Positions 1 to 64,000 of a DNA stretch of 64,000 bases are shown piece by piece. Origin of the DNA: Levilactobacillus huananensis (GTDB lineage Bacteria; Bacillota; Bacilli; Lactobacillales; Lactobacillaceae); NCBI RefSeq assembly GCF_003946145.1, contig NZ_RHOC01000008.1, forward strand, positions 1 through 64,000. The letters run 5' to 3'. The notes below the pieces were generated by a model. The model saw nothing but the letters and a program-made list of their open reading frames with translations, had not been told where the DNA came from and did no database searches. Position numbers and translations under genes: made by a program. The number at the start of each line of letters is the position of its first letter. Position 1 is the stretch's first letter.

Positions 1-24
1 AGCTTCATATACCTACTATAATTC

Positions 25-62
25 AAAAAAGCTCTGTAAAACCAAATCGGTTTTACAGAGCT
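25..62 (-). terminator. Rho-independent terminator of the marR gene
   Basis: Perfect 14-bp inverted repeat (30-43 against 49-62, 5-nt loop). Read on the minus strand it is followed by a run of T, and it lies just after the MarR stop codon. Confidence 0.85.
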
Positions 63-94
63 AATCTTAGTATGTTTCTAATTCATCAGGTTAT

Positions 95-559
95 TTACTT
101 CAAGTCATCGTCTTCATCATAGTCATCGGCCGCCTCACCCGTCAGCGTTCCCGCTAACTGTTGCAGGACCCGAACCAATTCAGCTCGGTCGGTATTGGAA
201 TAGCTCGCGAGCTTTTCTCGTAATGCTGCCTCCCGCGCGAGCTTAATTTGTAAGAGTCCCCGTTGTCCCTGCTGAGTGAGTGCAACTAGCCGGACGCGCT
301 GATCGCGCCGCTCCACTTCACGTAACCAGCCAGCTGCCACTAGCTTATCAACTTGGCGGCTAATTGACGAATGATTGCGACCGATCTGATCGGCCAATTC
401 GCCAATGCTGATGTCGGTTTGTCGCCCGGCCCGCACCACAATTGGCAACGCGGCTGGCTCCAAAGGGACATGGGCCTGCTGCAGGAGGTGCCGATCCTGT
501 TGTGGCTGATTAAAGAAGGTCACAATTTCAAATAAGGCTTCAAAAATTTCATTATCCAT
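95..559 (-). CDS. MarR family transcriptional regulator
   Basis: A 154-residue winged-helix regulator of normal MarR length. The central part has the typical recognition helix and wing (GRNHSSISRQVDKLVAAGWL, then RRDQRVRLVALT, residues about 61-95), and the C-terminus is a run of acidic residues. It is divergent from the FMN reductase at 640, with only 80 bp between them, so it probably controls that gene and itself. An extended -10 (TGGTATAAT) lies only 7 nt before the ATG and no Shine-Dalgarno is seen, which suggests a leaderless mRNA. The ligand cannot be told from the sequence; MarR/reductase pairs often respond to electrophiles, quinones or phenolics. Confidence 0.9.
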   Translation of the reverse strand: MDNEIFEALFEIVTFFNQPQQDRHLLQQAHVPLEPAALPIVVRAGRQTDISIGELADQIGRNHSSISRQVDKLVAAGWLREVERRDQRVRLVALTQQGQRGLLQIKLAREAALREKLASYSNTDRAELVRVLQQLAGTLTGEAADDYDEDDDLK

Positions 560-566
560 ACTTGTG

Positions 567-605
567 ATTATACCAGATAGATGCTAAGATGTGTGCATAG
601 TGCAC
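567..605. promoter_or_regulatory. marR / reductase divergent promoter region with candidate MarR operator
   Basis: On the minus strand an extended -10 TGGTATAAT (hexamer 567-572) faces marR. A short perfect inverted repeat GTGCA-tag-TGCAC (593-605) sits between the two genes and is a candidate MarR site. The assignment to MarR is inference. Confidence 0.5.
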
Positions 606-639
606 CAATTAATTTTAAAAATCTAAAGGAGAGATCAGT

Positions 640-1197
640 ATGACTAAAAAAATCGGTCTCATCATCGGATCCACTCGCCCCACTCGAATTAGTCCCAGCA
701 TCGCCACTTGGCTTCAAGGGTCCGTGGCGCAACCTGGACTGGCAGTCGACCTTATCGACTTGGCAAAAATCAATCTGCCATTATTGGATGAAGTTGAACA
801 ACCTTCCACTGGTATTTATCACGAGGAACACACCCAGCGTTGGAGCCAACTCATTCAGGGTTACGACGGCTTCATTCTCCTGTTCCCCCAATATAACTGG
901 GGTTATCCAGCCCCTTTGAAGAATGCCCTCGACTACCTCTATACCGAATGGCGAGGCAAGCCCGTCAGCATGGTTTCCTACGGCGGTCATGGTGGGTTTC
1001 AAGCTGCTCTGGGTATGAACTTAGTCCTCCGTGGTCTCAAGTTCCAGCTGATGGCAACTAACCTCCAGTTGACCTTAAAGAAGGACGAAATTGACGATAA
1101 CGGGCAATTCAAAGACCCGGCAACGGCGCTAGCACCCTACGCCTTCAATGCCCATCAGATGGGCGCAGAATTCTTACACCGGCTCACCCAAGCCTAA
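640..1197 (+). CDS. NADPH-dependent FMN reductase (flavodoxin-like fold)
   Basis: 185 residues, the usual size of the NADPH-dependent FMN reductase / azoreductase-like family. Residues 5-14 (IGLIIGSTRP) form the N-terminal FMN phosphate-binding loop. The PQYNWGYPAPLKNALDYLY stretch (about 88-106) and the SYGGHGG motif (about 117) are the other hallmark FMN-binding segments. It should be a soluble cytosolic flavoprotein reducing quinones, azo compounds or other electrophiles with NAD(P)H. RBS AAAGGAGAG stands 6-8 nt before the ATG. It is single-gene, divergent from marR, and ends in a strong terminator. The true substrate is not visible. Confidence 0.9.
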   Translation: MTKKIGLIIGSTRPTRISPSIATWLQGSVAQPGLAVDLIDLAKINLPLLDEVEQPSTGIYHEEHTQRWSQLIQGYDGFILLFPQYNWGYPAPLKNALDYLYTEWRGKPVSMVSYGGHGGFQAALGMNLVLRGLKFQLMATNLQLTLKKDEIDDNGQFKDPATALAPYAFNAHQMGAEFLHRLTQA

Positions 1198-1207
1198 GGT
1201 GCACTAA

Positions 1208-1237
1208 GGGGTCACATGACGATTGTCATGTGACCCC
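1208..1237. terminator. Terminator between convergent genes
   Basis: 13-bp perfect stem (1208-1220 / 1225-1237, loop gatt) followed by TTTT on the plus strand. It ends the FMN reductase transcript. Confidence 0.85.
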
Positions 1238-1252
1238 CTTTTCAGTTTGAAT

Positions 1253-1936
1253 TTAGTTCGCCACCTGCTGCTTAACCTGCATCATCATTTCAAAATCATC
1301 AGTAAAGATACCAGCGACGTGTTTCGCCATCAGGTCGGCAGCGACTGTGGGGTTGTCCACAGTCCAGATGCGTTCGGTCACGGGGATTCCCGCCTGGTAA
1401 TGACTCAGGTGAAGACCACTGAGGTGTTCACGGGTGACTAAGGCCACCGGATCGGCTACCCGACGATCGGTCAACCAACAGTAACTCTCATTGGGCGCCA
1501 ACTTTTGGCAAGTCTTCAGCGTGGGGAGGTGAAATGACGAGAAGATCACTGGCTTATTAAGAGCCGTCGCGTGGACCATGCCCATGACAATGCGTTCGAT
1601 GTTGGGATACTGAATCTTGTCCGTCTTCAACTCCAAGTTGAGTTGAACATCACGATTCGTGACTAGCGTCAGGAACTCTGCCAGTGATGGGATCGGCTCC
1701 TGGTTGGCCAAACGAAACCGGCGGAGTTGTGCAAAGGTATAGCTCTCGATCAACCCACTTCCATCCGTGGTCCGATCGATCTGCTCATCATGCATAATAA
1801 CCGGCACCTGATCCTTCGTCAAATGAACATCAAACTCAATACCTTCGATGCCATGTTCGACCGCGTATCGAAAGCCTGCTAAAGAATTTTCTGGAAACTG
1901 TGCCGGGTAACCCCGGTGACCGAATACCATTGTCAT
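1253..1936 (-). CDS. Glycerophosphodiester phosphodiesterase
   Basis: About 227 residues of GDPD TIM-barrel type. The N-terminal GHRGYPAQFPENSLAGF carries the catalytic His and the metal-binding ENS motif. The EFDVHLTKD (second catalytic and metal residues) and MHDEQIDRTTDGSG motifs follow. These enzymes hydrolyse glycerophosphodiesters to glycerol-3-phosphate and an alcohol, and the absence of a signal peptide puts this one in the cytosol. The ATG at 1936 is preferred (AGGAG 10 nt upstream); a TTG at 1942 is also possible. It is monocistronic, convergent with the reductase. Known role: recycling of phospholipid or teichoic-acid-derived glycerophosphodiesters. Confidence 0.9.
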   Translation of the reverse strand: MTMVFGHRGYPAQFPENSLAGFRYAVEHGIEGIEFDVHLTKDQVPVIMHDEQIDRTTDGSGLIESYTFAQLRRFRLANQEPIPSLAEFLTLVTNRDVQLNLELKTDKIQYPNIERIVMGMVHATALNKPVIFSSFHLPTLKTCQKLAPNESYCWLTDRRVADPVALVTREHLSGLHLSHYQAGIPVTERIWTVDNPTVAADLMAKHVAGIFTDDFEMMMQVKQQVAN

Positions 1937-2013
1937 GTTCAAGTCGCTCCTATCTCAGTCTAGCTATCGTGTTTAGGATACCACCTCATGACGCCAGAAA
2001 ATGTAAAGATTAC

Positions 2014-3165
2014 TTATGCTTTGTGTAAAGTTTCTGGATCAGGCCAGACGTTATCAGCGATCTGCTTAACCAATTTGAGCTTGGCCCATTGCTGGTCCTC
2101 CGTCAGTTGATTGCCTTCCTCGGTCGAGGCAAACCCACACTGTGTCGACAGTGCCAGGTTCGCCAGCGGCACTTGTTCGGCTGCTGCGTGAATTCGAGCT
2201 GTAATAGCCGCTGAATCCTCCAAGTCTGGGAACTTCGACGTGATCAGTCCCAGTACCAGGCGCTTGTGGGGGTCGTTATGCCAAATTTTTTTGAGTGGCG
2301 CGAAGCTCCCCGCCCGGTCGCTGTCATATTCCAGGAACAACCCATCATAGTGCAGACGTCCCAGATAATCAGCCACGTCATCGTAACCCCCGGAGAACAG
2401 GTAGGTCGACTTGAAGTTCCCCCGACAAATATGAGTGGTCACCGTCAGATCCTCTGGCAAATCTGTTAACACCCGGTTGATAACGTAAACGGCATTTTCG
2501 GCTAGGTTAACGATTCCCTGATGGGCGACCGCATCCTCCTTCGTTGCATTCAACCGGCTAATCAAAAAGGCCCACGTGGTATCATCCAATTGAATGTAAC
2601 GACACCCCAGGTCATAGAACCGCACGATAGTCTCATGATAGGCTTGAGCGAGATCATCCAGGTAAGCGTCCCAGGTCGGATAGAATTGATGCCAGTTGTC
2701 ACTCCGATTGTCCCGGAACAACATAGTTGGGGACGGGATAGTCTGTTTAACCACAACGCCTGCCGGCACCAGACTCTGGAGGTAACGAAAACTCTCAAAG
2801 AACGGATGAGCTGGATTAAAGGCAATGCGACCAACCAAGTCGGCATTATCGGTTCGAGTCTGACTGCCATGGAACTTATAACTCTGCCGGTAGTCATATC
2901 GGCCTACTCCCGTGAGGCCCCAGAGAAAGTCAAGGTGCCACCAACTCCGATTGAATTCACCATCAGTCACAGCCTTGAGTCCCAGCCCAACCTGACGTTG
3001 GACGACACGTTTGGTTTCAGCTCGTTGAATCGTGGTTAGGTCTTCGGCACTCAGGGCGCCCGCTGCAAACTGAGCGCGCGCCGTCTTGAGGGTTGCCGGT
3101 CGTAGGAGACTCCCCACAACGTCATAGCGGTAAGGAAATTGGGTTTTAACTTGGTTAAGTGTCAT
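2014..3165 (-). CDS. MetE-like cobalamin-independent methionine synthase domain protein (YxjG/YxjH type)
   Basis: About 383 residues corresponding to the C-terminal catalytic barrel of MetE only, as in the YxjG/YxjH family. Visible zinc-site motifs are THICRGN (His and Cys) and STQCGFAS (second Cys). LDDTTWAFL and FLEYDSDRAG are other family signatures. These proteins transfer a methyl group to homocysteine or a related thiol; the donor is not settled for this short class. The ATG at 3165 has AAGGAGG 6-7 nt upstream; the open frame extends a further 28 codons without an RBS. A Met-type T-box leader precedes it, so expression should rise when charged tRNA-Met is scarce, which supports a methionine-supply role. 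Confidence 0.88.
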   Translation of the reverse strand: MTLNQVKTQFPYRYDVVGSLLRPATLKTARAQFAAGALSAEDLTTIQRAETKRVVQRQVGLGLKAVTDGEFNRSWWHLDFLWGLTGVGRYDYRQSYKFHGSQTRTDNADLVGRIAFNPAHPFFESFRYLQSLVPAGVVVKQTIPSPTMLFRDNRSDNWHQFYPTWDAYLDDLAQAYHETIVRFYDLGCRYIQLDDTTWAFLISRLNATKEDAVAHQGIVNLAENAVYVINRVLTDLPEDLTVTTHICRGNFKSTYLFSGGYDDVADYLGRLHYDGLFLEYDSDRAGSFAPLKKIWHNDPHKRLVLGLITSKFPDLEDSAAITARIHAAAEQVPLANLALSTQCGFASTEEGNQLTEDQQWAKLKLVKQIADNVWPDPETLHKA

Positions 3166-3234
3166 CTGAATGTCCTCCTTAAGATTGGGTCGGCATCGCC
3201 CGTACCCGTGACTTCCTAATCTTTTTGAGAATAA

Positions 3235-3505
3235 TAAAAAAGCGTTCATCCCCGAACTAAATACTTAGTTCAAGGGACGAACGCGTCGTTTTACCACCCT
3301 AGTTTACGCGACCCTCGCGAATCACGCCTCAACGGTACCAGCTGATACCCGGAAAGTTAACGGTTCCTACCGATCCGACGGCGTGAACCATCGGATAGCA
3401 CTTAGGAGCTCATCTTCATGACTAGGTGTCGACCCGTTTTCACTAACCGAGCTCACTGAACAATACCGCCATCACTACTCTTCTCCTGGCTTTTATGATA
3501 AAATA
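3235..3505 (-). promoter_or_regulatory. T-box riboswitch, probable methionine specifier, with terminator
   Basis: On the minus strand: stem I flanks a specifier loop (AGGAG near 3487 pairing with CTCCT near 3404), with AGTA on the 5' side and GAAGATGAG on the 3' side. This gives ATG (3413-3411) as the probable specifier codon. The T-box sequence AGGGTGGTAAAACG is at 3300-3287. The terminator is a long hairpin (3241-3260 / 3265-3284) followed by a T run. It lies in front of a methionine synthase-like gene, which agrees with a Met specifier. The 5' limit is approximate. Confidence 0.9.
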
Positions 3506-3687
3506 ATTAGAAATTAGTTGATATTCTAATCTTCAGGTTGCCCGATGTCAAGGGTCGTATGGATAACCCCAACTAAACTTTATCAGCAGACCCAAGTCCC
3601 TATCATTTGCTAGGCGCTTATTAACGAAAAAGGGAGGTTATGCTAGACCAATCTATGCCAAACTAAAAATTGGACTAGCAAAATTAA

Positions 3688-3996
3688 ATGTCAGACAGAC
3701 TCGTTTACCCCATTATTGCTCAAGAAAATAACGACGAAGACGGTCACTATTTTGTTGGCTTTTCCCCTAATATTCCTGGGATGGTCACACAAGGTGATAG
3801 TCTCGTAGAATTAGCCATTTCTGCCGAAGACGCCATTGCCACCATGCTCGATGGCACAAAATTTCCGAAAGTTCAGGATCCTAAAAGCTGGCACTTACAG
3901 GCTAACGAGTCCATCGTCTATATTTCCATCGACATGGCTGCCTGGCTTAGTCAGCCTGCCAAAAACGTTCGACGTACCGTCACCATACCAAAATAG
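3688..3996 (+). CDS. HicB-like antitoxin domain protein, C-terminally truncated, no HicA partner
   Basis: 102 residues with the HicB fold: HYFVGFSPNIPGMVTQGDS followed by LAISAEDAIATML. The frame stops at TIPK with TAG, exactly where intact relatives have a Trp codon (TGG) beginning the C-terminal DNA-binding segment. Beyond the stop, the sequence still encodes LNDM. After a shift of one base it encodes KARRITVSRLTTEV, then TGA, then further HicB-like residues to about 4076. So the DNA-binding tail is broken by at least two stops and one frameshift. No HicA toxin gene is seen on either side, and no strong RBS is visible. It is probably a relic, or a stand-alone HicB N-domain. Confidence 0.75.
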   Translation: MSDRLVYPIIAQENNDEDGHYFVGFSPNIPGMVTQGDSLVELAISAEDAIATMLDGTKFPKVQDPKSWHLQANESIVYISIDMAAWLSQPAKNVRRTVTIPK

Positions 3997-4096
3997 TTGA
4001 ACGATATGGCAAGGCTAGAAGAATCACCGTTTCTCGCTTAACCACAGAAGTCTGACAAGCAATTTATACTGCCACAAAATACTAATTGTTCAGCTA

Positions 4097-4142
4097 ATAC
4101 AGCTGGCTACTTCACCAGTACATGGGAAGTAGCCAGCTGTAT
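4097..4142. terminator. Long inverted repeat, probable terminator
   Basis: 17-bp perfect stem (4097-4113 / 4126-4142) between the HicB relic and the ABC transporter operon. There is no strong T run on the minus side, so direction is uncertain. Confidence 0.6.
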
Positions 4143-4179
4143 TTAAATTATCTATTCACAAAATTAATCGCCAATAGAT

Positions 4180-5700
4180 CTAATCTAAGTAGCCATGGCT
4201 CTTCAAATATTGGCGAGCCACCGTTGCAGCCTTTTCATGTTTCACAGTGACAAGATAATTCATCTTTTGCATATCAGTCGTGCTAACCTTGCCAGCTAGC
4301 TTGTTCAACGTCGTCTTCAATTCAGGGTGTTGGGTGGCTAGTTGTTCAGTCATTAGCGGTGCCCCTTGATAAGGTGGGAAGAAGGAACGGTCATCTTTCA
4401 ACACCACCAAATGATACTCCTGAACTTCTGGATCAGTCGTGTAACCATCGACCAGATTAACCTTGCCATTGGCGATTGCCTTATAACGAATTGAGGGTTC
4501 CATGGTCTTGACACTGGCAAATTTCAAGCCGTATTCTTTGCTCAAACCTGGATAACCATCCTTCAATTGGTGAAAATCGGGATCAAAACCCGCGTGAACC
4601 TTGTCCTCCACTGCAATCAAATCGGAAATCGTCTTAACATGGTTCGTCTTAGCAAATTCCTTAGTAACGGCCAAATCATAGCCGTTCTGGTACTGCATCG
4701 GCTTCAAATAAGTCATCTGATGCTGGGCCTTTAACGCGGTCTTAGCCACCTGATACGTCTTAGCAGGATCATGACTGGCCGTCTTCTCTCCCTTTACCAG
4801 AGACTCTAAGACTGTACCGGTGAACTCGGGGTAAATGTCGATTGACCCTGATTGAAGCGCCTTAAAGAGAAACGACGTGGCACCAAAATTAGCCTTTGTC
4901 GTCACCTGCATATTAGGCTGATCGTGTTCGATCAGATCCTTATACATATTAATTAAGATCTCGGGTTCACTCCCAAGCTTCCCAGCAATCGTGATCGTAG
5001 TCGTGGGGTTGGCAATCTTGCGGTAACCCGCAACCCCGCCGATCAAAATCACAATTGTGGTCAGCACAATCCCAGCCTTCTTAAAGGACAGTCGGCCTAG
5101 CCAATCGATGGCTGCGCCAAAGACCAGCGCCAAGATCGCTGACAACACGGCTCCGATAATCAGGAGCGGATTGTTATTGGTTTCAATTCCCAGCAGAATG
5201 TAGGTCCCCAGACCCCCGGCACCAATCAAGGCCGCCAGTGTGGCGGTCCCAATAATCATGACCGTCGCAATTCGAATACCGGAGATAATCATCGGCATGG
5301 CCAATGGTAACTCAATCCGAAAGAGTTTCATTCGCCGCGACAACCCAAACGCTGTGGCGGCCTCCTCAAAGTTGGGATCGATCGTGGTCAACCCAGAATA
5401 CGTATTTTGAAAGATGGGCATGACGGCATAAATGACCAGGGCGATGATTGACGGCACTGTCCCAATCCCCACGATAGGAATCAAAATCCCCAATAGTGCC
5501 AGGCTCGGAATTGTCTGAAGAATACTGGTAATTTGGAGCATCACACCTGCCGCCCGCTTATGATGCATCAGGAGAATTGCCAGTGGGATCGCAATCACGG
5601 CGGCAATCAGGAGCGAGATCAGTGACAACTCAATGTGTTGGCCAATCGCGTGAACGATGTCGCCCCCCTGAGTCTTAAGAATATGCAAAATGGCTGACAC
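4180..5700 (-). CDS. choS: Glycine betaine/carnitine/choline ABC transporter: fused permease and substrate-binding protein
   Basis: 506 residues in two parts. Residues about 1-210 are a ProW/OpuCB-type permease with six or so membrane helices; the EAA loop lies near EEAATAFGLSRRMKLFRIELPLA. After a further membrane segment (about 212-226), residues about 230-506 form an OpuCC/YehZ-type osmolyte-binding domain (ITIAGKLGSEPEILINMYK, SIDIYPEFTGTVLESL). The fusion anchors the binding domain on the outer face of the membrane. It starts with GTG directly abutting the TAG of the ATPase gene, so translation is probably coupled. Known role of the family: uptake of compatible solutes under osmotic stress. 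The exact substrate is inferred from the family only. Confidence 0.88.
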   Translation of the reverse strand: MSAILHILKTQGGDIVHAIGQHIELSLISLLIAAVIAIPLAILLMHHKRAAGVMLQITSILQTIPSLALLGILIPIVGIGTVPSIIALVIYAVMPIFQNTYSGLTTIDPNFEEAATAFGLSRRMKLFRIELPLAMPMIISGIRIATVMIIGTATLAALIGAGGLGTYILLGIETNNNPLLIIGAVLSAILALVFGAAIDWLGRLSFKKAGIVLTTIVILIGGVAGYRKIANPTTTITIAGKLGSEPEILINMYKDLIEHDQPNMQVTTKANFGATSFLFKALQSGSIDIYPEFTGTVLESLVKGEKTASHDPAKTYQVAKTALKAQHQMTYLKPMQYQNGYDLAVTKEFAKTNHVKTISDLIAVEDKVHAGFDPDFHQLKDGYPGLSKEYGLKFASVKTMEPSIRYKAIANGKVNLVDGYTTDPEVQEYHLVVLKDDRSFFPPYQGAPLMTEQLATQHPELKTTLNKLAGKVSTTDMQKMNYLVTVKHEKAATVARQYLKSHGYLD

Positions 5701-6630
5701 CTAATCCGCCTCCTCTGTGGCTAAGAAATCCAAGAGATCTTTAGTTTGTAACTGGCGGTTGCCCTCAGGCGTCGCCACAACAACCGGTCCCTGACGTAAG
5801 GCCGCCGCAAGCCCACTCATAGCTACCGATGTGCCAATAGTGGCTGCATCGGTCGTCGCCGTCCCGTAGCCGGCCAGCAGGAGATCAGAGATGGTATCCG
5901 GTCGAGCCGCATTCTCCACTTGGAAGAAACCGCGAACGAAGTCGTTAGCCGGATGGCGGATGATGTCTTCACCCGTTCCGACTTGTTGGATGTGGCCAAG
6001 CCGCATTACCGCAATGTGTTGGCCCAAGCGCAAGGCTTCATGCATGTCATGGGTCACAAAGACAAAGGTCATCTTAAGTTCCTGATGCAAGCGTAAGACC
6101 AGGTCTTGAAGCTGCTTACGAGAAATGGGGTCCAAAGCACTGAATGGTTCATCCATCAGGACCACCTTGGGCTTAATCGCCAAGGCACGAATGATGCCGA
6201 CCCGTTGTTGCTCTCCACCAGAGAGTTCACTGGGCATCCGCGTCGCATATTGGTCGGGATCCAAGTCAACCTGCGCCAACAATTCACGTGCCCGCTCGAT
6301 GCGCCGCTTATGAGGCCACCCCAACGACTCTGCTTGAATGGCAATGTTATCTTGAATATTTAAGTTGGGGAAAAGGGCGATGTTTTGTAAAACATACCCC
6401 ATCTGAAGTCGTAACTGTTTCAAATCGTAATCAATCAAACGGCGATCGTCGAAGTAAATGTCGCCATCGGTAGGTTCAATCAACCGATTTAACATTTTCA
6501 ACGTCGTGGTCTTCCCACTCCCACTGGGACCGACCAACACAAAAAAGTCCCGGCTGGGAATCGTGAGGTTCAACCGATCCAGTGCTTGATTGTGTGCATA
6601 TTGCTTGGTAACATTTCTAAATTCTATCAT
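5701..6630 (-). CDS. choQ: Glycine betaine/carnitine/choline ABC transporter ATP-binding protein
   Basis: 309 residues. Walker A GPSGSGKT (about 35-42), signature LSGGEQQR (about 136), Walker B VVLMDEP, D-loop SALD and switch His (VTHDM) are all intact. The C-terminal 70 residues look like a single, degenerate CBS-like regulatory part, shorter than the paired CBS domains of OpuA/OpuCA. The ATG at 6630 has GGAGG 5 nt upstream; 17 extra upstream codons lack an RBS. It is the first gene of a two-gene operon with the fused permease. A TATAAT-like -10 on the minus strand lies at 6741-6746, leaving a leader of about 105 nt. Confidence 0.9.
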   Translation of the reverse strand: MIEFRNVTKQYAHNQALDRLNLTIPSRDFFVLVGPSGSGKTTTLKMLNRLIEPTDGDIYFDDRRLIDYDLKQLRLQMGYVLQNIALFPNLNIQDNIAIQAESLGWPHKRRIERARELLAQVDLDPDQYATRMPSELSGGEQQRVGIIRALAIKPKVVLMDEPFSALDPISRKQLQDLVLRLHQELKMTFVFVTHDMHEALRLGQHIAVMRLGHIQQVGTGEDIIRHPANDFVRGFFQVENAARPDTISDLLLAGYGTATTDAATIGTSVAMSGLAAALRQGPVVVATPEGNRQLQTKDLLDFLATEEAD

Positions 6631-6878
6631 GTTAACCTCCATACCATACCCATGTGGCCCGTTTTGACGGAATACCACCACTACCGACGCGAGCGCGACA
6701 TGCTTCCGCTAACCCACTAACGGTGTGTCTATGACCTCTAATTATACTAACCTTTGACCAAATACCTAAGAAATTGGCTCATAAGTTAGCCATGCAATAA
6801 CCTCCACTTTACAGTCTTTGAACGTAACTGTTAAGATTAAAAATAAAGACTTTTGCCCCAAAATACTTATAAAGTAAG

Positions 6879-7307
6879 GTGTTTCCATTGCTTGATCAAA
6901 CGGACCTAAACATCCTAAAGGCACTCACTAAAAATTGTCGGATCAAAGCCAACCATCTCGCAAAACGGGTACATCTCACTGCTCCCGCCGTGGCTGCGCG
7001 GATCGCCCGCCTCGAGGATACTGGCGTGATTAGACGCTACACAATTGAAGTTGACACCGAAAGATTAGGTTTTGATCGCCAAGTCTTCATCCAGGCGGCA
7101 GTTAAGAACGCCAACCAGCGAACGGGCTATGACGCCCTCATTCACCGCTACCGTAACGCCATTCGCCACCATTATCGGGTCACAGGAGAAAGGCCTTACC
7201 TCATTGAGGGGGCCTTTCACTCGCGAACAGAACTCAACGCCTTTCTTTTGGCATTGGGACAGGTCGCAACCTACACCGTCACCGATGTTATTGACGAATT
7301 AATTTAG
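6879..7307 (+). CDS. Lrp/AsnC family transcriptional regulator
   Basis: 142 residues. The N-terminal HTH follows the family pattern (LLDQTDLNILKALTKNCRI, then HLAKRVHLTAPAVAARIARL), and a RAM-type ligand-binding domain fills the rest. The start is uncertain: GTG at 6879 is used here, but TTG at 6888 would give the common MLDQTD start. Upstream SD is weak. It is divergent from the osmolyte transporter. Lrp-like proteins sense amino acids and act as local or global regulators; the target here is unknown. Confidence 0.85.
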   Translation: MFPLLDQTDLNILKALTKNCRIKANHLAKRVHLTAPAVAARIARLEDTGVIRRYTIEVDTERLGFDRQVFIQAAVKNANQRTGYDALIHRYRNAIRHHYRVTGERPYLIEGAFHSRTELNAFLLALGQVATYTVTDVIDELI

Positions 7308-7468
7308 TCGTTATCACTAATGACTTGGCCCAGTTCACGACTCACCATCACGTAGTCGTGCGCTTCGCGAATATCCGCGAGCTTAAAAATCTTGGCAATC
7401 GGGATCTCCAAATGATTCCGGGTGATGAGATCAAACATCTCATCAACTAGGTCCTGGCCGCGACTCAT
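7304..7468 (-). pseudogene. 3' remnant of an NAD(P)-dependent alcohol dehydrogenase / quinone oxidoreductase
   Basis: A 54-codon open frame whose product (IPIAKIFKLADIREAHDYV then a short hydrophilic tail) matches the extreme C-terminus of medium-chain dehydrogenase/quinone oxidoreductases, where a similar ADIxEAHxxV segment closes the protein. Nothing of the remaining 270 or so residues is present upstream, where the M20 peptidase promoter region begins. The remnant overlaps the end of the Lrp gene by 4 bp. It is a deletion relic. Confidence 0.6.
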
Positions 7469-7599
7469 TTTTTATGGTCAGATTGCCCAATGCCTCACCA
7501 GATTCTTGATTCCGCTTGCAAAAAGTGCTGTAATCAAGTTAGTGAACACCCGTCACTTCGAAGACACGGGTAGCTAGACTTTAAATGAGGTGGAAGAAC

Positions 7600-8835
7600 A
7601 TGGATGAAGTTGTTCAAGCGCTAAGCGATATTGTTAAGATGAATACCGTTAACGGTTCCGAAAAAAAGGTTGCGGATTATATCGCAGCCCTATTAGCCAA
7701 GCATGGTATTGACAGTAAACTAGTCGAATACGCCCCAGACCGGGTCAGCCTGGTCGCCGAAATTGGGGACGGTAACGGTCCGGTCGTCGGGTTCGATGGT
7801 CACGCGGACATTGTTGCTTTAGGCGACGCTGCCAAGTGGAAGGTCGATGCGCTCTCCGCCACGATTCAGAATAATCTGATGATCGGCCGGGGAACTTCTG
7901 ATATGAAATCCGGTTTGATTGCAGGTGCCTGGGCCATGATTCATTTACACGATCAACACGTGCCACTTCATGGAACCCTGCGTTTCATGGCCACAGTTGG
8001 TGAGGAATACGGCCAGTATGGTGCCAAACAACTCGGTGAAGCTGGCTATGCTAAGGACCTCGACACCTTAATCGTTGGGGAACCCAGCGGGGCAGCCAAG
8101 CAACTCCTGATGCAAAAGCAGATTCAATACATGTTGCAGATTGACCAAGCCGGTGCTCAGCAACTATCCGACGCCAACCAGACCAATGAACAACACTTCA
8201 TCGAATTGGCCCACAAGGGGTCGCTGACCTACACCGTTCACTCTAAAGGTGTTGCGGCCCACAGTTCCATGCCAGAGATTGGGAAGAATGCAATTACCCC
8301 ATTGATGGCCTTTTACCAGAAAGAAGAGGCCTACTTCGATTCTATCAAGGAATATCGCAACCCCGTTCTTGGACCTGTAACGCCCGTGGTCACGATGGTC
8401 AAGGGTGGGGAACAGATCAACACGGTCCCTGCTAGCGCCGACCTCTCCGTTAAGATTCGAACTATTCCAGAACTGCCAAATGCCGACATCACAGTTGCTA
8501 TCAAGCAGATCATTGCGGACCTTAACGACCAAGGGGCAGACCTGTCTCTCGACATTTTGAGTGACTTACGCCCAATGCACACCATGGAAGACACCGAACT
8601 TGTCCAGGCTGCCAAGGAAATTGCGGAAGACACGCTCGATCAGAAGTTGCCTTTAATTGGCGTTCCCGGTGGCACCGACGCGTCGTCCTTCCTGGCCTTT
8701 AATCCTGATATTGACGTCATCGTCTTTGGCCCTGGTAACATCACGGCCCACCAAGTGAACGAATACGTCGATCTCGACATGTATCACCGATTTATCACTA
8801 TCTACGAGAAACTGATTACCCGGTTGTTGAAGTAA
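7600..8835 (+). CDS. M20 family metallopeptidase (ArgE/DapE/ACY1-like deacylase)
   Basis: 411 residues, typical for the family. The di-zinc site is visible: GFDGHADIVALGD (first His and Asp), GRGTSDMKSG (bridging Asp), GEEYGQYGA (catalytic and metal Glu pair) and GEPSG. A dimerisation (lid) domain lies in the middle. It is cytosolic. Family members deacylate N-acyl amino acids or diaminopimelate precursors or cleave dipeptides; the substrate cannot be read here. The ATG at 7600 has GAGGTGG 6 nt upstream and is preferred to ATG 7585. It is monocistronic with its own terminator. Confidence 0.88.
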   Translation: MDEVVQALSDIVKMNTVNGSEKKVADYIAALLAKHGIDSKLVEYAPDRVSLVAEIGDGNGPVVGFDGHADIVALGDAAKWKVDALSATIQNNLMIGRGTSDMKSGLIAGAWAMIHLHDQHVPLHGTLRFMATVGEEYGQYGAKQLGEAGYAKDLDTLIVGEPSGAAKQLLMQKQIQYMLQIDQAGAQQLSDANQTNEQHFIELAHKGSLTYTVHSKGVAAHSSMPEIGKNAITPLMAFYQKEEAYFDSIKEYRNPVLGPVTPVVTMVKGGEQINTVPASADLSVKIRTIPELPNADITVAIKQIIADLNDQGADLSLDILSDLRPMHTMEDTELVQAAKEIAEDTLDQKLPLIGVPGGTDASSFLAFNPDIDVIVFGPGNITAHQVNEYVDLDMYHRFITIYEKLITRLLK

Positions 8836-8875
8836 TTTTCGTCTCAATTTTAAAATAATCATCCAAAATCTAACG

Positions 8876-8908
8876 ATAGGGTCACTCGCTTTGAGTGGCC
8901 CTATTTTT
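8876..8908 (+). terminator. Terminator of the M20 peptidase gene
   Basis: Stem ATAGGgtCACTC / GAGTGgcCCTAT followed by TTTTT on the plus strand. Confidence 0.8.
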
Positions 8909-8971
8909 ATGTACAACTCTTGGTCAGAACAACGATCAGCACATTCTCAAACAGCGATCCCCACTTTATCG

Positions 8972-9030
8972 TTGACAAATGTAAACGATGGCGGTATGCT
9001 AATTTCATCGCATCATGATTACAAATGTAA
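8972..9030 (+). promoter_or_regulatory. Copper operon promoter with two CopY-type operator boxes
   Basis: Promoter TTGACA (8972-8977), 17-nt spacer, TATGCT (8995-9000). Two sequences match the cop box KACANNTGTAA: GACAAATGTAA at 8974-8984, overlapping the -35, and TACAAATGTAA at 9020-9030, downstream of the start site. This is the classic twin-box layout for CopY repression. No copY gene is present in the window, so the repressor would act in trans. Confidence 0.88.
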
Positions 9031-9049
9031 ACGCAAAGGAGATTGCCTC

Positions 9050-9421
9050 ATGACTAAATTAATTATTTTGGGTTTTGCCCTCTTTCTTATTGGGTTTATT
9101 GCTTGGTGGTTCTTCGGTAACCATGACACTGCAGCGGTTGACGCAGCTGTCACGGAGACCAGCCAAGATGTCGGCGTAGAGGTCAGCGGGGGCTATTCTC
9201 CTAGCACGGTGGTGCTGAAACAAGGGTTGCCAGCAACCCTGACCTTTAATCGTAAAGATTCTTCTAGCTGTCTCGAACAAGTGGTTTTCCCTGATTTTGG
9301 GATTAACGAATTTTTACCACAGAATAAAGCTTATGCAATCCCCATCGACACCAGTAAACCGGGTGAATACGAATACGCCTGTGGTATGAACATGTTCCAT
9401 GGCAAAGTTATTATTAAATAA
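9050..9421 (+). CDS. Membrane-anchored cupredoxin-like copper-binding protein
   Basis: 123 residues. One N-terminal membrane helix (about 3-22, rich in I, L, F and ending in WWFFG) is followed by a cupredoxin-like beta domain. Candidate metal ligands are the Cys in SSSCLEQVVFP and the C-terminal ACGMNMFHG cluster (Cys, two Met, His). It is the first gene of the copper operon, with AAAGGAG before the ATG at 9050. It probably binds copper at the membrane surface and hands it to, or receives it from, the ATPase, which lacks its own metal-binding domain. That role is inference. Confidence 0.85.
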   Translation: MTKLIILGFALFLIGFIAWWFFGNHDTAAVDAAVTETSQDVGVEVSGGYSPSTVVLKQGLPATLTFNRKDSSSCLEQVVFPDFGINEFLPQNKAYAIPIDTSKPGEYEYACGMNMFHGKVIIK

Positions 9422-9437
9422 AACGGAGGTCTTCATC

Positions 9438-9710
9438 ATGACAAACTCACAATCAGCAACCATTATCGTCGACGGCGGCTACGCCCCAGCAAAAGTCGTG
9501 TTCACCCAAGGTGTTCCTGCCGAACTCACTTTCAAGCGAATCAATGATGCCGGGTGTTTAGACCAGGTTCATTCCGAAAGCCTGAACTTTAGCGAAGACC
9601 TTCCCTTAAATGAGGTCCGAACCGTAACTATCGACACCAATAAGGCCGGCGAATACGCCTTTAGTTGTAGCATGGATATGTTCTTTGGAAAGGTGGTTGT
9701 CAAGCCGTGA
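9438..9710 (+). CDS. Soluble cupredoxin-like copper-binding protein
   Basis: 90 residues, homologous to the preceding protein but without a membrane helix or signal peptide, so cytosolic. Ligand candidates are AGCLDQVH (Cys, His) and SCSMDMFFG (Cys, Met, Met). The FP pair after the first Cys in its neighbour is replaced here by HSES. GGAGG lies about 9 nt before the ATG at 9438. The stop overlaps the GTG start of the ATPase by 4 nt, so translation is coupled. It may serve as a detached metal-loading domain or chaperone for the ATPase (inference). Confidence 0.82.
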
Positions 9711-11638
9711 GTATCAAAAACCGCTTTGTCTTTTCCCTAATCGTGTCGCTACCTTTGGTCATTGAGATGTTCACCGCCCCGCTTGGTCTCATGTTGCCAG
9801 GTGGCGTCTGGACCATGTTTCTCCTGACGACCGCCGTCATGGCAATCTCGGCTGGCCCCTTCATTCAAAGTGCCTGGGCTGCCTTTCGTCACCACCACGC
9901 AAATATGGATACCTTGGTCGCTATTGGAACGTCCACGGCCTACCTGTATAGCCTCTATGCGATGCTCACTGGCAAGGCGGTCTTCTTTGAAAGTGCAGCC
10001 TTCGTGGTTACCTTTATTTTATTGGGTCAGTATTTTGAAGAGAAAATGAAACACTCTGCCTCTGGCGCTGTCAGTAAGTTAGTCGACCTTCAGGCTAAAG
10101 ACGCCGAGGTTCTTCGTAACGGTGAGTTGGTTAAGGTTCCTTTAGCCGAGGTCGTCGTTGGCGACATCATCCGCGTGCGCCCGGGTCAAAAGATTGCCGT
10201 GGATGGCGTGATTACCGAAGGCACGTCAACCATCGATGAGTCCATGGTTACCGGCGAAAGCATGCCGGTTGCCAAGAAGGCCGGCGACCACGTGATTGGG
10301 GCCACCATGAATAGCAACGGCACCTTCCTCTTCAAGGCCAGCAAGGTCGGAAACGACACCCTACTTTCCCAGATTGTCGACATGGTCAAGAAAGCGCAGA
10401 CGAGTCATGCCCCGATTCAGAAAACCGTTGATAAGGTTGCTGACATCTTTGTTCCTGCCGTCTTGATGACGGCCATCGCGACCTTTACGATCTGGTACGT
10501 CTTCCTCGACGCGTCTCTAGTCAGTGCCCTGTTATTTGCCGTTTCCGTCGTCATTATTGCTTGTCCCTGTGCGCTTGGGATCGCCACACCGACTGCCCTA
10601 ATGGTAGGGACCGGTCGGAGTGCCAAGATGGGAATTCTAATCAAGAATGGGGAAGTCCTCGAAGCCGCTAACCACGTCAAGACAGTCGTTTTCGATAAGA
10701 CTGGAACCATCACCGAAGGCCATCCCCAAGTCACGGACATTGTCGGTGACGAGGCCATAGTCTTACAGCTTGCAGCTAACCTTGAGTCCGCTTCCGAACA
10801 CCCCTTAGCGACTGCCATCTTAGCGAAGGCTAAGGCGCAAAACCTTACCATTACCGCTGCTGAAAACTTCCAGGCCATTGAAGGTAAGGGGGTCCAAGCC
10901 ACAGTTGATGGTCAACCAGCGTTCATCGGTAATGACAAATTAGTTACCGATTACCAGTTAGACGCCGATTTACGAGCACAAATGACCCGGCTACAAAATG
11001 AAGCCAAGACGGTCGTCCTGATCGGACTCGCCGATCGCATCATCGGCTTGATTGCGATTCAAGATACGCCTAAGGCCAGTTCTGCCGCAGCTATCGCCGC
11101 CCTCAAGAGTCATGGCTTACGGACCGTCATGTTGACCGGAGATAACGACCGGGTCGCAGCAGCCATTGCCGAAGAAGTAGGCATCGACACGGTCATTGCC
11201 GATGTCTTACCCGGCGACAAGGCCAACCACGTCAAGGCGTTACAAGCTGAGGGGCCCGTAGCCTTCGTGGGTGACGGCATTAATGATGCCCCTGCCCTAA
11301 CTACCGCGGATGTCGGTATCGCCATGGGTTCCGGAACTGATATTGCCATCGAATCTGGTGGCATCATCCTGGTCAAGAATGACTTGATGGATGTCGTTCG
11401 CGCGCTCGAACTCAGCCAAAAGACCTTCAGTCGGATCAAATTAAACCTCTTCTGGGCCTTCATCTACAATACCCTAGGTATTCCCGTAGCAGCCGGCCTC
11501 TTCGTAGCTTTCGGCCTATCACTGAGTCCCGAACTGGCCGGCTTGGGCATGGCGCTAAGCTCCCTATCTGTAGTTGCCAGCTCTCTTCTCTTGAACAAAT
11601 CAAAACTAACGTCAACCCCCGCTACCCAGATGGCGTAA
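9707..11638 (+). CDS. copA: Copper-exporting P1B-type ATPase
   Basis: 643 residues. The protein begins almost at once with membrane helices; no heavy-metal-associated CxxC domain precedes them. Key motifs are all present: CPC in the ion-path helix (286-288, ACPCALG), TGES actuator, DKTGT phosphorylation site (330-334), SEHPLA (the HP motif of P1B pumps) and [13 protein letters not shown] specifies the Cu(I) class. It exports copper across the cytoplasmic membrane. The start is GTG, overlapping the cupredoxin stop. Expression should follow copper through the twin cop boxes upstream. Confidence 0.93.
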
Positions 11639-11654
11639 TTAGGAGGCCTATCTC

Positions 11655-11759
11655 ATGCAGGAAAAGTTTTGGCAAAAAAGTACCCAGCTAACAGCGCTGG
11701 CTGCTCTCGTCTACGTGGCACTTGCAACCGGTATCGGTGCCCTGATCATGGGCCACTAA
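11655..11759 (+). CDS. 34-residue single-pass membrane peptide of the copper operon
   Basis: An ATG at 11655 follows a perfect AGGAGG (11641-11646) 8 nt upstream, only 16 bp after the ATPase stop. The product starts MQEKFWQKSTQ and then has one hydrophobic helix (about residues 12-31, LTALAALVYVALATGIGALI), ending MGH. The strong RBS, in-operon position before the terminator and clean charged-then-hydrophobic layout argue for a real gene. Possibly a small partner subunit of the pump, as small membrane peptides are for other P-type ATPases. I recognise no family. Confidence 0.7.
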   Translation: MQEKFWQKSTQLTALAALVYVALATGIGALIMGH

Positions 11760-11766
11760 GTCTATT

Positions 11767-11816
11767 AAAAATCCCGTTAAGTCAGCGTCTGTGAGCGCCG
11801 ACTTAACGGGATTTTT
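11767..11816. terminator. Bidirectional terminator after the copper operon
   Basis: 17-bp perfect stem (11767-11783 / 11800-11816) with an A run on one side and a T run on the other. Confidence 0.88.
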
Positions 11817-11879
11817 AGGCTTACGAGTCAACAAAGTCGCTGAGGAACGGTCTTTGATCACACTATCCACGCACCTCTA

Positions 11880-14039
11880 CTACTCTGGCGTGTCCATCAG
11901 CGTCCAGGTGATTTTCCCACCATATCTGCCAAGCAATGATCCACCTCTGACTTCTAGCAACACGCCTGTCTTTGACGTCCACTCTTCATGAACGGCATAC
12001 TTTCCCTCTGGATCTTTAGGACTCGTCGCGTGCGTCACAATTGGCACTGGATGTTCCCGAATAGCAGTCGTTCGACCATCAGGATAGACATATACCGGTC
12101 CCCCCATTAACGGGGCACCAGTTCGAGATCGAAAGCGTTCAGCTTGCGCCATTAGCGTCCACCGGGCATCATTACCGCGAGTATCCTGAACCACGACCTG
12201 CCAATGACCACTTCGACGAACATATTGGTCATGCCCTGTAAGAAAGCTAGAACGAAATTGTTCTTTCGCAGAAATGAAATCAAATTTCAAGACACCTTGA
12301 ACCTTGATCCGCACGACCACAACATTGGATGCTTCACCTTTTTCTGTGAGTGCCACAAGTTTAAGCGTGTTGTCACCCAAGCGCAGTTGATCGGCCTTTA
12401 CCGAGAATTGAAATGTCCCATCCTTTTGCAGTTTCAGTGTCGTTAGCTCTTTCTGATTCAATACGGCATTGACCTTAACCTCTGGCCGTGTCGTCGCAGT
12501 CGTGGCCATCATGACCTTGCCAGTAACCTGTGTATCCGTCTGTGGCGCCACGGTCAGTACATGTGCACTTGTCACATCCAAATCCAAATCGACATTCGGA
12601 TTAAGGTTAAACTCGGGCGTCTGTGCCGCACCGACATAGGCGTTGGAAGTGACGGTACTGGTTTGACTCGCGACTTTGACTGTTCGTGCCACATCACTAA
12701 CCGTCCCGGTCAGGCGGATAGTGGCAGCAGGTGTTTTTTCATCAAGGGACCGGCCAAGAATGACTGCCAACTGTCTCTCCTTGATCGCAGTTGGATCTAG
12801 CTTCTCTGTCCATTCTCCTTCTTTTCCGAAATACCGAATCTCAGCCTCATCGAAATCAATCTTCTCTGGCAAATTCAGAAGCGCCGTGATACTAGACCAA
12901 GTCTGACGACCATTCCGATAAGTCAGCTGATAATCCAGCTGAACTCTGTCCTTAGAAACAACCTCTCCCCCTTCCGCAATGACCCGTTTACGTGTCAAAT
13001 TTGTCAGTTGTGCCTTGGCTTGGGCATCAACTAATCCTGGAGCGTTCTCAAAGACAACGAGATTGTTTTCCCAACGCTTTCCCGTGGTCCCTGTGACCCC
13101 CCAACGGGCAAAACCGGTCTGCTTTGGATCGATCTTCCGGGTATCCAGGTGAACCGTTCGTCGCACCCCTGGAAGTTTCTCTCCCGTCCGAGGATCCTCG
13201 TCACCAAAGGTATAGGTCATCGTGTGATTTGCTGATTGCCATTGCAGTGAGACATGATGCCATTGTCCATTTGACAGAAACCCGGGATGCGTTTCATCAG
13301 CAATCAGACCTTTATGGCCGATAGCATAGTAGTAACTGTCCTGGGAGAATATCCACCCCCAACCACCGGTATGAATATACTGGTAATAGGTCTCGGCCTC
13401 CCCGGGATAATTCGAGGCGATATGCTCCGCCGGAAAACTCGCATCGAATGAATTGGCTTTGCCCACCGCATTTTTCCCTGTTAGTCCGTTGTAGTTCGTA
13501 TCGAATTCCAACGCCCAACTATTGGTAATCGCCGTATTCGCCAAGTCCTGGTTATTCTTCCGGCGACTATTGGTATCAACGCCCCAGACGCCCAGTGTTT
13601 CACCAGTTATGGGGCCTCTTCCAAAATTCGGTGCGGCACCACCATCTCTGGGATCGTTTTGCAGAACAAAGGCCATGCCTTCACCTGCTTGAGCTCCCTG
13701 GTTACCCAGGTAAACCCAAAATGAAAGTGTCTCATCCTTGGTTAAATCGAAATAATTCCCGTTAGTCGACCAAATGGCCCCGAATTGTCCGGGGCCATTT
13801 GTAATAACTGCCGCCTGCGTATTTGGCGCGGCCGGATTCATTGTCTCAACTACAGTAGCAGAGCTCTTGCTAGCGGTCCCCACTTTGAGAATGGGTAGGG
13901 TCTTGTCCAGGAAAATTCCTCGGGGCGCTGTCTTCAACGCCTGGTTATAATCACTGTCGGCATAGGCATCCAGCCTACTCCCGAGACAGATCGCTAGTAG
14001 AATCAAGCCGGCGCTCAACCACTGTTTGAGCAAACTCAT
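11880..14039 (-). CDS. WxL-type surface protein with L-type lectin-like domain
   Basis: 719 residues. There is a signal peptide (about 1-27, cleavage near DAYA). An L-type lectin-like domain (about 40-335) follows, with GMAFVLQND and ALEFDTNYN motifs of the carbohydrate/metal-binding sheet. Middle repeats are Ig-like. The C-terminal WxL region has one WTLMAQ segment and ends WTLMDTPE. WxL proteins bind peptidoglycan non-covalently. It is the last gene of a three-gene surface-complex operon resembling csc clusters of lactobacilli, and starts 6 nt after the DUF916 gene. Likely function: display of a glycan-binding module. RBS AGGAG is very close to the ATG. Confidence 0.85.
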   Translation of the reverse strand: MSLLKQWLSAGLILLAICLGSRLDAYADSDYNQALKTAPRGIFLDKTLPILKVGTASKSSATVVETMNPAAPNTQAAVITNGPGQFGAIWSTNGNYFDLTKDETLSFWVYLGNQGAQAGEGMAFVLQNDPRDGGAAPNFGRGPITGETLGVWGVDTNSRRKNNQDLANTAITNSWALEFDTNYNGLTGKNAVGKANSFDASFPAEHIASNYPGEAETYYQYIHTGGWGWIFSQDSYYYAIGHKGLIADETHPGFLSNGQWHHVSLQWQSANHTMTYTFGDEDPRTGEKLPGVRRTVHLDTRKIDPKQTGFARWGVTGTTGKRWENNLVVFENAPGLVDAQAKAQLTNLTRKRVIAEGGEVVSKDRVQLDYQLTYRNGRQTWSSITALLNLPEKIDFDEAEIRYFGKEGEWTEKLDPTAIKERQLAVILGRSLDEKTPAATIRLTGTVSDVARTVKVASQTSTVTSNAYVGAAQTPEFNLNPNVDLDLDVTSAHVLTVAPQTDTQVTGKVMMATTATTRPEVKVNAVLNQKELTTLKLQKDGTFQFSVKADQLRLGDNTLKLVALTEKGEASNVVVVRIKVQGVLKFDFISAKEQFRSSFLTGHDQYVRRSGHWQVVVQDTRGNDARWTLMAQAERFRSRTGAPLMGGPVYVYPDGRTTAIREHPVPIVTHATSPKDPEGKYAVHEEWTSKTGVLLEVRGGSLLGRYGGKITWTLMDTPE

Positions 14040-14045
14040 CTCTCC

Positions 14046-15083
14046 TTATTTTGCATGACGTGGGTGCCGGTTACGATACATGAGGTAGCCAATAATGGCT
14101 AAAAGACTAGCAATAAGCAATCCCAAGGCAAGGTACAACCAGTAGTTCGGTTGTGGGACCGGTGCAATTGCGTGACGATTAAGTCGCTTGATAACCGGCG
14201 CACTGATGGTAAAGTTGCGAACAAATTGCCAGCGTTGTCCCTTGGCATTAGCCGTTAGATACAGCGTATACTGCCCTGGCTTCAAGTTCTGATCGCCCCA
14301 TGGAATCCCAAAATTAAAGTTACTGTTGGGGGCCATCCCCATCTTGGCTTGCTTCTGTTGTATCAAGGTTTGGGTCTGTCCCGCTTGGGTAACACGGGCG
14401 TTGACCGTTAAGCCCTGTAAGAGGCCTGGTTGGTCATTTTGCAAGTTCGCTGTCACAAAGTTCCGGGCATTGATTTGCGAGGCACCAACCTGCTTTAACT
14501 TTAAATCAGGCTTAACGGTTGCGCCTTCTTGTAGGCTCAAACCAATGGCATAAGTGTAAGCATTGTTGATCATGATCTTGCCCGATGCCTTGGGCTGAAC
14601 CGGGTTCAACTGCTGGACGTACACGCCGCCAAGAATGATGCCCCGCAGCTTCTGTGCCGGCATCGTGTAACTCAGAGTGACCCGTTTCTGGCTATTAGCC
14701 GGAACCGTGACCTTCTGGGTCAGATCGCGCGCAAAAATGTTGGCGATACCGACCTTGAGGGACGAATCCAATTTAGGGGACAACTGACTATAATCAATGA
14801 CCCCATTCTGATTGGTGACCGCTTGATTTACACTAACCCGAAAGCGTTGTGACCGATTACTCGTGTTCTCGATCACGATGGTGAGTGGTTGTGACTCCCG
14901 TGGCTTTACCCGCAAATCAAAATAAGAGATCTGACGATCGACCTGATTTGCTGGAATCACCGCTCGCACTGTGTAACCAACGTTATTCGTTGGGGTCTGA
15001 TCTGCTAATCCCGGAATCACTTGCGCTCCGCCGAGTAGCAGTGCCACCCCCATCATGACCATGATCTTCAATCCTCGTCTCAT
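14046..15083 (-). CDS. DUF916/DUF3324 membrane-anchored protein of the WxL complex (CscA-like)
   Basis: 345 residues. A signal peptide (about 1-27) precedes a DUF916 N-domain with the typical YFDLRVKPRESQPLTIVIEN segment, then a DUF3324-like domain. One C-terminal membrane helix (about 313-333, WLYLALGLLIASLLAIIGYL) and a basic tail follow. Such proteins are thought to tether WxL proteins at the membrane or cell wall. The ATG at 15083 has GGGGGAG 7-8 nt upstream; 25 further upstream codons are not used. It lies between the two WxL genes. Confidence 0.9.
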   Translation of the reverse strand: MRRGLKIMVMMGVALLLGGAQVIPGLADQTPTNNVGYTVRAVIPANQVDRQISYFDLRVKPRESQPLTIVIENTSNRSQRFRVSVNQAVTNQNGVIDYSQLSPKLDSSLKVGIANIFARDLTQKVTVPANSQKRVTLSYTMPAQKLRGIILGGVYVQQLNPVQPKASGKIMINNAYTYAIGLSLQEGATVKPDLKLKQVGASQINARNFVTANLQNDQPGLLQGLTVNARVTQAGQTQTLIQQKQAKMGMAPNSNFNFGIPWGDQNLKPGQYTLYLTANAKGQRWQFVRNFTISAPVIKRLNRHAIAPVPQPNYWLYLALGLLIASLLAIIGYLMYRNRHPRHAK

Positions 15084-15171
15084 CGCCGACTCCCCCAATC
15101 CATCAGCAAACAACGCGGTAGTGATGCCAATCGAGGCCCCACTACCGCGTGAACACAACGTCTAAATATTC

Positions 15172-15816
15172 CTATTCTGGCGTATCACTCAGCTGCCAAG
15201 TCATAGTCGAGGTGTAAGTGCCGCCCATTTGCCCAGCTGGTACTGCTAGGCTCACGCTTGCTGGACTGTAACTGCCATCCCAGATTCCTAAGCCGCCCTT
15301 AATAGGGGCACTCAGGAGGATCTCATTCGCATCGGTGCCGTCCAGGCTCAATGCCATGGCGTCAGGTTTAGCAGAAGGGTTCCCCGTGTTAGCCGCTGTA
15401 ATGGTTGGTGCCGCTAGATCCAATACTGCACCACTAAGCGTATCCCCAGTCGTATCGGTAAACGCACTATTCTTGACTTGTACACTCCAGCCACTGCCTA
15501 ACCCAGGGTTGCTGACTCCAATTGGGTTGTCGACCGTGATGGCCTTGTAGTTGCCATTCGTTGGGCCATTAGGGGTGACGTTCTTACCAAAGCTGATGTT
15601 AGGTGCCGAACTCAACGTAATTGTTGCGCTTGGATCCGTATCAAACTCCGCTGTCGTGGTGGTACTTTCACTGGTTGGCCCCATACTAGAACTGCTACTA
15701 CTGCTACTACTGCTACTGGTAGCGGTTGTGGCCGCTGCAACGGGCACAACCCCGAAGCCTAGAGCCAATAATGCTGCACCTCCCAATAATGCAGTTTTCA
15801 TTAATCTCCGAGTCAT
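15172..15816 (-). CDS. WxL domain surface protein (CscB-like)
   Basis: 214 residues with a signal peptide (cleavage near PVAAA). A serine-rich stalk (about 33-55) contains a tract encoded by AGT/AGC triplets. The WxL domain then fills the rest: ISFGKN, GSGWSVQVKNSAF as the first WxL segment, and TWQLSDTPE at the C-terminus. It is first in the operon and probably the most abundant component. ATG 15816 with AGGAG 8 nt upstream is preferred to GTG 15825, which abuts the RBS. Confidence 0.9.
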   Translation of the reverse strand: MTRRLMKTALLGGAALLALGFGVVPVAAATTATSSSSSSSSSSSMGPTSESTTTTAEFDTDPSATITLSSAPNISFGKNVTPNGPTNGNYKAITVDNPIGVSNPGLGSGWSVQVKNSAFTDTTGDTLSGAVLDLAAPTITAANTGNPSAKPDAMALSLDGTDANEILLSAPIKGGLGIWDGSYSPASVSLAVPAGQMGGTYTSTMTWQLSDTPE

Positions 15817-16003
15817 GGATCTCACTCCTTAGATTATTTTTTCAAAAACTCACGATTACCAGTTTTAGTGTCAAACGATGGGCCGGTAAACGGCAACCAT
15901 TCATGCGTAACAGTCAAAATAACCCTACCGGTCACACTTTGTGCCGGTTTTCTTAAACTGCCTTCGCTTGATTCACTAGAAGATAATACCGGGTTCCAAA
16001 TAA

Positions 16004-16028
16004 AAAGACCAGCTATTCGCTGGTCTTT
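16004..16028 (-). terminator. Terminator of the permease operon
   Basis: 10-bp perfect stem (16004-16013 / 16019-16028) followed on the minus strand by TTTTTA, just after the stop of the 219-residue hypothetical gene. Confidence 0.82.
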
Positions 16029-16044
16029 CGTATCTAGTCATTTA

Positions 16045-16704
16045 TTAATGGAAGTCAGACACGGTTAGCACTTGCAGATCATTTAACCACTGACTCGTTT
16101 CTTGATCGGCCGAGGTGCTGACTTTGAAGCCTAACGGTGTAAACAAAGCGGATACAGCGGACCATTGCAGGTGATCAGCCGCTACTAAGCTAGTCGCTAA
16201 CTGGTCGCGCTGGCTGGTGGTGACGGGAACAGCACTGACGGTTAATAAGTTCACCGCCAATTGCTGCGCCAGTACCTGAGCAAAGTCCGTCGGTGACAGA
16301 CTGTCGGTCACTTGGCGACGCGGCGCAATCGGCATGACGGGCACTTCACGCCACAAAAATTTCTCCCAATGATCATGCTGACCGCTGAGAACAGCATAGA
16401 ATTGCCAGGGAACCTGGTTGCCAATCCGCTTCAATGTGGTTTCTGTAATCGTGGCAACATCCCATTGAATTTGTTCAGGCCCGGCCGCTAAAGCCGTTAC
16501 CAACCATTCGCTAAAGAACCGTTGCACAGTCGCATCCACGATCGTGGGGAGTTTGATCCCCTGAACCAGGTGATACCGCCCCAACAGAAAGTCTTCGACC
16601 TGATCCCAAGTCAAAACGCTGTGGGTCTGTTGCTGCTTGCGTCGACGAAATTGCCTGAGTTGCTTCGTCCGACTCGATTTTCCAAATTTACCTGGACGAC
16701 TCAT
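16045..16704 (-). CDS. Hypothetical cytosolic protein in an amino-acid permease operon
   Basis: 219 residues; I recognise no family. The first 27 residues are very basic (RPGKFGKSSRTKQLRQFRRR), and the rest is a mixed alpha-helical globular protein without signal peptide or membrane helix. It has no cysteines that I can see and is rich in Gln and Val. It starts 15 nt after the permease stop with AAGGAA upstream, so the two are co-transcribed. The basic tail might bind nucleic acid or membrane; that is a guess. Confidence 0.7.
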   Translation of the reverse strand: MSRPGKFGKSSRTKQLRQFRRRKQQQTHSVLTWDQVEDFLLGRYHLVQGIKLPTIVDATVQRFFSEWLVTALAAGPEQIQWDVATITETTLKRIGNQVPWQFYAVLSGQHDHWEKFLWREVPVMPIAPRRQVTDSLSPTDFAQVLAQQLAVNLLTVSAVPVTTSQRDQLATSLVAADHLQWSAVSALFTPLGFKVSTSADQETSQWLNDLQVLTVSDFH

Positions 16705-16719
16705 GGCAAACTTCCTTTC

Positions 16720-18084
16720 TTAACGCTTAGCCGCTTCGCGCGGTTGGTATTTTCTAAAGTAAATGAACGTCATAATCGCCAAGAAGACGACCCCAACCAG
16801 GATGGAAACCCGCGTCTCCGGGTTCAAGAACATGAAGATTAAGGTGATGCTCAAGAAGACCAACGTGATGTAGTTGGACCATGGTGCAAAGGGCATCTTG
16901 AAGGGGTGCTCGGCCATGTGCTCCTGGTTTTGCTTCCGAAATTCGATTTCACTAATCAGGATCACAAACCACGGTACCATACCAGGCAACACACTCGAAC
17001 TGTAAACCATAACGAAGATTTGACTGGCATCTTTGAAGTACATCGGCAGAACCACATTTAACACGATCCCAATACCGATACCCACGGAAATGGCCACAAC
17101 GGAGTAGAATGGCACCCCATGACGGTTCAACAGCGTTGCCTTACGCGGCAATTGCCCCTTTTCGGCTAACGTGAAAGCCATTCGGCTGGCACTGTAAATT
17201 CCCGAGTTAGACCCCGAGAGGGCCGCCGTAATCACGACAAAATTAATGATTGAGGCCGCGGCGGTAATTCCAATCTTAGCGAAAGTTTCCACGAATGGCG
17301 ATCCCAATTGATTCAGCTCATCCCAAGGATAGATACTGACAATCACAAAGATAGCGCCCACGTAAAAGATCAGAATCCGTGCGACGGTTGAGCGGATCGC
17401 ATTGACCAATGTGTGTTGCGGATTTTCCGCCTCACCAGCCGTTACGCCGATTAGCTCGATTCCTTGATACGACGCCAACACGATGGCTAATGCATAGATA
17501 AAGCCCTTGGCACCACCCGTAAAGAAGCCGCCGTGAGTCCAGAGGTTACTGATCCCAACTGCATGGCCGCCATTACCGAATCCAAAAAGAATCACCCCAA
17601 GACCGGCAATAATCATTAGAATAATGGTCACAACCTTAATTAGGGCAAACCAGAATTCTAATTCACCAAACATTTTCACGGAGATTAGATTGGCGATACA
17701 CAGAAAGGTAATCGCGACTAGTCCGGGAATCCAGTCTGGCAAGTTGGGCCACCAGAAACGGAAATAGCCCCCCAACGCGATCATTTCACTCATTCCTACG
17801 ACAATAAATTGAAAAATATTACTCCATGCGGTTAGGAAGCCAAAGACCGGGTGCATGTACTCCGAAGCGAAGGTCGCAAAGGAACCCGTGGTGGGATGGA
17901 CGTATAGCATTTCTCCCAGGGCCCGCATGATTAAGTACAGGAAGACACCTGAGATGACGTAGGCGATTAAAACGGACGGTCCTGTCCACTTGATGGTGGA
18001 ACCAGACCCCATGAATAATCCCACGCCGATCGTTCCGCCCAACGCAATCATCTGCATTTGGCGGGCACTCAGTTTCCGTTGCAA
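16720..18084 (-). CDS. Amino acid permease (APC superfamily, AAT family)
   Basis: 454 residues with about 12 predicted membrane helices. The N-terminal MIALGGTIGVGLFMGSGSTI loop (unwound helix 1, substrate backbone binding) and the EAENPQHTLVNAIRS loop after helix 6 are diagnostic of the AAT family (ProY, CycA, LysP and relatives). It is a proton-coupled importer in the cytoplasmic membrane. The substrate cannot be assigned by eye. A good promoter lies at 18184-18212. Operon partner: the 219-residue hypothetical downstream. Confidence 0.9.
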   Translation of the reverse strand: MQRKLSARQMQMIALGGTIGVGLFMGSGSTIKWTGPSVLIAYVISGVFLYLIMRALGEMLYVHPTTGSFATFASEYMHPVFGFLTAWSNIFQFIVVGMSEMIALGGYFRFWWPNLPDWIPGLVAITFLCIANLISVKMFGELEFWFALIKVVTIILMIIAGLGVILFGFGNGGHAVGISNLWTHGGFFTGGAKGFIYALAIVLASYQGIELIGVTAGEAENPQHTLVNAIRSTVARILIFYVGAIFVIVSIYPWDELNQLGSPFVETFAKIGITAAASIINFVVITAALSGSNSGIYSASRMAFTLAEKGQLPRKATLLNRHGVPFYSVVAISVGIGIGIVLNVVLPMYFKDASQIFVMVYSSSVLPGMVPWFVILISEIEFRKQNQEHMAEHPFKMPFAPWSNYITLVFLSITLIFMFLNPETRVSILVGVVFLAIMTFIYFRKYQPREAAKR

Positions 18085-18183
18085 TCTAATTCCTTCTTTC
18101 TACTCATTCTTTTCTTTCGTTCTACAATCTCCGCGTGCGGCTAAGATAGTCGATCGCCTCAGACTTGTTTCGCTTATCTGGCT

Positions 18184-18212
18184 TCAATAGTTATTGGCAT
18201 ACAGGCTGTCAA
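18184..18212 (-). promoter_or_regulatory. Promoter of the permease operon
   Basis: On the minus strand, TTGACA (18212-18207), a 17-nt spacer, then TATTGA (18189-18184). This leaves a leader of about 90 nt to the ATG. The rest of 18085-18370 holds nothing else that I recognise. Confidence 0.7.
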
Positions 18213-18375
18213 AGTCTCTTTTTAAATTAATCCGGTTAGACCATAACTTCGCAGACCCAAATAAAACCCATGAAGGTATGCTACCTGGTTCTGACGAAAT
18301 TGGCAATAGGCTAAAATAGATCTATTCATTATTATGGCGCACCACCGGCGTTTATTCAAACTCAATGTATAAAAA

Positions 18376-18416
18376 AAGGCCCCCTAATCGGTCAAAACCG
18401 GTGTCAGAGGGACCTT
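18376..18416 (-). terminator. Terminator of the GNAT gene
   Basis: Imperfect hairpin (AAGG...CCTT outer pairs, CGGT caaa ACCG inner pairs) with a T run on the minus strand, 9 nt after the GNAT stop. Confidence 0.75.
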
Positions 18417-18424
18417 CTGAAAAA

Positions 18425-18943
18425 TTAAACTTGCTTTTCGTAAACGTAGCATTCGTCGGTTGGGTGGTAAACACCCACGATCCGACCAACCTTTTGGAAA
18501 CCAAACTTTTCAATTAAGTGTTGCATCTTCGCATTATCCTTGTGTGTGTCGATCCGGATGCTGTCAGCCTCTGGATGATTCTCGGCAATATAGTCAAAGA
18601 GGTCGCGGAATAATTGTGAAGCATAGCCTTTCCCCTGGTGATGGGAGAAGATGGCAACCCGGTGAACTGTCACATATTTGGTGGTATCGGACAGCCATTC
18701 ACCCTCCAACGTATCGTAGGAATTGTCAGGGGCTTCGATGACAGCAGCCACACCCAATGTTTCGTGATCGTCACTGTTATAGATGACGGCCCGGCCGTTG
18801 TCGATGTCACTGGCAATCACGTCACGGTTAGGATATTCGTTCTGCCATTGGTCAATACCAGCATCAGCTAATTGCTTCTTGCCATCCTCGATGATGTCAC
18901 AGATTAAGTCCAGTTCTTCGGGTTTTGCTTTACGTAAATACAT
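18425..18943 (-). CDS. GNAT family N-acetyltransferase
   Basis: 172 residues. The GNAT core is clear: VHRVAIFSHHQGKGYASQLF contains the acetyl-CoA pyrophosphate loop (Q/RxxGxG/A form HQGKGYA), followed by RIDTHKDNAKMQHLIEKFGF, the motif B helix. It is cytosolic with unknown acceptor (small molecule or protein N-terminus). It is related to the GNAT protein at 51467-51991: both share DTH-x-NxxMQ and a similar N-terminal KxQLxxAG segment. Monocistronic. Confidence 0.88.
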   Translation of the reverse strand: MYLRKAKPEELDLICDIIEDGKKQLADAGIDQWQNEYPNRDVIASDIDNGRAVIYNSDDHETLGVAAVIEAPDNSYDTLEGEWLSDTTKYVTVHRVAIFSHHQGKGYASQLFRDLFDYIAENHPEADSIRIDTHKDNAKMQHLIEKFGFQKVGRIVGVYHPTDECYVYEKQV

Positions 18944-19316
18944 GGATAATCACCTCAATAAAATTTCTAGTTAGAATTAGTCCAGCGCGTTACTTTCGCT
19001 GGCTGCTACTAATCGCTTGTCAGACGGTTCATAGCAAACTGGTCAGTGTCCATTCCATGGGATGCTACTAGAGCAGCTCATGAACACGGTTCACCAACTC
19101 AAGTCACGGTTAAACGCAATAACCTTGCCGTCAGAAACCAGCAAAGGTTATTATCAGACTGCAGAATATTATAGTCTTTTTCGACAAAATTCCCTAGCAA
19201 AAAGACGCAACTCTCAGCGATTTATAATTGAACTCGCTTACAAGAATTCATCATTTACCTAACGCTTATTGTTGGATAATCATAACCGCTTTTGTTCATC
19301 GACTGACAACCATTCA
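18944..19316. other. Intergenic stretch without a convincing gene
   Basis: No open frame here has an RBS or a recognisable product. A near-perfect inverted repeat (ATAACCTTGC near 19120 against GCAAAGGTTAT near 19150) could be a small hairpin; its role is unknown. Confidence 0.4.
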
Positions 19317-19321
19317 AAAAA

Positions 19322-19351
19322 GGATCTACGGCCGTATCTGGCTGTAGATCC
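19322..19351 (-). terminator. Terminator of the dus gene
   Basis: 12-bp stem (19322-19333 / 19340-19351, one G-U pair) with TTTTTT following on the minus strand. Confidence 0.8.
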
Positions 19352-19421
19352 TCTTCTTTAGTGCTTATATTGTCGAAACGTGTGAAAAAACAGTCGGCTA
19401 AACGCCCTTTTCGCACGCTTT

Positions 19422-20417
19422 CTACTTGGTAAATTCGGACTCAGCTAACAACTTCCGCACTTCATCCGTCGTGTGAGCTTCCATCATCGCATTTCGTAGA
19501 CTAGCGGCATTGCGCTGGTTACGAACGTAGATCTTGAAGAATCGCTTGAGCGAAGGGAAACGCGACGTGTCGAAACGCTTCTCAAAGTCATCATATAGGT
19601 CGAGCTGATAGTTTAACAGGCCCAATAATTCTTTGATGTCATGTTCTTTGGGTTCCTTTTCAAAGGCAAAGGGACTCGTGAAGATCCCACGGCCGATCAT
19701 AATACCGTCAACACCAGGATGTTCTTGGGCAATTTGAACCCCTTGTTGGTAGTTTTCAATATCCCCATTGAGCTGAATCAGAGTCTCTGGTGCAACCTCG
19801 TCGCGGAGCTTCAAGATATCATCGATCAATTCGAAGTGCGCTGGCACCCGACTCATTTCCTTCTTCGTCCGTAAATGAATCGTCAGTAACGGAATATCCT
19901 GTTGAAGCAGAAAGGTCAACCAGTCATGCCATTCGTCCAAACGACTGTAGCCCAGCCGAGTCTTCACACTGACCGGTAAGCCAGCCGTCTTGGCGGCTGC
20001 AATCACAGCCGCTGCCGTATCGAAATTACGAATCAAGTCACTCCCACCATGGTTCTTGATGACCGTTGAATCCGGACATCCCATGTTGAGGTCAATGGCT
20101 TCGTAACCCAGATTCTTAACGGCCTCAGCGGCTCGGGAAAAGGCCTCTGGTTCATGTCCCCACAGTTGGGCCACAGGCATGTGTGCCTCTTCAGGTGCAA
20201 CGTAGAGTCGTCCCTGAACCGTAAACTTGGCCTTAGGGTGTGTCACGCTGATCGCATTGGTAAATTCTGTGAAGAAGACGTCAGGCGCGGCAGCACGAGC
20301 CACAACTCGACGAAAGATAGCGTTGGTAACGGCTTCCATGGGTGCCAAGCTGAAGAATGGCCGACCCTCGGCCTTTGCACGGCCCGCAATATTCTGCCAG
20401 TAAGCTGATTCAGACAC
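19422..20417 (-). CDS. tRNA-dihydrouridine synthase
   Basis: 331 residues of FMN-dependent Dus TIM-barrel type. SLAPMEAVTNAIFRR is the N-terminal FMN site. The catalytic Cys lies in DLNMGCPD, and VSVKTRLG, TIHLRTKKE and QLNGDI plus MIGRGIF complete the FMN-binding set. It reduces specific uridines in the tRNA D-loop, using NADPH. The start is GTG with GGAG 9 nt upstream. It stands alone between terminators. Confidence 0.93.
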   Translation of the reverse strand: MSESAYWQNIAGRAKAEGRPFFSLAPMEAVTNAIFRRVVARAAAPDVFFTEFTNAISVTHPKAKFTVQGRLYVAPEEAHMPVAQLWGHEPEAFSRAAEAVKNLGYEAIDLNMGCPDSTVIKNHGGSDLIRNFDTAAAVIAAAKTAGLPVSVKTRLGYSRLDEWHDWLTFLLQQDIPLLTIHLRTKKEMSRVPAHFELIDDILKLRDEVAPETLIQLNGDIENYQQGVQIAQEHPGVDGIMIGRGIFTSPFAFEKEPKEHDIKELLGLLNYQLDLYDDFEKRFDTSRFPSLKRFFKIYVRNQRNAASLRNAMMEAHTTDEVRKLLAESEFTK

Positions 20418-20558
20418 GATAAAAATCTCCTTTATTAACTAATTTATTAAAACCCGGGTAACGCAATCCTTACATTTTACCACGTTTTACATTTGAAACC
20501 AGGGAAAAAGATTGTGTCCAAACGGTTTCAACTTAATGGCGTCACCAAAACCGAAAAA

Positions 20559-20598
20559 AGATCGTTCATTCCCAGAAGTTCTGCGGACGAAACGATCT
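20559..20598 (-). terminator. Terminator of the secreted propeller-like protein gene
   Basis: Stem AGATCGTT (20559-20566) / AACGATCT (20591-20598) with a long loop. A T run follows on the minus strand (TTTTTTC). Confidence 0.65.
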
Positions 20599-20604
20599 GT
20601 TCGT

Positions 20605-21744
20605 TTAATTAAATGATAACTTTAAAAGTTCTGCCCCACGGTTCATGACCAGATAGCCTTGCCCGTTCTTGGCAAATGACAGGCCCTCGAATTCCCGATG
20701 GCTCGCGAAGACAGACGCCTGAATATCCCTAGGCTTGACCCGTCGCTTCAGAAGTTTCTTGACCGGTACCGAGGATAGCGAATCATCACTGACCAAGTAG
20801 AGGCGATCGTTGTGTGGGTTGTAGGCGATGGCTTGATGCGTTTGCCCCGGACGGTTAGCCAGGCTCTGCATCAATAGATTGAAGTGAACACCCTTAGTCG
20901 ACATCGTTCCCCGATAAATTCGAACGGCATGCTTACCACTGTAACTGCTAAAGTAAGCCCGACCGTGACTATCAAAGGTCAGATTGCTATTAACCGCAAT
21001 CCGGACGCCCTGCTTGTTGACCAATCGATAGGCCACCGAATTCGTCGGTCTCAACGTTTTCAATGACACCTTGACGGCATCCCCATACCGACCGGCCTTA
21101 CCCGTCGTCTTGGTAAACCAAAGTTGCTTGTTCTTCGGATTGTAGGCGAGCGATTGGCAATGACCGATGTCAACGGTCGGACCTTCGTGAATCGCTGCGA
21201 GAAGTTTCTTATCGGTGCTGGTTTCGCGCCCTTTGGAATAGGCATTGGATGCTCGCCGAAGCAGGTCCATGTTTGACGCTTCGCCACCGAGAAGCCGGTG
21301 AATTTTGCCGAGATCGTACTTGACGATCCAACCACGAGTCCCCCCACTCATCTTCAGATAAGCCATGTAAGCTGTCTGACCATCTGGCGTGATCACCACA
21401 CTCTGGGGATCGGCCCAGTCACCGGAATGGTGCACCGTAACTGGTAAGTACAAACTCGTCCGCAGTGTCGCGCGCTTGCCACGGACGGTGTGATAGACAT
21501 CCGGCTTGGTTTGAAACGTCCCCTCGCTTCGGTACGTTGCCGAAGTGGCGTAGACGCTTGGTCGAGAAACAAAGTAATTTTTGTTTTTAATAACTTTAAT
21601 TTTCTTGGCCTCGTAATTTCCTAAAGCATACTTCGTGCGTACGGCTCCCTGAACCGAACCGGGACGCGTCCCCACCACCGTTAATGCAACGGTAGCTAAA
21701 ACAACAGAAAAAAATTTCCACATGATCTGACTAACTTTCATCAT
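20605..21744 (-). CDS. Secreted protein, probable beta-propeller-like, function unknown
   Basis: 379 residues with an N-terminal export signal (helix about 10-28, VVLATVALTVVG). A basic low-complexity part follows. From about residue 115, repeated units look like propeller blades: VVITPDGQTAYMAYL, SLAYNPKNKQLWFTK, LTFDSHGRAYFSS, AIAYNPHNDRLYLVS and GLSFAKNGQGYLVMNRG. It is probably secreted or surface-associated; ligand unknown. The ATG at 21744 has GGGAG 2-5 nt upstream. It stands alone. Confidence 0.75.
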   Translation of the reverse strand: MMKVSQIMWKFFSVVLATVALTVVGTRPGSVQGAVRTKYALGNYEAKKIKVIKNKNYFVSRPSVYATSATYRSEGTFQTKPDVYHTVRGKRATLRTSLYLPVTVHHSGDWADPQSVVITPDGQTAYMAYLKMSGGTRGWIVKYDLGKIHRLLGGEASNMDLLRRASNAYSKGRETSTDKKLLAAIHEGPTVDIGHCQSLAYNPKNKQLWFTKTTGKAGRYGDAVKVSLKTLRPTNSVAYRLVNKQGVRIAVNSNLTFDSHGRAYFSSYSGKHAVRIYRGTMSTKGVHFNLLMQSLANRPGQTHQAIAYNPHNDRLYLVSDDSLSSVPVKKLLKRRVKPRDIQASVFASHREFEGLSFAKNGQGYLVMNRGAELLKLSFN

Positions 21745-21887
21745 GACTCTCCCTAATCCATTAAATTCTATGGCGGCCGCTATCAATTGGACAAACAGCC
21801 CCTTCAACAATCCATTATACCGCTAATGGTGAACCCTACCATATAAATATCTACCGTTAGCGAATGCGCACACAGGTCATGAAAAAA

Positions 21888-21933
21888 GCACCAGTTAACG
21901 GTCTCGTCAGTTCAATCGTCCGTTACCCAGTGC
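21888..21933 (-). terminator. Terminator of the PadR-DUF1700-DUF4097 operon
   Basis: Stem GCAC...GTTAACGG against CCGTTAC...GTGC, followed on the minus strand by TTTTTTC. Confidence 0.72.
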
Positions 21934-21945
21934 CTATTAGTTAAG

Positions 21946-22926
21946 TTAATTGGCCGATGCCGACCCTTGCTTACCCACGGTGATGTCACCATCATCCGCA
22001 TGCAGTACATACTGCGCTGCCGTTTTGGCCGTGATGTGAAAACCACTATGTCGAGATCTGCCCCAAATGGTGATATCGCCCATATCATCATCGGCATTGG
22101 TAACCTTCAATCCCGCAGAAGTTGGTATTGTGGCCCGAATATCGCCATCTCCCGTTTCAGCCTTCAATTGGCCCTTCAGATGATTGTCCTGTAAATGGAC
22201 ATCCCCATCCTCCGTCGAAATACGGCCACCGCCGAGGGTCGTTTCGCTCAAACGAACGTCCCCACTACCGGAATCAAGGCGATTATCTTTTCCTGTCAAC
22301 TGACTGCTAGAGATTCCTGTATCGCCATCGATCGTGACCACCGATAATTGCTTGGTGCGCAACTGCGAGGCCCAGACATCCCCGTTACTTGAGTCGACAC
22401 TGACGGCCTGCTTGACACGCAGATCCATCATACTGACGTCATCGGTATTGGCCACCTTGACGTTATCGGCATTCAATCCGCGAAGCGAAATCGCGCCACT
22501 CCCCTGTTTGACCGTAATGTCCTTCAGTTGCTTTCCTCGCGGTACCGTCACCAGAACGCCCCCCTTATCGAAAGTGTGGTCTTCCCCAAATACCGTGATA
22601 CTAGCAACGTCCGCTGATCCCCCATCGGTGATGGTCAGTGTTCCTTTAGCCACTTTAACCTTAGGCATGGCCTGCGCGTGATTCACGTAGCTCACCGTGA
22701 CCCGACTCGTGTCGCCAGACTTAACTGTCACTGAGGCTGGACTGTCGATCATAATCCGCTGATAATTCCCCGGATTGGTCGATGTCTTGGTGTGTTCGAG
22801 GGTCTTCAGTCCGCGACTTGAGTGATCCCAAACGACGGATTTGTCCCCATGATTTTTCCAGCCAATTCCGAGCAGGATGGCCCCCAAGACCATCAAGATC
22901 AAACTGATTTTTAAACTTTTTTTCAT
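21946..22926 (-). CDS. DUF4097 family membrane-anchored beta-helix protein
   Basis: 326 residues. One N-terminal membrane helix (about 7-24) is followed by a long extracellular right-handed beta-solenoid of short repeats (VKVANTDDVSMMDL, LSVVTIDGDTGISSSQL, RISTEDGDVHLQDNHL, LKAETGDGDIRATIP). This is the DUF4097/LiaG-like adhesin fold, with GDG turns every 18-20 residues. It is the third gene of a PadR-DUF1700-DUF4097 operon and overlaps the DUF1700 gene by 4 bp. Such modules are linked to cell-envelope stress responses; the exact role is not known. Confidence 0.85.
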   Translation of the reverse strand: MKKSLKISLILMVLGAILLGIGWKNHGDKSVVWDHSSRGLKTLEHTKTSTNPGNYQRIMIDSPASVTVKSGDTSRVTVSYVNHAQAMPKVKVAKGTLTITDGGSADVASITVFGEDHTFDKGGVLVTVPRGKQLKDITVKQGSGAISLRGLNADNVKVANTDDVSMMDLRVKQAVSVDSSNGDVWASQLRTKQLSVVTIDGDTGISSSQLTGKDNRLDSGSGDVRLSETTLGGGRISTEDGDVHLQDNHLKGQLKAETGDGDIRATIPTSAGLKVTNADDDMGDITIWGRSRHSGFHITAKTAAQYVLHADDGDITVGKQGSASAN

Positions 22927-23564
22927 AGCTTATGCCCCCGTTCTGCGCGGCTTCGCGGAATAAACCGCTGGTAAATCTTCTTAGCAAGCCACGATATTCC
23001 CCCAATAACCCAACTGCTAACCCATTTCAGGACTAACCAGCCCAACAGACTAGCTCCCAAGAAGAATAGGCCCACACCGAGGTAAAAGACCCCCGTCCAC
23101 GGCGCTTGGAATAGCATGACGAGGCCAACAACGACGCCCACGATTCCCAGGGCAACGATACTGAGAAAAACGCCCAAGACCGCAACAACTAAGCCAAATA
23201 ACACCGCTGCAAAGGCAATGAATAACAACACGACGAGCAGCAAAATGGGAATCGTCACCGGTGCCGACAGCATGGCCAAAATAATTAACCACACCGTGCG
23301 CACATTACTTTTGGTCGCCTGAACCATGGACCGCGACTGCGGTGACTCGTTATCGGCTTTGTCTTTTTCATTCATCCGAATCGAATAATCGGCCAAGACC
23401 TTCCGGGCCAAGGAACGTGGGGATCCCAATTCATCCACGGCCCCCTGGTACGTGTCAATTTCCGCGTCCAATAGATATTCCTTGTAGTATTCCACAACTT
23501 CCTGCTGTTCCGCTGTGGTCAATTGTCCTAATAATTTTTCGACTGCTCGTATGTAATCAGTCAT
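22923..23564 (-). CDS. DUF1700 family membrane protein
   Basis: 213 residues. The N-terminal cytosolic part (about 1-80) has the HAAS-like pattern YIRAVEKLLGQLTTAEQQEV, then YYKEYLLDA and LGSPRSLARKVLADY. Four or five hydrophobic helices follow, with a basic C-terminus. Its start overlaps the padR-type gene by 8 bp. HAAS-domain proteins partner PadR-like regulators and may act as anti-regulators at the membrane (known for the family, inferred here). Confidence 0.88.
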   Translation of the reverse strand: MTDYIRAVEKLLGQLTTAEQQEVVEYYKEYLLDAEIDTYQGAVDELGSPRSLARKVLADYSIRMNEKDKADNESPQSRSMVQATKSNVRTVWLIILAMLSAPVTIPILLLVVLLFIAFAAVLFGLVVAVLGVFLSIVALGIVGVVVGLVMLFQAPWTGVFYLGVGLFFLGASLLGWLVLKWVSSWVIGGISWLAKKIYQRFIPRSRAERGHKL

Positions 23565-23874
23565 CTGTCTTCCCCTCCAATAACTTTGAAATGGCTTGGT
23601 TGAAGTCTTGCCAATCCGCCTGAATTTCTACCAAACGGTCACGTCCACTTGCCGTTAAACGATAATAACGACGGTTACGACCTTGGTAGGGCTCATCATA
23701 AGTTTCTAGCCAGCCATTCTTCTTCAATCGACGCAACACGGGATACAACGTGGATTCTGAAATCGGCAAAAGCTGGCGGACTTCCTGCGTTAAGGTGTAC
23801 CCATAATGATCCTGCTGGGTTAACAAGCCCAACACACTGCCGTCGAGTAGCTCGGTCGGTACCTGAATAGCCAT
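23557..23874 (-). CDS. PadR family transcriptional regulator
   Basis: 105 residues, the short (subfamily 2) PadR type. HYGYTLTQEVRQLLPISEST is followed by LYPVLRRLKKNGWLETY and the wing GRNRRYYRLTASGRD. A GGAGGAAAGTCA-type RBS is upstream of the ATG. A perfect palindrome covers its promoter (23892-23912), indicating autorepression. It heads the operon with DUF1700 and DUF4097. Confidence 0.92.
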   Translation of the reverse strand: MAIQVPTELLDGSVLGLLTQQDHYGYTLTQEVRQLLPISESTLYPVLRRLKKNGWLETYDEPYQGRNRRYYRLTASGRDRLVEIQADWQDFNQAISKLLEGKTDD

Positions 23875-23891
23875 TGACTTTCCTCCTTACA

Positions 23892-23912
23892 ATATTATAC
23901 GTGATATAATAT
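23892..23912 (-). promoter_or_regulatory. PadR-type operator overlapping the -10
   Basis: Perfect 8-bp inverted repeat ATATTATA-cgtga-TATAATAT. The minus-strand -10 TATAAT (23898-23893) lies inside it, so bound regulator would block transcription of its own operon. Confidence 0.72.
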
Positions 23913-24131
23913 AAATTCATCTACAGTATATGAATTCTGATCGGTATTGTCAATGACTATTTGAGCCTAAATTATAATTAACGCCCTACCAGCTATGACC
24001 ATAACCAGGTGATCTTCATTTTCTCGATATTAATAATAGCTGCCTTCCTATTAAAGAAGTTATGAGACAAGTCGTTGACTTCCATTTCTCGACCTTGCAT
24101 ACTAAAGCGAAACACCAAAGGAGACGATGTT

Positions 24132-24686
24132 ATGGCCGGAACACAAGCCTTACTAATCATCGATTACACGAACGATTTTGTTGCCGATAAGGGTGCCTTA
24201 ACCTGTGGTGAACCAGGCCAGGTCTTGGATCACCCGATAGTTGCACTGGCGGAGAGCCACTTCAAAGCCGGCGACTGGGTGCTCTTCCCGACCGACGTCC
24301 ACACACCAAATGACCCCTATCATCCGGAAACCAAGCTTTTTCCTGCGCACAACGTTCGTGGCACCTGGGGCCGCGAACTTTTCGGTCAGACCAAGAATTG
24401 GTTCGACGCCCATCAAGACACTGAGACCGTTTGGCAATTCGACAAGACCCGTTACAGTGCCTTTGCAGGGACTGATCTCGACCTACGCTTGCGAGAACGC
24501 CACGTGGATACCCTGCATCTCGCGGGTGTCTGTACCGACATTTGTGTTCTCCACACCGCCATCGCGGCGTACAACTTGGGCTATCACTTAATTATTCACG
24601 AGAACGCCGTAGCTAGCTTTAATCCGACCGGCCATGCCTGGGCTCTAGAACACTTTAAGACCGCCCTAGGTGCCGAAGTTAAATAA
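24132..24686 (+). CDS. Cysteine hydrolase, isochorismatase/nicotinamidase family
   Basis: 184 residues. The catalytic triad is visible: Asp in LLIIDYTNDF, Lys in FDKTRYSAF and Cys in GVCTDICVLHTA. TDVHTPNDPYHPE supplies Asp/His metal ligands as in PncA. Together these favour nicotinamidase (nicotinamide to nicotinate in NAD salvage) over isochorismatase. The ATG at 24132 follows AAAGGAGACG; the frame is open further upstream but has no RBS. It is monocistronic and cytosolic. Confidence 0.87.
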   Translation: MAGTQALLIIDYTNDFVADKGALTCGEPGQVLDHPIVALAESHFKAGDWVLFPTDVHTPNDPYHPETKLFPAHNVRGTWGRELFGQTKNWFDAHQDTETVWQFDKTRYSAFAGTDLDLRLRERHVDTLHLAGVCTDICVLHTAIAAYNLGYHLIIHENAVASFNPTGHAWALEHFKTALGAEVK

Positions 24687-24702
24687 CGCATCAAAGATAC
24701 AC

Positions 24703-24734
24703 AAAAGGCTGCGACAGTCACTGCAGCCTTTTTA
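24703..24734 (+). terminator. Terminator of the nicotinamidase-like gene
   Basis: 10-bp stem AAAAGGCTGC / GCAGCCTTTT followed by more T. Confidence 0.85.
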
Positions 24735-24858
24735 AAACGCCAAAATTTTCTTTTGCCAGCCCCCCTATAGGGCGTATAATTAACTTTGATCCTAACCATT
24801 GGTTAGCCTACTTAGTAGTTTTGTCTCGAATCAATCATACATAAGGTGGTATTTTACA

Positions 24859-25821
24859 ATGAAACGACTTTCAACGGCCCTCCTAGCACTTAGCTGTGGT
24901 CTTTTAATCAGTACCGTTCAACCCGCAACCGCTCACGCCAGTGCGACTAGTGATGCCAATTCATCATCAACCGTCACGACGAATTCTTCCTCTGCCGATG
25001 CCAGTAGCAGTTCCTCATCGGCTTCAAGCGAAAGCAAAAAAGCAACGCCAAAACCCAAGCCAAAACCGAAACCAGTCGTCTACCGGCCGATTTTCAAAGT
25101 GAAAAAGGTGAACTATTACACCAAGATTGGCCCTAACCGAAGCTACGACCATTCTGTTTATCGAACCGGGGGTGCCAAGTCTGCTGCTAAGAACATGAAG
25201 CCTTATACGATGGCGAGTTCATTTGCCAATAAACAGGTTCACATCACCCGCGAAGAAACCATGGCCAACGGCATCTGGCTCAGATTTACCTATAAGAAAA
25301 AGATCGGTTGGATTCACCGTAATGGGACCGTCAAGACCTACCGTTACCTGCGTGTCCCACTGATTGCCCAACGACCACAACTCCCAACCGGCTGTGAATT
25401 CACGGCGACAACCATGATGCTCCAATATGCCGGGGCCAAGGTTACCAAGATGTCGATTGCTAAAGAAGCGCCGCGTAGTTCGAACCCTAACAAGGGCTTC
25501 GTCGGCAATCCTTACTCCAAGTACGGTTGGTGGATTTATCCTAAGGGCCTGATGAAGCTCGTCAAACGCCACACCGGTTCTGCCAAAAACATGACCGGTG
25601 CTTCCTTCAATAAGCTGAAGAAGCAGATCGACAAGGGGCATCCCGTGGTTCTCTGGGTCAACCACGTTGATGGCTTCAGCAACCATGCCATCACACTAAC
25701 TGGTTACAGCAAGACACGGGCCTACTACAACGATCCCTGGACGAATAAGCGGACCAGTATGTCACAAGCCAGCCTACACACGCATCGGAAACACGATGCT
25801 TACCGGGCACTGAGTTATTAG
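24859..25821 (+). CDS. Secreted C39-family cysteine peptidase with SH3-like domain
   Basis: 320 residues. There is a signal peptide (about 1-28, ending AHASA), then a Ser/Ala-rich linker and a repeated Lys-Pro stretch (about 62-75). A GW/SH3-like wall-binding domain (about 78-165) follows. The C-terminal Peptidase_C39_2 domain has its catalytic Cys in QLPTGCEFTATTMML, His in GFSNHAITLTGY and Asp in YYNDPWT. It should act outside the cell on peptides or wall muropeptides. RBS AAGGTGG. It stands alone. Confidence 0.88.
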   Translation: MKRLSTALLALSCGLLISTVQPATAHASATSDANSSSTVTTNSSSADASSSSSSASSESKKATPKPKPKPKPVVYRPIFKVKKVNYYTKIGPNRSYDHSVYRTGGAKSAAKNMKPYTMASSFANKQVHITREETMANGIWLRFTYKKKIGWIHRNGTVKTYRYLRVPLIAQRPQLPTGCEFTATTMMLQYAGAKVTKMSIAKEAPRSSNPNKGFVGNPYSKYGWWIYPKGLMKLVKRHTGSAKNMTGASFNKLKKQIDKGHPVVLWVNHVDGFSNHAITLTGYSKTRAYYNDPWTNKRTSMSQASLHTHRKHDAYRALSY

Positions 25822-25832
25822 CGCCAAACAGG

Positions 25833-25866
25833 AGCGTACTCTCGCTATCATGGGAGTGCGCTTTTT
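25833..25866 (+). terminator. Terminator of the C39 peptidase gene
   Basis: Stem AGCGTACTCTC / GGGAGTGCGCT followed by TTTTT. Confidence 0.8.
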
Positions 25867-25954
25867 AATTACCCGGTGAGTTGTTTTCTCACGACTTGTC
25901 TTTTAACCTAAAGGGTGTAGACTAATCATAATTTTATTCATTGGAGGACTGCCT

Positions 25955-27028
25955 ATGATCAAACCACAACCCTTACATATCGGTGACTCCGTCGCCATTG
26001 TCAGCCTTTCTAGCGGCGTTCTGGGAGAACCCTTTGCCGCCCATGAACTTGCACGAGGTCAACGTCGACTCCACGAGTTGGGCTTAAAGCCCATCACAAT
26101 GCCCAACGCCCTCAAGGGTCAGGCCTACTTGGATGCCCATCCAGAAGCCCGCGCCGCCGATCTCAAGACGGCCTTCACCACCCCGAAGATCAAGGGCGTC
26201 TTCTGTGCTATTGGGGGAATCGATACCTTCCGACTGGCCCCCTACTTATTCGAGGATCCAGAATTCGTAGCTGCCGTGCGTCAACATCCAAAACTCTTTA
26301 CCGGTTTCTCTGACACAACCGTCAATCACCTGATGTTGCGGCGTCTGGGGCTCACGACGTACTATGGTCCTAACCTGCTCAACGACTTGGCGGAACTGGG
26401 ACCAAACTTGTTGCCTTATACCCGACGGACCCTCACGCGTTACTTTGAAAACCCTCAGACGACCGCAATTACCAGTAGTCCCTTCTGGTATGAGGAACGC
26501 ACCGACTTTTCCCTAGCCGCCGTGGGCACACCGCGAGTCAGTCATCCCGAACGCCGCGGTTATCAGGTTCTACGCGGCCAAGGTCGTCTCACTGGTCGCC
26601 TGTTAGGCGGCTGCATCGACAGCTTAAATAGTCTGCTCACGGATGCCCACTACCCGGATGAACCTGCGATAGCCGCTCACTATCATCTTTTACCCACACC
26701 AGAAGAATGTCGCGGCAAGATTCTCTTCCTAGAAACCAGCGAGGAACACCCAACTCCCGACGCCTATGCTGCCATGTTGGCTAATCTCACCCAGGCCGGA
26801 ATCTTAGGAAACGTCGCCGCCATCCTCATGGGTAAGCCTCAAAATGAGATCTATTATGATGCCTACTGCCACGAATTATTAGCCGCAACGCGTCAGTTCC
26901 ACACACCAATCATGGCTAATTTAAACTTTGGTCACGCCTATCCACGGACCGCCTTGCCCTATGAGGCGTTGGCCCAAATAGATCTCGACCAACGGAAGCT
27001 CACGATTTTAGAACCTTACTTTGCTTAA
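25955..27028 (+). CDS. S66 family peptidase (LD-carboxypeptidase / MccF-like)
   Basis: 357 residues. The nucleophile Ser lies in FTGFSDTTVNHLML, the catalytic Glu in LFLETSEEHP and the His in NFGHAYPR. GDSVAIVSLSSG at the N-terminus and AIGGIDTFRL complete the S66 pattern. No signal peptide, so cytosolic. Family members cleave L,D-peptide bonds in murein tetrapeptides or hydrolyse microcin-C-type peptidyl-nucleotides; the large insert (about 160-190) fits the MccF-like side. RBS GGAGG. It has its own terminator. Confidence 0.9.
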   Translation: MIKPQPLHIGDSVAIVSLSSGVLGEPFAAHELARGQRRLHELGLKPITMPNALKGQAYLDAHPEARAADLKTAFTTPKIKGVFCAIGGIDTFRLAPYLFEDPEFVAAVRQHPKLFTGFSDTTVNHLMLRRLGLTTYYGPNLLNDLAELGPNLLPYTRRTLTRYFENPQTTAITSSPFWYEERTDFSLAAVGTPRVSHPERRGYQVLRGQGRLTGRLLGGCIDSLNSLLTDAHYPDEPAIAAHYHLLPTPEECRGKILFLETSEEHPTPDAYAAMLANLTQAGILGNVAAILMGKPQNEIYYDAYCHELLAATRQFHTPIMANLNFGHAYPRTALPYEALAQIDLDQRKLTILEPYFA

Positions 27029-27043
27029 AGACTTAGAAATACT

Positions 27044-27089
27044 AAAGAGCCACCAGAACTGGATTTCTGTCCAGACATGGTGGCTCTTT
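27044..27089 (+). terminator. Terminator of the S66 peptidase gene
   Basis: 12-bp perfect stem (27044-27055 / 27078-27089) with an internal second hairpin. Confidence 0.82.
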
Positions 27090-27274
27090 CTAGTGACATA
27101 ACACACTGATAAATGCTTTCGATTAACCTTGTCTTCGGCTGACGGCCTATCAATATCTCCTAAGCAGGCACTCGTCTTATCATTTGGCTAATTCAAACCA
27201 ACGGCGTAGCCAACTCGAGCCCTCATTTTACCCCAACAGCCCTGCCGTCCGTCATGGCCAGTGGGACTGTTGCT

Positions 27275-28006
27275 TTAATTAGCTTTTGCCTTCTCACGAT
27301 ACACTTCGACACAGAAATTCTTCTGACCACAATGCGGACAGGTTACCTTTCTAGCTCGGATGTTGTGCCGCGCAAAGAAGGCCTCCTTGAATGCGGGATT
27401 AAAGACTGTCCCGCAGTTGGGACAAGCGTAACTCACTGAACGAAGATAATCCCAGCTAATCCAACTCGCCCCGGCAATCACAATGACCATGCCAATGACG
27501 AAGAACCACCAGTTTCCCGTGAAGAGTGCATAAATAAACGTGCCCCACTCAATAATTCCAAGAATCCCACCAAATCCAAACAGCCGTAAACGAACGCGTC
27601 TTAATCCTTGTTTGTTTGCCATCATGTGTTCCATGTCAGTAATGGATTGAATCGAAACGTCAGTAAAGTCGGGTAGACTGCGTTGAATCAGACGAAGCGT
27701 CCGTAATTTCTCTGTGTTCTCTGCCTGTTCCGCCAGTAATTGGTGCTCCTGCTGGGTCAAAGCATCGGCTAGAACGCGATTGGCTTGATCGCTATCTAAA
27801 ATTTCTTGAATCGCCGCTAGCGAGAGGTCCATCCCTTTGAGTAACCGAATTAACTTGAGCCGTTGCAAGTCCGTCTCCGCGTATCGCCGGCGGCCCCCGG
27901 CCGTCACGGCTGTTGGGGGTAAGAGTCCCTTCTGATCGTAATACTGGAGTGTCCGCACCGAAACGTGACCCAACTTGGCTAATTCTCCTGTTGAATAATC
28001 TGACAT
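27275..28006 (-). CDS. MerR regulator fused to membrane helices and a C-terminal zinc ribbon
   Basis: 243 residues. The N-terminal MerR HTH (about 1-70: STGELAKLGHVSVRTLQYYD, GLLPP, LQRLKLIRLLKGMDLSLAAI) is followed by a coiled-coil linker. Two hydrophobic helices then lie at about 150-200 (LFGFGGILGIIEWGTFIYAL, FFVIGMVIVIAGASWISW). The tail has two CxxC pairs (ACPNCG and TCPHCG, 25-30 residues apart), a rubredoxin-like zinc ribbon. ATG 28006 has TAGGAGG 8 nt upstream. It probably regulates itself from a 19-bp-spacer promoter. Confidence 0.87.
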   Translation of the reverse strand: MSDYSTGELAKLGHVSVRTLQYYDQKGLLPPTAVTAGGRRRYAETDLQRLKLIRLLKGMDLSLAAIQEILDSDQANRVLADALTQQEHQLLAEQAENTEKLRTLRLIQRSLPDFTDVSIQSITDMEHMMANKQGLRRVRLRLFGFGGILGIIEWGTFIYALFTGNWWFFVIGMVIVIAGASWISWDYLRSVSYACPNCGTVFNPAFKEAFFARHNIRARKVTCPHCGQKNFCVEVYREKAKAN

Positions 28007-28022
28007 GGGTTCACCTCCTATA

Positions 28023-28061
28023 CCCTTGTTATACCTGATGACGTGGCGTGACAAGCAAGGG
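28023..28061 (-). promoter_or_regulatory. MerR-type promoter with 19-bp spacer
   Basis: On the minus strand, TTGCTT (28058-28053), a 19-nt spacer, then TATAAC (28033-28028): the over-long spacer typical of MerR-activated promoters. An outer inverted repeat CCCTTG / CAAGGG (28023-28028 / 28056-28061) brackets it. The sequence TTATACCTGATGA at 28029-28041 recurs at 28138-28150. Confidence 0.6.
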
Positions 28062-28334
28062 GTCTGCTCAATCTTTTTGAATTTTCTCAAAATTAGTCGT
28101 TTCCCCAATCAATTTCCCGGGTTATTACTGGCTCCATTATACCTGATGATTGGAAACTAGCCGATAGAAATGATGTTGCCGACTAATGGTTCCCCCGTCG
28201 AATCAGTCCACGGTTCTTATGCCTTTAGCCATTCATAAAATTTATTTCAGGGCGACCCATAGCCGTGCCCCCAGAAGACAGTCAGGCTTCTCTTACTCAG
28301 CCAGCCTAAGAACTCTTCTCAGTAGAACACAAAA

Positions 28335-28362
28335 AGCGCCATTCCCGACGAGGAATGGCGCT
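28335..28362 (-). terminator. Terminator of the nucleoside-pathway operon
   Basis: 11-bp perfect stem (28335-28345 / 28352-28362) followed by TTTTT on the minus strand, 13 nt after the nucleoside hydrolase stop. Confidence 0.88.
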
Positions 28363-28375
28363 AGTTTCAAATCGA

Positions 28376-29314
28376 TTACTTGTTGAAAGTCTTCAAAGAA
28401 TCCTTGATCAATTGGATAAAGGCCGGACGGTCAATATCTAACAGAACTTCAGTATTCTTAGGCTTCCCAGTGAGTTCATAGTAGTCACAAACCGTTTCAC
28501 CACGAACCAATTCACCTTCAGTTTCCACATCAACGTTCATCAATTCGCTCTTGAACATTTCTGGATGGAGCATCCAGGCAATGGTACATGGATCATGTAG
28601 TGGCGCACCCTTGAAGCCCCACTTTGGATTTTCGTGGTAGACTTCGAAGAAGCTCAGCAAACCGCGGAACGCGTGGGCAACCGGGTTGTCGATCTCGTCT
28701 AACGATTCAATTTCTGGCTTCAGGATTTGGGCTTTGTGGGTCACGTTCAGTGGCGCCATTGTTAGCGGAATCCCAGCGTTCAAGACAATCTTAGCGGCTT
28801 CTGGGTCCACGTAGATGTTGAATTCTACGGATGGGGTCCAGTTACCTAAGCCCATGGCACCACCCATGAAGACGATCCGTTCGATCTTGCTCTTCAATTC
28901 TGGGTAGACCCGTAAGAACAACGCAATGTTGGTCATTGGGCCGGTAACCACTAAGGTTACCTTGTCATCACTTTCGCGTAAGGTCTTGGCAATCAGCTCG
29001 ATAGCCGTCATGTCCTGAACCTTGAAGTCTGGTTCGGCAAGGTCAGCCCCGTCCAAACCGGACTTACCATGCACGTTTCCGGCCGTTTCCAACGGCTTCA
29101 TGAGCGGTGTCCGGTTCCCACCGGCCACTGGAATCTCTTGGTGGTGCATCAACGTCAAGAGACGCATTGCATTATTCAACGTCTTCTCTGGGGTTTGGTT
29201 CCCGGCAGAAGAAGTGACCGCTAATAAGTCAATCTCAGGATTGGCTAACGCCAACATCATGTTGAGGGCGTCATCGTGACCGGGGTCACAGTCCATAATA
29301 ATCTTTGTTGTCAT
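28376..29314 (-). CDS. Ribonucleoside hydrolase (IunH/Rih family)
   Basis: 312 residues. The calcium/ribose site DCDPGHDD (Asp10, Asp14, Asp15) is intact, as are [30 protein letters not shown] and the C-terminal [10 protein letters not shown] with the ligand Asp. It cleaves the N-glycosidic bond of ribonucleosides to base plus ribose in the cytosol. Base preference is unclear. It is the last gene of an operon with the NupC transporter, PfkB kinase, alcohol dehydrogenase and TrpF-like barrel. AAGGAG stands about 9 nt before the ATG at 29314. Confidence 0.93.
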
Positions 29315-29340
29315 GTCAGATAGCTCCTTATCTAAAGTCA

Positions 29341-29736
29341 TTAGTGGGTTGATTTAACCGTTACTTTGCTAAGTTGACTACAGGTCTTGAACCATAGCAG
29401 GTTGACCCCGATGCCGACGAGACTGCCGACAATGACGAGGCTCAGCAGGCCAGTTGCCTGACTCAAGTTGGAAACGGCTGTCACCAACGAACTGACGAAT
29501 CCAAACGAATAAACGATAATCACAAATTCCATTAATCCTACCGCGTGGCGCCGATCACGAAGCACGTTGATCGCGCTCCAGACGTAAAGCACGAGAGCAA
29601 ACGCCACGGTATTAATCATGGGGCGAATGGCGGCCGCGTTACTCGTCAGCACTGTCACACCCAGATTCGTGGCAACAAATAGGAACCAAGAACCCAGCAT
29701 CAACGGTAATAATTTTTTGAGTTTCGTTTTCACCAT
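29341..29736 (-). CDS. Small four-helix membrane protein of the nucleoside operon
   Basis: 131 residues with four predicted membrane helices (about 10-30, 38-60, 68-88, 95-117) and positively charged loops and ends. I recognise no family. It lies between nupC (13 nt away) and the nucleoside hydrolase, so it is co-transcribed. It may assist transport or be an unrelated passenger; no catalytic motif is visible. Confidence 0.75.
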
Positions 29737-29749
29737 TCAAACCTCCTAA

Positions 29750-30943
29750 TTAGAAGTACAGACCAACGATAGTCCCAGTAAGAACAGAAGCCAAGGTGGC
29801 TCCTAACAGCAACTTCATGGAGAACTTGGCAACGTAACCACCTTGTTCAGCACTGATGGACTTGATAGAACCCGTAACGATCCCGATCGTCCCAAAGTTG
29901 GCGAAGGATACCAGGTAAGCAGAGATGATGGCGTTAGCCTTAGCACTCAACCCACCGGCGATAGCATGTAAGCTCCCCATGGCAACGAATTCGTTGGTAA
30001 TCAACTTGGTTGCCATCAAACTCCCAACCTTCATGGATTCATGTAAAGGAACACCCATTAAGAAGGCAACTGGTGAGAAGACGTAACCAATTAAGTCAGT
30101 AAATGAAATGTGGATAATAGCAGTAAAGCTATTGTTTAAGAACGTCACCAGGGCAACGAACCCGATTAGCATGGCACCAACAGTGATAGCTAAGTTGAAT
30201 CCATCGGTGATGTAAGTTCCTAAAACTTGGAAGAATGGTTCTTGCTTCTTCTCGGAAATCTGAACCAATTCATCATTGGCTTCAGTCTCGTAAGGGTTGA
30301 TAATGCAAGAAACAATCAATGCAGACAAGATGTTCAAGAAAACGGCAACAACAACGAACTTGCCGGGAACCATCTTCATGTATGAAGCTAGCATTGCGGC
30401 TGAAACGGCACTCATTGCTGAGGCACAAATGGTGTAAAGACGTTGTTCATTCAGTTTTGGGATTTGTTCCTTAACCGTCAAGAAGACTTCTGGTTGACCC
30501 AGAATGGCCGTTGATACGGCAAAGTAACTTTCAAGTTCACCCATACCGGCAATCTTGTTCAAAATCCAACCAGTCCACTTGATGATAAATGGTAAGACTT
30601 TGATGTAGTTCAGGATCCCAACCAATGCGGAAATAAAGACAATTGGCATCAGTACGTTGAGGAAGAAGACGGAGGCACCCGGCTTGATGGCTAACCCACC
30701 AAAGACGAAGTCAACACCACCGGCAGCTTGACCCATCAACCAGCTGAAGAAGCCGGAGATTCCGGCTAAAGTCTTAATCCCACCGGAAGTATGTAAACAA
30801 AGAAACGAGATAATGATTTGCAAAGCAAACAGAATTCCCATTCGTTTGTACTTGATGTGCTTACGGTCGGAACTAACCAGCCAGCCAATCCCGAAGACTA
30901 ATGCTAGCCCAGTTAACAAGAAAACAAAATTCATTATGTTCAC
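29750..30943 (-). CDS. nupC: Concentrative nucleoside transporter, NupC family
   Basis: 397 residues with about 10 membrane helices. Gate, nucleoside-recognition and C-terminal CNT domains are recognisable: GQPEVFLTVKEQIPKL (re-entrant hairpin 1 region), SGGIK near the N-terminus, MKVGSLMATKLITNEFVAM (helix 7b/hairpin 2) and SFANFGTIGIVTGSIKSIS. It imports nucleosides with protons or sodium. Here it feeds the hydrolase and the kinases encoded beside it. It lies 11 nt after the dehydrogenase stop codon. Confidence 0.93.
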   Translation of the reverse strand: MNIMNFVFLLTGLALVFGIGWLVSSDRKHIKYKRMGILFALQIIISFLCLHTSGGIKTLAGISGFFSWLMGQAAGGVDFVFGGLAIKPGASVFFLNVLMPIVFISALVGILNYIKVLPFIIKWTGWILNKIAGMGELESYFAVSTAILGQPEVFLTVKEQIPKLNEQRLYTICASAMSAVSAAMLASYMKMVPGKFVVVAVFLNILSALIVSCIINPYETEANDELVQISEKKQEPFFQVLGTYITDGFNLAITVGAMLIGFVALVTFLNNSFTAIIHISFTDLIGYVFSPVAFLMGVPLHESMKVGSLMATKLITNEFVAMGSLHAIAGGLSAKANAIISAYLVSFANFGTIGIVTGSIKSISAEQGGYVAKFSMKLLLGATLASVLTGTIVGLYF

Positions 30944-30954
30944 CCTTTTTCCTT

Positions 30955-32124
30955 TTAGTCGAGGCGCTTACCGAAACCAGCTAACAGTTTGGCAGCAACC
31001 TGTTCGTTCATTTCTCCAGGCATGTTGCTTGCGAATTGTTCGTTTGCAACGGCCTTGGCGTTGGAGACAACTTGTTCGGAAGAGATGCCGTAATCGCTGA
31101 ATGGGTGTAAGCCCAAGACATCGTCACGGAAGTGTTGGTACTGCTTAACTGCGGCAGAAGCACGATCAGCCATGGATTCATCTTCGGCATAGTTCAACCC
31201 GAGGATTTGGCCGATTTCGGCAACCTTTTCAGGCATCAGTTCACTAACGGCGGTCAAGACACTTGGTAAGGCGTAGGCAACAGCTTCACCATGAACAATG
31301 TGGTACTTGGAACCCAAGATGTGAGCCATTGAGTGACCCGCGTTAGTTCCGGCATTGTTCAACATCCAACCGGCTAAGGCCGCGGCAACCATCACTTCTT
31401 GACGTGCCTTACGGTTTTGGCCGTCCTTTACGGCAGTTGGCAAGTAGTTGGCTAACAGGAACATGACCTTTTCACAAATAGCGTCGGTGATTGGGCTGGA
31501 AAGCCGTGACGTGTACCCTTCAGCAGCGTGAGAGAAGGCATCCAAACCAGTGGCAATCGTCATCTTAGTTGGTAACGATAACAACAGATCAGGGTTCAAG
31601 ATGGCATATTCACTGACAGCGTTGTCAGAAAGAATCGCCAACTTCTTTTCAGTCTTCACATCAGTTACGACGAGGGCGTTGGACATTTCACTCCCAGTAC
31701 CGGAAGTCGTTGGCACGGCGATCAGACCCTTGCAGACCTTGATTTCCTTCTTAGGATCCGTGTAATCCATGATGTCGCCACCATTGGTCCGCACGATGTT
31801 AACCCCACGAGCAACGTCGATTGAGCTCCCACCACCAATGGCGATAATACTATCAGCCTTGGCTGCTTCGAAAGCTGTAACCCCGTCACGAATGGTTTGT
31901 GCAGGTGGATCGGAAACCACTTTATCAAAGACGGCGACATCAATGCCGTTATCCTTTAACAATTTTTGCGTATCCTGAACCAATTGAACCTTGGCGAGGA
32001 AGCCGTCCATGATGAATAATGGCCGGTGATAATTTTCGGTTTGTAAAACTTCAAGAACCGTTTGTGCCAGATTATCGGTATCGATAACCTTGACGCGTTG
32101 TAGTAATTTAACATCCAAACTCAT
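30955..32124 (-). CDS. Iron-containing (group III) alcohol dehydrogenase
   Basis: 389 residues. NAD-binding IIAIGGGSSIDVARGVNI and VPTTSGTGSEMSNALV are intact. The metal ligands are visible as Asp and His in TGLDAFSHAAEGY, then His in GHSMAHILG and HGEAVAYALP. It reversibly oxidises an alcohol or reduces an aldehyde/ketone with NAD(H). Its presence with a nucleoside hydrolase, kinases and a TrpF-like barrel suggests a redox step on a sugar or sugar phosphate released from a nucleoside (inference). It lies 5 nt from the YczE-like gene. Confidence 0.92.
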   Translation of the reverse strand: MSLDVKLLQRVKVIDTDNLAQTVLEVLQTENYHRPLFIMDGFLAKVQLVQDTQKLLKDNGIDVAVFDKVVSDPPAQTIRDGVTAFEAAKADSIIAIGGGSSIDVARGVNIVRTNGGDIMDYTDPKKEIKVCKGLIAVPTTSGTGSEMSNALVVTDVKTEKKLAILSDNAVSEYAILNPDLLLSLPTKMTIATGLDAFSHAAEGYTSRLSSPITDAICEKVMFLLANYLPTAVKDGQNRKARQEVMVAAALAGWMLNNAGTNAGHSMAHILGSKYHIVHGEAVAYALPSVLTAVSELMPEKVAEIGQILGLNYAEDESMADRASAAVKQYQHFRDDVLGLHPFSDYGISSEQVVSNAKAVANEQFASNMPGEMNEQVAAKLLAGFGKRLD

Positions 32125-32129
32125 TCTAT

Positions 32130-32759
32130 CTAGCTTCTTTCTAGGATTAATCGTTTTCTGAAGACTGAGCTCAACGCTTGAATCGTCGGACCAGTGGTCA
32201 GTGCGGTTAAGATGGTAATAATCCCGAATTTACCACCTAATAAAATACCAATAATGATAAGACCCACGTCGAAGGTAATCTTGCTGCGACGCATGCTCCA
32301 TCCGGTAAAGTCCCGGAGTGTTAGCATGAAGCCGCTGAAGGGGTCAACGCCGATATCGGCGGCAACAAAGAGGCTAATCCCTAGGTAATACAGGGAAATC
32401 CCAGCGACCCCACCAATCGACCGACCCAACAACGTCGTGGAGGTGAAAATCAAGGGGTACAGGTACGACCCGATTGACACGAACAGACCGTAAGGCACCA
32501 GATACATCAAGGTGCCCCAGCTTGCGTAATGCCGCCCGATAAAGAACAGGGCCACGATTAACACCACATTCAAGTAATTAGAAACCGTTCCTAATTGCGC
32601 TTGCTCAAGATGGAAGGTTGTCCGTAACCCGTCGTAAATAATGCCCACAGGGTCATTACCCAACTGGGTATTATTGTTAAAGGCAACCCCAATACAAACT
32701 AGAAATATTCCTAGGAAGGCTAGAGCAACGGTTTTGGGCGTATAACGTTTCGATGACAA
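32130..32759 (-). CDS. YczE/YitT-like integral membrane protein
   Basis: About 209 residues with five or six membrane helices. The repeated pattern LGIFLVCIGVAFNNNTQLGNDP and LGISLFVAADIGVDPFSG (glycine-rich turn after a helix, then DP) is typical of the YczE/YitT membrane family, whose function is unknown. The start is probably TTG at 32759, which has AGGAGG 10 nt upstream; the TTG at 32786 would place this RBS inside the gene. It sits between the TrpF-like and dehydrogenase genes. A similar membrane protein accompanies the second dehydrogenase/kinase operon at 37918. Confidence 0.78.
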   Translation of the reverse strand: MSSKRYTPKTVALAFLGIFLVCIGVAFNNNTQLGNDPVGIIYDGLRTTFHLEQAQLGTVSNYLNVVLIVALFFIGRHYASWGTLMYLVPYGLFVSIGSYLYPLIFTSTTLLGRSIGGVAGISLYYLGISLFVAADIGVDPFSGFMLTLRDFTGWSMRRSKITFDVGLIIIGILLGGKFGIITILTALTTGPTIQALSSVFRKRLILERS

Positions 32760-32789
32760 CTCTCTAACGCCTCCTATGCGATTCAAAAA

Positions 32790-33482
32790 TTAAAGGCCTA
32801 ACTTCTTAGCGGCAGCATCTGCGGCTTCACAGAATGCCTTAACCTTTGGGATATCTTTTTCCATGTTTCCGCCTTCGTACTTGATACTGGTCTTCGTCAA
32901 TGAGTCGACCCCGTATGGGCGAATCTTTTCAATGGCTTCGGCAACGTTGTCAGGTCCCATACCACCGGCTTCAATAACTGGTACGTTAACTTCCTTAACG
33001 ATCTGAGCGTCGATATTCCAGTCATGGGTCACACCACTGGCACCGATCCCAGTATCTGGTGCTAAACCAGAGTCCAACAGGATGTAGTCAACGAATGGCG
33101 CGAAAGCCTTGGCACGCGCAATGGCCCCTTCGCCATCAACCAGAACGGCTTGCATCAGTTCGGTGTGCGGTGCAACTTTCTTCAAGCGCTTAGCAAATTC
33201 AGCATCGGCAGCGTAACCATCACCAGCAATGTGTAAGATGTCTGGTTGGATACGTTCGGCAAGTTGGAGCATTTCTTCAGGGTCGTTTGTCAACATGATC
33301 GCAACGGAGGTTACGCCACGGCGCTTAGCTTCAGCGAAAATCTTGTCAACCCGATCTAGGGGAACACGGTGAGCTGGAACACCACCATGTTGCATAGGCA
33401 CAAGTCCGATGTTGTCGGCCCCAGCTTCCATAGTCTTAACGGATTCGTCGTACTGAATCAAAGAATAAATTTGCTTAATCAT
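32790..33482 (-). CDS. Phosphoribosylanthranilate isomerase-like (TrpF-like) TIM barrel, catalytic Cys missing
   Basis: 230 residues, clearly TrpF fold: AGADNIGLVP, then VAIMLTNDPEEMLQLAERIQ, ILHIAGD, VDYILLDSG and the phosphate-binding VIEAGGMGPDNVAEAIEKI. The Asp of LLDS (general acid in TrpF) is kept. The N-terminal KICG motif with the general-base Cys is replaced by KQIYSLI, and the SGVE segment near the C-terminus by TKTSI. It is therefore not a tryptophan-pathway TrpF. It probably isomerises another phosphorylated sugar or ribosylamine from the nucleoside pathway (inference). RBS GAGGAGAG. Confidence 0.82.
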   Translation of the reverse strand: MIKQIYSLIQYDESVKTMEAGADNIGLVPMQHGGVPAHRVPLDRVDKIFAEAKRRGVTSVAIMLTNDPEEMLQLAERIQPDILHIAGDGYAADAEFAKRLKKVAPHTELMQAVLVDGEGAIARAKAFAPFVDYILLDSGLAPDTGIGASGVTHDWNIDAQIVKEVNVPVIEAGGMGPDNVAEAIEKIRPYGVDSLTKTSIKYEGGNMEKDIPKVKAFCEAADAAAKKLGL

Positions 33483-33498
33483 AAATTACTCTCTCCTC

Positions 33499-34455
33499 TT
33501 ATTTTGAAATGGTTAAAGTTGCCAGCTTCTGATCCACTAACTCTGGTGTGATATCTGGCACTGACTTGGTGCTTTCAAGGGCGATGCTAGATGCGGCCTG
33601 GGCAATCTTACCCGTTTCTTCCAATGACCGGTTAGGGTCTAAGAAGTGGCTCCAGGTAATCGCAGCCATCCCACAGTCCCCAGCACCGTTAGCGTTGACG
33701 ATGTCGGTCTTGAAGATTGGGACGTGAACCATTTCTTCATGGTTGGCACACAGGATACCATCGGCACCCAATGAGATGTAAATGTTCTTCATCCCGGTAG
33801 CCAGGAGCACCTTAGCGGCCTTTTCTGCGGACGCAGTATCGGTAATTTCAACGCCACTGAGCAGCGAAGCTTCCAAAGCATTCGGCTTCAAGGTGTCCAT
33901 CTTACCCAAGATGTGGGCAAAGTGTGGCGCCTTCACAACGGAAACCGTGTCCCCAAAGAGTGGCACCGTCACGTTGTCTCCCAACCAGTCGATAGCTTCC
34001 TGCGAGATGTTCGCATCAATCAGACAGATAGCAGCATTGTTAATGAAGTCGAGGCGCTTAGCCAAAAACTCTGGCGTAATCTGTTCACAGATAGCCATGT
34101 CATTCACACCCACCAGCATGTCACCCGTTTCGTCGGTGATGTACATGTAGGTTGAAGAACGGGACCCCTTGACCAATTCGGCTTGGTCCAACATGATGTG
34201 GTTTTCTTCACAAGACTTTGCTAGTAAGTGACCATTGTAGTCATCACCATACACCGTAATGAGATGGGTAGGGACTTCTAAATGAGCCAAATTTTGGGCG
34301 ATGTTTTGACCCACACCACCGACAGCCATTCCAACTTTACCAATATTGGAATCACGCTGAATGACCTTTTGACTAGGCATCCCGAAGATGTCCATGTTCA
34401 TACCACCAACTACAACGACGTAGCCTGAGTGCTTTTTCAAATTCTGGCTATCCAT
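33499..34455 (-). CDS. PfkB family kinase, pseudouridine kinase-like (PsuK/YeiC/YeiI group)
   Basis: 318 residues from the ATG at 34455 (AAGGAGG 8 nt upstream). VVVGGMNMDIFG, RDSNIGKVGMAVGGVGQNIA and NDMAICEQITPEFL are hallmarks of the pseudouridine/ribonucleoside kinase branch. The catalytic NGAGDCGMAA (GAGD at 257-260) is intact. It should phosphorylate a nucleoside or ribose-like sugar with ATP. No PsuG glycosidase is present in the window, so pseudouridine itself may not be the substrate. It is the first gene of the seven-gene operon ending at 28376, and has a strong promoter with a candidate operator. Confidence 0.88.
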   Translation of the reverse strand: MDSQNLKKHSGYVVVVGGMNMDIFGMPSQKVIQRDSNIGKVGMAVGGVGQNIAQNLAHLEVPTHLITVYGDDYNGHLLAKSCEENHIMLDQAELVKGSRSSTYMYITDETGDMLVGVNDMAICEQITPEFLAKRLDFINNAAICLIDANISQEAIDWLGDNVTVPLFGDTVSVVKAPHFAHILGKMDTLKPNALEASLLSGVEITDTASAEKAAKVLLATGMKNIYISLGADGILCANHEEMVHVPIFKTDIVNANGAGDCGMAAITWSHFLDPNRSLEETGKIAQAASSIALESTKSVPDITPELVDQKLATLTISK

Positions 34456-34506
34456 TTCCATTGCCTCCTTCAGGGCTGGAACTATAAACAAATGTTTATC
34501 TAAGTA

Positions 34507-34551
34507 ATCATTTGATACTATCAGAATATAATCTCCAGAGTCCTTTGTCAA
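34507..34551 (-). promoter_or_regulatory. Promoter of the nucleoside-pathway operon with candidate operator
   Basis: On the minus strand, TTGACA (34551-34546), 17-nt spacer, TATTCT (34528-34523). A short dyad ATCA-aa-TGAT (34507-34516) overlaps the expected start site. The same TCATTTGAT core lies upstream of the fusion regulator (35938-35946). Confidence 0.72.
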
Positions 34552-34669
34552 TAGGATCGTAAGCGGTTGCAATGTTTTGAGGCTGTTTGCTCACCTTTCC
34601 ACATTCCAAAAACCCGTGTCAGTCTGGTGATCGGCTTCCCTTCTAATTTACTTTTTCACAAGCAAAAAA

Positions 34670-34702
34670 AGTGAGATCAAATTTTTATCATTTGATCTCA
34701 CT
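34670..34702 (-). terminator. Terminator of the regulator gene
   Basis: 12-bp perfect stem (34670-34681 / 34691-34702) with TTTTTTT on the minus strand. Because of it, the regulator and the kinase operon are separate transcripts. Confidence 0.88.
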
Positions 34703-34777
34703 TCGCTATAAGTTCATTTTAATGGTTGCCGGCGACCGGCGTACCAAAGATGTGGTTAAAGACGCCCCCGATCACCA

Positions 34778-35866
34778 TCAGTCATCTAAGGCGTGTTGCC
34801 GACGACGGAGGACTTGCGCACTCATTCTGTCATTGACTGCATCATCGGCCTCGGTGGTAATGTAAGTGGCTGCCACTCCCGCCTTAGCTGTTTGGCTGAA
34901 GTCCTGATGATTAAGTCTGGCCCAAGCTAAAGCCGCCACTGCGGACGCCCCAGCCCCATTCGTGTTGCGCGCGTCTTGCTCGGTATCGGGAAAAAAGACC
35001 GCCTGCTCTGCATTTTGATAAAGGATTCCCACCTCGTCAATGTAAATAAAGACATTGGTGACCCCCCGCCCAATCAGATCAGTGGCGGCTTGCCGCGCAG
35101 TGGCCTCGTCACAAATCGTAATCTTCGTTAGCAGAGTGGCCTCCAACGCATTGATAACCAATGTATCAAGCCGATCAATGCCATCATAAAGATTCATCAT
35201 CTTGTTAATCCCGACGGCCTTTGCAAATAACGGCACCGTCACGTGGTTATAGAGCCACTTAATCGTCCGCTTGGGAAGATTGGAGTCGATAATCACTAGG
35301 TCAGAGTTATTAAGCGTCTGCTCATGCCCCATTAAATATTGAGGGGTGATATACGCGTTGATATCCATGTCATCGATCCCAACAATGCGGTCTCCTTGAG
35401 GTTGATTGACGAAGAGATACATCGACGTGGGCTCATTGGCAATTTGTTTGGCATGGCTAATATCAATCTGATTGGTTAACGCGTCTTCCTTAAAGATTTC
35501 GCCGTTACGATCGTCACCATAGGCCGCGATAAAGTAGGGTTTCACACCCAGCTTGCTGAGGTTGACCGCCACGTTTCGGCCGACACCACCTAACTTGGTA
35601 TAAATTTTTCCGGAATAAGAACTCTGATTGGTTACCGTTGTACCGGAGACCCCCAGGATGTCCATATTAATTCCACCGACCACCGTCACGTACTTCGGTG
35701 GCGTAATCACGTACCCTTTGCCCTGGATATAACCTTTCTTGACCAGGTTGGAAATATGAGCCGCCACACCAGACCGGGTGATTCCGGCCAACTCTGCTAG
35801 CTCATTTTGCGTAATCATGGGATTCTGTTTGATCCATTCCAGAATCTGCTGCTCGCGGCTTGTCAC
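34778..35866 (-). CDS. Winged-helix / PfkB-fold fusion with catalytic Asp replaced: probable pseudokinase regulator
   Basis: 362 residues from GTG at 35866. Residues 1-55 form a MarR/ArsR-like winged helix (QQILEWIKQNPMITQNELAE, ITRSGVAAHISNLVKKGYI). Residues about 58-350 are PfkB fold (VVGGINMDILG, LGGVGRNVAVNLSKLG, DDMDINAYITPQYL). The signature GAGD is GAGA (304-307): codon GCG at 34948-34946 in place of Asp. The DSNPG-type sugar loop of kinases is also altered (QSSYSG). Same layout and length as E. coli YeiI, which keeps the Asp. It probably binds a nucleoside or sugar as effector without phosphorylating it and represses the adjoining operon. Confidence 0.87.
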   Translation of the reverse strand: MTSREQQILEWIKQNPMITQNELAELAGITRSGVAAHISNLVKKGYIQGKGYVITPPKYVTVVGGINMDILGVSGTTVTNQSSYSGKIYTKLGGVGRNVAVNLSKLGVKPYFIAAYGDDRNGEIFKEDALTNQIDISHAKQIANEPTSMYLFVNQPQGDRIVGIDDMDINAYITPQYLMGHEQTLNNSDLVIIDSNLPKRTIKWLYNHVTVPLFAKAVGINKMMNLYDGIDRLDTLVINALEATLLTKITICDEATARQAATDLIGRGVTNVFIYIDEVGILYQNAEQAVFFPDTEQDARNTNGAGASAVAALAWARLNHQDFSQTAKAGVAATYITTEADDAVNDRMSAQVLRRRQHALDD

Positions 35867-35917
35867 TGCTGATCACCTTTTCCTTTCGATCTTTGTTATT
35901 GTGTTAACCATACCCCA

Positions 35918-35947
35918 GCACTCCCCGCCTTGCCAACTCATTTGATC
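35918..35947 (-). promoter_or_regulatory. Promoter region of the pseudokinase regulator with TCATTTGAT motif
   Basis: On the minus strand TTGGCA (35936-35931) is followed after about 18 nt by a weak TATGGT-like -10. GATCAAATGA (35947-35938) directly precedes the -35. This motif is shared with the kinase operon promoter. The -10 is weak, so confidence is modest. Confidence 0.45.
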
Positions 35948-35973
35948 GGGATACGGGGAAAATAACACAAAAA

Positions 35974-36002
35974 AACTGTCAGTCGCAAAACGACTGACAG
36001 TT
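35974..36002 (-). terminator. Terminator of tRNA-Gln
   Basis: 12-bp perfect stem (35974-35985 / 35991-36002) with a T run on the minus strand. Confidence 0.88.
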
Positions 36003-36019
36003 CCTTGTTAAACCTCTGA

Positions 36020-36091
36020 TTGGGCTAGCTGGGTTCGAACCAGCGCATGACAGGATCAAAACCTGTTGCCTTACCACTTGGCTATAGCCCA
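36020..36091 (-). tRNA. tRNA-Gln (anticodon TTG)
   Basis: Full cloverleaf on the minus strand: acceptor TGGGCTA / TAGCCCA, D arm with AGTGGTAAGGC, anticodon stem-loop CAGG-TTTTGAT-CCTG giving anticodon TTG, and T arm GCTGGTTCGAACCCAGC. The CCA end is not encoded. It is a lone tRNA gene with its own terminator. Confidence 0.95.
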
Positions 36092-36324
36092 AGAATTCGG
36101 TCATCACTGACCCAACAGGAACTAATTTTAGCATTTATCCCCCTAAAAATGCAACCCCTTTTTTTCTTCCACGCAGAATTAGTTGACGACCATGCTTCTA
36201 ACCGCTACGCTAAATATACAATTACCAGGTGTACCGTTTATTCGATGTTTAGATTTATGGGATAAGATACCTAATCAACAGTCCTTTTGTACCCCATTCT
36301 ATTTTCAGAAAAGAAGGAACTGAC

Positions 36325-37314
36325 ATGTCCGGTAAGATTACCATTAAAGATGTTGCCAAACAGGCTGGTGTCTCTGAAGCCACCGTTTCTCGGGCTCTCA
36401 ATAATAGCCCGCAGGTGAAACGTGATACCCGCCAAAAGATTCAAAACATTGCGCGTAATCTCGGGTACCATCCCAATGGACTGGCCCGCAGTATTCGCGT
36501 CCAACAAACCCACACACTGGGCATGATCATTCCCGACATTCTCAATGGCTTTTTCACCCATTTGAGTCGTGCCATTGAAGACCAAGCCGCGAAGTCCGGC
36601 TACGATGTTCTGATCGTCAACACTGACGAAAGCCTGGAAAAGGAAACTAAGGCACTCAACTTGATGTTGGAAAAACAAGTCGATGGCCTCTTAATTGCCA
36701 GCGCCGGTGAAGCAACCAACTACACCGACATCTTGGGCAACACGCCTGCTGTCTTCGTAGATCGTATGCCACCAGCTGGCACGGCCCCTGAATACGACCG
36801 CGTCCTTGTCGACAATGGTCAAGGCACCCAGGCCGTGGTGGCCCAACTCATTAATCAAGGGGCTCACCGAATCGGGATCATTAACAGTGCCGTTCCCGCC
36901 ACTGCCGACGAACGACTCCGTGGCTATCACGAGGCGCTGGCTGCTGCCAGCCTTCCCATCGATCCCGCCATCGAGGTCGTCGCTCGCACTGACAACAGCA
37001 ACGTTGGTCAGATGACCCGTCAGCTCCTGGTGAACCAGAAGTGTGATGGCCTCTTCGCAGCAGATAACACCATCATGCGTGCCGTTCTGACAAGGCTAAC
37101 CACGCTTGATGTGCCGGACTTCCAGCTAGGTGGTTTCGACGATAGCGATTGGTTCGACTTCTTGGAAAAACCAATTGTCACGGCCCAACAACCCATCACG
37201 AGGCTCGGTGAGGTTGCCGTAAACCACCTGATCGCCAAGATTCAGAATCCACATCAGATCCCCCAAGAGGTGCGGCTCACAGCGACCATTATTCCACGAG
37301 CAACAAAACGTTAA
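36325..37314 (+). CDS. LacI family transcriptional regulator
   Basis: 329 residues. The HTH is canonical (ITIKDVAKQAGVSEATVSRA), followed by the hinge helix HPNGLARSI and a periplasmic-binding-protein-like effector domain (LGMIIPDILNGFFTHLSRAI, IGIINSAVP, DGLFAADNTIM, GGFDDSDW). The effector should be a sugar or nucleoside. The nearest likely targets are the dehydrogenase/ROK kinase operon at 37918-40615, which has a perfect 16-bp palindrome upstream (inference). RBS AAGGAA. It has its own terminator. Confidence 0.92.
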   Translation: MSGKITIKDVAKQAGVSEATVSRALNNSPQVKRDTRQKIQNIARNLGYHPNGLARSIRVQQTHTLGMIIPDILNGFFTHLSRAIEDQAAKSGYDVLIVNTDESLEKETKALNLMLEKQVDGLLIASAGEATNYTDILGNTPAVFVDRMPPAGTAPEYDRVLVDNGQGTQAVVAQLINQGAHRIGIINSAVPATADERLRGYHEALAAASLPIDPAIEVVARTDNSNVGQMTRQLLVNQKCDGLFAADNTIMRAVLTRLTTLDVPDFQLGGFDDSDWFDFLEKPIVTAQQPITRLGEVAVNHLIAKIQNPHQIPQEVRLTATIIPRATKR

Positions 37315-37331
37315 CTTTAAACCTCATCACA

Positions 37332-37373
37332 AAAATCGCCCTACCGTTATCTCAGTAACGGCAGGGCGATTTT
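37332..37373. terminator. Bidirectional terminator after the LacI gene
   Basis: 11-bp outer stem (37332-37342 / 37363-37373) plus inner CCGTTA/TAACGG, with A and T runs on the two sides. Confidence 0.85.
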
Positions 37374-37440
37374 CATTTAACGTGTCAATACGTGTGCCAA
37401 TCAGCCATCGCTTCCGACTAACTGCCTATTGTTACACGTT

Positions 37441-37833
37441 TTAATCTAGAATCTGACAGAATTCAATCGTTTCATGATTAGGTCCCAGAATGTTGAAGAA
37501 CCGGATCCCTTTCTTCCAAAAAGATGGGATAGACTGAATTTCATCGTTAACCATGGTCAACCCTTGGGCCTTGGCAGCAGCGAAGGCCTGGTCGACGTCG
37601 GTCGTGTTTAAGGAAATGTGGTTAATGGCGCCGGCCTCTGGATGAGTTGGATCGCCTTCCCACGTTTCGATGGTTAGGTTGCCCAACCGCATGAATGCAC
37701 ACCGATTCTTTCCATTAGGAAATAGGCCGGCCTGTTCGAAACCTAGAGATTCGTAAAATGCGATAGTCTTGTCTAAATCTGCTGAAGGAATCCCAACGTG
37801 TTGGATTCCAGTGATGAAGTCACTAACTGACAT
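37441..37833 (-). CDS. VOC family protein (glyoxalase/dioxygenase-like)
   Basis: 130 residues with one full VOC module pair. GIQHVGIPSADLDKTIAFYESLGF gives the first metal His, TIETWEG a Glu, INHISLNTTDVDQAFAAAKAQG the second His, and FFNILGPNHETIEFCQ the final Glu. It is a metal-dependent isomerase, lyase or binding protein; the substrate cannot be told. It lies just downstream of the dehydrogenase/kinase operon and in the same direction, 84 nt apart. Confidence 0.88.
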   Translation of the reverse strand: MSVSDFITGIQHVGIPSADLDKTIAFYESLGFEQAGLFPNGKNRCAFMRLGNLTIETWEGDPTHPEAGAINHISLNTTDVDQAFAAAKAQGLTMVNDEIQSIPSFWKKGIRFFNILGPNHETIEFCQILD

Positions 37834-37917
37834 TTTTTTGCTCCTTTTTTAGCTAAGTCGTGCTGGCTATGCTGTAGAAATAGGGATTAAAGGCCACTAA
37901 CCGTCCTTTAAATTGTC

Positions 37918-38691
37918 TTATTTTCCGACATCCACTGCCTGATGCTTCAGCTTAGGGAAGATCACCTTGTCGGCAATCCCTGTAATCCCACCTTGTGCCA
38001 GAAAGGCAAAGATGGTCCCCAACCCAAAGTTCGTGAATGACCGCGTAATCAAGAGGGCCACGATAGCCATGATAGTAGGTGGAATGTATGACACCCACAT
38101 CGCTTTGGCCGCGTTCCCCTTGAAGTAACGGAATCGCAAAATTTGCATCAGATCATCGGCCGGATGCAAGACCAGGTTGACCCGTTGGTAGATAGAGATG
38201 GCCACCGCAATGAAGGCCACTCCTAAGAAGTTCAGGAAGACGTAGAGCACAATCATCCCCATAGACCGGGCTTCCGGTAACCCCACAAACAAGGCGGGAT
38301 ACTTGCCATTAAAGAAATCCTCAAACACCTGAATCAAAGCGGAAAATGGCACCATGAAGATCATGTTTCCGGCAATCCGTTTCCAGTCCCAGTGACGAAT
38401 CAGAACGGCATTTAGCACGGACGTCAGAAAACCCATGATAAGAAACGCCCAGAATAGGTTCCAATGGAAGGCCGTTCCCAGGTTCGCCTCCGCCGCAGAC
38501 CAGTACGCCGCTCCTAAGAACGACGGGTGAATCTTGGCGCTCGTCACCAACGTCAGCACGTTTCCGGCAGAGTTGATCACCAGTGATAAGGCGAAGTAGG
38601 CAATGGCTTTCCCCATCGAAATTGTACGCCCGTTAGCGGTATCCAAAGTTGCCGCTCCGCCGTTTAAATCAGTTGTCGCTTCAACTTTCAC
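37918..38691 (-). CDS. Integral membrane protein, YczE/YitT-like, in a sugar-alcohol-type operon
   Basis: 257 residues with about six membrane helices after a 25-residue cytosolic head. FLNFLGVAFIAVAISIYQRV followed by HPADDLMQI resembles the YczE/YitT helix-turn pattern. It lies 18 nt after the dehydrogenase gene, so it is co-transcribed with dehydrogenase and ROK kinase. It might be the importer of their substrate; no classical transporter gene is present in this operon. Family assignment is tentative. Confidence 0.62.
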   Translation of the reverse strand: MKVEATTDLNGGAATLDTANGRTISMGKAIAYFALSLVINSAGNVLTLVTSAKIHPSFLGAAYWSAAEANLGTAFHWNLFWAFLIMGFLTSVLNAVLIRHWDWKRIAGNMIFMVPFSALIQVFEDFFNGKYPALFVGLPEARSMGMIVLYVFLNFLGVAFIAVAISIYQRVNLVLHPADDLMQILRFRYFKGNAAKAMWVSYIPPTIMAIVALLITRSFTNFGLGTIFAFLAQGGITGIADKVIFPKLKHQAVDVGK

Positions 38692-38709
38692 AATTATCCC
38701 TATCCTTTA

Positions 38710-39711
38710 CTAGTCACTGACCTTAACAACAGCCTTGCTGACACCGGCAACCTTGCCATTCAAGACGTCTTCCACTTGTTCCAAGCCAACTTCGTGGCTG
38801 ATCAAGGATTCAACATCCAATTGGCCGCTAGCTAACAGTGCAATGGCATCTTCAAAGGCGTAAGGGTTGATGAAGGCCCCCTGAATCTTCAATTGCTTTT
38901 GGTAAACCTCATACGTGTTCATTGAGAAGGTCTGGTTAGGCTTCCCAACACCGAACATCAAAACCTGGGCGCCCTTTTTGGTAGCTTCAACTGCCTGTTC
39001 TTGCGTCTGTGGCAACCCAACAGCTTCAATGACAACATCGTAATCAGCGGGAATACTTTCACGCGTGGTGTTGTACGTATTCGTCACCCCAAATTTTTCC
39101 TTGTTGAAGGCTAATTTCTTATCATTCAAGCCGGCAAAATCCACTTGGTGAACACCATAAGCTTGTAATAATTGCACGAAAATTTGCCCCATGAAGCCGT
39201 CTCCGATGACCAAAGCTTTTTGGTATGGTGTTAAGTCCAGTAATTTCACCCCGTGGACTGCACATGAGATAGGTTCTGTCGTGGCAGCTGATTTCAATGA
39301 AACGCTGTCAGGCAGTGGATAAACAACGGATGCTGGTGCAGTAAAGGACTTTTCCAAGCCACCATCACGCGTTACCCCAACAGCAGATAAGTTGTCACAA
39401 AGTTCTGGTCGGTCAGTACGGCAGTATTCGCATTCGCCACAATAGATGTTCGGGTCAACGGTCACGCGGTCGCCAACTTTAACGTTGGTCACTTCGCTCC
39501 CAATAGCAGCAACGATCCCTGAGTTTTCGTGGCCTAATACAATGGGTGGAACCGCATCAGCTGAGCCAGGAAGGCCGGCGTAAAGCGCACGATCAGTCCC
39601 ACAAATACCGGCATAGGCGGTGTTCACTAAAACCTCGTTAGGTTTAACTTCGGGCGTTGGTAAATCTTGAATTTCCATTTTTTTAGTTCCGGTCAATACT
39701 AAAGCTTTCAT
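38710..39711 (-). CDS. Zinc-dependent medium-chain alcohol/polyol dehydrogenase
   Basis: 333 residues. Catalytic zinc ligands: Cys in GICGTDRALY, His-Glu in LGHENSG. The structural zinc site is the four-Cys cluster CGECEYCRTDRPELC. The NAD-binding GDGFMGQIFVQLL follows (G-x-G-x-x-G variant). Closest in pattern to sorbitol/threonine dehydrogenase-like enzymes that oxidise polyols to ketoses. With the adjoining ROK fructokinase it would make a polyol to ketose to ketose-phosphate route (inference). The ATG at 39711 has GAGAGGAAG upstream. Confidence 0.9.
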   Translation of the reverse strand: MKALVLTGTKKMEIQDLPTPEVKPNEVLVNTAYAGICGTDRALYAGLPGSADAVPPIVLGHENSGIVAAIGSEVTNVKVGDRVTVDPNIYCGECEYCRTDRPELCDNLSAVGVTRDGGLEKSFTAPASVVYPLPDSVSLKSAATTEPISCAVHGVKLLDLTPYQKALVIGDGFMGQIFVQLLQAYGVHQVDFAGLNDKKLAFNKEKFGVTNTYNTTRESIPADYDVVIEAVGLPQTQEQAVEATKKGAQVLMFGVGKPNQTFSMNTYEVYQKQLKIQGAFINPYAFEDAIALLASGQLDVESLISHEVGLEQVEDVLNGKVAGVSKAVVKVSD

Positions 39712-39739
39712 CAGATAAATCTTCCTCTCTTTGTGCTGT

Positions 39740-40615
39740 TCATTTGTTGTATTCTTTGAGCGCGAGGGCAAAGTCCCCGAGCGTGGCTGAGCCGTTATCC
39801 TTAACGGAAGGCATCACGATGTAATCTTCGAGATTGCCCACGTCAACATAGTTATTCAGTAACTTAGCGAATTCGGCGCGTACCTTCACCAAGAATTCTG
39901 GACTGACCACGCCACCGCCAAAGACAATCTTGTCGGGACGAATCATCAGCGTTTCTTGCAAGGCCGCCTGTGCCACGTAGTAGGCCATAATATCCCACAC
40001 GTGATCAGTCATTGGCACTTCGTGACCATGCTTCCCAGTCCGTGCTTCAAATGTTGGTCCACTGACCAGGCCTTCGAGACAATCCCCATGGAAGGGGCAA
40101 ATGCCGTCGAAGTCCAGGTCGTCTGGGTGGCGCTTGACGCGAACGTGACCCATCTCTGGGTGACCCATGCTCCCGACAAACTTGCCATCCACGATAGCGC
40201 CGGCACCCACACCAGTCCCAATCGTGAAGTAAACCAATGACGAAATCTTTTCGTTGAAAAGCGTGGCGACCACATATTCACCGTAAGCCGATCCATTCAC
40301 ATCGGTTGTCCAGTACATCGGCACGTCCAGGTCTTGCTTCAAGCGACCCAAGAAGTCCGTGTTCGCCCAACCCGGCTTGGGTGTATCCGTGACATACCCG
40401 TACTTGGGTGAGTTGTGTCGTAATTCAATCGGACCAAATGATGAAATGGCAATGGCCTTTAAATCCGGATACTGCTTGAAATAGGCAACACACTGACTCA
40501 AGGTTTCTTCCGGTGTCGTGGTGGGAATGATGACCCGGTTGTTCGTGCGATAGTCTTCGTTACCAATTGCACAAACGAACTTTGTTCCACCAGCTTCAAT
40601 ACTTCCAAGTTGCAT
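39740..40615 (-). CDS. ROK family sugar kinase, fructokinase type
   Basis: 291 residues. ATP-phosphate motif GSIEAGGTKFVCAIG is at the N-terminus. The DVNGSAYGEY catalytic Asp region, the ROK signature TIGTGVGAGAIVDGK, and the zinc motif with GHPEMGHVRV and CPFHGDCLEGLVSGP are present. Length and motifs fit fructokinases of the ScrK/GmuE kind. It heads the operon with the Zn dehydrogenase and membrane protein. The ATG at 40615 follows GGAGG by 8 nt. Confidence 0.9.
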   Translation of the reverse strand: MQLGSIEAGGTKFVCAIGNEDYRTNNRVIIPTTTPEETLSQCVAYFKQYPDLKAIAISSFGPIELRHNSPKYGYVTDTPKPGWANTDFLGRLKQDLDVPMYWTTDVNGSAYGEYVVATLFNEKISSLVYFTIGTGVGAGAIVDGKFVGSMGHPEMGHVRVKRHPDDLDFDGICPFHGDCLEGLVSGPTFEARTGKHGHEVPMTDHVWDIMAYYVAQAALQETLMIRPDKIVFGGGVVSPEFLVKVRAEFAKLLNNYVDVGNLEDYIVMPSVKDNGSATLGDFALALKEYNK

Positions 40616-40698
40616 ACTCGCTACCTCCATATTTTTGCCGGGGACCGTGACCCGCGGCACCAATTACTAAGCACTGAATGACTGATCTAGTCATTTTT

Positions 40699-40717
40699 AA
40701 ATCGCTTTCAGTATAGC
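40699..40717 (-). promoter_or_regulatory. cre-like site overlapping the -10 of the ROK kinase operon
   Basis: On the minus strand TATACT (40717-40712) runs straight into TGAAAGCGATTTAA (40712-40699), which matches the cre pattern TGWNANCGNTNWCA at all but one position. Catabolite repression by CcpA is likely; a LacI paralogue could also use it. Confidence 0.62.
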
Positions 40718-40794
40718 ATCGGGTCCAATCTTGAGAAGGCGTTTTCACGCGTCAATATTTTCAGAAAAGTCCGATAAAACAAGTCGCCATCGAA

Positions 40795-40810
40795 ATGCAA
40801 TCGATTTCAT
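40795..40810. promoter_or_regulatory. Palindromic LacI-type operator candidate
   Basis: 16-bp near-perfect palindrome ATGCAATCGATTTCAT (ATG.AATCGATT.CAT with one unpaired position on each arm) with a central CG as in LacI/GalR sites. It lies about 80 bp upstream of the ROK operon -10 and could serve the LacI regulator at 36325. Confidence 0.5.
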
Positions 40811-40882
40811 TTTTCGTGAAATGGGTCACTTTATTGTCGCTAATCACGCGTTTTCAGCCTCACCATCCCGACTATCTCTCGG

Positions 40883-40911
40883 TTGACCCCCGCTAAGATC
40901 CGTGCTAATCT
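40883..40911 (+). promoter_or_regulatory. Promoter of the guanidine riboswitch transcript
   Basis: TTGACC, 17-nt spacer, TAATCT. The predicted start site is some 25 nt before the riboswitch aptamer. Confidence 0.7.
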
Positions 40912-40944
40912 AACCTTACCGAATCAAATCGCATACTTTGTTTT

Positions 40945-41064
40945 CTAGGGTTCCGCTACATCAGTAGGCCTGGTCCGAGAGAAAACCCGTGGGTGGTCCC
41001 ACGGACACGGAAGGGAAAAAGCCTGGGAGATTTTGTCATCACGACAGAATTTCTCAGGCTTTTT
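40945..41064 (+). promoter_or_regulatory. Guanidine-I (ykkC) riboswitch with terminator
   Basis: Conserved blocks appear in order: CTAGGGTTCCG (40945-), TGGTCCGAGAGA, GACACGGAAGGGAAAAAGCCTGGGAGA. The last block overlaps the 5' arm of a long terminator hairpin ending in TTTTT near 41064. Guanidine binding should free the downstream genes. These are paired SMR exporters, which are known targets of this riboswitch class. Confidence 0.93.
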
Positions 41065-41087
41065 CTGAATTTTATAGGAGGAAAACG

Positions 41088-41414
41088 ATGACTAAACATT
41101 GGTTTCGCGTGATTATTGGTGCCATTTTCGAGGTTAGTTGGGTCGTGGGCTTCAAGCACGCCAATACTTGGTGGGAATGGATTCTAACGGCCGCCGCCGT
41201 CTATTTGAGCTTCTACTTCCTTATCAAAGCTGGTGAAGTCCTGCCGGCCGGCACGGCCTACGCCGTCTTCGTTGGACTTGGCACGCTAGGAACGACACTG
41301 GTCGGCATTCTAGCCTTCAATGAGCCCGTCAGCGTGGCCAAGGTCGCCCTGGTGGTCTTACTCTTAATTGGAATCGGCGGCCTTCAAACGGTGACAACAA
41401 AGGAGGCGGACTAA
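41088..41414 (+). CDS. SMR family guanidinium/multidrug exporter subunit (YkkC-like)
   Basis: 108 residues with four membrane helices. The membrane Glu of SMR proteins is in FRVIIGAIFEVSWVVGFKHA, and the LPAGTAYAVFVGLGTLGT helix-3 signature follows. The ATG at 41088 has GGAGGAAAAC upstream; the longer open frame lies inside the riboswitch terminator. It is immediately followed by a second, different SMR gene (1-nt gap), as in the heteromeric YkkC/YkkD pairs. The guanidine riboswitch points to guanidinium export. Confidence 0.93.
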   Translation: MTKHWFRVIIGAIFEVSWVVGFKHANTWWEWILTAAAVYLSFYFLIKAGEVLPAGTAYAVFVGLGTLGTTLVGILAFNEPVSVAKVALVVLLLIGIGGLQTVTTKEAD

Positions 41415-41415
41415 T

Positions 41416-41730
41416 ATGGCCTGGATCTGGTTAATCTTCGCCGGCCTTTGTGAGATGTCCGGTGTCACCTTCATGAACTGGGCGATCCATCGCCGCACCT
41501 GGTGGTTGTGGACCCTAATGGTGATCGGTTTTACCTTTAGCTTTGGCGCCCTAGATATTGCCTTACAAACGCTGCCAATGGGTACGGCTTACGCTGTGTG
41601 GACCGGGATCGGCGCCGCTGGAGGCGTCCTCACCGGAATGCTTTTCTTTGGGGAATCCAAGGATTGGCGTAAACTTCTGTGGGTCGCCGTCATCTTAATT
41701 GCCGTAATCGGTCTCAAATTAATTAGCTAA
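41416..41730 (+). CDS. SMR family guanidinium/multidrug exporter subunit (YkkD-like)
   Basis: 104 residues, four membrane helices, with the key Glu in WIWLIFAGLCEMSGVTFMNW and the LPMGTAYAVWTGIGAAGGV signature. Its charge distribution differs from the partner's, which fits antiparallel hetero-association (known for such pairs). It starts one base after the stop of the first subunit. A terminator follows directly. Confidence 0.92.
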   Translation: MAWIWLIFAGLCEMSGVTFMNWAIHRRTWWLWTLMVIGFTFSFGALDIALQTLPMGTAYAVWTGIGAAGGVLTGMLFFGESKDWRKLLWVAVILIAVIGLKLIS

Positions 41731-41781
41731 AAAACAAGCCTTACCCCTGAGACTCTCGGTTCTCCAGGTAAGGCTTGTTTT
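41731..41781. terminator. Bidirectional terminator between SMR pair and GH65 gene
   Basis: 15-bp stem (41731-41745 / 41767-41781) with an A run and a T run, shared by two convergent operons. Confidence 0.86.
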
Positions 41782-41784
41782 CGT

Positions 41785-43989
41785 TTAACTGACTTTTTCT
41801 AATGAAATGAGCTTGCCATTAACACTGACACCATACGTCGGAATTGGACCGCTGATAACCGTGACATTGGTCGTCGTCGCCGTCAGATCGATTTCTAAGA
41901 CGCTCTCCGCAATCTTCATCCGATAGGTCAGTCGTTGCAGGTTCTGAGGTAAATGATTGGTAAAGTGGACCACTTCGTCCTGAACATAGAATCCAGAGAA
42001 CCCGGCCACAAGGGCCAACCAGCTCCCCCCCAGATTTGCCAGGTGTAAGCCATCCGCTGTATTCCCTTGTAAGTTCACCAAGTCCATTCTAGCGGTATCC
42101 ATGAAGTACTTGTAGGCCTTCTCTCGGTCATCCATGCGGGCCGCCAAAATGCTGAAGATCGACCGCGACAGAGAAGAATCATGCGTCGTGACACCTTCGT
42201 AATAGCGATATTCCCGTTTCAGTTCCTCAGTCGTCAGATCCTCTGGGAAGAGGTATTCTGCCAACAGCGTATCGGCTTGCTTAGCCACCTGATAACGATA
42301 GATCGTCAATGGGTGGTAGTGCAATAGTAGCGGGAAGTTATCCGGCGTCGACCGGTCCTTAGGCCAGCGTGGCTTGTCGAGAAAACTATCATCCTGCTCG
42401 TTAATCTTAAGATCGGGGCTGTATGGCAGATAGACGTGGTCAGCCAGATTCTGATAAACAGCCAGATCGGACTCACTGACACCAAAACTGTCCAAGCTCC
42501 CTGGCGACCGTTTCTGAATCTCACGAGCCAGATCAACGACTAGCTGAAAGTTATGCTTGGCCAACCGGTTCGTATAGTAATTATTGTTGACCAAGGCCGT
42601 GTATTCGTCGGGCCCCGTCACGGTGTGAAACTCAAATCGACTTTCAGTGCCAATCTGTTGCCAAGATCCAAAATCCTCCCAAAAACGAGCGGTCTCGAGA
42701 ACCATTTCAAATCCACATTGCAAGATGAAATCCAGATCGCGAGTGATCTCGTAGTACTTGCCAACCGCGTAAGCAATATCCGCATCAATATGGTATTGCG
42801 CGGTTCCAGCTGGAAAGTATGGCGATGCCTCTTCACCATTAATCGTCCGCCAAGCAAACAGCGCCCCCTGACTGGCACCCAAGGTATGCGCCCGTTCTCT
42901 GGCCTTAGGTAGAATCTGATAACGGTAAACCAGAAGTTGTCGTGCCATCTGTTGATTGGTGTAGATGAAGTACGGTAGCATGTACATTTCTGTATCCCAG
43001 AAATAGTGACCTTCATAACCAGAGCCGCTCAGGCCCTTAGCGGCGATATTGGTGCGACCATCCCGCCCTGCAGCTTGATTCAGTTGGAAGATATTGTAGT
43101 GAATGGCCAAATCCAACTCATCATTTCCTTCAACGGCAACTTCACTGCGTTGCCAGACGTCTTGCCAAAAATTCTGGCTGTCTGATGTTAACGCATCTAG
43201 CGACGTCGCGACGAACATAGCGGACGGATCAATCGTATTCTGCCGGCTAATGTCACCCACATAAGCTTCATACTCCAACGTATGTGGTTGCCGGTCGCTG
43301 AGATCAACTGGCTGTTGCAAGAGACTTGCTTGCGCCGTTAATAAGCCCAGATATAGGGTCACCGCCTGCTTTGTATTGTGGGTCTTGACATGGTAACGTT
43401 GCAGGTCGTTGGCCAAGAAGGTTGTTTCACAGATTGGGACACCAGCTAATCGCGTCTTGCGCGGATCAGCCGAGCTAATGGCCTCTGCTTCGGCAGGTAC
43501 CGCAATCGATTTGCTAACGAGCAACCCGCCAGCGTAATTGCCTGGCGCAAAGGTATACCCGATCGCCCAAAAGTTTGAACGGCTCTGTCCAATCACCGAG
43601 GTGACCGTCAGATTAACCGTTTCCCCCTGCTCAGTACTCATCAAATAATCTTCGACAAGCTTTCCATTGCTCAGGTCCAAATCCGTCGCCGTACGTTTAC
43701 TCCGTGTAAAATGGTGACCCGTATTCGTCGTCACATGGACATGTCGCAAATCTGGTAAATTCAGAATAGTTTGATGCTTCTGAGCATAGCCGACCCCCGC
43801 CTCACCATAGGTAATAGGGGCAGTCTCATAGAACCCATTGATTAACGTCCCTGAAATTGGATTCCCGTTAATCGGATCGTTGGCTCGAACACCAAAGTGA
43901 CCGTTCCCCAACGAAAAGATCGTTTCCAAATATTCCGGCCGCTGATCAGAAACGTCTTGTAAAGTTAAGTGATAATCTCGTAAGTTCAC
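41785..43989 (-). CDS. Glycoside hydrolase family 65 phosphorylase (maltose phosphorylase-like)
   Basis: 734 residues, full GH65 length. The N-terminal beta-sandwich starts LEGYLETIFSLGNGHFGVR-like (here RPEYLETIFSLGNGHFGVR). The (alpha/alpha)6 barrel contains GYEGHYFWDTEMYMLPYF and the general-acid Glu462 in TGPDEYTALVNNN. Phosphate-site residues lie in the THDSSLSRSIFSIL region. It phosphorolyses an alpha-glucoside to beta-glucose-1-phosphate. Maltose is the default guess, but kojibiose, nigerose or trehalose cannot be excluded. The start is GTG. No beta-phosphoglucomutase gene lies beside it. Last gene of a three-gene operon with a transporter and an esterase. Confidence 0.9.
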   Translation of the reverse strand: MNLRDYHLTLQDVSDQRPEYLETIFSLGNGHFGVRANDPINGNPISGTLINGFYETAPITYGEAGVGYAQKHQTILNLPDLRHVHVTTNTGHHFTRSKRTATDLDLSNGKLVEDYLMSTEQGETVNLTVTSVIGQSRSNFWAIGYTFAPGNYAGGLLVSKSIAVPAEAEAISSADPRKTRLAGVPICETTFLANDLQRYHVKTHNTKQAVTLYLGLLTAQASLLQQPVDLSDRQPHTLEYEAYVGDISRQNTIDPSAMFVATSLDALTSDSQNFWQDVWQRSEVAVEGNDELDLAIHYNIFQLNQAAGRDGRTNIAAKGLSGSGYEGHYFWDTEMYMLPYFIYTNQQMARQLLVYRYQILPKARERAHTLGASQGALFAWRTINGEEASPYFPAGTAQYHIDADIAYAVGKYYEITRDLDFILQCGFEMVLETARFWEDFGSWQQIGTESRFEFHTVTGPDEYTALVNNNYYTNRLAKHNFQLVVDLAREIQKRSPGSLDSFGVSESDLAVYQNLADHVYLPYSPDLKINEQDDSFLDKPRWPKDRSTPDNFPLLLHYHPLTIYRYQVAKQADTLLAEYLFPEDLTTEELKREYRYYEGVTTHDSSLSRSIFSILAARMDDREKAYKYFMDTARMDLVNLQGNTADGLHLANLGGSWLALVAGFSGFYVQDEVVHFTNHLPQNLQRLTYRMKIAESVLEIDLTATTTNVTVISGPIPTYGVSVNGKLISLEKVS

Positions 43990-44018
43990 ACTGATCTCCC
44001 CCCAATGTTGCCTATACT

Positions 44019-45071
44019 TTAGATCAACTTTGCCGCCGAGCGCAAGGCGTCTTGAACAGCTGGTACGTTCCCAGTGAAGTTCAGGAAGGCATGGCTGATC
44101 CCACCGTAACAGAAGTAATTGGCGTCCTCATTAGCCCGACCAACTTGCTGGATGAAGGCCTCACCCTGCAAACGGAATGGATCATATTCGCCGACCAAAA
44201 GAGTCGTGTGCTTAAACATCTGGGGGTTAGCCAGTAGTGGCGACAGAAGTGGTGCCGTCAGATCCAACGGCTGATCCGCCACATAGTAGCCACTCATAAT
44301 CGTATCGAGTTGCTCAAATAGCTGATAACTCCGATGCAAGGCGTGCCGCTGTTCCGACACGATGTCGATGCGACTGTCGTCCCACAACTCGCCATCCAGA
44401 TCCGATCCCTGGATCACGGTTGGATAGAATAGCATGTGCGAGGCAATCGTGCAGATGCCCATGGAGTGACAAAGCTGACTGACCGCCAAGGCAATTGATC
44501 CCCCGGCCGAATCACCACCCAATGAGATGTGGTGATAGTCCTTGGTCATGGCGGCCACCACGGCCAAACCATCCAAGATACCCGCTGGATAAGGTTGTTC
44601 CGGTGCTAAAGCGTAGTCCACGTTATAGACCACACAATTTGCCTGCTCTGCGACATACTTCAGTGCCAGTAAAACATCTTCTGGCGTGCCACCATAATAA
44701 GCCCCTCCATGGAAATAAATGAGAGCCTTATCTGCCGTCAAGTGGTCCATCCGCGCAATTCGAATGACGCGAACTCGTCGATTCATCGCGACAATCTGTT
44801 GCATCTCAACCTTCATATCGACGGTCGTCAAATCCTTTTGCCCAGAGGTTTCTGTCCCTTGCCGCAGGCTAAAAAGATCGGATGGCAAGTGTGGATTTTC
44901 TTCAATTGAGGCGACCGTCTCCCAGACTAAGGGTTCAAACGTATGCAGTGGTTCACGGTCCTTAATCCATTTGGTCACACCATCTTCGACATAGGTGGCT
45001 GTCATGCTTTTTAACCGACGTAATTCGTCTGCATACCCCAGAGATTGCTTGGTTGTTGTGTCATTCAACAT
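44019..45071 (-). CDS. Alpha/beta hydrolase, HSL-type carboxylesterase/acetylesterase
   Basis: 350 residues. Oxyanion-hole motif IYFHGGAYYGG, nucleophile elbow GGDSAGGSIAL, Asp in LVGEYDPFRLQGE and His in GGISHAFLNF give a complete triad of the hormone-sensitive-lipase family. No signal peptide, so cytosolic. It lies between a GPH sugar transporter and a GH65 phosphorylase, so the substrate is plausibly an acylated sugar (inference). The ATG at 45071 follows GAGAGGGG by about 8 nt. Confidence 0.9.
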   Translation of the reverse strand: MLNDTTTKQSLGYADELRRLKSMTATYVEDGVTKWIKDREPLHTFEPLVWETVASIEENPHLPSDLFSLRQGTETSGQKDLTTVDMKVEMQQIVAMNRRVRVIRIARMDHLTADKALIYFHGGAYYGGTPEDVLLALKYVAEQANCVVYNVDYALAPEQPYPAGILDGLAVVAAMTKDYHHISLGGDSAGGSIALAVSQLCHSMGICTIASHMLFYPTVIQGSDLDGELWDDSRIDIVSEQRHALHRSYQLFEQLDTIMSGYYVADQPLDLTAPLLSPLLANPQMFKHTTLLVGEYDPFRLQGEAFIQQVGRANEDANYFCYGGISHAFLNFTGNVPAVQDALRSAAKLI

Positions 45072-45147
45072 GATGATTACCCCTCTCATAAGATAACCCG
45101 GCAATGGATCAGTGATTCCCCCAGATCCCCTGACGGGTCAAAGATTA

Positions 45148-46530
45148 TTAAGCTTCTTCGTGTTCTAATTCAGCCTTTTCTTGTTCGGCCTTTAACGCCG
45201 CAACCTTATTTTCATCCAGCTTGTAGAAGTGCAGAATAACCACAATTCCCAAGGCCAGGATGACTGGTAACCAGATAAAACTGGTACTGATAGCAGTCAC
45301 CGCCTTGGCTCCTTGAATCTTTGCTGCAGCACTGAAGCCACCCCAGGAAAGAATCCAGCCGGCTAAGAAACCACCAAATCCCATCCCTAACTTAGCCCCA
45401 ACCATTGGGACAGAAGACAGAATTCCGGGTTCATCAATCCGCAGCTCAGTCCGAGCATATTCTACCGTATCCGCAATCATCACGAAAGCAATCGAGAAGG
45501 CAGCCCCCATGGCGATCGTAGCGATGATGTTTCCCGCAAAAAGGAAGAAAAGATTCTTGTGTAACAGTCCAATTGGCATGATAGCTTCTCCAATAGCGAA
45601 GGTAACCATGGCGACAATCATGACGTACTTGTGTCGCATAATTTTACTTAAGAATGGCACTGACAGGTTCCCAATAACAGCCACAATGACTAAGCCGTTA
45701 AACAACCCAATCATATCTGTCCGACGATAAACGTAGGTTAAATAGTACACCGCCGTTTGCATCCGAATAACCCAGAAGGTCTGTAAGAGGATAAAACTCA
45801 GACTCAGCAGAACCCAAGGTTTGTTCTTCGCAGCCCCTTTCAAGGATTCCCAAACACCCAGGTGACCCTTGATGGCTTCGCCTTCATTCTTCGATTCTAC
45901 AATTGGCTTCTCCTTCAAATTAGCGAAGGCCCCGAAGAATAGAACCATGATGGCAACCCCAATCATGGCCGCCCAAATGGTCCACCCACGTTGCGCATTC
46001 TTACCACCCAGAAATGCGACCATTGGCAGTGAAACGGCCCCGATAACGGCCGTCCCGATGTTGGTCATAACCATCCGGGCACTGGCTAAATTTGTCCGTT
46101 CATCTGGGTCGGACGTCAAACTCGGCAGGATAGCCGTGATAGGCGTATTAGCGCCAGAATAAACCAAACTGAACAGGGTGTAAATGACGGCAATCCAAGT
46201 TAACTGAAAAGCCTTGTTTCCCCCGAACGAAGGGTTAAAGAATAGCAGAATCGTCAAAATTCCCAGTGGAATCCCAAACCATAAGAAGTAAGGCCGAGAT
46301 TTTCCGTACTTCGAGTGGGTGTGGTCGATCAAGAAGCCATAAACCACCCCATCAAACGCGTCAATACACCGAACGACCAGGAATAATGTCCCCACGAATG
46401 CTGGTGAAATGCCCATGACCGTGGTGTAGTAGAACAAGAGATAAAGCCCAACGATCTGCCAAATCAGGTTACCAGCCATATCCGTCGCGCCATAGAAGAA
46501 ACGCTGTTTCCAGATCTGTAACTTACTCAT
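45148..46530 (-). CDS. GPH family sugar:cation symporter (MFS)
   Basis: 460 residues with 12 membrane helices. The GPH pattern is clear: YGATDMAGNLIWQIVGLYLL at helix 1, AFDGVVYGFLIDHTHSKYGKSRPYFLW in loop 2-3, and SDPDERTNLASARMVMTNIG in the loop following helix 4. It imports a glycoside, pentoside or hexuronide with H+ or Na+. First gene of the operon with esterase and GH65 phosphorylase; a perfect cre covers the promoter. The ATG at 46530 has GGGAGGG 8 nt upstream. Confidence 0.92.
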   Translation of the reverse strand: MSKLQIWKQRFFYGATDMAGNLIWQIVGLYLLFYYTTVMGISPAFVGTLFLVVRCIDAFDGVVYGFLIDHTHSKYGKSRPYFLWFGIPLGILTILLFFNPSFGGNKAFQLTWIAVIYTLFSLVYSGANTPITAILPSLTSDPDERTNLASARMVMTNIGTAVIGAVSLPMVAFLGGKNAQRGWTIWAAMIGVAIMVLFFGAFANLKEKPIVESKNEGEAIKGHLGVWESLKGAAKNKPWVLLSLSFILLQTFWVIRMQTAVYYLTYVYRRTDMIGLFNGLVIVAVIGNLSVPFLSKIMRHKYVMIVAMVTFAIGEAIMPIGLLHKNLFFLFAGNIIATIAMGAAFSIAFVMIADTVEYARTELRIDEPGILSSVPMVGAKLGMGFGGFLAGWILSWGGFSAAAKIQGAKAVTAISTSFIWLPVILALGIVVILHFYKLDENKVAALKAEQEKAELEHEEA

Positions 46531-46568
46531 AATAAAACCCTCCCCCAAATATTTTGATCCGCTCAACT

Positions 46569-46593
46569 TGTAACCGCTTACATATATAGCATA
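46569..46593 (-). promoter_or_regulatory. Promoter -10 and perfect cre of the GPH-esterase-GH65 operon
   Basis: On the minus strand TATGCT (46593-46588) is followed by TGTAAGCGGTTACA (46582-46569), which matches the cre consensus TGWNANCGNTNWCA at every position. The position over the start site predicts CcpA repression by preferred sugars. The stretch 46600-46837 beyond it holds no gene that I can see. Confidence 0.82.
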
Positions 46594-46837
46594 CTGGACC
46601 GCTGTCCCCACGTGAATCCCGATACTTTGCCAACCACTTACCTTTTCTAACCTAAGTGACCGATCTGTGAGGATCCACTGTCAGCTTGACAAACGAACCT
46701 AGTTACCGCCCTCATAATACCCGATAACTTACTGGATAACTGGTGATGGGACTTAATTAGTAACGCTTCCTAACTCACCCTTATAGTCCAAATTAAAAGC
46801 CCAGAACGCCAAGTCCTAGGCCTAATCGACTATCGCA

Positions 46838-47353
46838 TTACCAATTGTCAAAATCCCAATCCTGAATATCTGCTGCCGTGAAAGCTTGAAGTGCAATTCC
46901 CGTAAGTTCCTGTAATTGGCGTGCTTGTTTTTCCGGCAGGTTCACCACGGCGTAGCCTTCGTGACCCAAAGCAGCCAAGACCCAATGACCATTCAAATAG
47001 AAGGTTAGATCCGATGGCAATTGATCCGGACTTTCCGAATCTCCACGGCCACCCCATTCGTAGAGACTCGTTGCCGAACGTTTTAGAACACGCGTCGTCG
47101 CACTGTTACAGGCAACTTGAAAAACCGTGATACCATGGTGCCGCAGACTATCATTCATCGCATTGCGCGTCACCTGACGAGTCTTTAAAATATCAGGTTT
47201 CAACTGCGTCATAACGTGCTGGTAGGAGGCCGCATATGGCACCCCACCGATATTATAGTGTGAAAGTTCAATATAGTCGGTATGTTCACCAAGTACCTGA
47301 ATCAATCGTCGATACACCTGTCCCGCTGGATTCGTTAACACGTGATAATACAT
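46838..47353 (-). CDS. Hypothetical protein co-transcribed with padR
   Basis: 171 residues, no family recognised. Soluble, mixed alpha/beta; one segment TVFQVACNSATTRVLKRSAT holds the only Cys. The C-terminus is acidic and aromatic (DIQDWDFDNW). It starts 11 nt after the padR stop, so it is probably translated from the same mRNA and under PadR autoregulation. A role in phenolic acid response is possible only by association. Confidence 0.72.
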   Translation of the reverse strand: MYYHVLTNPAGQVYRRLIQVLGEHTDYIELSHYNIGGVPYAASYQHVMTQLKPDILKTRQVTRNAMNDSLRHHGITVFQVACNSATTRVLKRSATSLYEWGGRGDSESPDQLPSDLTFYLNGHWVLAALGHEGYAVVNLPEKQARQLQELTGIALQAFTAADIQDWDFDNW

Positions 47354-47364
47354 GGTCTACCCCT

Positions 47365-47910
47365 CTAATCTGTTAGGTATTTGGTCAACCACGCCACATA
47401 ATCTCGTTCCCGTTCGATGGCATGATCCAGAATCAAATAGTGGCCGTATGCCTGTTCCTTAGCGTCATCTGTTGAAAAGACCGTTTTACGGCGACTCTCC
47501 AAATGATCAAGTTGGGTCTGATGCAGACGCAATTGTTCGCGCAACATTGGCTGAATTCGGGGGTCCGTATCCGTTTTGATAAAGTACAGTTTAAGAATAA
47601 ATTCATCCTTGCTGGGCGTCAATTCTGGCGAAGGTTCGCTGACCCACGCCACTAGCTTATCATGTCCACTGGGTGTGAGCGTATACTGCTTCTTGGCCAG
47701 TTTTTCGCCCGCAACCGTATCCTCGTGGGTAATTTCTCCCGCCGCTTCCATTCGTCGTAATAACGGGTAAATTTGGCTGTGCTGGGCCTGCCAGAATTCC
47801 CCAATCTCATTTTCAAATGCCTTGGCCAAGTCGTAGCCGGTCTGTGGTCGCTGATTCAGTAACCCCAAAATAATATATTGTAGTCGATTTCGCTGTCCGA
47901 TACTGGCCAT
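47365..47910 (-). CDS. padR: PadR, phenolic acid-responsive repressor
   Basis: 181 residues, the long PadR type with a C-terminal helical dimerisation domain. QYIILGLLNQRPQTGYDLAK, then HSQIYPLLRRMEAAGEITHE and the wing KLAKKQYTLTPSGHDKL. It is divergent from padA, and a perfect 24-bp palindrome lies between. In known systems PadR releases DNA when p-coumaric, ferulic or caffeic acid is present. It also probably controls the 171-residue gene downstream. Confidence 0.93.
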   Translation of the reverse strand: MASIGQRNRLQYIILGLLNQRPQTGYDLAKAFENEIGEFWQAQHSQIYPLLRRMEAAGEITHEDTVAGEKLAKKQYTLTPSGHDKLVAWVSEPSPELTPSKDEFILKLYFIKTDTDPRIQPMLREQLRLHQTQLDHLESRRKTVFSTDDAKEQAYGHYLILDHAIERERDYVAWLTKYLTD

Positions 47911-47980
47911 CCCCCTTGATTTCGCGCGGTTTACTTACTTTCATTGAACCAGTTTCGCCGCCAAACATCAAGAAAAATTG

Positions 47981-48009
47981 TTGACAGCACGTGCCGATCG
48001 TCTTATAGT
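47981..48009 (+). promoter_or_regulatory. padA promoter
   Basis: TTGACA (47981-47986), 17-nt spacer, TATAGT (48004-48009): near-consensus and so strong when not repressed. Confidence 0.85.
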
Positions 48010-48023
48010 AATTCCATCGACTT

Positions 48024-48047
48024 AAACATGTAATTAATTACATGTTT
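48024..48047. promoter_or_regulatory. PadR operator
   Basis: A perfect 24-bp palindrome containing ATGT-N8-ACAT (core ATGTAATTAATTACAT), the known PadR recognition pattern. It begins about 15 nt after the padA -10, so it blocks early transcription. Confidence 0.9.
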
Positions 48048-48077
48048 TAAATATCATAATTTAAGGAGTGGCGACAC

Positions 48078-48614
48078 ATGACGAAACAATTCAAAACCCT
48101 TGACGACTTCTTGGGAACTCACTTTATCTACACCTACGACAATGGTTGGGAATACGAATGGTACGCTAAGAACGACCACACCGTTGACTACCGGATCCAC
48201 GGCGGCATGGTTGCCGGCCGTTGGGTAACCGATCAAGAGGCCAACATCGTCATGCTGACCGAAGGCATCTACAAGGTTGCTTGGACAGAACCAACTGGGA
48301 CCGACGTGGCCCTGGATTTCCTGCCTAACGAAAATAAGGTCAACGGCACGATCTTCTTCCCCAAGTGGGTTCAAGAACATCCTGAAATCACGGTAACTTA
48401 CCAAAACGAACACATCGACGTCATGGAAGCCGCTCGGGAAAAGTACGCGACTTATCCTAAGATGGTCGTTCCTGAATTCGCCACCATCACTTACATTGGT
48501 GACGCTGGTCAGAACAACGAAGACGTTATCGACGAAGCCCCTTATGCTGGCTTACCTGACGAAATCCGCGATGGCCGATACTTCGATAGCGACTACAAAC
48601 GGGTAAACAAGTAG
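48078..48614 (+). CDS. padA: Phenolic acid decarboxylase
   Basis: 178 residues, the standard size. [20 protein letters not shown], then [30 protein letters not shown] and [10 protein letters not shown] are diagnostic. The active-site Tyr pair, Arg and Glu lie in these blocks. It is a cofactor-free lipocalin-like enzyme that decarboxylates p-coumaric, ferulic and caffeic acid to vinyl phenols. AAGGAGTG precedes the ATG. Repressed by PadR from the divergent gene. Confidence 0.97.
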
Positions 48615-48719
48615 GTCCGGCGTTAAATCGTAACGGGCCATCTGTAACGACGCTTGTTCTTAATCAAAGCCCTTGGCTGAGCACAGTTGCCGCTATAACA
48701 TTGATCAAGTTCATTTAAA

Positions 48720-48763
48720 AGAATGGCGCCGTCCTCCCAAAAGGGTACACGACGCCATTTTGA
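48720..48763 (+). terminator. padA terminator
   Basis: Imperfect stem AATGGCG(c)CGT / ACG(a)CGCCATT with TTTT after. Nothing else is recognisable up to the NUDIX gene except a possible TATAAT near 48925. Confidence 0.7.
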
Positions 48764-48961
48764 TATTCTCAATTAAAGCCAACCCTTTCGAGATATTGCA
48801 GGGATCATCTTAGATACTGACTATCCTGTGAGCTTCTTGATGGGTTTCCTTCTAGCGGCTATGACTATCGTGACCACCTAACGTGTTCCCCGCCATACCA
48901 CTCTTGCTGGAACGACCTTGCGCTATAATGAACGTAACTCTTCGAGAAAGGTGGTCATCCC

Positions 48962-49423
48962 ATGGCCAATTACATTCAAGAAATCCGACAACTGGTCGGT
49001 CATCGTCCGCTCATCTTAAATGCCGCCGGGGCCATTCTGGTCAACGCTAAGCAAGAGGTGCTACTCAACCTGCGAACCGATACGCACAATTGGAGCCTCC
49101 CCGGAGGATTCCTCGAATACGGCGAAACTTTTGACACCGCCTGCATTCGTGAATACAAAGAAGACGCTGGGATCGATGTCGAACTCATCCAACCACTGGG
49201 GATCTTCGATCAAGGCTTCACGACCTACCCTAACGGCGATCAGACCCAAGTGATTTGTCGTCTCTACCTGGTCAAACAGGTTGGCGGTCGGCCCCTTGAG
49301 ACGGCTACGGACGAAACCCTCGATCTAAAATACTTTCCGTTCGACCAGCTCCCACCCCTATTAAATCAACAGACGGCGGATATGCTAGCAGCCGGAAAAG
49401 CTTACTTTGAACAGAATAATTAG
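48962..49423 (+). CDS. NUDIX hydrolase
   Basis: 153 residues. The Nudix box runs GGFLEYGETFDTACIREYKEDAGID (GX5EX7REUXEEXGU pattern with EYKED at its core); the second Glu of REUXEE is Lys, a modest departure. PLILNAAGAILVN begins the fold. It hydrolyses a nucleoside diphosphate derivative (NDP-sugar, NADH, ADP-ribose or oxidised nucleotide); the substrate is not visible. RBS AAAGGTGG. Confidence 0.9.
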   Translation: MANYIQEIRQLVGHRPLILNAAGAILVNAKQEVLLNLRTDTHNWSLPGGFLEYGETFDTACIREYKEDAGIDVELIQPLGIFDQGFTTYPNGDQTQVICRLYLVKQVGGRPLETATDETLDLKYFPFDQLPPLLNQQTADMLAAGKAYFEQNN

Positions 49424-49460
49424 ATAAATAGGGTGATGCCAATGGCATCACCCTATTTAT
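49424..49460. terminator. Bidirectional terminator between NUDIX and LepA-like genes
   Basis: Perfect inverted repeat (49424-49438 / 49446-49460), serving two convergent genes. Confidence 0.82.
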
Positions 49461-49468
49461 TACGCTAT

Positions 49469-51265
49469 TTATTTTTCAAGATCCAATACGGCATTGAAAA
49501 CTTCCTGTGGCAACTCAATATCACTGTGAGCGGCCTGACGCTTGTTGGCACTCTGGCGCCGCAACTGCGCAGCTTTCTTCGAGGCACTCTTCTTCTCACC
49601 GTTAGCCGCTGCATTCTTGCGCAACGGTGGTACGTCGACTCTGGCCAAGGCCTTCCCCTCAACCACCGACTGCACTGGCATCGGATAAAGCTTCCGAGGA
49701 ATCACGAATTTTAACTTGTGAACCAGCTCCTGGGCAACGCGTGGGGCATCTTCGCGGTGAACTACGAACGACAGGGCATCGACTCTGGCATAGTTGACGT
49801 GCACTTCAATCTTAACGACGTCCGCCAAATCATATCCAGCCAAAGCCGTCGTCAACGTGGCATAACCATGTGAAACGGACTTTAGCGCATTGAAGAAGTC
49901 GTAGGCAATCTCAGCAAATGGCAATTCATAGTTCAAAACCACCAGGTCACCTTGATTGTTCATATCCTGGAGCGTTCCCCGATGCTGATCGGCTAGCTTC
50001 ATCACTGGCCCTAAGCTTTCGCTAGTCGTGGTAATCGTTGCTTTAGCCAGGGGTTCCTCGACAAAATCAATCTTCGAATAATCGGGAAACTTGATGGGAT
50101 TATTGACAACGATCGGGTCATCGGTGTTCTTGAGATGCACGCGGTAGGTCACGTTAGGTGCAGTCGTCAAGACATCCAGCCCGTACTCATCGTGCAGACG
50201 TTCACGGATAATTTGTAAGTGAAAGATTCCTAAGAATCCACACCGGAAGCCAGCACCCAAGGCCTCGGAATTCTCCGGGCGGTAATGGAAGGACGTGTCA
50301 TTTAACGCGAGCTTCTCCACGGCCAACTGGAGATCGTGATAATGATCCCCTTGCGGATAGAAACCGGCAAAGACCATTGATTGGGCTGGCTCATAGCCGG
50401 GAAGCGCCGTCTCCGTGGGATTGGCAGCCAATGTCAGGGTATCCCCTACGCGTAAGGCCTGTGGGTCCTTCAGACCAGTAACCACATACCCAACATCGCC
50501 GACTCCCAGCTGCTTAGCGGGCACCCGGGCTGGAGCAAAGATCCCAATCTCATTAGCCGCGACGGCCTGTTGGTTCGCCATCAAAACAAGGTTGTCGTTG
50601 GCCTTTAGCTGACCATCTACCAACCGAACATAAGCAATGATCCCCTTAAAAGCATCGTATTGAGAGTCAAATACCAACGCTTTGAGTGGGGCCTTGGCAT
50701 CACCGACTGGAGCAGGAATGGTCGTGTGGATGGCCTCCATCACGTCATGGACGTTCAGGCCAGTCTTAGCCGAAATTTTGAGAACGGGTACGTCCACAAA
50801 TTCCGGCGAAAGGTCTCTAATCTGCGCAATCGTTCGATCGACATCGGCCGCAGCCGCATCAATCTTGTTCACAACCGGAATGACCACCAAATGGTTATCC
50901 TGGGCCAAACGAAGATTAGCCACCGTCTGGGCCTGAACCCCTTGCGTCGCGTCGACTAAGAGAATGGCCCCATCGCTGGCGGCTAAACTTTTGGAAACCT
51001 CATAGGTAAAATCAACGTGTCCTGGGGTATCGATAAAGTTGTATTCGTACTCCTGACCATCGTCGGCTCGATAGTAGTTCCGTACCGTTCGGGACTTGAC
51101 GGTCACGCCATGTGCCTGCTCAACCTGGAGATCATCCAGCAGTTGTGCCTTACTTTGACGGTCATTAACCGTTTGCGTCTGTTCCATAATGCGATCGGCC
51201 AACGTCGACTTTCCGTGGTCGATATGCGCAATAATCGCAAAATTTCTGATGTGACTGGGATTCAT
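49469..51265 (-). CDS. Divergent LepA/EF4-like translational GTPase (second-copy type)
   Basis: 598 residues in LepA domain order. G1 AHIDHGKST, G3 DTPGHVDF, G4 NKID and G5 SAKTG are intact, as is GAGFRCGFLGIFHLQIIRERL of domain IV. Two regions diverge. Switch I is VEQAHGVTVK in place of the near-universal ERERGIT. The LepA-specific C-terminal tip (normally CYGGD and a long conserved KKxRMKxIG stretch) is replaced by a Lys/Ala-rich NAAANGEKKSASKKAAQLRR. So it is probably not the housekeeping lepA. The ATG at 51265 has AAGGAGGAG upstream. Confidence 0.9.
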   Translation of the reverse strand: MNPSHIRNFAIIAHIDHGKSTLADRIMEQTQTVNDRQSKAQLLDDLQVEQAHGVTVKSRTVRNYYRADDGQEYEYNFIDTPGHVDFTYEVSKSLAASDGAILLVDATQGVQAQTVANLRLAQDNHLVVIPVVNKIDAAAADVDRTIAQIRDLSPEFVDVPVLKISAKTGLNVHDVMEAIHTTIPAPVGDAKAPLKALVFDSQYDAFKGIIAYVRLVDGQLKANDNLVLMANQQAVAANEIGIFAPARVPAKQLGVGDVGYVVTGLKDPQALRVGDTLTLAANPTETALPGYEPAQSMVFAGFYPQGDHYHDLQLAVEKLALNDTSFHYRPENSEALGAGFRCGFLGIFHLQIIRERLHDEYGLDVLTTAPNVTYRVHLKNTDDPIVVNNPIKFPDYSKIDFVEEPLAKATITTTSESLGPVMKLADQHRGTLQDMNNQGDLVVLNYELPFAEIAYDFFNALKSVSHGYATLTTALAGYDLADVVKIEVHVNYARVDALSFVVHREDAPRVAQELVHKLKFVIPRKLYPMPVQSVVEGKALARVDVPPLRKNAAANGEKKSASKKAAQLRRQSANKRQAAHSDIELPQEVFNAVLDLEK

Positions 51266-51466
51266 ATTTGTGCTCCTCCTTAAGGATGCCACCAAGAACG
51301 TCGTGGATCTCGGCTTCTAGTCTGATCATGATCACCGATTCGTGAGATTTATCAACCCATCCCCAACCGTTAGACCTTTTTTACTATCATACACTGTTTC
51401 CGTTCCATCTTCGCGACTAAAAATGTGGTATTCTAACAAAGTAATCTTTTTTAAGGAGGTCATCAT

Positions 51467-51991
51467 TTGAGTCTAATTTTCATCAAACGCGCGACACGTC
51501 GTGATCTCTCAACAATTATGGCGTTGATTGACCGCGCCAAGGAACAATTGAAAGCTGCGGGAAGCCCTCAGTGGCAAGATGGCTATCCCGATCTGGCAAC
51601 ACTCACCGCGGACGTCGATGCCCAGCACTGCTGGCTATTAGACGTCGACGGTCAGGTAGCCGGCACAGCAACCATGATCATCGGCGACGATCCCAATTAC
51701 CAACACATTGAAAATGGCCAGTGGCAGAACAACCAGGAACCCTATGCCACAATTCACCGCATTGCGATCGGCCCCGGTTTTCGTGGTCAGCATCTGAGCC
51801 ATTATTTCTTTTCTAATTTAATCAGTGCCGCCTACCGAGAAGGCATTCGTAACTTCCGCGTGGACACACACGAACAGAACCAACAGATGCAGGCAATTGC
51901 CACTAATTTTGGATACAAGTATCGCGGGACTGTCTACGTCAACGATGGGCCTAACGGCGACCGCCGCGCTTATGAACTGAATTTGGATTAA
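51467..51991 (+). CDS. GNAT family N-acetyltransferase
   Basis: 174 residues from a TTG start preceded by AAGGAGG. The acetyl-CoA loop is GPGFRGQHLSHYFF (Q/RxxGxA form with His for the usual Gly/Ala) and the motif B segment FRVDTHEQNQQMQAIATNFGY follows. Related to the GNAT at 18425. Cytosolic, acceptor unknown. It is divergent from the LepA-like gene, with about 200 bp between. Confidence 0.86.
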   Translation: MSLIFIKRATRRDLSTIMALIDRAKEQLKAAGSPQWQDGYPDLATLTADVDAQHCWLLDVDGQVAGTATMIIGDDPNYQHIENGQWQNNQEPYATIHRIAIGPGFRGQHLSHYFFSNLISAAYREGIRNFRVDTHEQNQQMQAIATNFGYKYRGTVYVNDGPNGDRRAYELNLD

Positions 51992-52070
51992 GGAATCCGA
52001 ATCCAGGTCACCATCCCTTTTGGGGGGGAGGCCATTAGCGCCTCAGGATTTACCCATTACGACAAAATAA

Positions 52071-52106
52071 GAACCTCGTAACCCTTTCAATCGGGTTACG
52101 AGGTTC
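52071..52106. terminator. Bidirectional terminator
   Basis: 14-bp perfect stem (52071-52084 / 52093-52106) between the convergent GNAT and hydroxyacid dehydrogenase genes. Confidence 0.86.
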
Positions 52107-52112
52107 TCTTCG

Positions 52113-53114
52113 TTAAATGTGAATGGCGTTACGCGTCTTCCCCGTCGTCAAGTAATCGTGGAAGTTCTGGTAACTGACGCTGATCATATCCTGCAGTGCT
52201 GGTTCTGTATACGACCCCATGTGTGGCGTAATCAGGACTTGTGGGTAACGCGCCAGGAGTTGTTGAACTTGGTCGTTGGGCACGTCGCGAACTTGGTCAA
52301 ATTGCTTACCGAAGATGGCGCCCTCGTTCAAGATCACATCGGCACCGTAACCTGTCAGCTTCCCGGTATCCAAGCCTTGAAGAATGGCGGGAATAGCCGC
52401 CAACTCACCTCTAGCAGTGTTGATCAGTACCGCACCCGGCTTCATCTGTTCGACGAATTTGGCGTCGATCAGATTGTCATTCTTACCAGGGAAGTAAGGG
52501 ACGTGAACCGACACGATGTCCGCTTGACCCAGCATGGTTGGCAGGTCACACAGCGTTACCGTCTCCTTAGCAGCTGGACTCGGGTACGGATCGTACGCCA
52601 CCACGTTAGCCCCCAGGCCTTGGTAAAGCTTGGCTTCGGTCAATCCAATTCGCCCGACACCCATAATACCCACGGTTGCGGTGTGGATCTCCTTACTGAA
52701 GAGATCGGTCCCCACGGTAAAGTTGGCCTGATGCGTCCGATCCACGGCCAGATTGACGTGCCGGAAGAGCGTCATCCCCATAGTCAGAGCCAATTCAGCT
52801 ACGGCAAATGGTGAGTACGCTGGAACCCGCGCCATGGCAATGCCCAAGTCGCTCGCGGCCTGTAGATCCATATGATTATACCCAACGGTCCGGGTGAAAA
52901 CCATTTTTATTCCCCAGTCAGCGAACTTTTGTAAGTTTTGACGATCGACAACACAATTACCCCGTACCAGGACCCCATCAGCCCCCTTAGAAGCGTCGAC
53001 ATTGTCGTGGGTCAACATTTCCGGAACGTAGGTCATGTCAAAGCCAAACTGGTTGAGACGGTCGAAATAGGGCTCCTCGATGGGCCGAACCCCGTAAGAC
53101 GTAATTTTTACCAT
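52113..53114 (-). CDS. D-2-hydroxyacid dehydrogenase (D-lactate dehydrogenase-like)
   Basis: 333 residues. The NAD-binding GVGRIGLTEAKLYQGLG motif is followed by the usual catalytic set: Arg in LINTARGEL, Glu in LNEGAIF region and His in TPHMGSYTEP. FTRTVGYNHMDLQAASDLGI is typical of the LdhD/HicD/VanH group. It interconverts 2-keto acids and D-2-hydroxyacids. A TTG at 53120 has better SD spacing (6 nt) than the ATG at 53114 (12 nt), so the start is uncertain by two codons. It lies 18-24 nt downstream of an AEC transporter gene. Confidence 0.9.
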   Translation of the reverse strand: MVKITSYGVRPIEEPYFDRLNQFGFDMTYVPEMLTHDNVDASKGADGVLVRGNCVVDRQNLQKFADWGIKMVFTRTVGYNHMDLQAASDLGIAMARVPAYSPFAVAELALTMGMTLFRHVNLAVDRTHQANFTVGTDLFSKEIHTATVGIMGVGRIGLTEAKLYQGLGANVVAYDPYPSPAAKETVTLCDLPTMLGQADIVSVHVPYFPGKNDNLIDAKFVEQMKPGAVLINTARGELAAIPAILQGLDTGKLTGYGADVILNEGAIFGKQFDQVRDVPNDQVQQLLARYPQVLITPHMGSYTEPALQDMISVSYQNFHDYLTTGKTRNAIHI

Positions 53115-53138
53115 AATCAAAAAACACTCCTTTTTGGA

Positions 53139-54212
53139 TTAATGGAAGATACCTAAGCCGTTCAAGACCTCCATGATGGCAATCCAGACCGGCATCATCA
53201 CAACAGCCGCAATTGTTGAGATGAACGACGCATTGGAGGACAAGACCGCCTCACGATCAAAACTAATGGCATAGGCAGAAGCCACGGCAGCAGTTGGCGT
53301 CGCCATCATCACGACAATGGTCGCAACCGCCACGTAACTCAGAGAAAGAATGCCCGTGACGTTCAACAGATACAAAATCACTAAATTCAATAATGGCACA
53401 ATGATAACCTTGTTGAAGGCGTAGTACCAGGGGGTCTTGTCGGCAGCGGCATCTTTGAAGGAAATAGATCCTAAGGTAACCCCGATTGACAACCAAGCCA
53501 GCGGTGACGCCAAGTTAGCCAGATAGCTCAGTGGCTTGTAGAGCCAGAGAGCTGTTTGGTCAATTCGATAGAAAGCCACTGCGGCAACCCCGGTTGTCTG
53601 AACCCCGTTAACTGCGACCGGCACCGTGACTTGGGGCACTAGGTGTTGACCCAGCCACATGAACAACCCTAAGAAGGTCGCGATGACAATAGGATTCAGG
53701 AACATCTTCTTGACGTTCTTGGCTTCCATCTTCAGGCCAGACATCTTGATGTAAGCGTAAGAATACAGGAAGATCCGATACCCAATATTGAAGATGGAAC
53801 TATACATGACCCCTTTGGCCCCGTAAACTGCCCCAACAATTGGAATCCCGAAGAACGTGGTCGATCCAAAAGTTGTCAGAATTGCCAGCACGTCACGTTG
53901 TTCTTTGACATAGCGCTGGTAAAGAAATGGCGTAACGAAGATGAGGAGAATATAGATAACAATCCCCCAAACCAATACCCCCATCCCTTGCTTAAAGGCA
54001 TCCCCATTCATCGGTTGCATGAAGGAATTAAATGCCAGTGCAGGAATAGCCACACTCAAGACAACCTTTGTTAACACTTTCCCAAAGTTTTCCCCGAAGG
54101 TCCCTCTGCGTCGCAGGTAAAACCCTAACAGAATAATGAAAACAGTTGAGGTAATTGAACTAATAATTGCAGCGTTGGTAAAGGTCGTCGTGACAGCTTT
54201 CATGACTCCCAT
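53139..54212 (-). CDS. AEC family transporter (malate/auxin-efflux type)
   Basis: 357 residues with about 10 membrane helices. GFYLRRRGTFGENFGKVLTK, then LSVAIPALAFNSFMQ and STTFFGIPIVGAVYG are typical of AEC permeases such as MleP. The gene is directly upstream of a D-2-hydroxyacid dehydrogenase, so it probably imports or exports an organic or hydroxy/keto acid used by that enzyme. GGGGG precedes the ATG by 7 nt. A long AT-rich upstream region holds an inverted repeat at 54342-54380. Confidence 0.88.
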   Translation of the reverse strand: MGVMKAVTTTFTNAAIISSITSTVFIILLGFYLRRRGTFGENFGKVLTKVVLSVAIPALAFNSFMQPMNGDAFKQGMGVLVWGIVIYILLIFVTPFLYQRYVKEQRDVLAILTTFGSTTFFGIPIVGAVYGAKGVMYSSIFNIGYRIFLYSYAYIKMSGLKMEAKNVKKMFLNPIVIATFLGLFMWLGQHLVPQVTVPVAVNGVQTTGVAAVAFYRIDQTALWLYKPLSYLANLASPLAWLSIGVTLGSISFKDAAADKTPWYYAFNKVIIVPLLNLVILYLLNVTGILSLSYVAVATIVVMMATPTAAVASAYAISFDREAVLSSNASFISTIAAVVMMPVWIAIMEVLNGLGIFH

Positions 54213-54757
54213 AATAATGCCCCCTATTACTAGAATTGGTACTGTGTCTATAGTACTCGTTTCAGCGTAAAACCGGGCTTTTGACGACTCGTAAGGAAGG
54301 TGAACTATTGGAATGATCCCTCTAAAAAAGTCGCTGAATTCTTTTGAATAAATATTTATTTTTTCGATTTTTATTCAAAAATGACGATCATCATATTCTG
54401 GCATTCTCCCCATATTCAGTCTAAAGCATTCAAAATTTATCAAGCTGCATCGACACATCATGTTCTCTTATTCACAATAAAATTCTTAAAGATCCCACGT
54501 TATCAACTTTAAAAAAGTTCACACTTTATAACTACCGACTACTCCAATGATCTGACGGGGTGTTAAACCCGGTCCCTTAACTTGCCGCCAGAGAAACAGC
54601 AGAATTAGCCGAGTCGATTTGAATAAAAAGTCAGCGCAACAGCAACCTATGCCGACCCGATTATTCATTCCGCATATAATCAGATCTCCCATCAATTGTT
54701 CTACTATATGCTCACAGATCGCCGCCACACCGCGGTTTAACTTTTTGAAATTCAGAG
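54213..54757. other. 545-bp stretch without a recognisable gene
   Basis: AT-rich near the AEC gene. An 11-bp inverted repeat TTTTGAATAAA / TTTATTCAAAA (54342-54352 / 54370-54380) is the only clear structure and could be an operator for the AEC operon. Short open frames on either strand show no RBS, family motif or coding look. Confidence 0.4.
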
Positions 54758-54786
54758 TTGACAAACCGAAATCCCGCGACTATTAT
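54758..54786 (+). promoter_or_regulatory. Promoter of the T-box / oppA transcript
   Basis: TTGACA (54758-54763), 17-nt spacer, TATTAT (54781-54786). Confidence 0.85.
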
Positions 54787-54792
54787 TAGAGC

Positions 54793-55066
54793 CAAGTTAG
54801 AAATATACAGGAACGCATTACCAGGAAGAGTAGTCGTACCCGCTAAGATGCAGAGACCACCGGTAGCTGAAAAGGTGGCTTACAACGGTACAACGAAGAT
54901 GAGCCTGGTTGCTAGTAGTCGGTGCAAGCTGCCTACCCGGATTGAAGCACGTTACCGCTTCCGACTTTTGGCAACAGAAGTTACGGAGGCACTGGGCGTG
55001 AGTTCAGTGTAAATCAAGGTGGTACCGCGAGTAAATCGTCCTTATGTTTAAGCATAAGGACGATTT
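54793..55066 (+). promoter_or_regulatory. T-box riboswitch, probable methionine specifier, with terminator
   Basis: Stem I pairs CCAGG near 54820 with CCTGG near 54905, GTACC with GGTAC and CCACC with GGTGG. The specifier loop has AGTA on the 5' side and GAAGATGAG on the 3' side (specifier ATG). The AGAGA motif is in the middle. The T-box AAGGTGGTACCGCG is near 55016-55029, and the hairpin AAATCGTCCTTATG...CATAAGGACGATTTTTTTT closes it. The specifier core is identical to that of the T-box at 3235-3505. Confidence 0.92.
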
Positions 55067-55093
55067 TTTTTACTTTCAGAGGAGATGTTTGGG

Positions 55094-56746
55094 ATGCACC
55101 AAAAACATGCAATTTATACGATTTTAACCCTGTCAGCACTCAGTCTTGTCACCCTCGCGGGGTGTGGTAACCAGTCCACCGCCGCTGGTCACAGTGGCCA
55201 ATACGCGGCCAACCAAGTCTTGAATTGGACCGAATCCTCAGACTTGGCCTCCGCTGACCTGTCTAAGGCCACGGATACACTGAGTTTCACCGTTTTACAG
55301 AATACTCAGGAAGGCCTCTACAGGCTCAACAGCAAGGGAACCCCGGCCAATGCCCTAGCCACTTCGACGAAGTTAACCGACGGCGGAAAGACTTACACCT
55401 TTAACCTTCGCCACGGCGTGAAGTGGAGTAACGGCGACCCCGTGACAGCCAAAGACTTCGTCTATTCCTGGCAAAGAACGGTTGATCCAAAGACGGCCTC
55501 GCAAGATGCCTTCTACCTCTTCCCCGTGAAAAACGCCGAAGCCATCAACCAGGGCAAGCAACCCCTGAACAACCTAGGGATCAAGGCCACCGGCAAGTAT
55601 CAATTGACGGTTTCGTTAACCCGTCCTGTCTCGTACTTCAAGAAACTTCTGGCCTGGCCACTGTTCTACCCGATTAATCAAAATGCTGTGAACAAGTATG
55701 GCAAGCGTTACGGTACCAGCTCCGCGACCATCGTTTCCGACGGGCCTTACCGTCTAACCAAATGGAGTGGCACGTCTGGCACCTGGACGTTAGCCAAGAA
55801 CCCAACCTACTGGGACAAATCCCACGTTCACCTCACTAAAATTAACGAGGTCGTCACCAAGAGTCCCACGACCAGCTACAATCTCTTCAATGCTCAGAAG
55901 ACCGACGAAACCCTTCTCAGTGGCCAGCAAGTCAAGAATAACTTGAACAATGAGAACTTCGTTAAGCGGCTGCCATCCGGAACACAACGCCTGGATCTGA
56001 ATACCAAGAAAGTTCCCGCCTTTAAGAACCTCGACGTCCGCCGAGCCCTCTCACTGGCCATCAACCGTCAAGACTTGGTCAAAAACGTCTTGCAAGACGG
56101 CTCCGTCGCCTCCAATGGTTTCGTCCCATCCGGCATGGGCAATAACCCTAAGACCGGACAGGCATTTAATCAAGAGGCGGCTGTCTCCAGCGCCACTAGC
56201 TACAACCTCACGCAGGCTAAGCAACTCCTGGCTAAGGGCCTTAAACAGACCAAGGACAAGTCGCTAGATGTGACCCTGTCGGTTTCCGACACGGACTCCT
56301 CCAAGCAGACCGCCGAGTTCCTACAGAGTTCCCTTCAGAAGTTGCCCGGCGTCAAGATTGCCATCAAGACCGTTCCTTACGTTCAGTTAATGACCCAACA
56401 GAATAACGGCGATTACGACCTAACCATGAGTGGCTGGCAATCCGTCTTCGCTGATCCTATCAACTTCCTAGAGGTCTTCGAATCTGACTCGACGTTCAAT
56501 ACCACTGGCTGGAAGAATTCACAATTTGACCAACTCCTGGATCACGCCGAGAACCGTGACGGTAATCAACCAAACAAGCGTTGGTCCGAATTAGTCCAAG
56601 CGGAAAAGGTCTTGATGAACGACCAAGGCACTATTCCTCTGTACCAAGGGGCCAAATCACAACTCCTGCGAAAAAATGTCAAAAATATCAACTACAATCC
56701 TGCCGGTGTGCCTTATGACTTCAAGACGACCTATATTGCCAAGTAA
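55094..56746 (+). CDS. Peptide ABC transporter substrate-binding lipoprotein (OppA family), Met T-box-controlled
   Basis: 550 residues. A lipoprotein signal with lipobox LAGCGN (about 20-25) anchors it outside the membrane. The SBP_bac_5 fold is clear: TFNLRHGVKWSNGDPVTAKD, then AKDFVYSWQRTVDPKTAS, VRRALSLAINRQDLVKNVL and the C-terminal LTMSGWQSVFADPINFLEVF. It binds oligopeptides for import. No permease or ATPase gene lies next to it, so it must share an Opp system encoded elsewhere. Regulation by a Met T-box suggests recruitment of methionine-containing peptides. The ATG at 55094 has GAGGAG 9 nt upstream. Confidence 0.93.
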   Translation: MHQKHAIYTILTLSALSLVTLAGCGNQSTAAGHSGQYAANQVLNWTESSDLASADLSKATDTLSFTVLQNTQEGLYRLNSKGTPANALATSTKLTDGGKTYTFNLRHGVKWSNGDPVTAKDFVYSWQRTVDPKTASQDAFYLFPVKNAEAINQGKQPLNNLGIKATGKYQLTVSLTRPVSYFKKLLAWPLFYPINQNAVNKYGKRYGTSSATIVSDGPYRLTKWSGTSGTWTLAKNPTYWDKSHVHLTKINEVVTKSPTTSYNLFNAQKTDETLLSGQQVKNNLNNENFVKRLPSGTQRLDLNTKKVPAFKNLDVRRALSLAINRQDLVKNVLQDGSVASNGFVPSGMGNNPKTGQAFNQEAAVSSATSYNLTQAKQLLAKGLKQTKDKSLDVTLSVSDTDSSKQTAEFLQSSLQKLPGVKIAIKTVPYVQLMTQQNNGDYDLTMSGWQSVFADPINFLEVFESDSTFNTTGWKNSQFDQLLDHAENRDGNQPNKRWSELVQAEKVLMNDQGTIPLYQGAKSQLLRKNVKNINYNPAGVPYDFKTTYIAK

Positions 56747-56802
56747 GTCTATGTCCTGGCTGTGATTACTATAGAAGAAACTTGTTTACTGAATCTAAAG
56801 AT

Positions 56803-56838
56803 AACGGGACCGTGCTAGTAGCACGGTCCCGTTTTTGG
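56803..56838 (+). terminator. oppA terminator
   Basis: 14-bp perfect stem (56803-56816 / 56820-56833), then TTTT. Confidence 0.88.
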
Positions 56839-56846
56839 CTAATCAT

Positions 56847-56879
56847 AATCCCCCAACTTACACATCAGGTTGGGGGATT
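56847..56879 (-). terminator. Terminator of the permease-phosphoribosyltransferase operon
   Basis: 11-bp perfect stem (56847-56857 / 56869-56879) just after the phosphoribosyltransferase stop on the minus strand. There is only a weak T run. Confidence 0.7.
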
Positions 56880-56885
56880 GTGATC

Positions 56886-57437
56886 TTAATCGGTAATCGG
56901 AAACAGCGGTAATTCGGCGAGATAATGAATGTCGGTCCGGTCCACCGCATCCCCTTCTGCCAGAATGGCGACCTGACTAACAACGGTAGCTCCGGCACGC
57001 TCGACCAGTTCTTTGGCGGCCTGAAGCGATCCACCACTACTGATGACGTCGTCTACGATGACCACTTTTTTGGCGACCAAGCGATCGGCATCCGTGCCAT
57101 CAAGGACCAGTTGTTGTGGTGCACTGGTCGTGATGGCTGATACCGGTACCGTTTGTGGGGCGCGCATGTAGTCCTTGACACTCTTGCGCAACACCACGTA
57201 CTGCGCATGATTGGTACAACGACTGAGTTCCTGAGCTAGTGGAATTCCCTTGCTCTCCAAAGTTACCAGGTAATCGAAATCCGTTGGCACGCGTTTAGCC
57301 AGTTCACTGGCGGCGTAGTCGGTAAGTTCGGCATCCCCCAGCAAGACGAACGACGCAATCGCTAACGTGTCGCTGATGGGCATGATAGGTAATTGCCGCG
57401 TCAACGGCCCAACCTGTAACTCAAACTGTTTTTGCAT
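56886..57437 (-). CDS. Purine phosphoribosyltransferase-like protein
   Basis: 183 residues. The PRPP-binding loop VVIVDDVISSGGSLQAA (13-residue signature) is intact. TLESKGIPLAQELSR is the hydrophobic/PPi-loop region typical of adenine and xanthine phosphoribosyltransferases. It would convert a purine base and PRPP to the nucleotide. It is preceded by an NCS2 permease gene with only 3 nt between, so the two work together in base uptake and salvage. Which base cannot be told. Confidence 0.87.
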   Translation of the reverse strand: MQKQFELQVGPLTRQLPIMPISDTLAIASFVLLGDAELTDYAASELAKRVPTDFDYLVTLESKGIPLAQELSRCTNHAQYVVLRKSVKDYMRAPQTVPVSAITTSAPQQLVLDGTDADRLVAKKVVIVDDVISSGGSLQAAKELVERAGATVVSQVAILAEGDAVDRTDIHYLAELPLFPITD

Positions 57438-57440
57438 CGC

Positions 57441-58517
57441 TTAAACCCCCAGTCCCAGAAGTGGCAACATGAATTTCAAAACAGCCCCCGTCAACAGCCC
57501 CGCGAACGGATCGGCTACCGCGGTAATCACCAAAGTGATAGCGGCAATGGTTCCTGTCGGTCCCTGCAAGGCGGTGGTCGCGTTAACTGGGAAGATCACA
57601 ACCGTCCCCAAGATGAACAGAAACCCTGCGATAGAAGCACTTGGTACATACTTTCCCAACTTTGGCAACCAGCCCAAGGCGAGGATAGCAGCCATGATGA
57701 GCATCATCATGATCCCTGCCACGACTGGCTCCGGGGCACTCCCAGTCGCCGAGATAATGGCTTCTACCGGAGCCCCACCCAAGAGACTGGTCCCCATATC
57801 CGCGACGGACTGGGTGATCGTTAACAGATTCAGGTTCACCGGATTGGGCTTGATTCCCGTCATCTGACCGGTAATCAACCCATAAGAGATGTTGGCCCCA
57901 ACGTTTAAGCACGCAAGGCTCAGTGCCCCACGAACGACCCGTACATTAACCATAGGCTTGGTAAAGACAAACCGCCGTGCGGTCACGTGTTCCGGTAATT
58001 CTGCACGGTAGTGTTCGATAAAAACAGCCGTCAGACTGGACCCCACCACGGAAATCACAATCGTCCAAACCAGATCCTTACTGACCAAGTAAGTTGCCGC
58101 TGCTAAGCCAACAGAAACCCAACCCGTGAGACGTTCCTTTTTGGCCATGCCCAGTGCAATCTTGGCAAGCATCAGGCCAACCCCGGCCATCATCCCGGCC
58201 ATGATCCCGTTGCCCAGAATGGCCACAATCTTGGTTAACGTCCCCGTCACCCCGATCAGAAGCATCACGATCGATCCCCCAAGAATAATGGACGTCCGTT
58301 CACGTAAGTCGCGACCAAGGCTACCAGTCAGGGCCAGTGACTCCGCTTGAAAGGAAAGCGGTGCGACGGCCCCAAAGGCGCCATTGACCGCAGATGCAAA
58401 TAGAAATGAAAACATAGTTGGAAAAATAGCAAATCCCAACGACATCGCCATGATCCCTTGTGGAATGCCGTTTAATACAACTCCGATGGCTGCTAACAGA
58501 TCGGCTAGCCAATGCAT
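57441..58517 (-). CDS. NCS2 family nucleobase permease
   Basis: 358 residues, shorter than the 430 or so of AzgA/PbuG, with 10-12 membrane helices. NGAFGAVAPLSFQAESLALT near the N-terminus and LGGAPVEAIISATGSAPEPV are variants of the NCS2 substrate-site helices. It takes up a purine or pyrimidine with H+. The ATG at 58517 has GGAGG 8 nt upstream. No purine-riboswitch core was seen in the 5' region. Coupled to the phosphoribosyltransferase. Confidence 0.83.
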   Translation of the reverse strand: MHWLADLLAAIGVVLNGIPQGIMAMSLGFAIFPTMFSFLFASAVNGAFGAVAPLSFQAESLALTGSLGRDLRERTSIILGGSIVMLLIGVTGTLTKIVAILGNGIMAGMMAGVGLMLAKIALGMAKKERLTGWVSVGLAAATYLVSKDLVWTIVISVVGSSLTAVFIEHYRAELPEHVTARRFVFTKPMVNVRVVRGALSLACLNVGANISYGLITGQMTGIKPNPVNLNLLTITQSVADMGTSLLGGAPVEAIISATGSAPEPVVAGIMMMLIMAAILALGWLPKLGKYVPSASIAGFLFILGTVVIFPVNATTALQGPTGTIAAITLVITAVADPFAGLLTGAVLKFMLPLLGLGV

Positions 58518-58806
58518 AGACTTGTCCTCCACTTCAATTAACTTGATATTCGTCTTTCAATCAACATCATACGGTATTAAGTCGATATAGTCTATTACAA
58601 TTGCTTATTAGGCGAACATTCTGTATAATTTTCGTTATTAAATTCGCTTTAGTTTAAGTGCTTGAACTATCACGGTTCAGATCAGTTTAGCCCCACAACG
58701 TCCCCAAAACAGGGGCCAAATTCTTGCGACGTTAGCCATTTTACCGTATGCTAGGACTACTTGCCTTCGTGTTAGACGAAGGCGTTCGTTTAAGGAGGAT
58801 CCTAAC

Positions 58807-59223
58807 TTGACTTATACCATCCACGAAGTTGCCGAAAAGCTTGGCATTTCGACCTACAGCATCCGTTATTACAACGATCACGGCATGTTACCATTCGTTC
58901 AACGCGACGCCAATAATAACCGTGTCTTTCATGACACCGACCTCGAGTGGTTGTCTATGATCGTTTGTCTCCGCGAGACAGGGATGTCCGTGAAACGCAT
59001 CAAACACTATCAGGAGCTGATTCAAGAGGGAGACGCCACCATCAACGAGCGCTATGCCATGATGTGCGCCCAACAAGAGCAAACCTTGGCCGAAATTGCC
59101 GACTTGAAAAAGCACTTGGCCACCATTAATTACAAGGTAGCGCACTATGCCAGCATCCTCGAAAACAACGAACCTGATAGCTTCATCCCATCCAACCTGC
59201 GAACTGAGACGGTTGGCAAATAA
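58807..59223 (+). CDS. MerR family transcriptional regulator
   Basis: 138 residues from a TTG start with AGGAGGATCCT upstream. The HTH is canonical (TIHEVAEKLGISTYSIRYYN, HGMLPFVQRD, LEWLSMIVCLRETGMSVKRI) and a coiled-coil follows. There is no Cys-based metal site; the single-domain short form responds to small molecules or redox. It lies 130 bp upstream of an MFS exporter gene in the same direction and probably activates it. A terminator separates the two. Confidence 0.92.
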   Translation: MTYTIHEVAEKLGISTYSIRYYNDHGMLPFVQRDANNNRVFHDTDLEWLSMIVCLRETGMSVKRIKHYQELIQEGDATINERYAMMCAQQEQTLAEIADLKKHLATINYKVAHYASILENNEPDSFIPSNLRTETVGK

Positions 59224-59238
59224 CCTGTCATCGCTTTT

Positions 59239-59268
59239 AGGCTAGAGATCTGTTCTCTGGCCTTTTTT
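59239..59268 (+). terminator. Terminator of the merR gene
   Basis: Stem AGGCtAGAG / CTCTgGCCT, then TTTTTT. Confidence 0.75.
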
Positions 59269-59354
59269 GGCGGCAAATGAAACAAGCGGTGTATCTTGAT
59301 CCCCCTCAACTAGAATGCTAATATAAATCATCTGCTAAATTACTAAGGGGGCTT

Positions 59355-60614
59355 ATGATGACTACAACACTGCCGCATTGGCGGCGTAACATCTACCTGT
59401 TTCTAACCAGCCAATTTCTCTCTGGAATTACCAGTATGGTGGTGCAATACGCTATCATCTGGTATCTCACCAAGCAGACCGGATCAGCAACCGTCCTGAG
59501 TTTTGCCACTCTGTTGGGTATGATTCCCATGGTCGTGCTCAGCCCCTTCGTCGGCCCTTTCGTCGATCGGCTCAATAAGAAACGCTTATTGATTGTGCCA
59601 GACATTGTCGCTGCCGTTTTTGCAATTATTCTTTCCATCTCCGGAACCCTTCAGGATCACTTTCCCCTGTGGTTAGTCTTCGTCTCCCTGTTTGTTCGGG
59701 CAGTCGCCCAGACCTTCCAGATGCCAACTGTTCAGGCAATTATGCCGACCATGATTCCGGCAAACCAACTGACCAAGCTTAACGGCCAGCTGGGCATGGT
59801 CCAATCAGCCAATATGATTATTGCGCCTGCTCTAGGCGCTTTCCTCTTTGCTATCATTCCCATCAATTATTTAATTCTACTGGATGTTGTCGGCGCCATC
59901 ATCGGCATCAGCATTCTCTGGGCCGTGCGGATTCCCGAACATCCAGTCATTGACGACCCGGTTCGCGTCCTCAGCGATGCCAGATTTGGTCTGACTCGTC
60001 TCCGGCAAACCCGAGGTCTGTGGGCAATCACATTACTCGGCGCCCTTTTCACCTTGTTTTTCATGCCAGCAGCCAGCCTCTATCCGCTGATGACCATGGG
60101 GTACTTTCACGGAACCGTGGGTCAGGCTGGCCTCATTGAAGTCATTTTCTCGGCGGGAATGTTAGCTGGCGGAGCCATTATTGGGATTTTCGGTAACTGG
60201 CAAGATCGCATGAAGCCGATTATTGGGTCCACAATTATTCTTGGAATTGCGTTCGGTGCCGGCGGCTTTCTACCCGGTAATCAGCGTGGATTCGTCTGGT
60301 TCGTCGCTTTCAATGGACTAGCGGGTATTATGGGCCCGTTCTTTAATACCCTGCTCATGGCTATGATTCAACAAACCTTCCCCTCCGTCGAACTGGGCCG
60401 CGTCTTGGGCGTCTTAAATTCAATCATGAGTCTCACCGGCCCGGTCGGTCTGATTTTTGGTGGCCCGCTCGCCGATAGGATCGGGGTCCAAAAGCTCTTC
60501 ATTATCGGTGGTATTGGTGCTCTACTCTGTGGACTAATAATGTTTTTCATGCCCAGTGTCCGGACCTATGATCGACGTCTTCATGAAAAAATGTATCAGA
60601 AATCTAATTCCTAA
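59355..60614 (+). CDS. MFS transporter (DHA3-like drug efflux)
   Basis: 419 residues with 12 membrane helices. The helix 2-3 loop PFVGPFVDRLNKKRLLIVPD and the second-half copy GGPLADRIGVQKLFIIGGIG are MFS signatures; the N-terminal FLTSQFLSGITSMVVQYAI is typical of DHA3/macrolide-efflux-like carriers. It should export a drug or metabolite by proton antiport. The ATG at 59355 (or 59358) follows GGGGGC. Probable target of the MerR gene upstream. Confidence 0.9.
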   Translation: MMTTTLPHWRRNIYLFLTSQFLSGITSMVVQYAIIWYLTKQTGSATVLSFATLLGMIPMVVLSPFVGPFVDRLNKKRLLIVPDIVAAVFAIILSISGTLQDHFPLWLVFVSLFVRAVAQTFQMPTVQAIMPTMIPANQLTKLNGQLGMVQSANMIIAPALGAFLFAIIPINYLILLDVVGAIIGISILWAVRIPEHPVIDDPVRVLSDARFGLTRLRQTRGLWAITLLGALFTLFFMPAASLYPLMTMGYFHGTVGQAGLIEVIFSAGMLAGGAIIGIFGNWQDRMKPIIGSTIILGIAFGAGGFLPGNQRGFVWFVAFNGLAGIMGPFFNTLLMAMIQQTFPSVELGRVLGVLNSIMSLTGPVGLIFGGPLADRIGVQKLFIIGGIGALLCGLIMFFMPSVRTYDRRLHEKMYQKSNS

Positions 60615-60615
60615 A

Positions 60616-60644
60616 ACGGCTGCCTCTGGCGACCGTTTTTTTTC
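60616..60644 (+). terminator. Terminator of the MFS gene
   Basis: Stem AAACGG / CCGTTT with an inner loop, followed by a run of eight T. Confidence 0.72.
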
Positions 60645-60670
60645 GCTTTCCAGCCGATCAAGCGTTGGAC

Positions 60671-60706
60671 TTGACAAAATGAACGAATGATCATAATATT
60701 CATTCA
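60671..60706 (+). promoter_or_regulatory. tetR promoter with TetR-type operator
   Basis: TTGACA (60671-60676), 17-nt spacer, TAATAT (60694-60699). Half-sites TGAACGAAT (60680-60688) and ATTCATTCA (60698-60706), 9 nt apart, cover the spacer and -10. The same geometry recurs at 61324-61350. Confidence 0.8.
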
Positions 60707-60728
60707 TTAGGAAGAGGAGTGATTTGGT

Positions 60729-61295
60729 ATGGATGACAAGGAACAGCGGTTGGCCCGTAGTGCGCGTGCCCTTTTTTTACAGCAAGGCTTTAAACACACC
60801 AGCATTGCACAGATCGCTCGTCACGCCGACGTGGCCGTGGGAACTTTCTACAACTTCTATACTTCTAAGGACGACATCTTTGTCCGCATCTACAACGCTG
60901 AAAATGAACGCGTCAAGGCTAAGATCATGGCCCACGTCGACCTAACCGGCGATCCTGCTACCGTAGTCAAAACAGTCGTTCAGGAGATTTTTACGGAATC
61001 TGCCGACAATCAAATCCTCCAGGAATGGTTCACCAATCCCAAGCTCAACAATATCATTGCACAAACCAATCAGTCTGCCGTTGAGGAAAGCCTGGTCTAT
61101 GCCACTCTGATGCGGCTGATTGACCAATGGCGCCAATCAGGACAGTTGAAGGACGATTTGGACCAAGACCGCGTTATCAGTCTCTTCAATGCCCTCACGG
61201 TCGTTGATTTTCATCAAAGTGAGATCCAAACCGATAGTTATTATCAACTACTCAATGACCTGATTGCTAGCATTCTGTTATTTATCCTAAAATAG
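60729..61295 (+). CDS. TetR family transcriptional regulator
   Basis: 188 residues. The HTH is typical (ARALFLQQGFKHTSIAQIAR, HADVAVGTFYNFYTSKDDIF). The C-terminal ligand domain is helical and unassigned. The promoter carries an operator-like inverted repeat repeated in front of the next gene, a DUF4097 protein, so TetR probably represses both. Start ATG 60729 with GAAGAGGAG upstream. A small hairpin terminator follows at 61288-61315. Confidence 0.92.
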   Translation: MDDKEQRLARSARALFLQQGFKHTSIAQIARHADVAVGTFYNFYTSKDDIFVRIYNAENERVKAKIMAHVDLTGDPATVVKTVVQEIFTESADNQILQEWFTNPKLNNIIAQTNQSAVEESLVYATLMRLIDQWRQSGQLKDDLDQDRVISLFNALTVVDFHQSEIQTDSYYQLLNDLIASILLFILK

Positions 61296-61323
61296 CCGTT
61301 TCGGTTATTTTTTTAAATTAAAA

Positions 61324-61350
61324 TGAATGAATTTAAATTATATTCATTCA
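61324..61350 (+). promoter_or_regulatory. Second TetR operator, upstream of the DUF4097 gene
   Basis: Perfect 9-bp inverted repeat TGAATGAAT (61324-61332) / ATTCATTCA (61342-61350) with a 9-nt spacer. It matches the operator at 60680-60706 with only one changed half-site base. Confidence 0.78.
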
Positions 61351-61370
61351 ATTCGGAGGTATTCTCTTTC

Positions 61371-62051
61371 ATGAAAAAGCTATTCCTCATCATCACGATT
61401 ACCATTTTAGGCCTCGTTATCAGTCTCCTGGGAATCACGGCCAGCCAACACCGGCTCACCGTCAATACCGGTCAATTAGAACGTCTCACCCATCAGACCA
61501 TTCCTCTAGAAGAGCAGCCCCACCAGTTACGGCTGGCTGTTCGAACCGCTCGCGTGACGATTCGAACCGGAACCACACCGGCTGTCTCTCTGAACCAAGT
61601 GGCCAAAGCTCAGTACAAGGTCGTGAACACACCCGACCATCTCAGCATCACTGAGCCACTGGCGCACCAACATCAACTGACCATCGGCCACACGCCAATC
61701 ATTACAATCACGCTACCAGCTAAACGACTCAAACATCTGCAGATCACCCAACTTAACGGAACCCTTCATCTGCACCCACTGATCGTCAATACCGGCCAAA
61801 TTACCCATCAGAATGGGACGACCATTGCTAAGCATCTGACCATTCATCAAGGGGGACAATTCACCAAGTGCAATGGGGCGACAACCCTCACTAACCTTTC
61901 TGTACAAGGACTTCAAGTTTCAGTTAAAAACGGTCAAGCCAAGCTCAACGGTCGCCGTATCGCTGAAAATCATCATGCTTATCGTCGGGCCGGACAACAC
62001 CCCTTCATCATTCGTAGCGGCAATGGCCAAGTAAATCTGACGACCAATTAA
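61371..62051 (+). CDS. DUF4097-like membrane-anchored beta-solenoid protein (second copy)
   Basis: 226 residues. One N-terminal membrane helix (about 2-23, FLIITITILGLVISLLGITA) is followed by short beta-repeats (LRLAVRTARVTIRTG, LQITQLNGTLHLHPL, GQITHQNGTTIAKHL, VSVKNGQAKLNG) like the DUF4097 protein at 21946, but Asn-Gly turns replace the Asp-Gly turns. It is His- and Thr-rich. GGAGG lies 11 nt before the ATG. Its regulator here is TetR, not PadR. Confidence 0.75.
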   Translation: MKKLFLIITITILGLVISLLGITASQHRLTVNTGQLERLTHQTIPLEEQPHQLRLAVRTARVTIRTGTTPAVSLNQVAKAQYKVVNTPDHLSITEPLAHQHQLTIGHTPIITITLPAKRLKHLQITQLNGTLHLHPLIVNTGQITHQNGTTIAKHLTIHQGGQFTKCNGATTLTNLSVQGLQVSVKNGQAKLNGRRIAENHHAYRRAGQHPFIIRSGNGQVNLTTN

Positions 62052-62149
62052 GTAAACTTAATAACCTTCCGGTGGTCAATAGCAGCCAATAGCTTTACTT
62101 TTAAGCCGTTCAAGCTAAACTAAGCCATTAACGGAAAGAAGGTCTTTAC

Positions 62150-62515
62150 ATGGATCCAAATGCTGAAATCATTCGGCGTTACTTTCGTCTATCAGACTTG
62201 GCATCACACGACCCGCAAGCGCTCAGCGAGCTAATTGGCCTGTTCGCAAGTCATGCTATTGTTAAGGATGCTAACGGGTTTGTTGCTGATAATCCGACTA
62301 AAGTGGCCGCCTTCTTCAGCCATTTCTTCAAGGATAATCAAGAATTACATCATCTTTGCCAAGTCATGACCGGCCCCGATCACAGCTATCGCGCCGAATG
62401 GGCAGTCGCCGGTCGTAAAAGTAGCGGTAAACTGTTCGCATTTCACGGCTTTGACACCTACCACTTCGATCAAGCGCATAAAATTAGCGCCTTACAAGTC
62501 GAGATTGGGCATTAA
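62150..62515 (+). CDS. SnoaL/NTF2-like fold protein
   Basis: 121 residues with the NTF2-like pattern: an N-terminal helix pair (EIIRRYFRLSDLASHDPQAL), LIGLFASHAIVKDANG, then VAAFFSHFFKDNQ and a terminal beta-sheet (YRAEWAVAGRKSSGKLFAFHGFDTYHFD). Proteins of this fold are cyclases, isomerases or ligand carriers. No specific function is visible. RBS AAAGAAGG. It has its own terminator. Confidence 0.8.
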   Translation: MDPNAEIIRRYFRLSDLASHDPQALSELIGLFASHAIVKDANGFVADNPTKVAAFFSHFFKDNQELHHLCQVMTGPDHSYRAEWAVAGRKSSGKLFAFHGFDTYHFDQAHKISALQVEIGH

Positions 62516-62547
62516 CCATCAGTTTCAGCTAGCTATAACTTCATAAA

Positions 62548-62591
62548 AAAAGAGGGCCTAGAAATCTGTCTTGATTTCTAGGGCCTCTTTT
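62548..62591. terminator. Bidirectional terminator
   Basis: 19-bp stem with a single mismatch (62548-62566 / 62573-62591), with A and T runs on the two sides. Confidence 0.85.
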
Positions 62592-62610
62592 GATCACTGG
62601 AAAAATATTT

Positions 62611-62880
62611 TCACTGTCTCTCGTCTGTAATACAGGATTGAATCGCCTGTAACACCGGCCGCAAGCTCTCGCCGTCAGCCGTTAGTTGCCATCGCCATTG
62701 TTTCACATGAAACATGACCAGATGGTGCTGCCACAATCGCCACAAATCACGCCGTGGTCCCAACAAGCGAAGTTGACTCCCCGTCGCTGGACCGGTAGCC
62801 AAGCACAACAGTAGCTGCCATTGCGCTGGTGATGTCACCATCTGTTGGGTACGTTGCATGCCCAAAATTCTGGTTTCCAT
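62611..62880 (-). CDS. Small protein resembling a winged-helix domain, downstream of HxlR
   Basis: About 89 residues. SPAQWQLLLCLATGPATGSQ and VMFHVKQWRWQLTADGESLRPV resemble the helix and the strand-wing-strand of a HxlR/PadR-like wHTH, but the recognition helix is poorly conserved. It starts 22 nt after the hxlR-like stop, so it is co-transcribed. It is either a degenerate paralogue or a small partner. ATG 62880 is preferred; GTG 62892 is possible. Confidence 0.55.
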   Translation of the reverse strand: METRILGMQRTQQMVTSPAQWQLLLCLATGPATGSQLRLLGPRRDLWRLWQHHLVMFHVKQWRWQLTADGESLRPVLQAIQSCITDERQ

Positions 62881-62902
62881 GGGTATCCCCACTTTCGTTG
62901 AC

Positions 62903-63277
62903 CTAGATGGTCTCTAAGAGATGGTTGAATCCGGCGTGACCATTTTCAATCTCCATATTCGGCAATTCATTGGCGCGTTGTTCCCCCCAGAGCGACATCT
63001 GAAGGAGAATTTTCCCCAACGATCGTCCTGTCTCTGTCAGACTGTAGACCACCTTAAATGGTGCCCGATCGCCCAGAACCTGCCGATCGATGATGCCATC
63101 CTCTTCTAATTCACGTAGCTGTTGCGTCAACACCTTTTGCGAAATATCGGGTAACATCTGCCGTAAGTCACAGGTCCGCTGCGGCTGAACGCTCAAGTGG
63201 CACAGTAACTGTGGTTTCCATTTTCCACTAATCACGGCTAGTGTGGCCTCGACACCTAAGTTATACGTTTTCTTCAT
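62903..63277 (-). CDS. HxlR family transcriptional regulator
   Basis: 124 residues. VISGKWKPQLLCHL opens the winged helix, and the recognition part DISQKVLTQQLRELEEDGII and the wing VLGDRAPFKVVYSLTETGRS are highly typical. No conserved N-terminal Cys (as in HypR/YodB redox sensors) is present in the usual position; instead the protein begins MKKTYNLGVEATLAV. ATG 63277 is preceded by GAGGGTCC. A nearby regulated enzyme is not obvious. Confidence 0.92.
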   Translation of the reverse strand: MKKTYNLGVEATLAVISGKWKPQLLCHLSVQPQRTCDLRQMLPDISQKVLTQQLRELEEDGIIDRQVLGDRAPFKVVYSLTETGRSLGKILLQMSLWGEQRANELPNMEIENGHAGFNHLLETI

Positions 63278-63471
63278 CCCACGGACCCTCCTCGATAATT
63301 TTACTCATTGTACACGATAAATTACTTTTTGGACAGTAGGCACCTTTTGGTAACCATCACTTAGCCGGCAAAACCAGCAGGCATCATTTTAAAATTAATT
63401 ATTATTAATGATTACTAAATTAATAATTAGAGTTGGCGATGATCATAAAAAAGGATCCTGGACCTCACTCA
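63278..63471. other. Intergenic stretch without gene
   Basis: AT-rich upstream region of the HxlR gene (repeated TTAATTATTATTAATGATTA-type sequence near 63390-63420). It may hold its promoter and operator, but nothing can be named. Confidence 0.3.
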
Positions 63472-63517
63472 AAAATCAGCTTTTTCAGAAGGATTTTCTT
63501 CTGAAAAAACTGATTTT
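63472..63517 (-). terminator. Terminator of the CDF transporter gene
   Basis: Stem with one mismatch each side (AAAATCAG.TTTTTCAGAAG 63472-63491 / CTTCTGAAAAA.CTGATTTT 63498-63517). Confidence 0.72.
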
Positions 63518-63592
63518 ATTTTTTCATTATAGTGTCGAAGCGTGCGCCACACGGCAGTTTGCGAGTCTTATGTCCCACTCTCCTCATCTTTC

Positions 63593-64000
63593 CTAATCCT
63601 TTGGTACCGCCATCACATCTGTATCCACAATGCCAAATTGGTGACGCATCGTGGCCTCAATCTCTTCACCCAGCCGATAACTATCCTGAACCTCCATGTG
63701 CGGGTCCACTTCAATAATCAGATCTAACGTCACGACGTTCCCATTATAATGTGCATTCAGCTCGCGAACCCCTTGTACCTCAGAAAAAGCCATCACCGCT
63801 TGACGAAATTGTTCCTCGGCCTGTGGATCAAAGTAGTCCGCCAGATTTAAACTGCTCTCACGGAAGATCTTCACACCAGCCGTCAGAATGAAGATGCCCA
63901 CCACGATACTCGCAGCACCATCCAACCATTCAAAGCGAAAGAGAAGTGCTCCAGCAATTGCGATCAGCGTTCCCACACTTGTCACGGCATCACTCAGACT
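63593..64000 (-). CDS. Cation diffusion facilitator (CDF) metal exporter, partial
   Basis: The reading frame runs off the right edge; 136 C-terminal residues are visible. SLSDAVTSVGTLIAIAGALL corresponds to membrane helix 5 with the second metal Asp (SD..TS), WLDGAASIVVGIFILTAGVKI to helix 6. From about residue 60, the cytosolic dimerisation domain starts with VQGVRELNAHYNGNVVTLDL and EVDPHMEVQDSYRLGEEIE. CDF proteins export Zn, Fe or Mn by proton antiport. Metal specificity cannot be judged without helix 2. Confidence 0.9.
   Translation of the reverse strand, partial: SLSDAVTSVGTLIAIAGALLFRFEWLDGAASIVVGIFILTAGVKIFRESSLNLADYFDPQAEEQFRQAVMAFSEVQGVRELNAHYNGNVVTLDLIIEVDPHMEVQDSYRLGEEIEATMRHQFGIVDTDVMAVPKD

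Follow-up and report, generated by a model that had tools for sequence, protein, structure and literature searches.

A predicted PsuG-less nucleoside operon pairing a PsuK-like kinase with a TrpF-like barrel in Levilactobacillus huananensis

Gene content and conservation of the locus

The window, a stretch of 64,000 nucleotides from Levilactobacillus huananensis, contains a cluster of eight predicted genes on the minus strand, all in one orientation. A preliminary description had named seven co-oriented genes with a winged-helix/PfkB gene upstream, and all of them were recovered at nearly the same places. The kinase start was moved from 34455 to 34461, where an ATG is preceded by AAGGAGG. By their coordinates, the genes of the seven-gene run (28376-34461, minus strand) are separated by gaps of 3 to 26 bases. 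In the direction of transcription, the features are:

34778..35866, minus: HTH-PfkB protein, predicted repressor (HTH_24 6e-11; PfkB 1.4e-33; GAGA for GAGD; 11/13 pseudouridine contacts)
34668..34704, minus: terminator-like stem, 3' of the regulator gene
34551-34523, minus: promoter-like site of the seven-gene operon, TTGACA-17-TATTCT, 5' of the kinase (consensus match)
34485..34498, minus: predicted operator TAAACATTTGTTTA, between promoter and kinase start (sole exact copy in the genome)
33499..34461, minus: PfkB kinase, predicted pseudouridine/pyrimidine nucleoside 5'-kinase (13/13 contacts of E. coli PsuK; PDB PsuK 7vkp, 1.6e-53)
32790..33482, minus: TrpF-like (beta/alpha)8 barrel (TrpFL), predicted 5'-phosphoriboside enzyme (AF2 model; fold match to TrpF)
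32130..32786, minus: YczE-like membrane protein, possibly for transport of base or nucleoside (68.9 bits, below the cut-off of 205)
30955..32124, minus: iron-containing alcohol dehydrogenase (best PDB match 8zwd, an NAD(P)-dependent methanol dehydrogenase, 9.4e-57)
29750..30943, minus: NupC/CNT-type nucleoside transporter (Nucleos_tra2_C 9.1e-57)
29341..29736, minus: small membrane protein of 131 aa (no match in Pfam and NCBIfam searches)
28376..29314, minus: RihA-type pyrimidine ribonucleoside hydrolase (NF007761 516.5 bits, cut-off 433)
28362-28335, minus: terminator-like stem at the operon end, 3' of the hydrolase

Since promoter-like and terminator-like sites are both about as frequent in shuffled sequences, position is the one argument for those listed here. 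The hydrolase passes the curated RihA score and has its best PDB matches in RihA (3g5i, 1.4e-121) and YbeK (1yoe, 1.6e-121). The transporter exceeds the cut-offs of three Pfam models and stays below that of TIGR00804 (359.6 of 442 bits). A YczE-like gene is present in 14 of the 16 Lactobacillaceae cassettes fetched, and a Bifidobacterium cassette (L074) encodes a UriT uridine transporter scoring above cut-off.

The comparison of gene neighbourhoods proposed in the preliminary description revealed very strong co-occurrence across genomes, so that the refuting condition set there, a lack of co-occurrence elsewhere, does not apply. Within the Lactobacillaceae, 19 of 397 genomes carry TrpFL and 19 of 394 the dehydrogenase orthologue, and these are the same 19 genomes. 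For this reason, the seven genes form a real conserved unit, beyond chance. Among the best 80 of 202 relatives, the barrel gene adjoins a PfkB gene on the same strand in 73 loci.

The kinase, its pocket and the regulator

The 13 contacts that E. coli PsuK (EcPsuK) makes with pseudouridine are all retained in the window kinase, together with GAGD. In the PDB ranking, PsuK is followed by an unnamed 'probable sugar kinase' (1.4e-37) and by ribokinases (1e-16 or weaker); the score against the NCBIfam PsuK model, 205 bits, is below its cut-off of 540. The pocket is complete in 38 of the 39 barrel-linked kinases closest to the window kinase, whose overall identity to EcPsuK averages 34%. The 39th, L096, has 5/13 contacts and was counted even though, by the labelling used, its barrel falls just outside the W clade; the L096 genome has PsuG. 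For comparison, 33 C-type PfkB proteins, including the cassette-2 kinase and the second PfkB genes of L123 and L130, retain a mean of 4.1/13 contacts, and seven PsuG-adjacent kinases, drawn from 10 PsuG loci fetched, retain 6 to 13. The pocket counts omit ORFs beyond the length limits, and the near-copies L056-L058 and L060-L062 are included in these as well as in the operator counts. The G[AS]GD pattern is retained in 71 of 72 PfkB ORFs called in the loci, with no match in L097.

As all pseudouridine contacts are retained, the best candidate substrate of the kinase is pseudouridine or another pyrimidine nucleoside. E. coli YeiI keeps 12/13 of these contacts, yet pseudouridine use is credited to PsuK in the accessible part of PMC12506659, so that the pocket may mark pyrimidine nucleosides, with pseudouridine itself uncertain. 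Pocket conservation also partly reflects shared ancestry, since most regulators that have lost the catalytic Asp retain the pocket too.

Both a winged helix and a PfkB domain are present in the HTH-PfkB protein, which scores 200.4 bits against NCBIfam NF007416 (below the cut-off of 561). Its catalytic Asp is lost, GAGA replacing GAGD, and this Asp is likewise missing in 31 of the 32 relatives compared. The 'two PfkB proteins' of the preliminary description should therefore not be read as two kinases, and the fused protein is a candidate pseudokinase regulator. Its candidate operator, TAAACAnnTGTTTA, occurs a single time in the genome. When one mismatch is allowed, it precedes the kinase in 19 of 39 loci, counting that of the window (0.13 expected), and when two are allowed, in 32 of 39 (2.3 expected); in relatives, the upstream stretch was set from the longest possible start. 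In a tree that, like the barrel tree below, was quick, without bootstrap and with long branches, the kinase clade and the regulator clade group together (support 90), and a barrel-adjacent HTH-kinase with intact GAGD (L103) branches just outside this grouping.

The TrpF-like barrel and the distribution of PsuG

TrpFL matches Pfam PRAI with 42.6 bits (cut-off 22.7), and its top NCBIfam trpF score is 82.2 against a cut-off of 215. Its AF2 model (pLDDT 94.1) has TrpF as the closest solved fold (1dl3/1nsj), with TM-scores of 0.85-0.88 by target and 0.73-0.76 by query. In TrpF, a Cys serves as the general base that deprotonates C2, an Asp is the general acid, and an Arg binds anthranilate. The acid Asp (D137, which we take to be Asp126 of T. 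maritima TrpF) and the phosphate loop are retained in TrpFL, the Arg is missing from its aligned place, and the Cys is replaced by Tyr6. Because of this replacement, TrpFL is not a TrpF. No Lys for the role of PsuG's Lys could be identified in TrpFL. Public records annotate the barrel as phosphoribosylanthranilate isomerase. The 22 rows of W-type barrels fall into a single clade (support 95), and a separate TrpF-like branch occurs alongside upp and PsuG-like genes in clusters of the pigment type.

The statement in the preliminary description that no PsuG is present agrees with our genome search, which found no PsuG (PF04227) in the window genome. PsuG was also found in none of the 394 Lactobacillaceae searched; among genomes that carry a W-type barrel, 1 of 28 has it. 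In barrel genomes, the searches for PsuG and for RpiA/RpiB covered 50 of the 80 loci (best of 202) and the window genome, corresponding to 50 genomes. As the absence of PsuG is family-wide, mutual exclusion of PsuG and TrpFL was rejected as proof of a replacement. One Clostridium group has PsuG in 6/17 genomes and the barrel in 2/17 with no overlap, numbers too small to carry meaning. The claim that this is not the standard pseudouridine pathway thus stands with respect to the missing PsuG, but is weakened by a kinase that retains every pseudouridine contact of EcPsuK.

A phylum profile search for the barrel (E<=1e-25) returned 3 of 398 genomes, including the window genome, which indicates that it is rare outside the lineages named here, and no relatives were found on the viral contigs searched. 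Kinases without the pseudouridine pocket, among them that of a second cassette of the same genome (L033), are paired with the barrel too, which is therefore not an enzyme for pseudouridine only. This second cassette carries a HAD phosphatase; two rhizobial loci (L051, L052) contain a methionine-gamma-lyase-like enzyme and L105 a PatB-type C-S lyase-like enzyme, each below the curated cut-off. No common substrate emerged from the C-type neighbourhoods, which range from PLP lyases to a LUD protein (L121) and ADP-ribosylglycohydrolase-like genes (L053, L108).

Proposed pathway, alternatives and known systems

The reading we favour, with a probability of about 0.45, is a PsuG-less, self-contained operon for pyrimidine ribonucleosides, most probably with pseudouridine as a special substrate, in which the barrel would act on a 5'-phosphoriboside by a chemistry that is predicted. 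Going by their families, NupC would import nucleosides and RihA would hydrolyse uridine and cytidine. The kinase, judging from its conserved pocket, would add a phosphate to the 5'-hydroxyl, either of pseudouridine or of a different pyrimidine nucleoside beyond the reach of RihA. TrpFL may take the resulting 5-phosphoribosyl base, which would resemble the substrate of TrpF itself, and process its anomeric carbon with the retained Asp137. Between ring opening with cleavage to base and ribose 5-phosphate and an Amadori-type isomerisation, the former is slightly favoured, since Tyr stands in place of the Cys that deprotonates C2. The pseudokinase is predicted to act as a repressor at its operator between the promoter and the first gene, using the same pocket to sense the nucleoside. 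Against the pseudouridine scheme stand the hydrolase, since nucleoside hydrolases are not known to cut C-nucleosides, and the dehydrogenase, as a PsuG-like route needs no iron dehydrogenase, yet this gene co-occurs perfectly in the Lactobacillaceae.

Alternatively, the hydrolase may free ribose, which the PfkB protein would convert to ribose 5-phosphate and the barrel, as an isomerase of a third class, to ribulose 5-phosphate. The frequent kinase-barrel pairing looks like that of rbsK-rpiA, for which the accessible part of PMC4972977 offers the rbsK2-rpiA2 pair as a precedent; the pair comes with hydrolase-like genes in Lactobacillaceae, Halanaerobiales, Lachnoclostridium-type loci and a haloarchaeon, and the TrpF-like phosphate loop is retained. 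Nevertheless, this is unlikely, because the base-binding pocket of the window kinase is needless for free ribose, the proton-accepting Cys is gone from the barrel, and all 50 barrel genomes already have RpiA (21) or a member of the RpiB family (36), which also covers LacA/LacB, although a catabolic operon may have an additional copy of its own. The finding in all 50 genomes also led to the rejection of the barrel as an Rpi replacement and, together with the lost Cys, makes the isomerisation of a phosphorylated sugar suggested in the preliminary description doubtful.

The fold and the acid Asp are as in TrpF, which would fit an Amadori-type isomerase converting 5-phosphoribosyl-X to 1-deoxy-1-X-ribulose 5-phosphate, to be broken up by the dehydrogenase and phosphatase here and by PLP lyases in rhizobia and Erysipelotrichaceae. 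Partners that vary by lineage (C-S lyase-like, methionine-gamma-lyase-like, dehydrogenase, HAD phosphatase) and the TrpF-like branch of the pigment-type clusters also speak for this. It is considered improbable, since the general base is replaced by Tyr and a pseudouridine-derived ketose would keep its C-C bond to uracil, for which none of the cassette genes encodes an obvious enzyme. Very unlikely, finally, are 2'-O-methyl-nucleosides as substrates, from which hydrolase, kinase and barrel would yield ribulose 5-phosphate and methanol, the latter handled by the dehydrogenase. The two nearest solved relatives of the dehydrogenase are methanol dehydrogenases, and a hydrolase from L. buchneri cleaves such nucleosides according to the accessible part of PMC12709175. 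However, the window hydrolase is RihA-type, and the kinase should want an intact nucleoside, as its residues binding the 2'-OH and the base are retained.

A further step from the favoured pyrimidine/pseudouridine reading is doubtful: the TrpF-fold barrel as a new 5'-phosphoriboside glycosidase (or isomerase) in place of PsuG, and thus a second, unrelated way of cleaving the C-C bond of pseudouridine, next to a kinase whose duplication gave an enzyme and a pseudokinase repressor with one ligand pocket in common. Few modified nucleosides of RNA are as common as pseudouridine, and we know of no route for its breakdown other than PsuK/PsuG. If lactobacilli, bifidobacteria and clostridia degrade it by a TrpF-like barrel, a classic fold would gain a new catalytic function, the isomerase annotation in public records would be corrected, and there would be an explanation for how food and gut bacteria without PsuG could use pseudouridine. 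The regulator would be a clean example of an enzyme turned ligand sensor beside its active twin.

A search made mostly among papers outside subscription brought up no description of a TrpF-like/PsuK-like operon, and the accessible parts of PMC4972977, PMC12709175, PMC13011590, PMC12506659, PMC9247573, PMC8724604 and PMC8745165 describe none. The conserved nucleoside operon of the preliminary description is thus supported by co-occurrence and described nowhere in the literature searched.

TrpFL resembles TrpF in fold, acid Asp and phosphate loop, but shares 23-24% identity with the T. maritima TrpF structures, is far below every NCBIfam trpF cut-off shown, and the genes around it that were identified in the loci belong to the cassettes and are not trp genes. 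The window kinase and EcPsuK are alike in ligand contacts and GAGD at 34% identity, and differ in their partner, which here is not PsuG. The Corynebacterium-type uridine operon, uriR-rbsK-uriT-uriH, has a transporter, a hydrolase and a PfkB kinase as in the window operon but, to our knowledge, neither a TrpF-like barrel nor a dehydrogenase; UriR, UriH and UriT models were encountered among the curated-family matches. The likeness to E. coli YeiI, RihB and NupX noted in the preliminary description is borne out, since the K-12 locus yeiI-nupX-rihB-yeiL-psuTGK (L142) has the same kinds of parts, uniting an HTH-PfkB protein, nucleoside transporters, a pyrimidine nucleoside hydrolase and a PsuK-type kinase. 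YeiI has the motif GADD, in contrast to GAGA in the window protein. The E. coli locus has PsuG, which the window operon does not, whereas the barrel, iron dehydrogenase, YczE-like protein and small membrane protein of the window operon are all missing from the E. coli stretch. The gene set of the window therefore resembles the E. coli locus with the barrel, and the dehydrogenase, in the place of PsuG.

Organisation and distribution of the cassette

All eight genes named in the preliminary description are present in the window, which lies on contig C34 of the 2.29 Mb genome G000. Seven of them form a tight run on the minus strand, downstream of a gene encoding a helix-turn-helix protein with a PfkB domain (HTH-PfkB).

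Features of the cassette
28362-28335, minus strand: terminator-like stem 3' of the hydrolase gene
28376-29314, minus strand: RihA-type hydrolase
within the run, minus strand: membrane protein of 131 residues
within the run, minus strand: NupC-type transporter
within the run, minus strand: iron alcohol dehydrogenase
within the run, minus strand: YczE-like membrane protein
32790-33482, minus strand: TrpF-like barrel (TrpFL)
33499-34461, minus strand: PfkB kinase, first gene of the run
34485-34498: palindrome TAAACATTTGTTTA, between promoter and first gene
34551-34523, minus strand: promoter-like site
34704-34668, minus strand: terminator-like stem 3' of the HTH-PfkB gene
34778-35866: HTH-PfkB gene, upstream of the run

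Since a terminator-like stem follows the HTH-PfkB gene and a promoter-like site precedes the run, this gene probably forms a transcription unit separate from the seven-gene operon. A divergent RbsR-like LacI regulator gene (36325-37314) lies beside the cassette, with a tRNA-Gln (ttg) gene at 36018-36092 between it and the HTH-PfkB gene. The same regulator is found in the same place at five other loci (L056-L059 and L063) with 72-97% identity.

The cassette is a real unit, and its genes co-occur in other genomes. Strong TrpFL matches (E < 1e-90) were found in 19 of 397 Lactobacillaceae genomes and dehydrogenase orthologues (E up to 1e-90) in 19 of 394, and the two sets of 19 genomes are identical. 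Several weaker TrpFL matches in this family are ordinary-looking trpF genes with a KxCG motif. HTH-PfkB, PfkB, TrpFL and the dehydrogenase occur in all 16 examined neighbourhoods of the window's barrel clade (W-type, window not counted), NupC in 15, YczE in 14 and the hydrolase in 13, some of the misses being due to contig ends. The best outside matches to the window barrel are from Levilactobacillus species, although records very close to G000 may be missing among the matches listed. On a Limosilactobacillus mucosae plasmid (L054, 9001-10829), a partial TrpFL match without a listed gene accompanies a dehydrogenase annotated as two pieces; this is probably a decaying cassette.

Among the best 80 of 202 barrel relatives, those outside Lactobacillaceae include members of Bifidobacterium, Vagococcus, Streptococcus, Clostridium, Erysipelotrichaceae, Lachnospiraceae, Chloroflexi and Halanaerobiales. 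A same-strand PfkB gene lies within 300 bases of the barrel gene at 69 of these 80 loci. For the remaining 11 loci, tblastn added four on the same strand (that of L098 being weak), giving 73/80, and one on the opposite strand; none was found beside the barrel in the other six, some of which are at contig ends. A haloarchaeal plasmid carries TrpFL, PfkB and a hydrolase-like gene and, as read by eye, a BMP-type nucleoside transporter. Despite its perfect co-occurrence with TrpFL in Lactobacillaceae, no dehydrogenase adjoins the clostridial pairs L081, L084 and L085. The nearest solved relatives of the dehydrogenase include methanol and 1,3-propanediol dehydrogenases.

Kinase, regulator and barrel

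According to a structural study, the residues of E. coli PsuK that touch pseudouridine are N14, D16, S30', G41, V42, N45, Y97, M114, N143, V166, S167, K170 and D256 (PMC9247573). The window kinase is identical at all 13, as are 38 of its 39 closest matches among barrel-linked kinases; the exception is L096 (5/13). Identity of these 39 kinases to E. coli PsuK averages 34%. At least 38 of them agree in 46 of its 313 columns, and all 13 contacts are among these (hypergeometric 3e-12), although active-site columns generally tend toward conservation anyway. Mean contacts were 4.1 in the PfkB proteins of the other barrel-linked set (C-type, n=33) and 10.7 in HTH-PfkB proteins (n=32); PfkB kinases beside PsuG (n=7) keep 6 to 13. 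The best solved match of the window kinase is PsuK (1.6e-53). An unnamed sugar kinase comes second (1.4e-37), and ribokinases match much less well. Because of the conserved contacts and this match, a nucleoside kinase is predicted, with pseudouridine as the first choice of substrate. Caution is warranted since E. coli YeiI has 12/13 contacts, yet the pseudouridine kinase activity of E. coli is credited to PsuK in PMC12506659.

The window HTH-PfkB protein keeps 11/13 contacts and has GAGA for the GAGD motif; the catalytic Asp is absent in 31 of 32 HTH-PfkB relatives. The exception, from a Blautia bin (L103), is an HTH-kinase with GAGD and 13/13 contacts, encoded directly before the TrpFL gene, with no second kinase called beside it. 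In a quick tree with several long branches, the regulators and the kinases (L096 excepted) form two clades that cluster together with a support of 90, and L103 falls just outside at a position that is not settled. The enzyme and the sensor thus seem to have arisen by divergence of an HTH-kinase. The palindrome TAAACATTTGTTTA has no other exact site in the G000 genome and is predicted to be the operator. Across 39 loci, which take in the window and near-identical species, it recurs upstream of the kinase with at most one mismatch at 19 (0.13 expected) and with at most two at 32 (2.3 expected), bifidobacteria and clostridia included.

The AlphaFold model of the barrel (pLDDT 94.1) has TrpF as its closest solved folds. 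In TrpF, a Cys is catalytic and an Arg binds anthranilate. In an alignment against TrpF proteins, one of which (L140) is annotated as part of a trp operon, the TrpFL family has Tyr6 in place of the Cys and has lost the Arg, but still has TrpF's acid Asp and phosphate loop. From these residues, TrpFL should not be TrpF in function. A role in filling in for a missing pentose isomerase was rejected, as RpiA (21/50) and/or an RpiB family member (36/50) occurs in all 50 barrel genomes examined. Because a nucleoside kinase gene adjoins, the substrate should be a 5-phosphoribosyl base, which would be near TrpF's own substrate. Cleavage would be somewhat likelier than isomerisation, since the general base is lost and the acid retained.

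Related cassettes and other settings of the barrel-kinase pair

A paralogous gene set lies outside the window on contig C30 of G000 (L033, 3279-14680). It comprises an ECF transporter (S component nearest to family CD3073, 116 of 180 bits), TrpFL (34% identical to the window paralogue), PfkB, a HAD phosphatase, a dehydrogenase whose nearest model is PRK15138 (YqhD), an MFS transporter, a RihA-like hydrolase (49% identical) and a divergent LacI-ribokinase (PfkB) fusion with AATD in place of GAGD. The two cassettes share a core of hydrolase, PfkB kinase, TrpFL and iron dehydrogenase, and each has a regulator with its own PfkB domain. Since the second kinase lacks the pseudouridine pocket (5/13 contacts), the role of the TrpFL family is, judging from these residues, broader than pseudouridine.

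Other phosphoribosides are probably the substrates of the pair elsewhere, given its lyase-type neighbours: a methionine-gamma-lyase-like enzyme with a sugar ABC transporter in rhizobia, and a PatB-like C-S lyase in an Erysipelotrichaceae bin, all scoring below curated cut-offs. At the rhizobial loci L051, L052 and L055, the neighbours of TrpFL are a PfkB kinase, an RpiR regulator, a sugar ABC transporter encoded divergently and a PLP enzyme, which resembles methionine gamma-lyase at the first two; this is a different pathway on the same pair. Two further TrpFL loci (L108 and L053) have weakly scoring ADP-ribosylglycohydrolase-like genes and permeases that look BMP-type by eye, a set reminiscent of E. 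coli yegTUV. A separate TrpF-like branch with Ala for the catalytic Cys (L136, L137 and L141) occurs in indigoidine-type clusters of Agrobacterium vitis, Corynebacterium aurimucosum and Streptomyces lavendulae, beside upp, a PsuG-like gene, a tautomerase and an adenylation-domain gene. On a Mesorhizobium plasmid, a TrpFL-like gene (L139, 9001-9660) near beta-RFAP synthase family, PurH, SAICAR synthase and BtpA/SgcQ annotations looks like part of a biosynthetic cluster.

Comparison with the E. coli pseudouridine locus

In agreement with the preliminary description, no PsuG was found in G000. It was also not found in 27 of 28 tested genomes with a W-type barrel, the remaining one being a Ureibacillus metagenome bin with no kinase beside its barrel, or in any of 394 Lactobacillaceae genomes searched. 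As this absence is a family-wide trait, it alone is no sign of replacement. The RihA-type hydrolase is unable to cleave pseudouridine; its probable role is to deal with uridine and cytidine in parallel, by analogy with RihB in E. coli. The Bifidobacterium cassette contains a UriT uridine transporter above the cut-off. YeiI of E. coli K-12 (L142, 5701-6789), annotated as a putative sugar kinase, has GADD for GAGD and may be a regulator of nupX-rihB instead of a kinase.

A literature search found no earlier description of such a cassette, which is a conserved variant of pyrimidine/pseudouridine nucleoside loci. Its gene content and co-occurrence, the conserved pocket, the Asp missing from the regulator and the conserved operator site are direct results of the comparisons, while what the kinase phosphorylates, what the barrel does and how the genes are controlled are inferred. 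In E. coli K-12, yeiI, nupX and rihB stand side by side, in line with the preliminary description, and adjoin psuT, psuG and psuK. The window cassette has the same kinds of parts, but with TrpFL, the dehydrogenase and YczE in the place of psuG, and this likeness is a stronger argument for PsuG replacement than the absence of PsuG.
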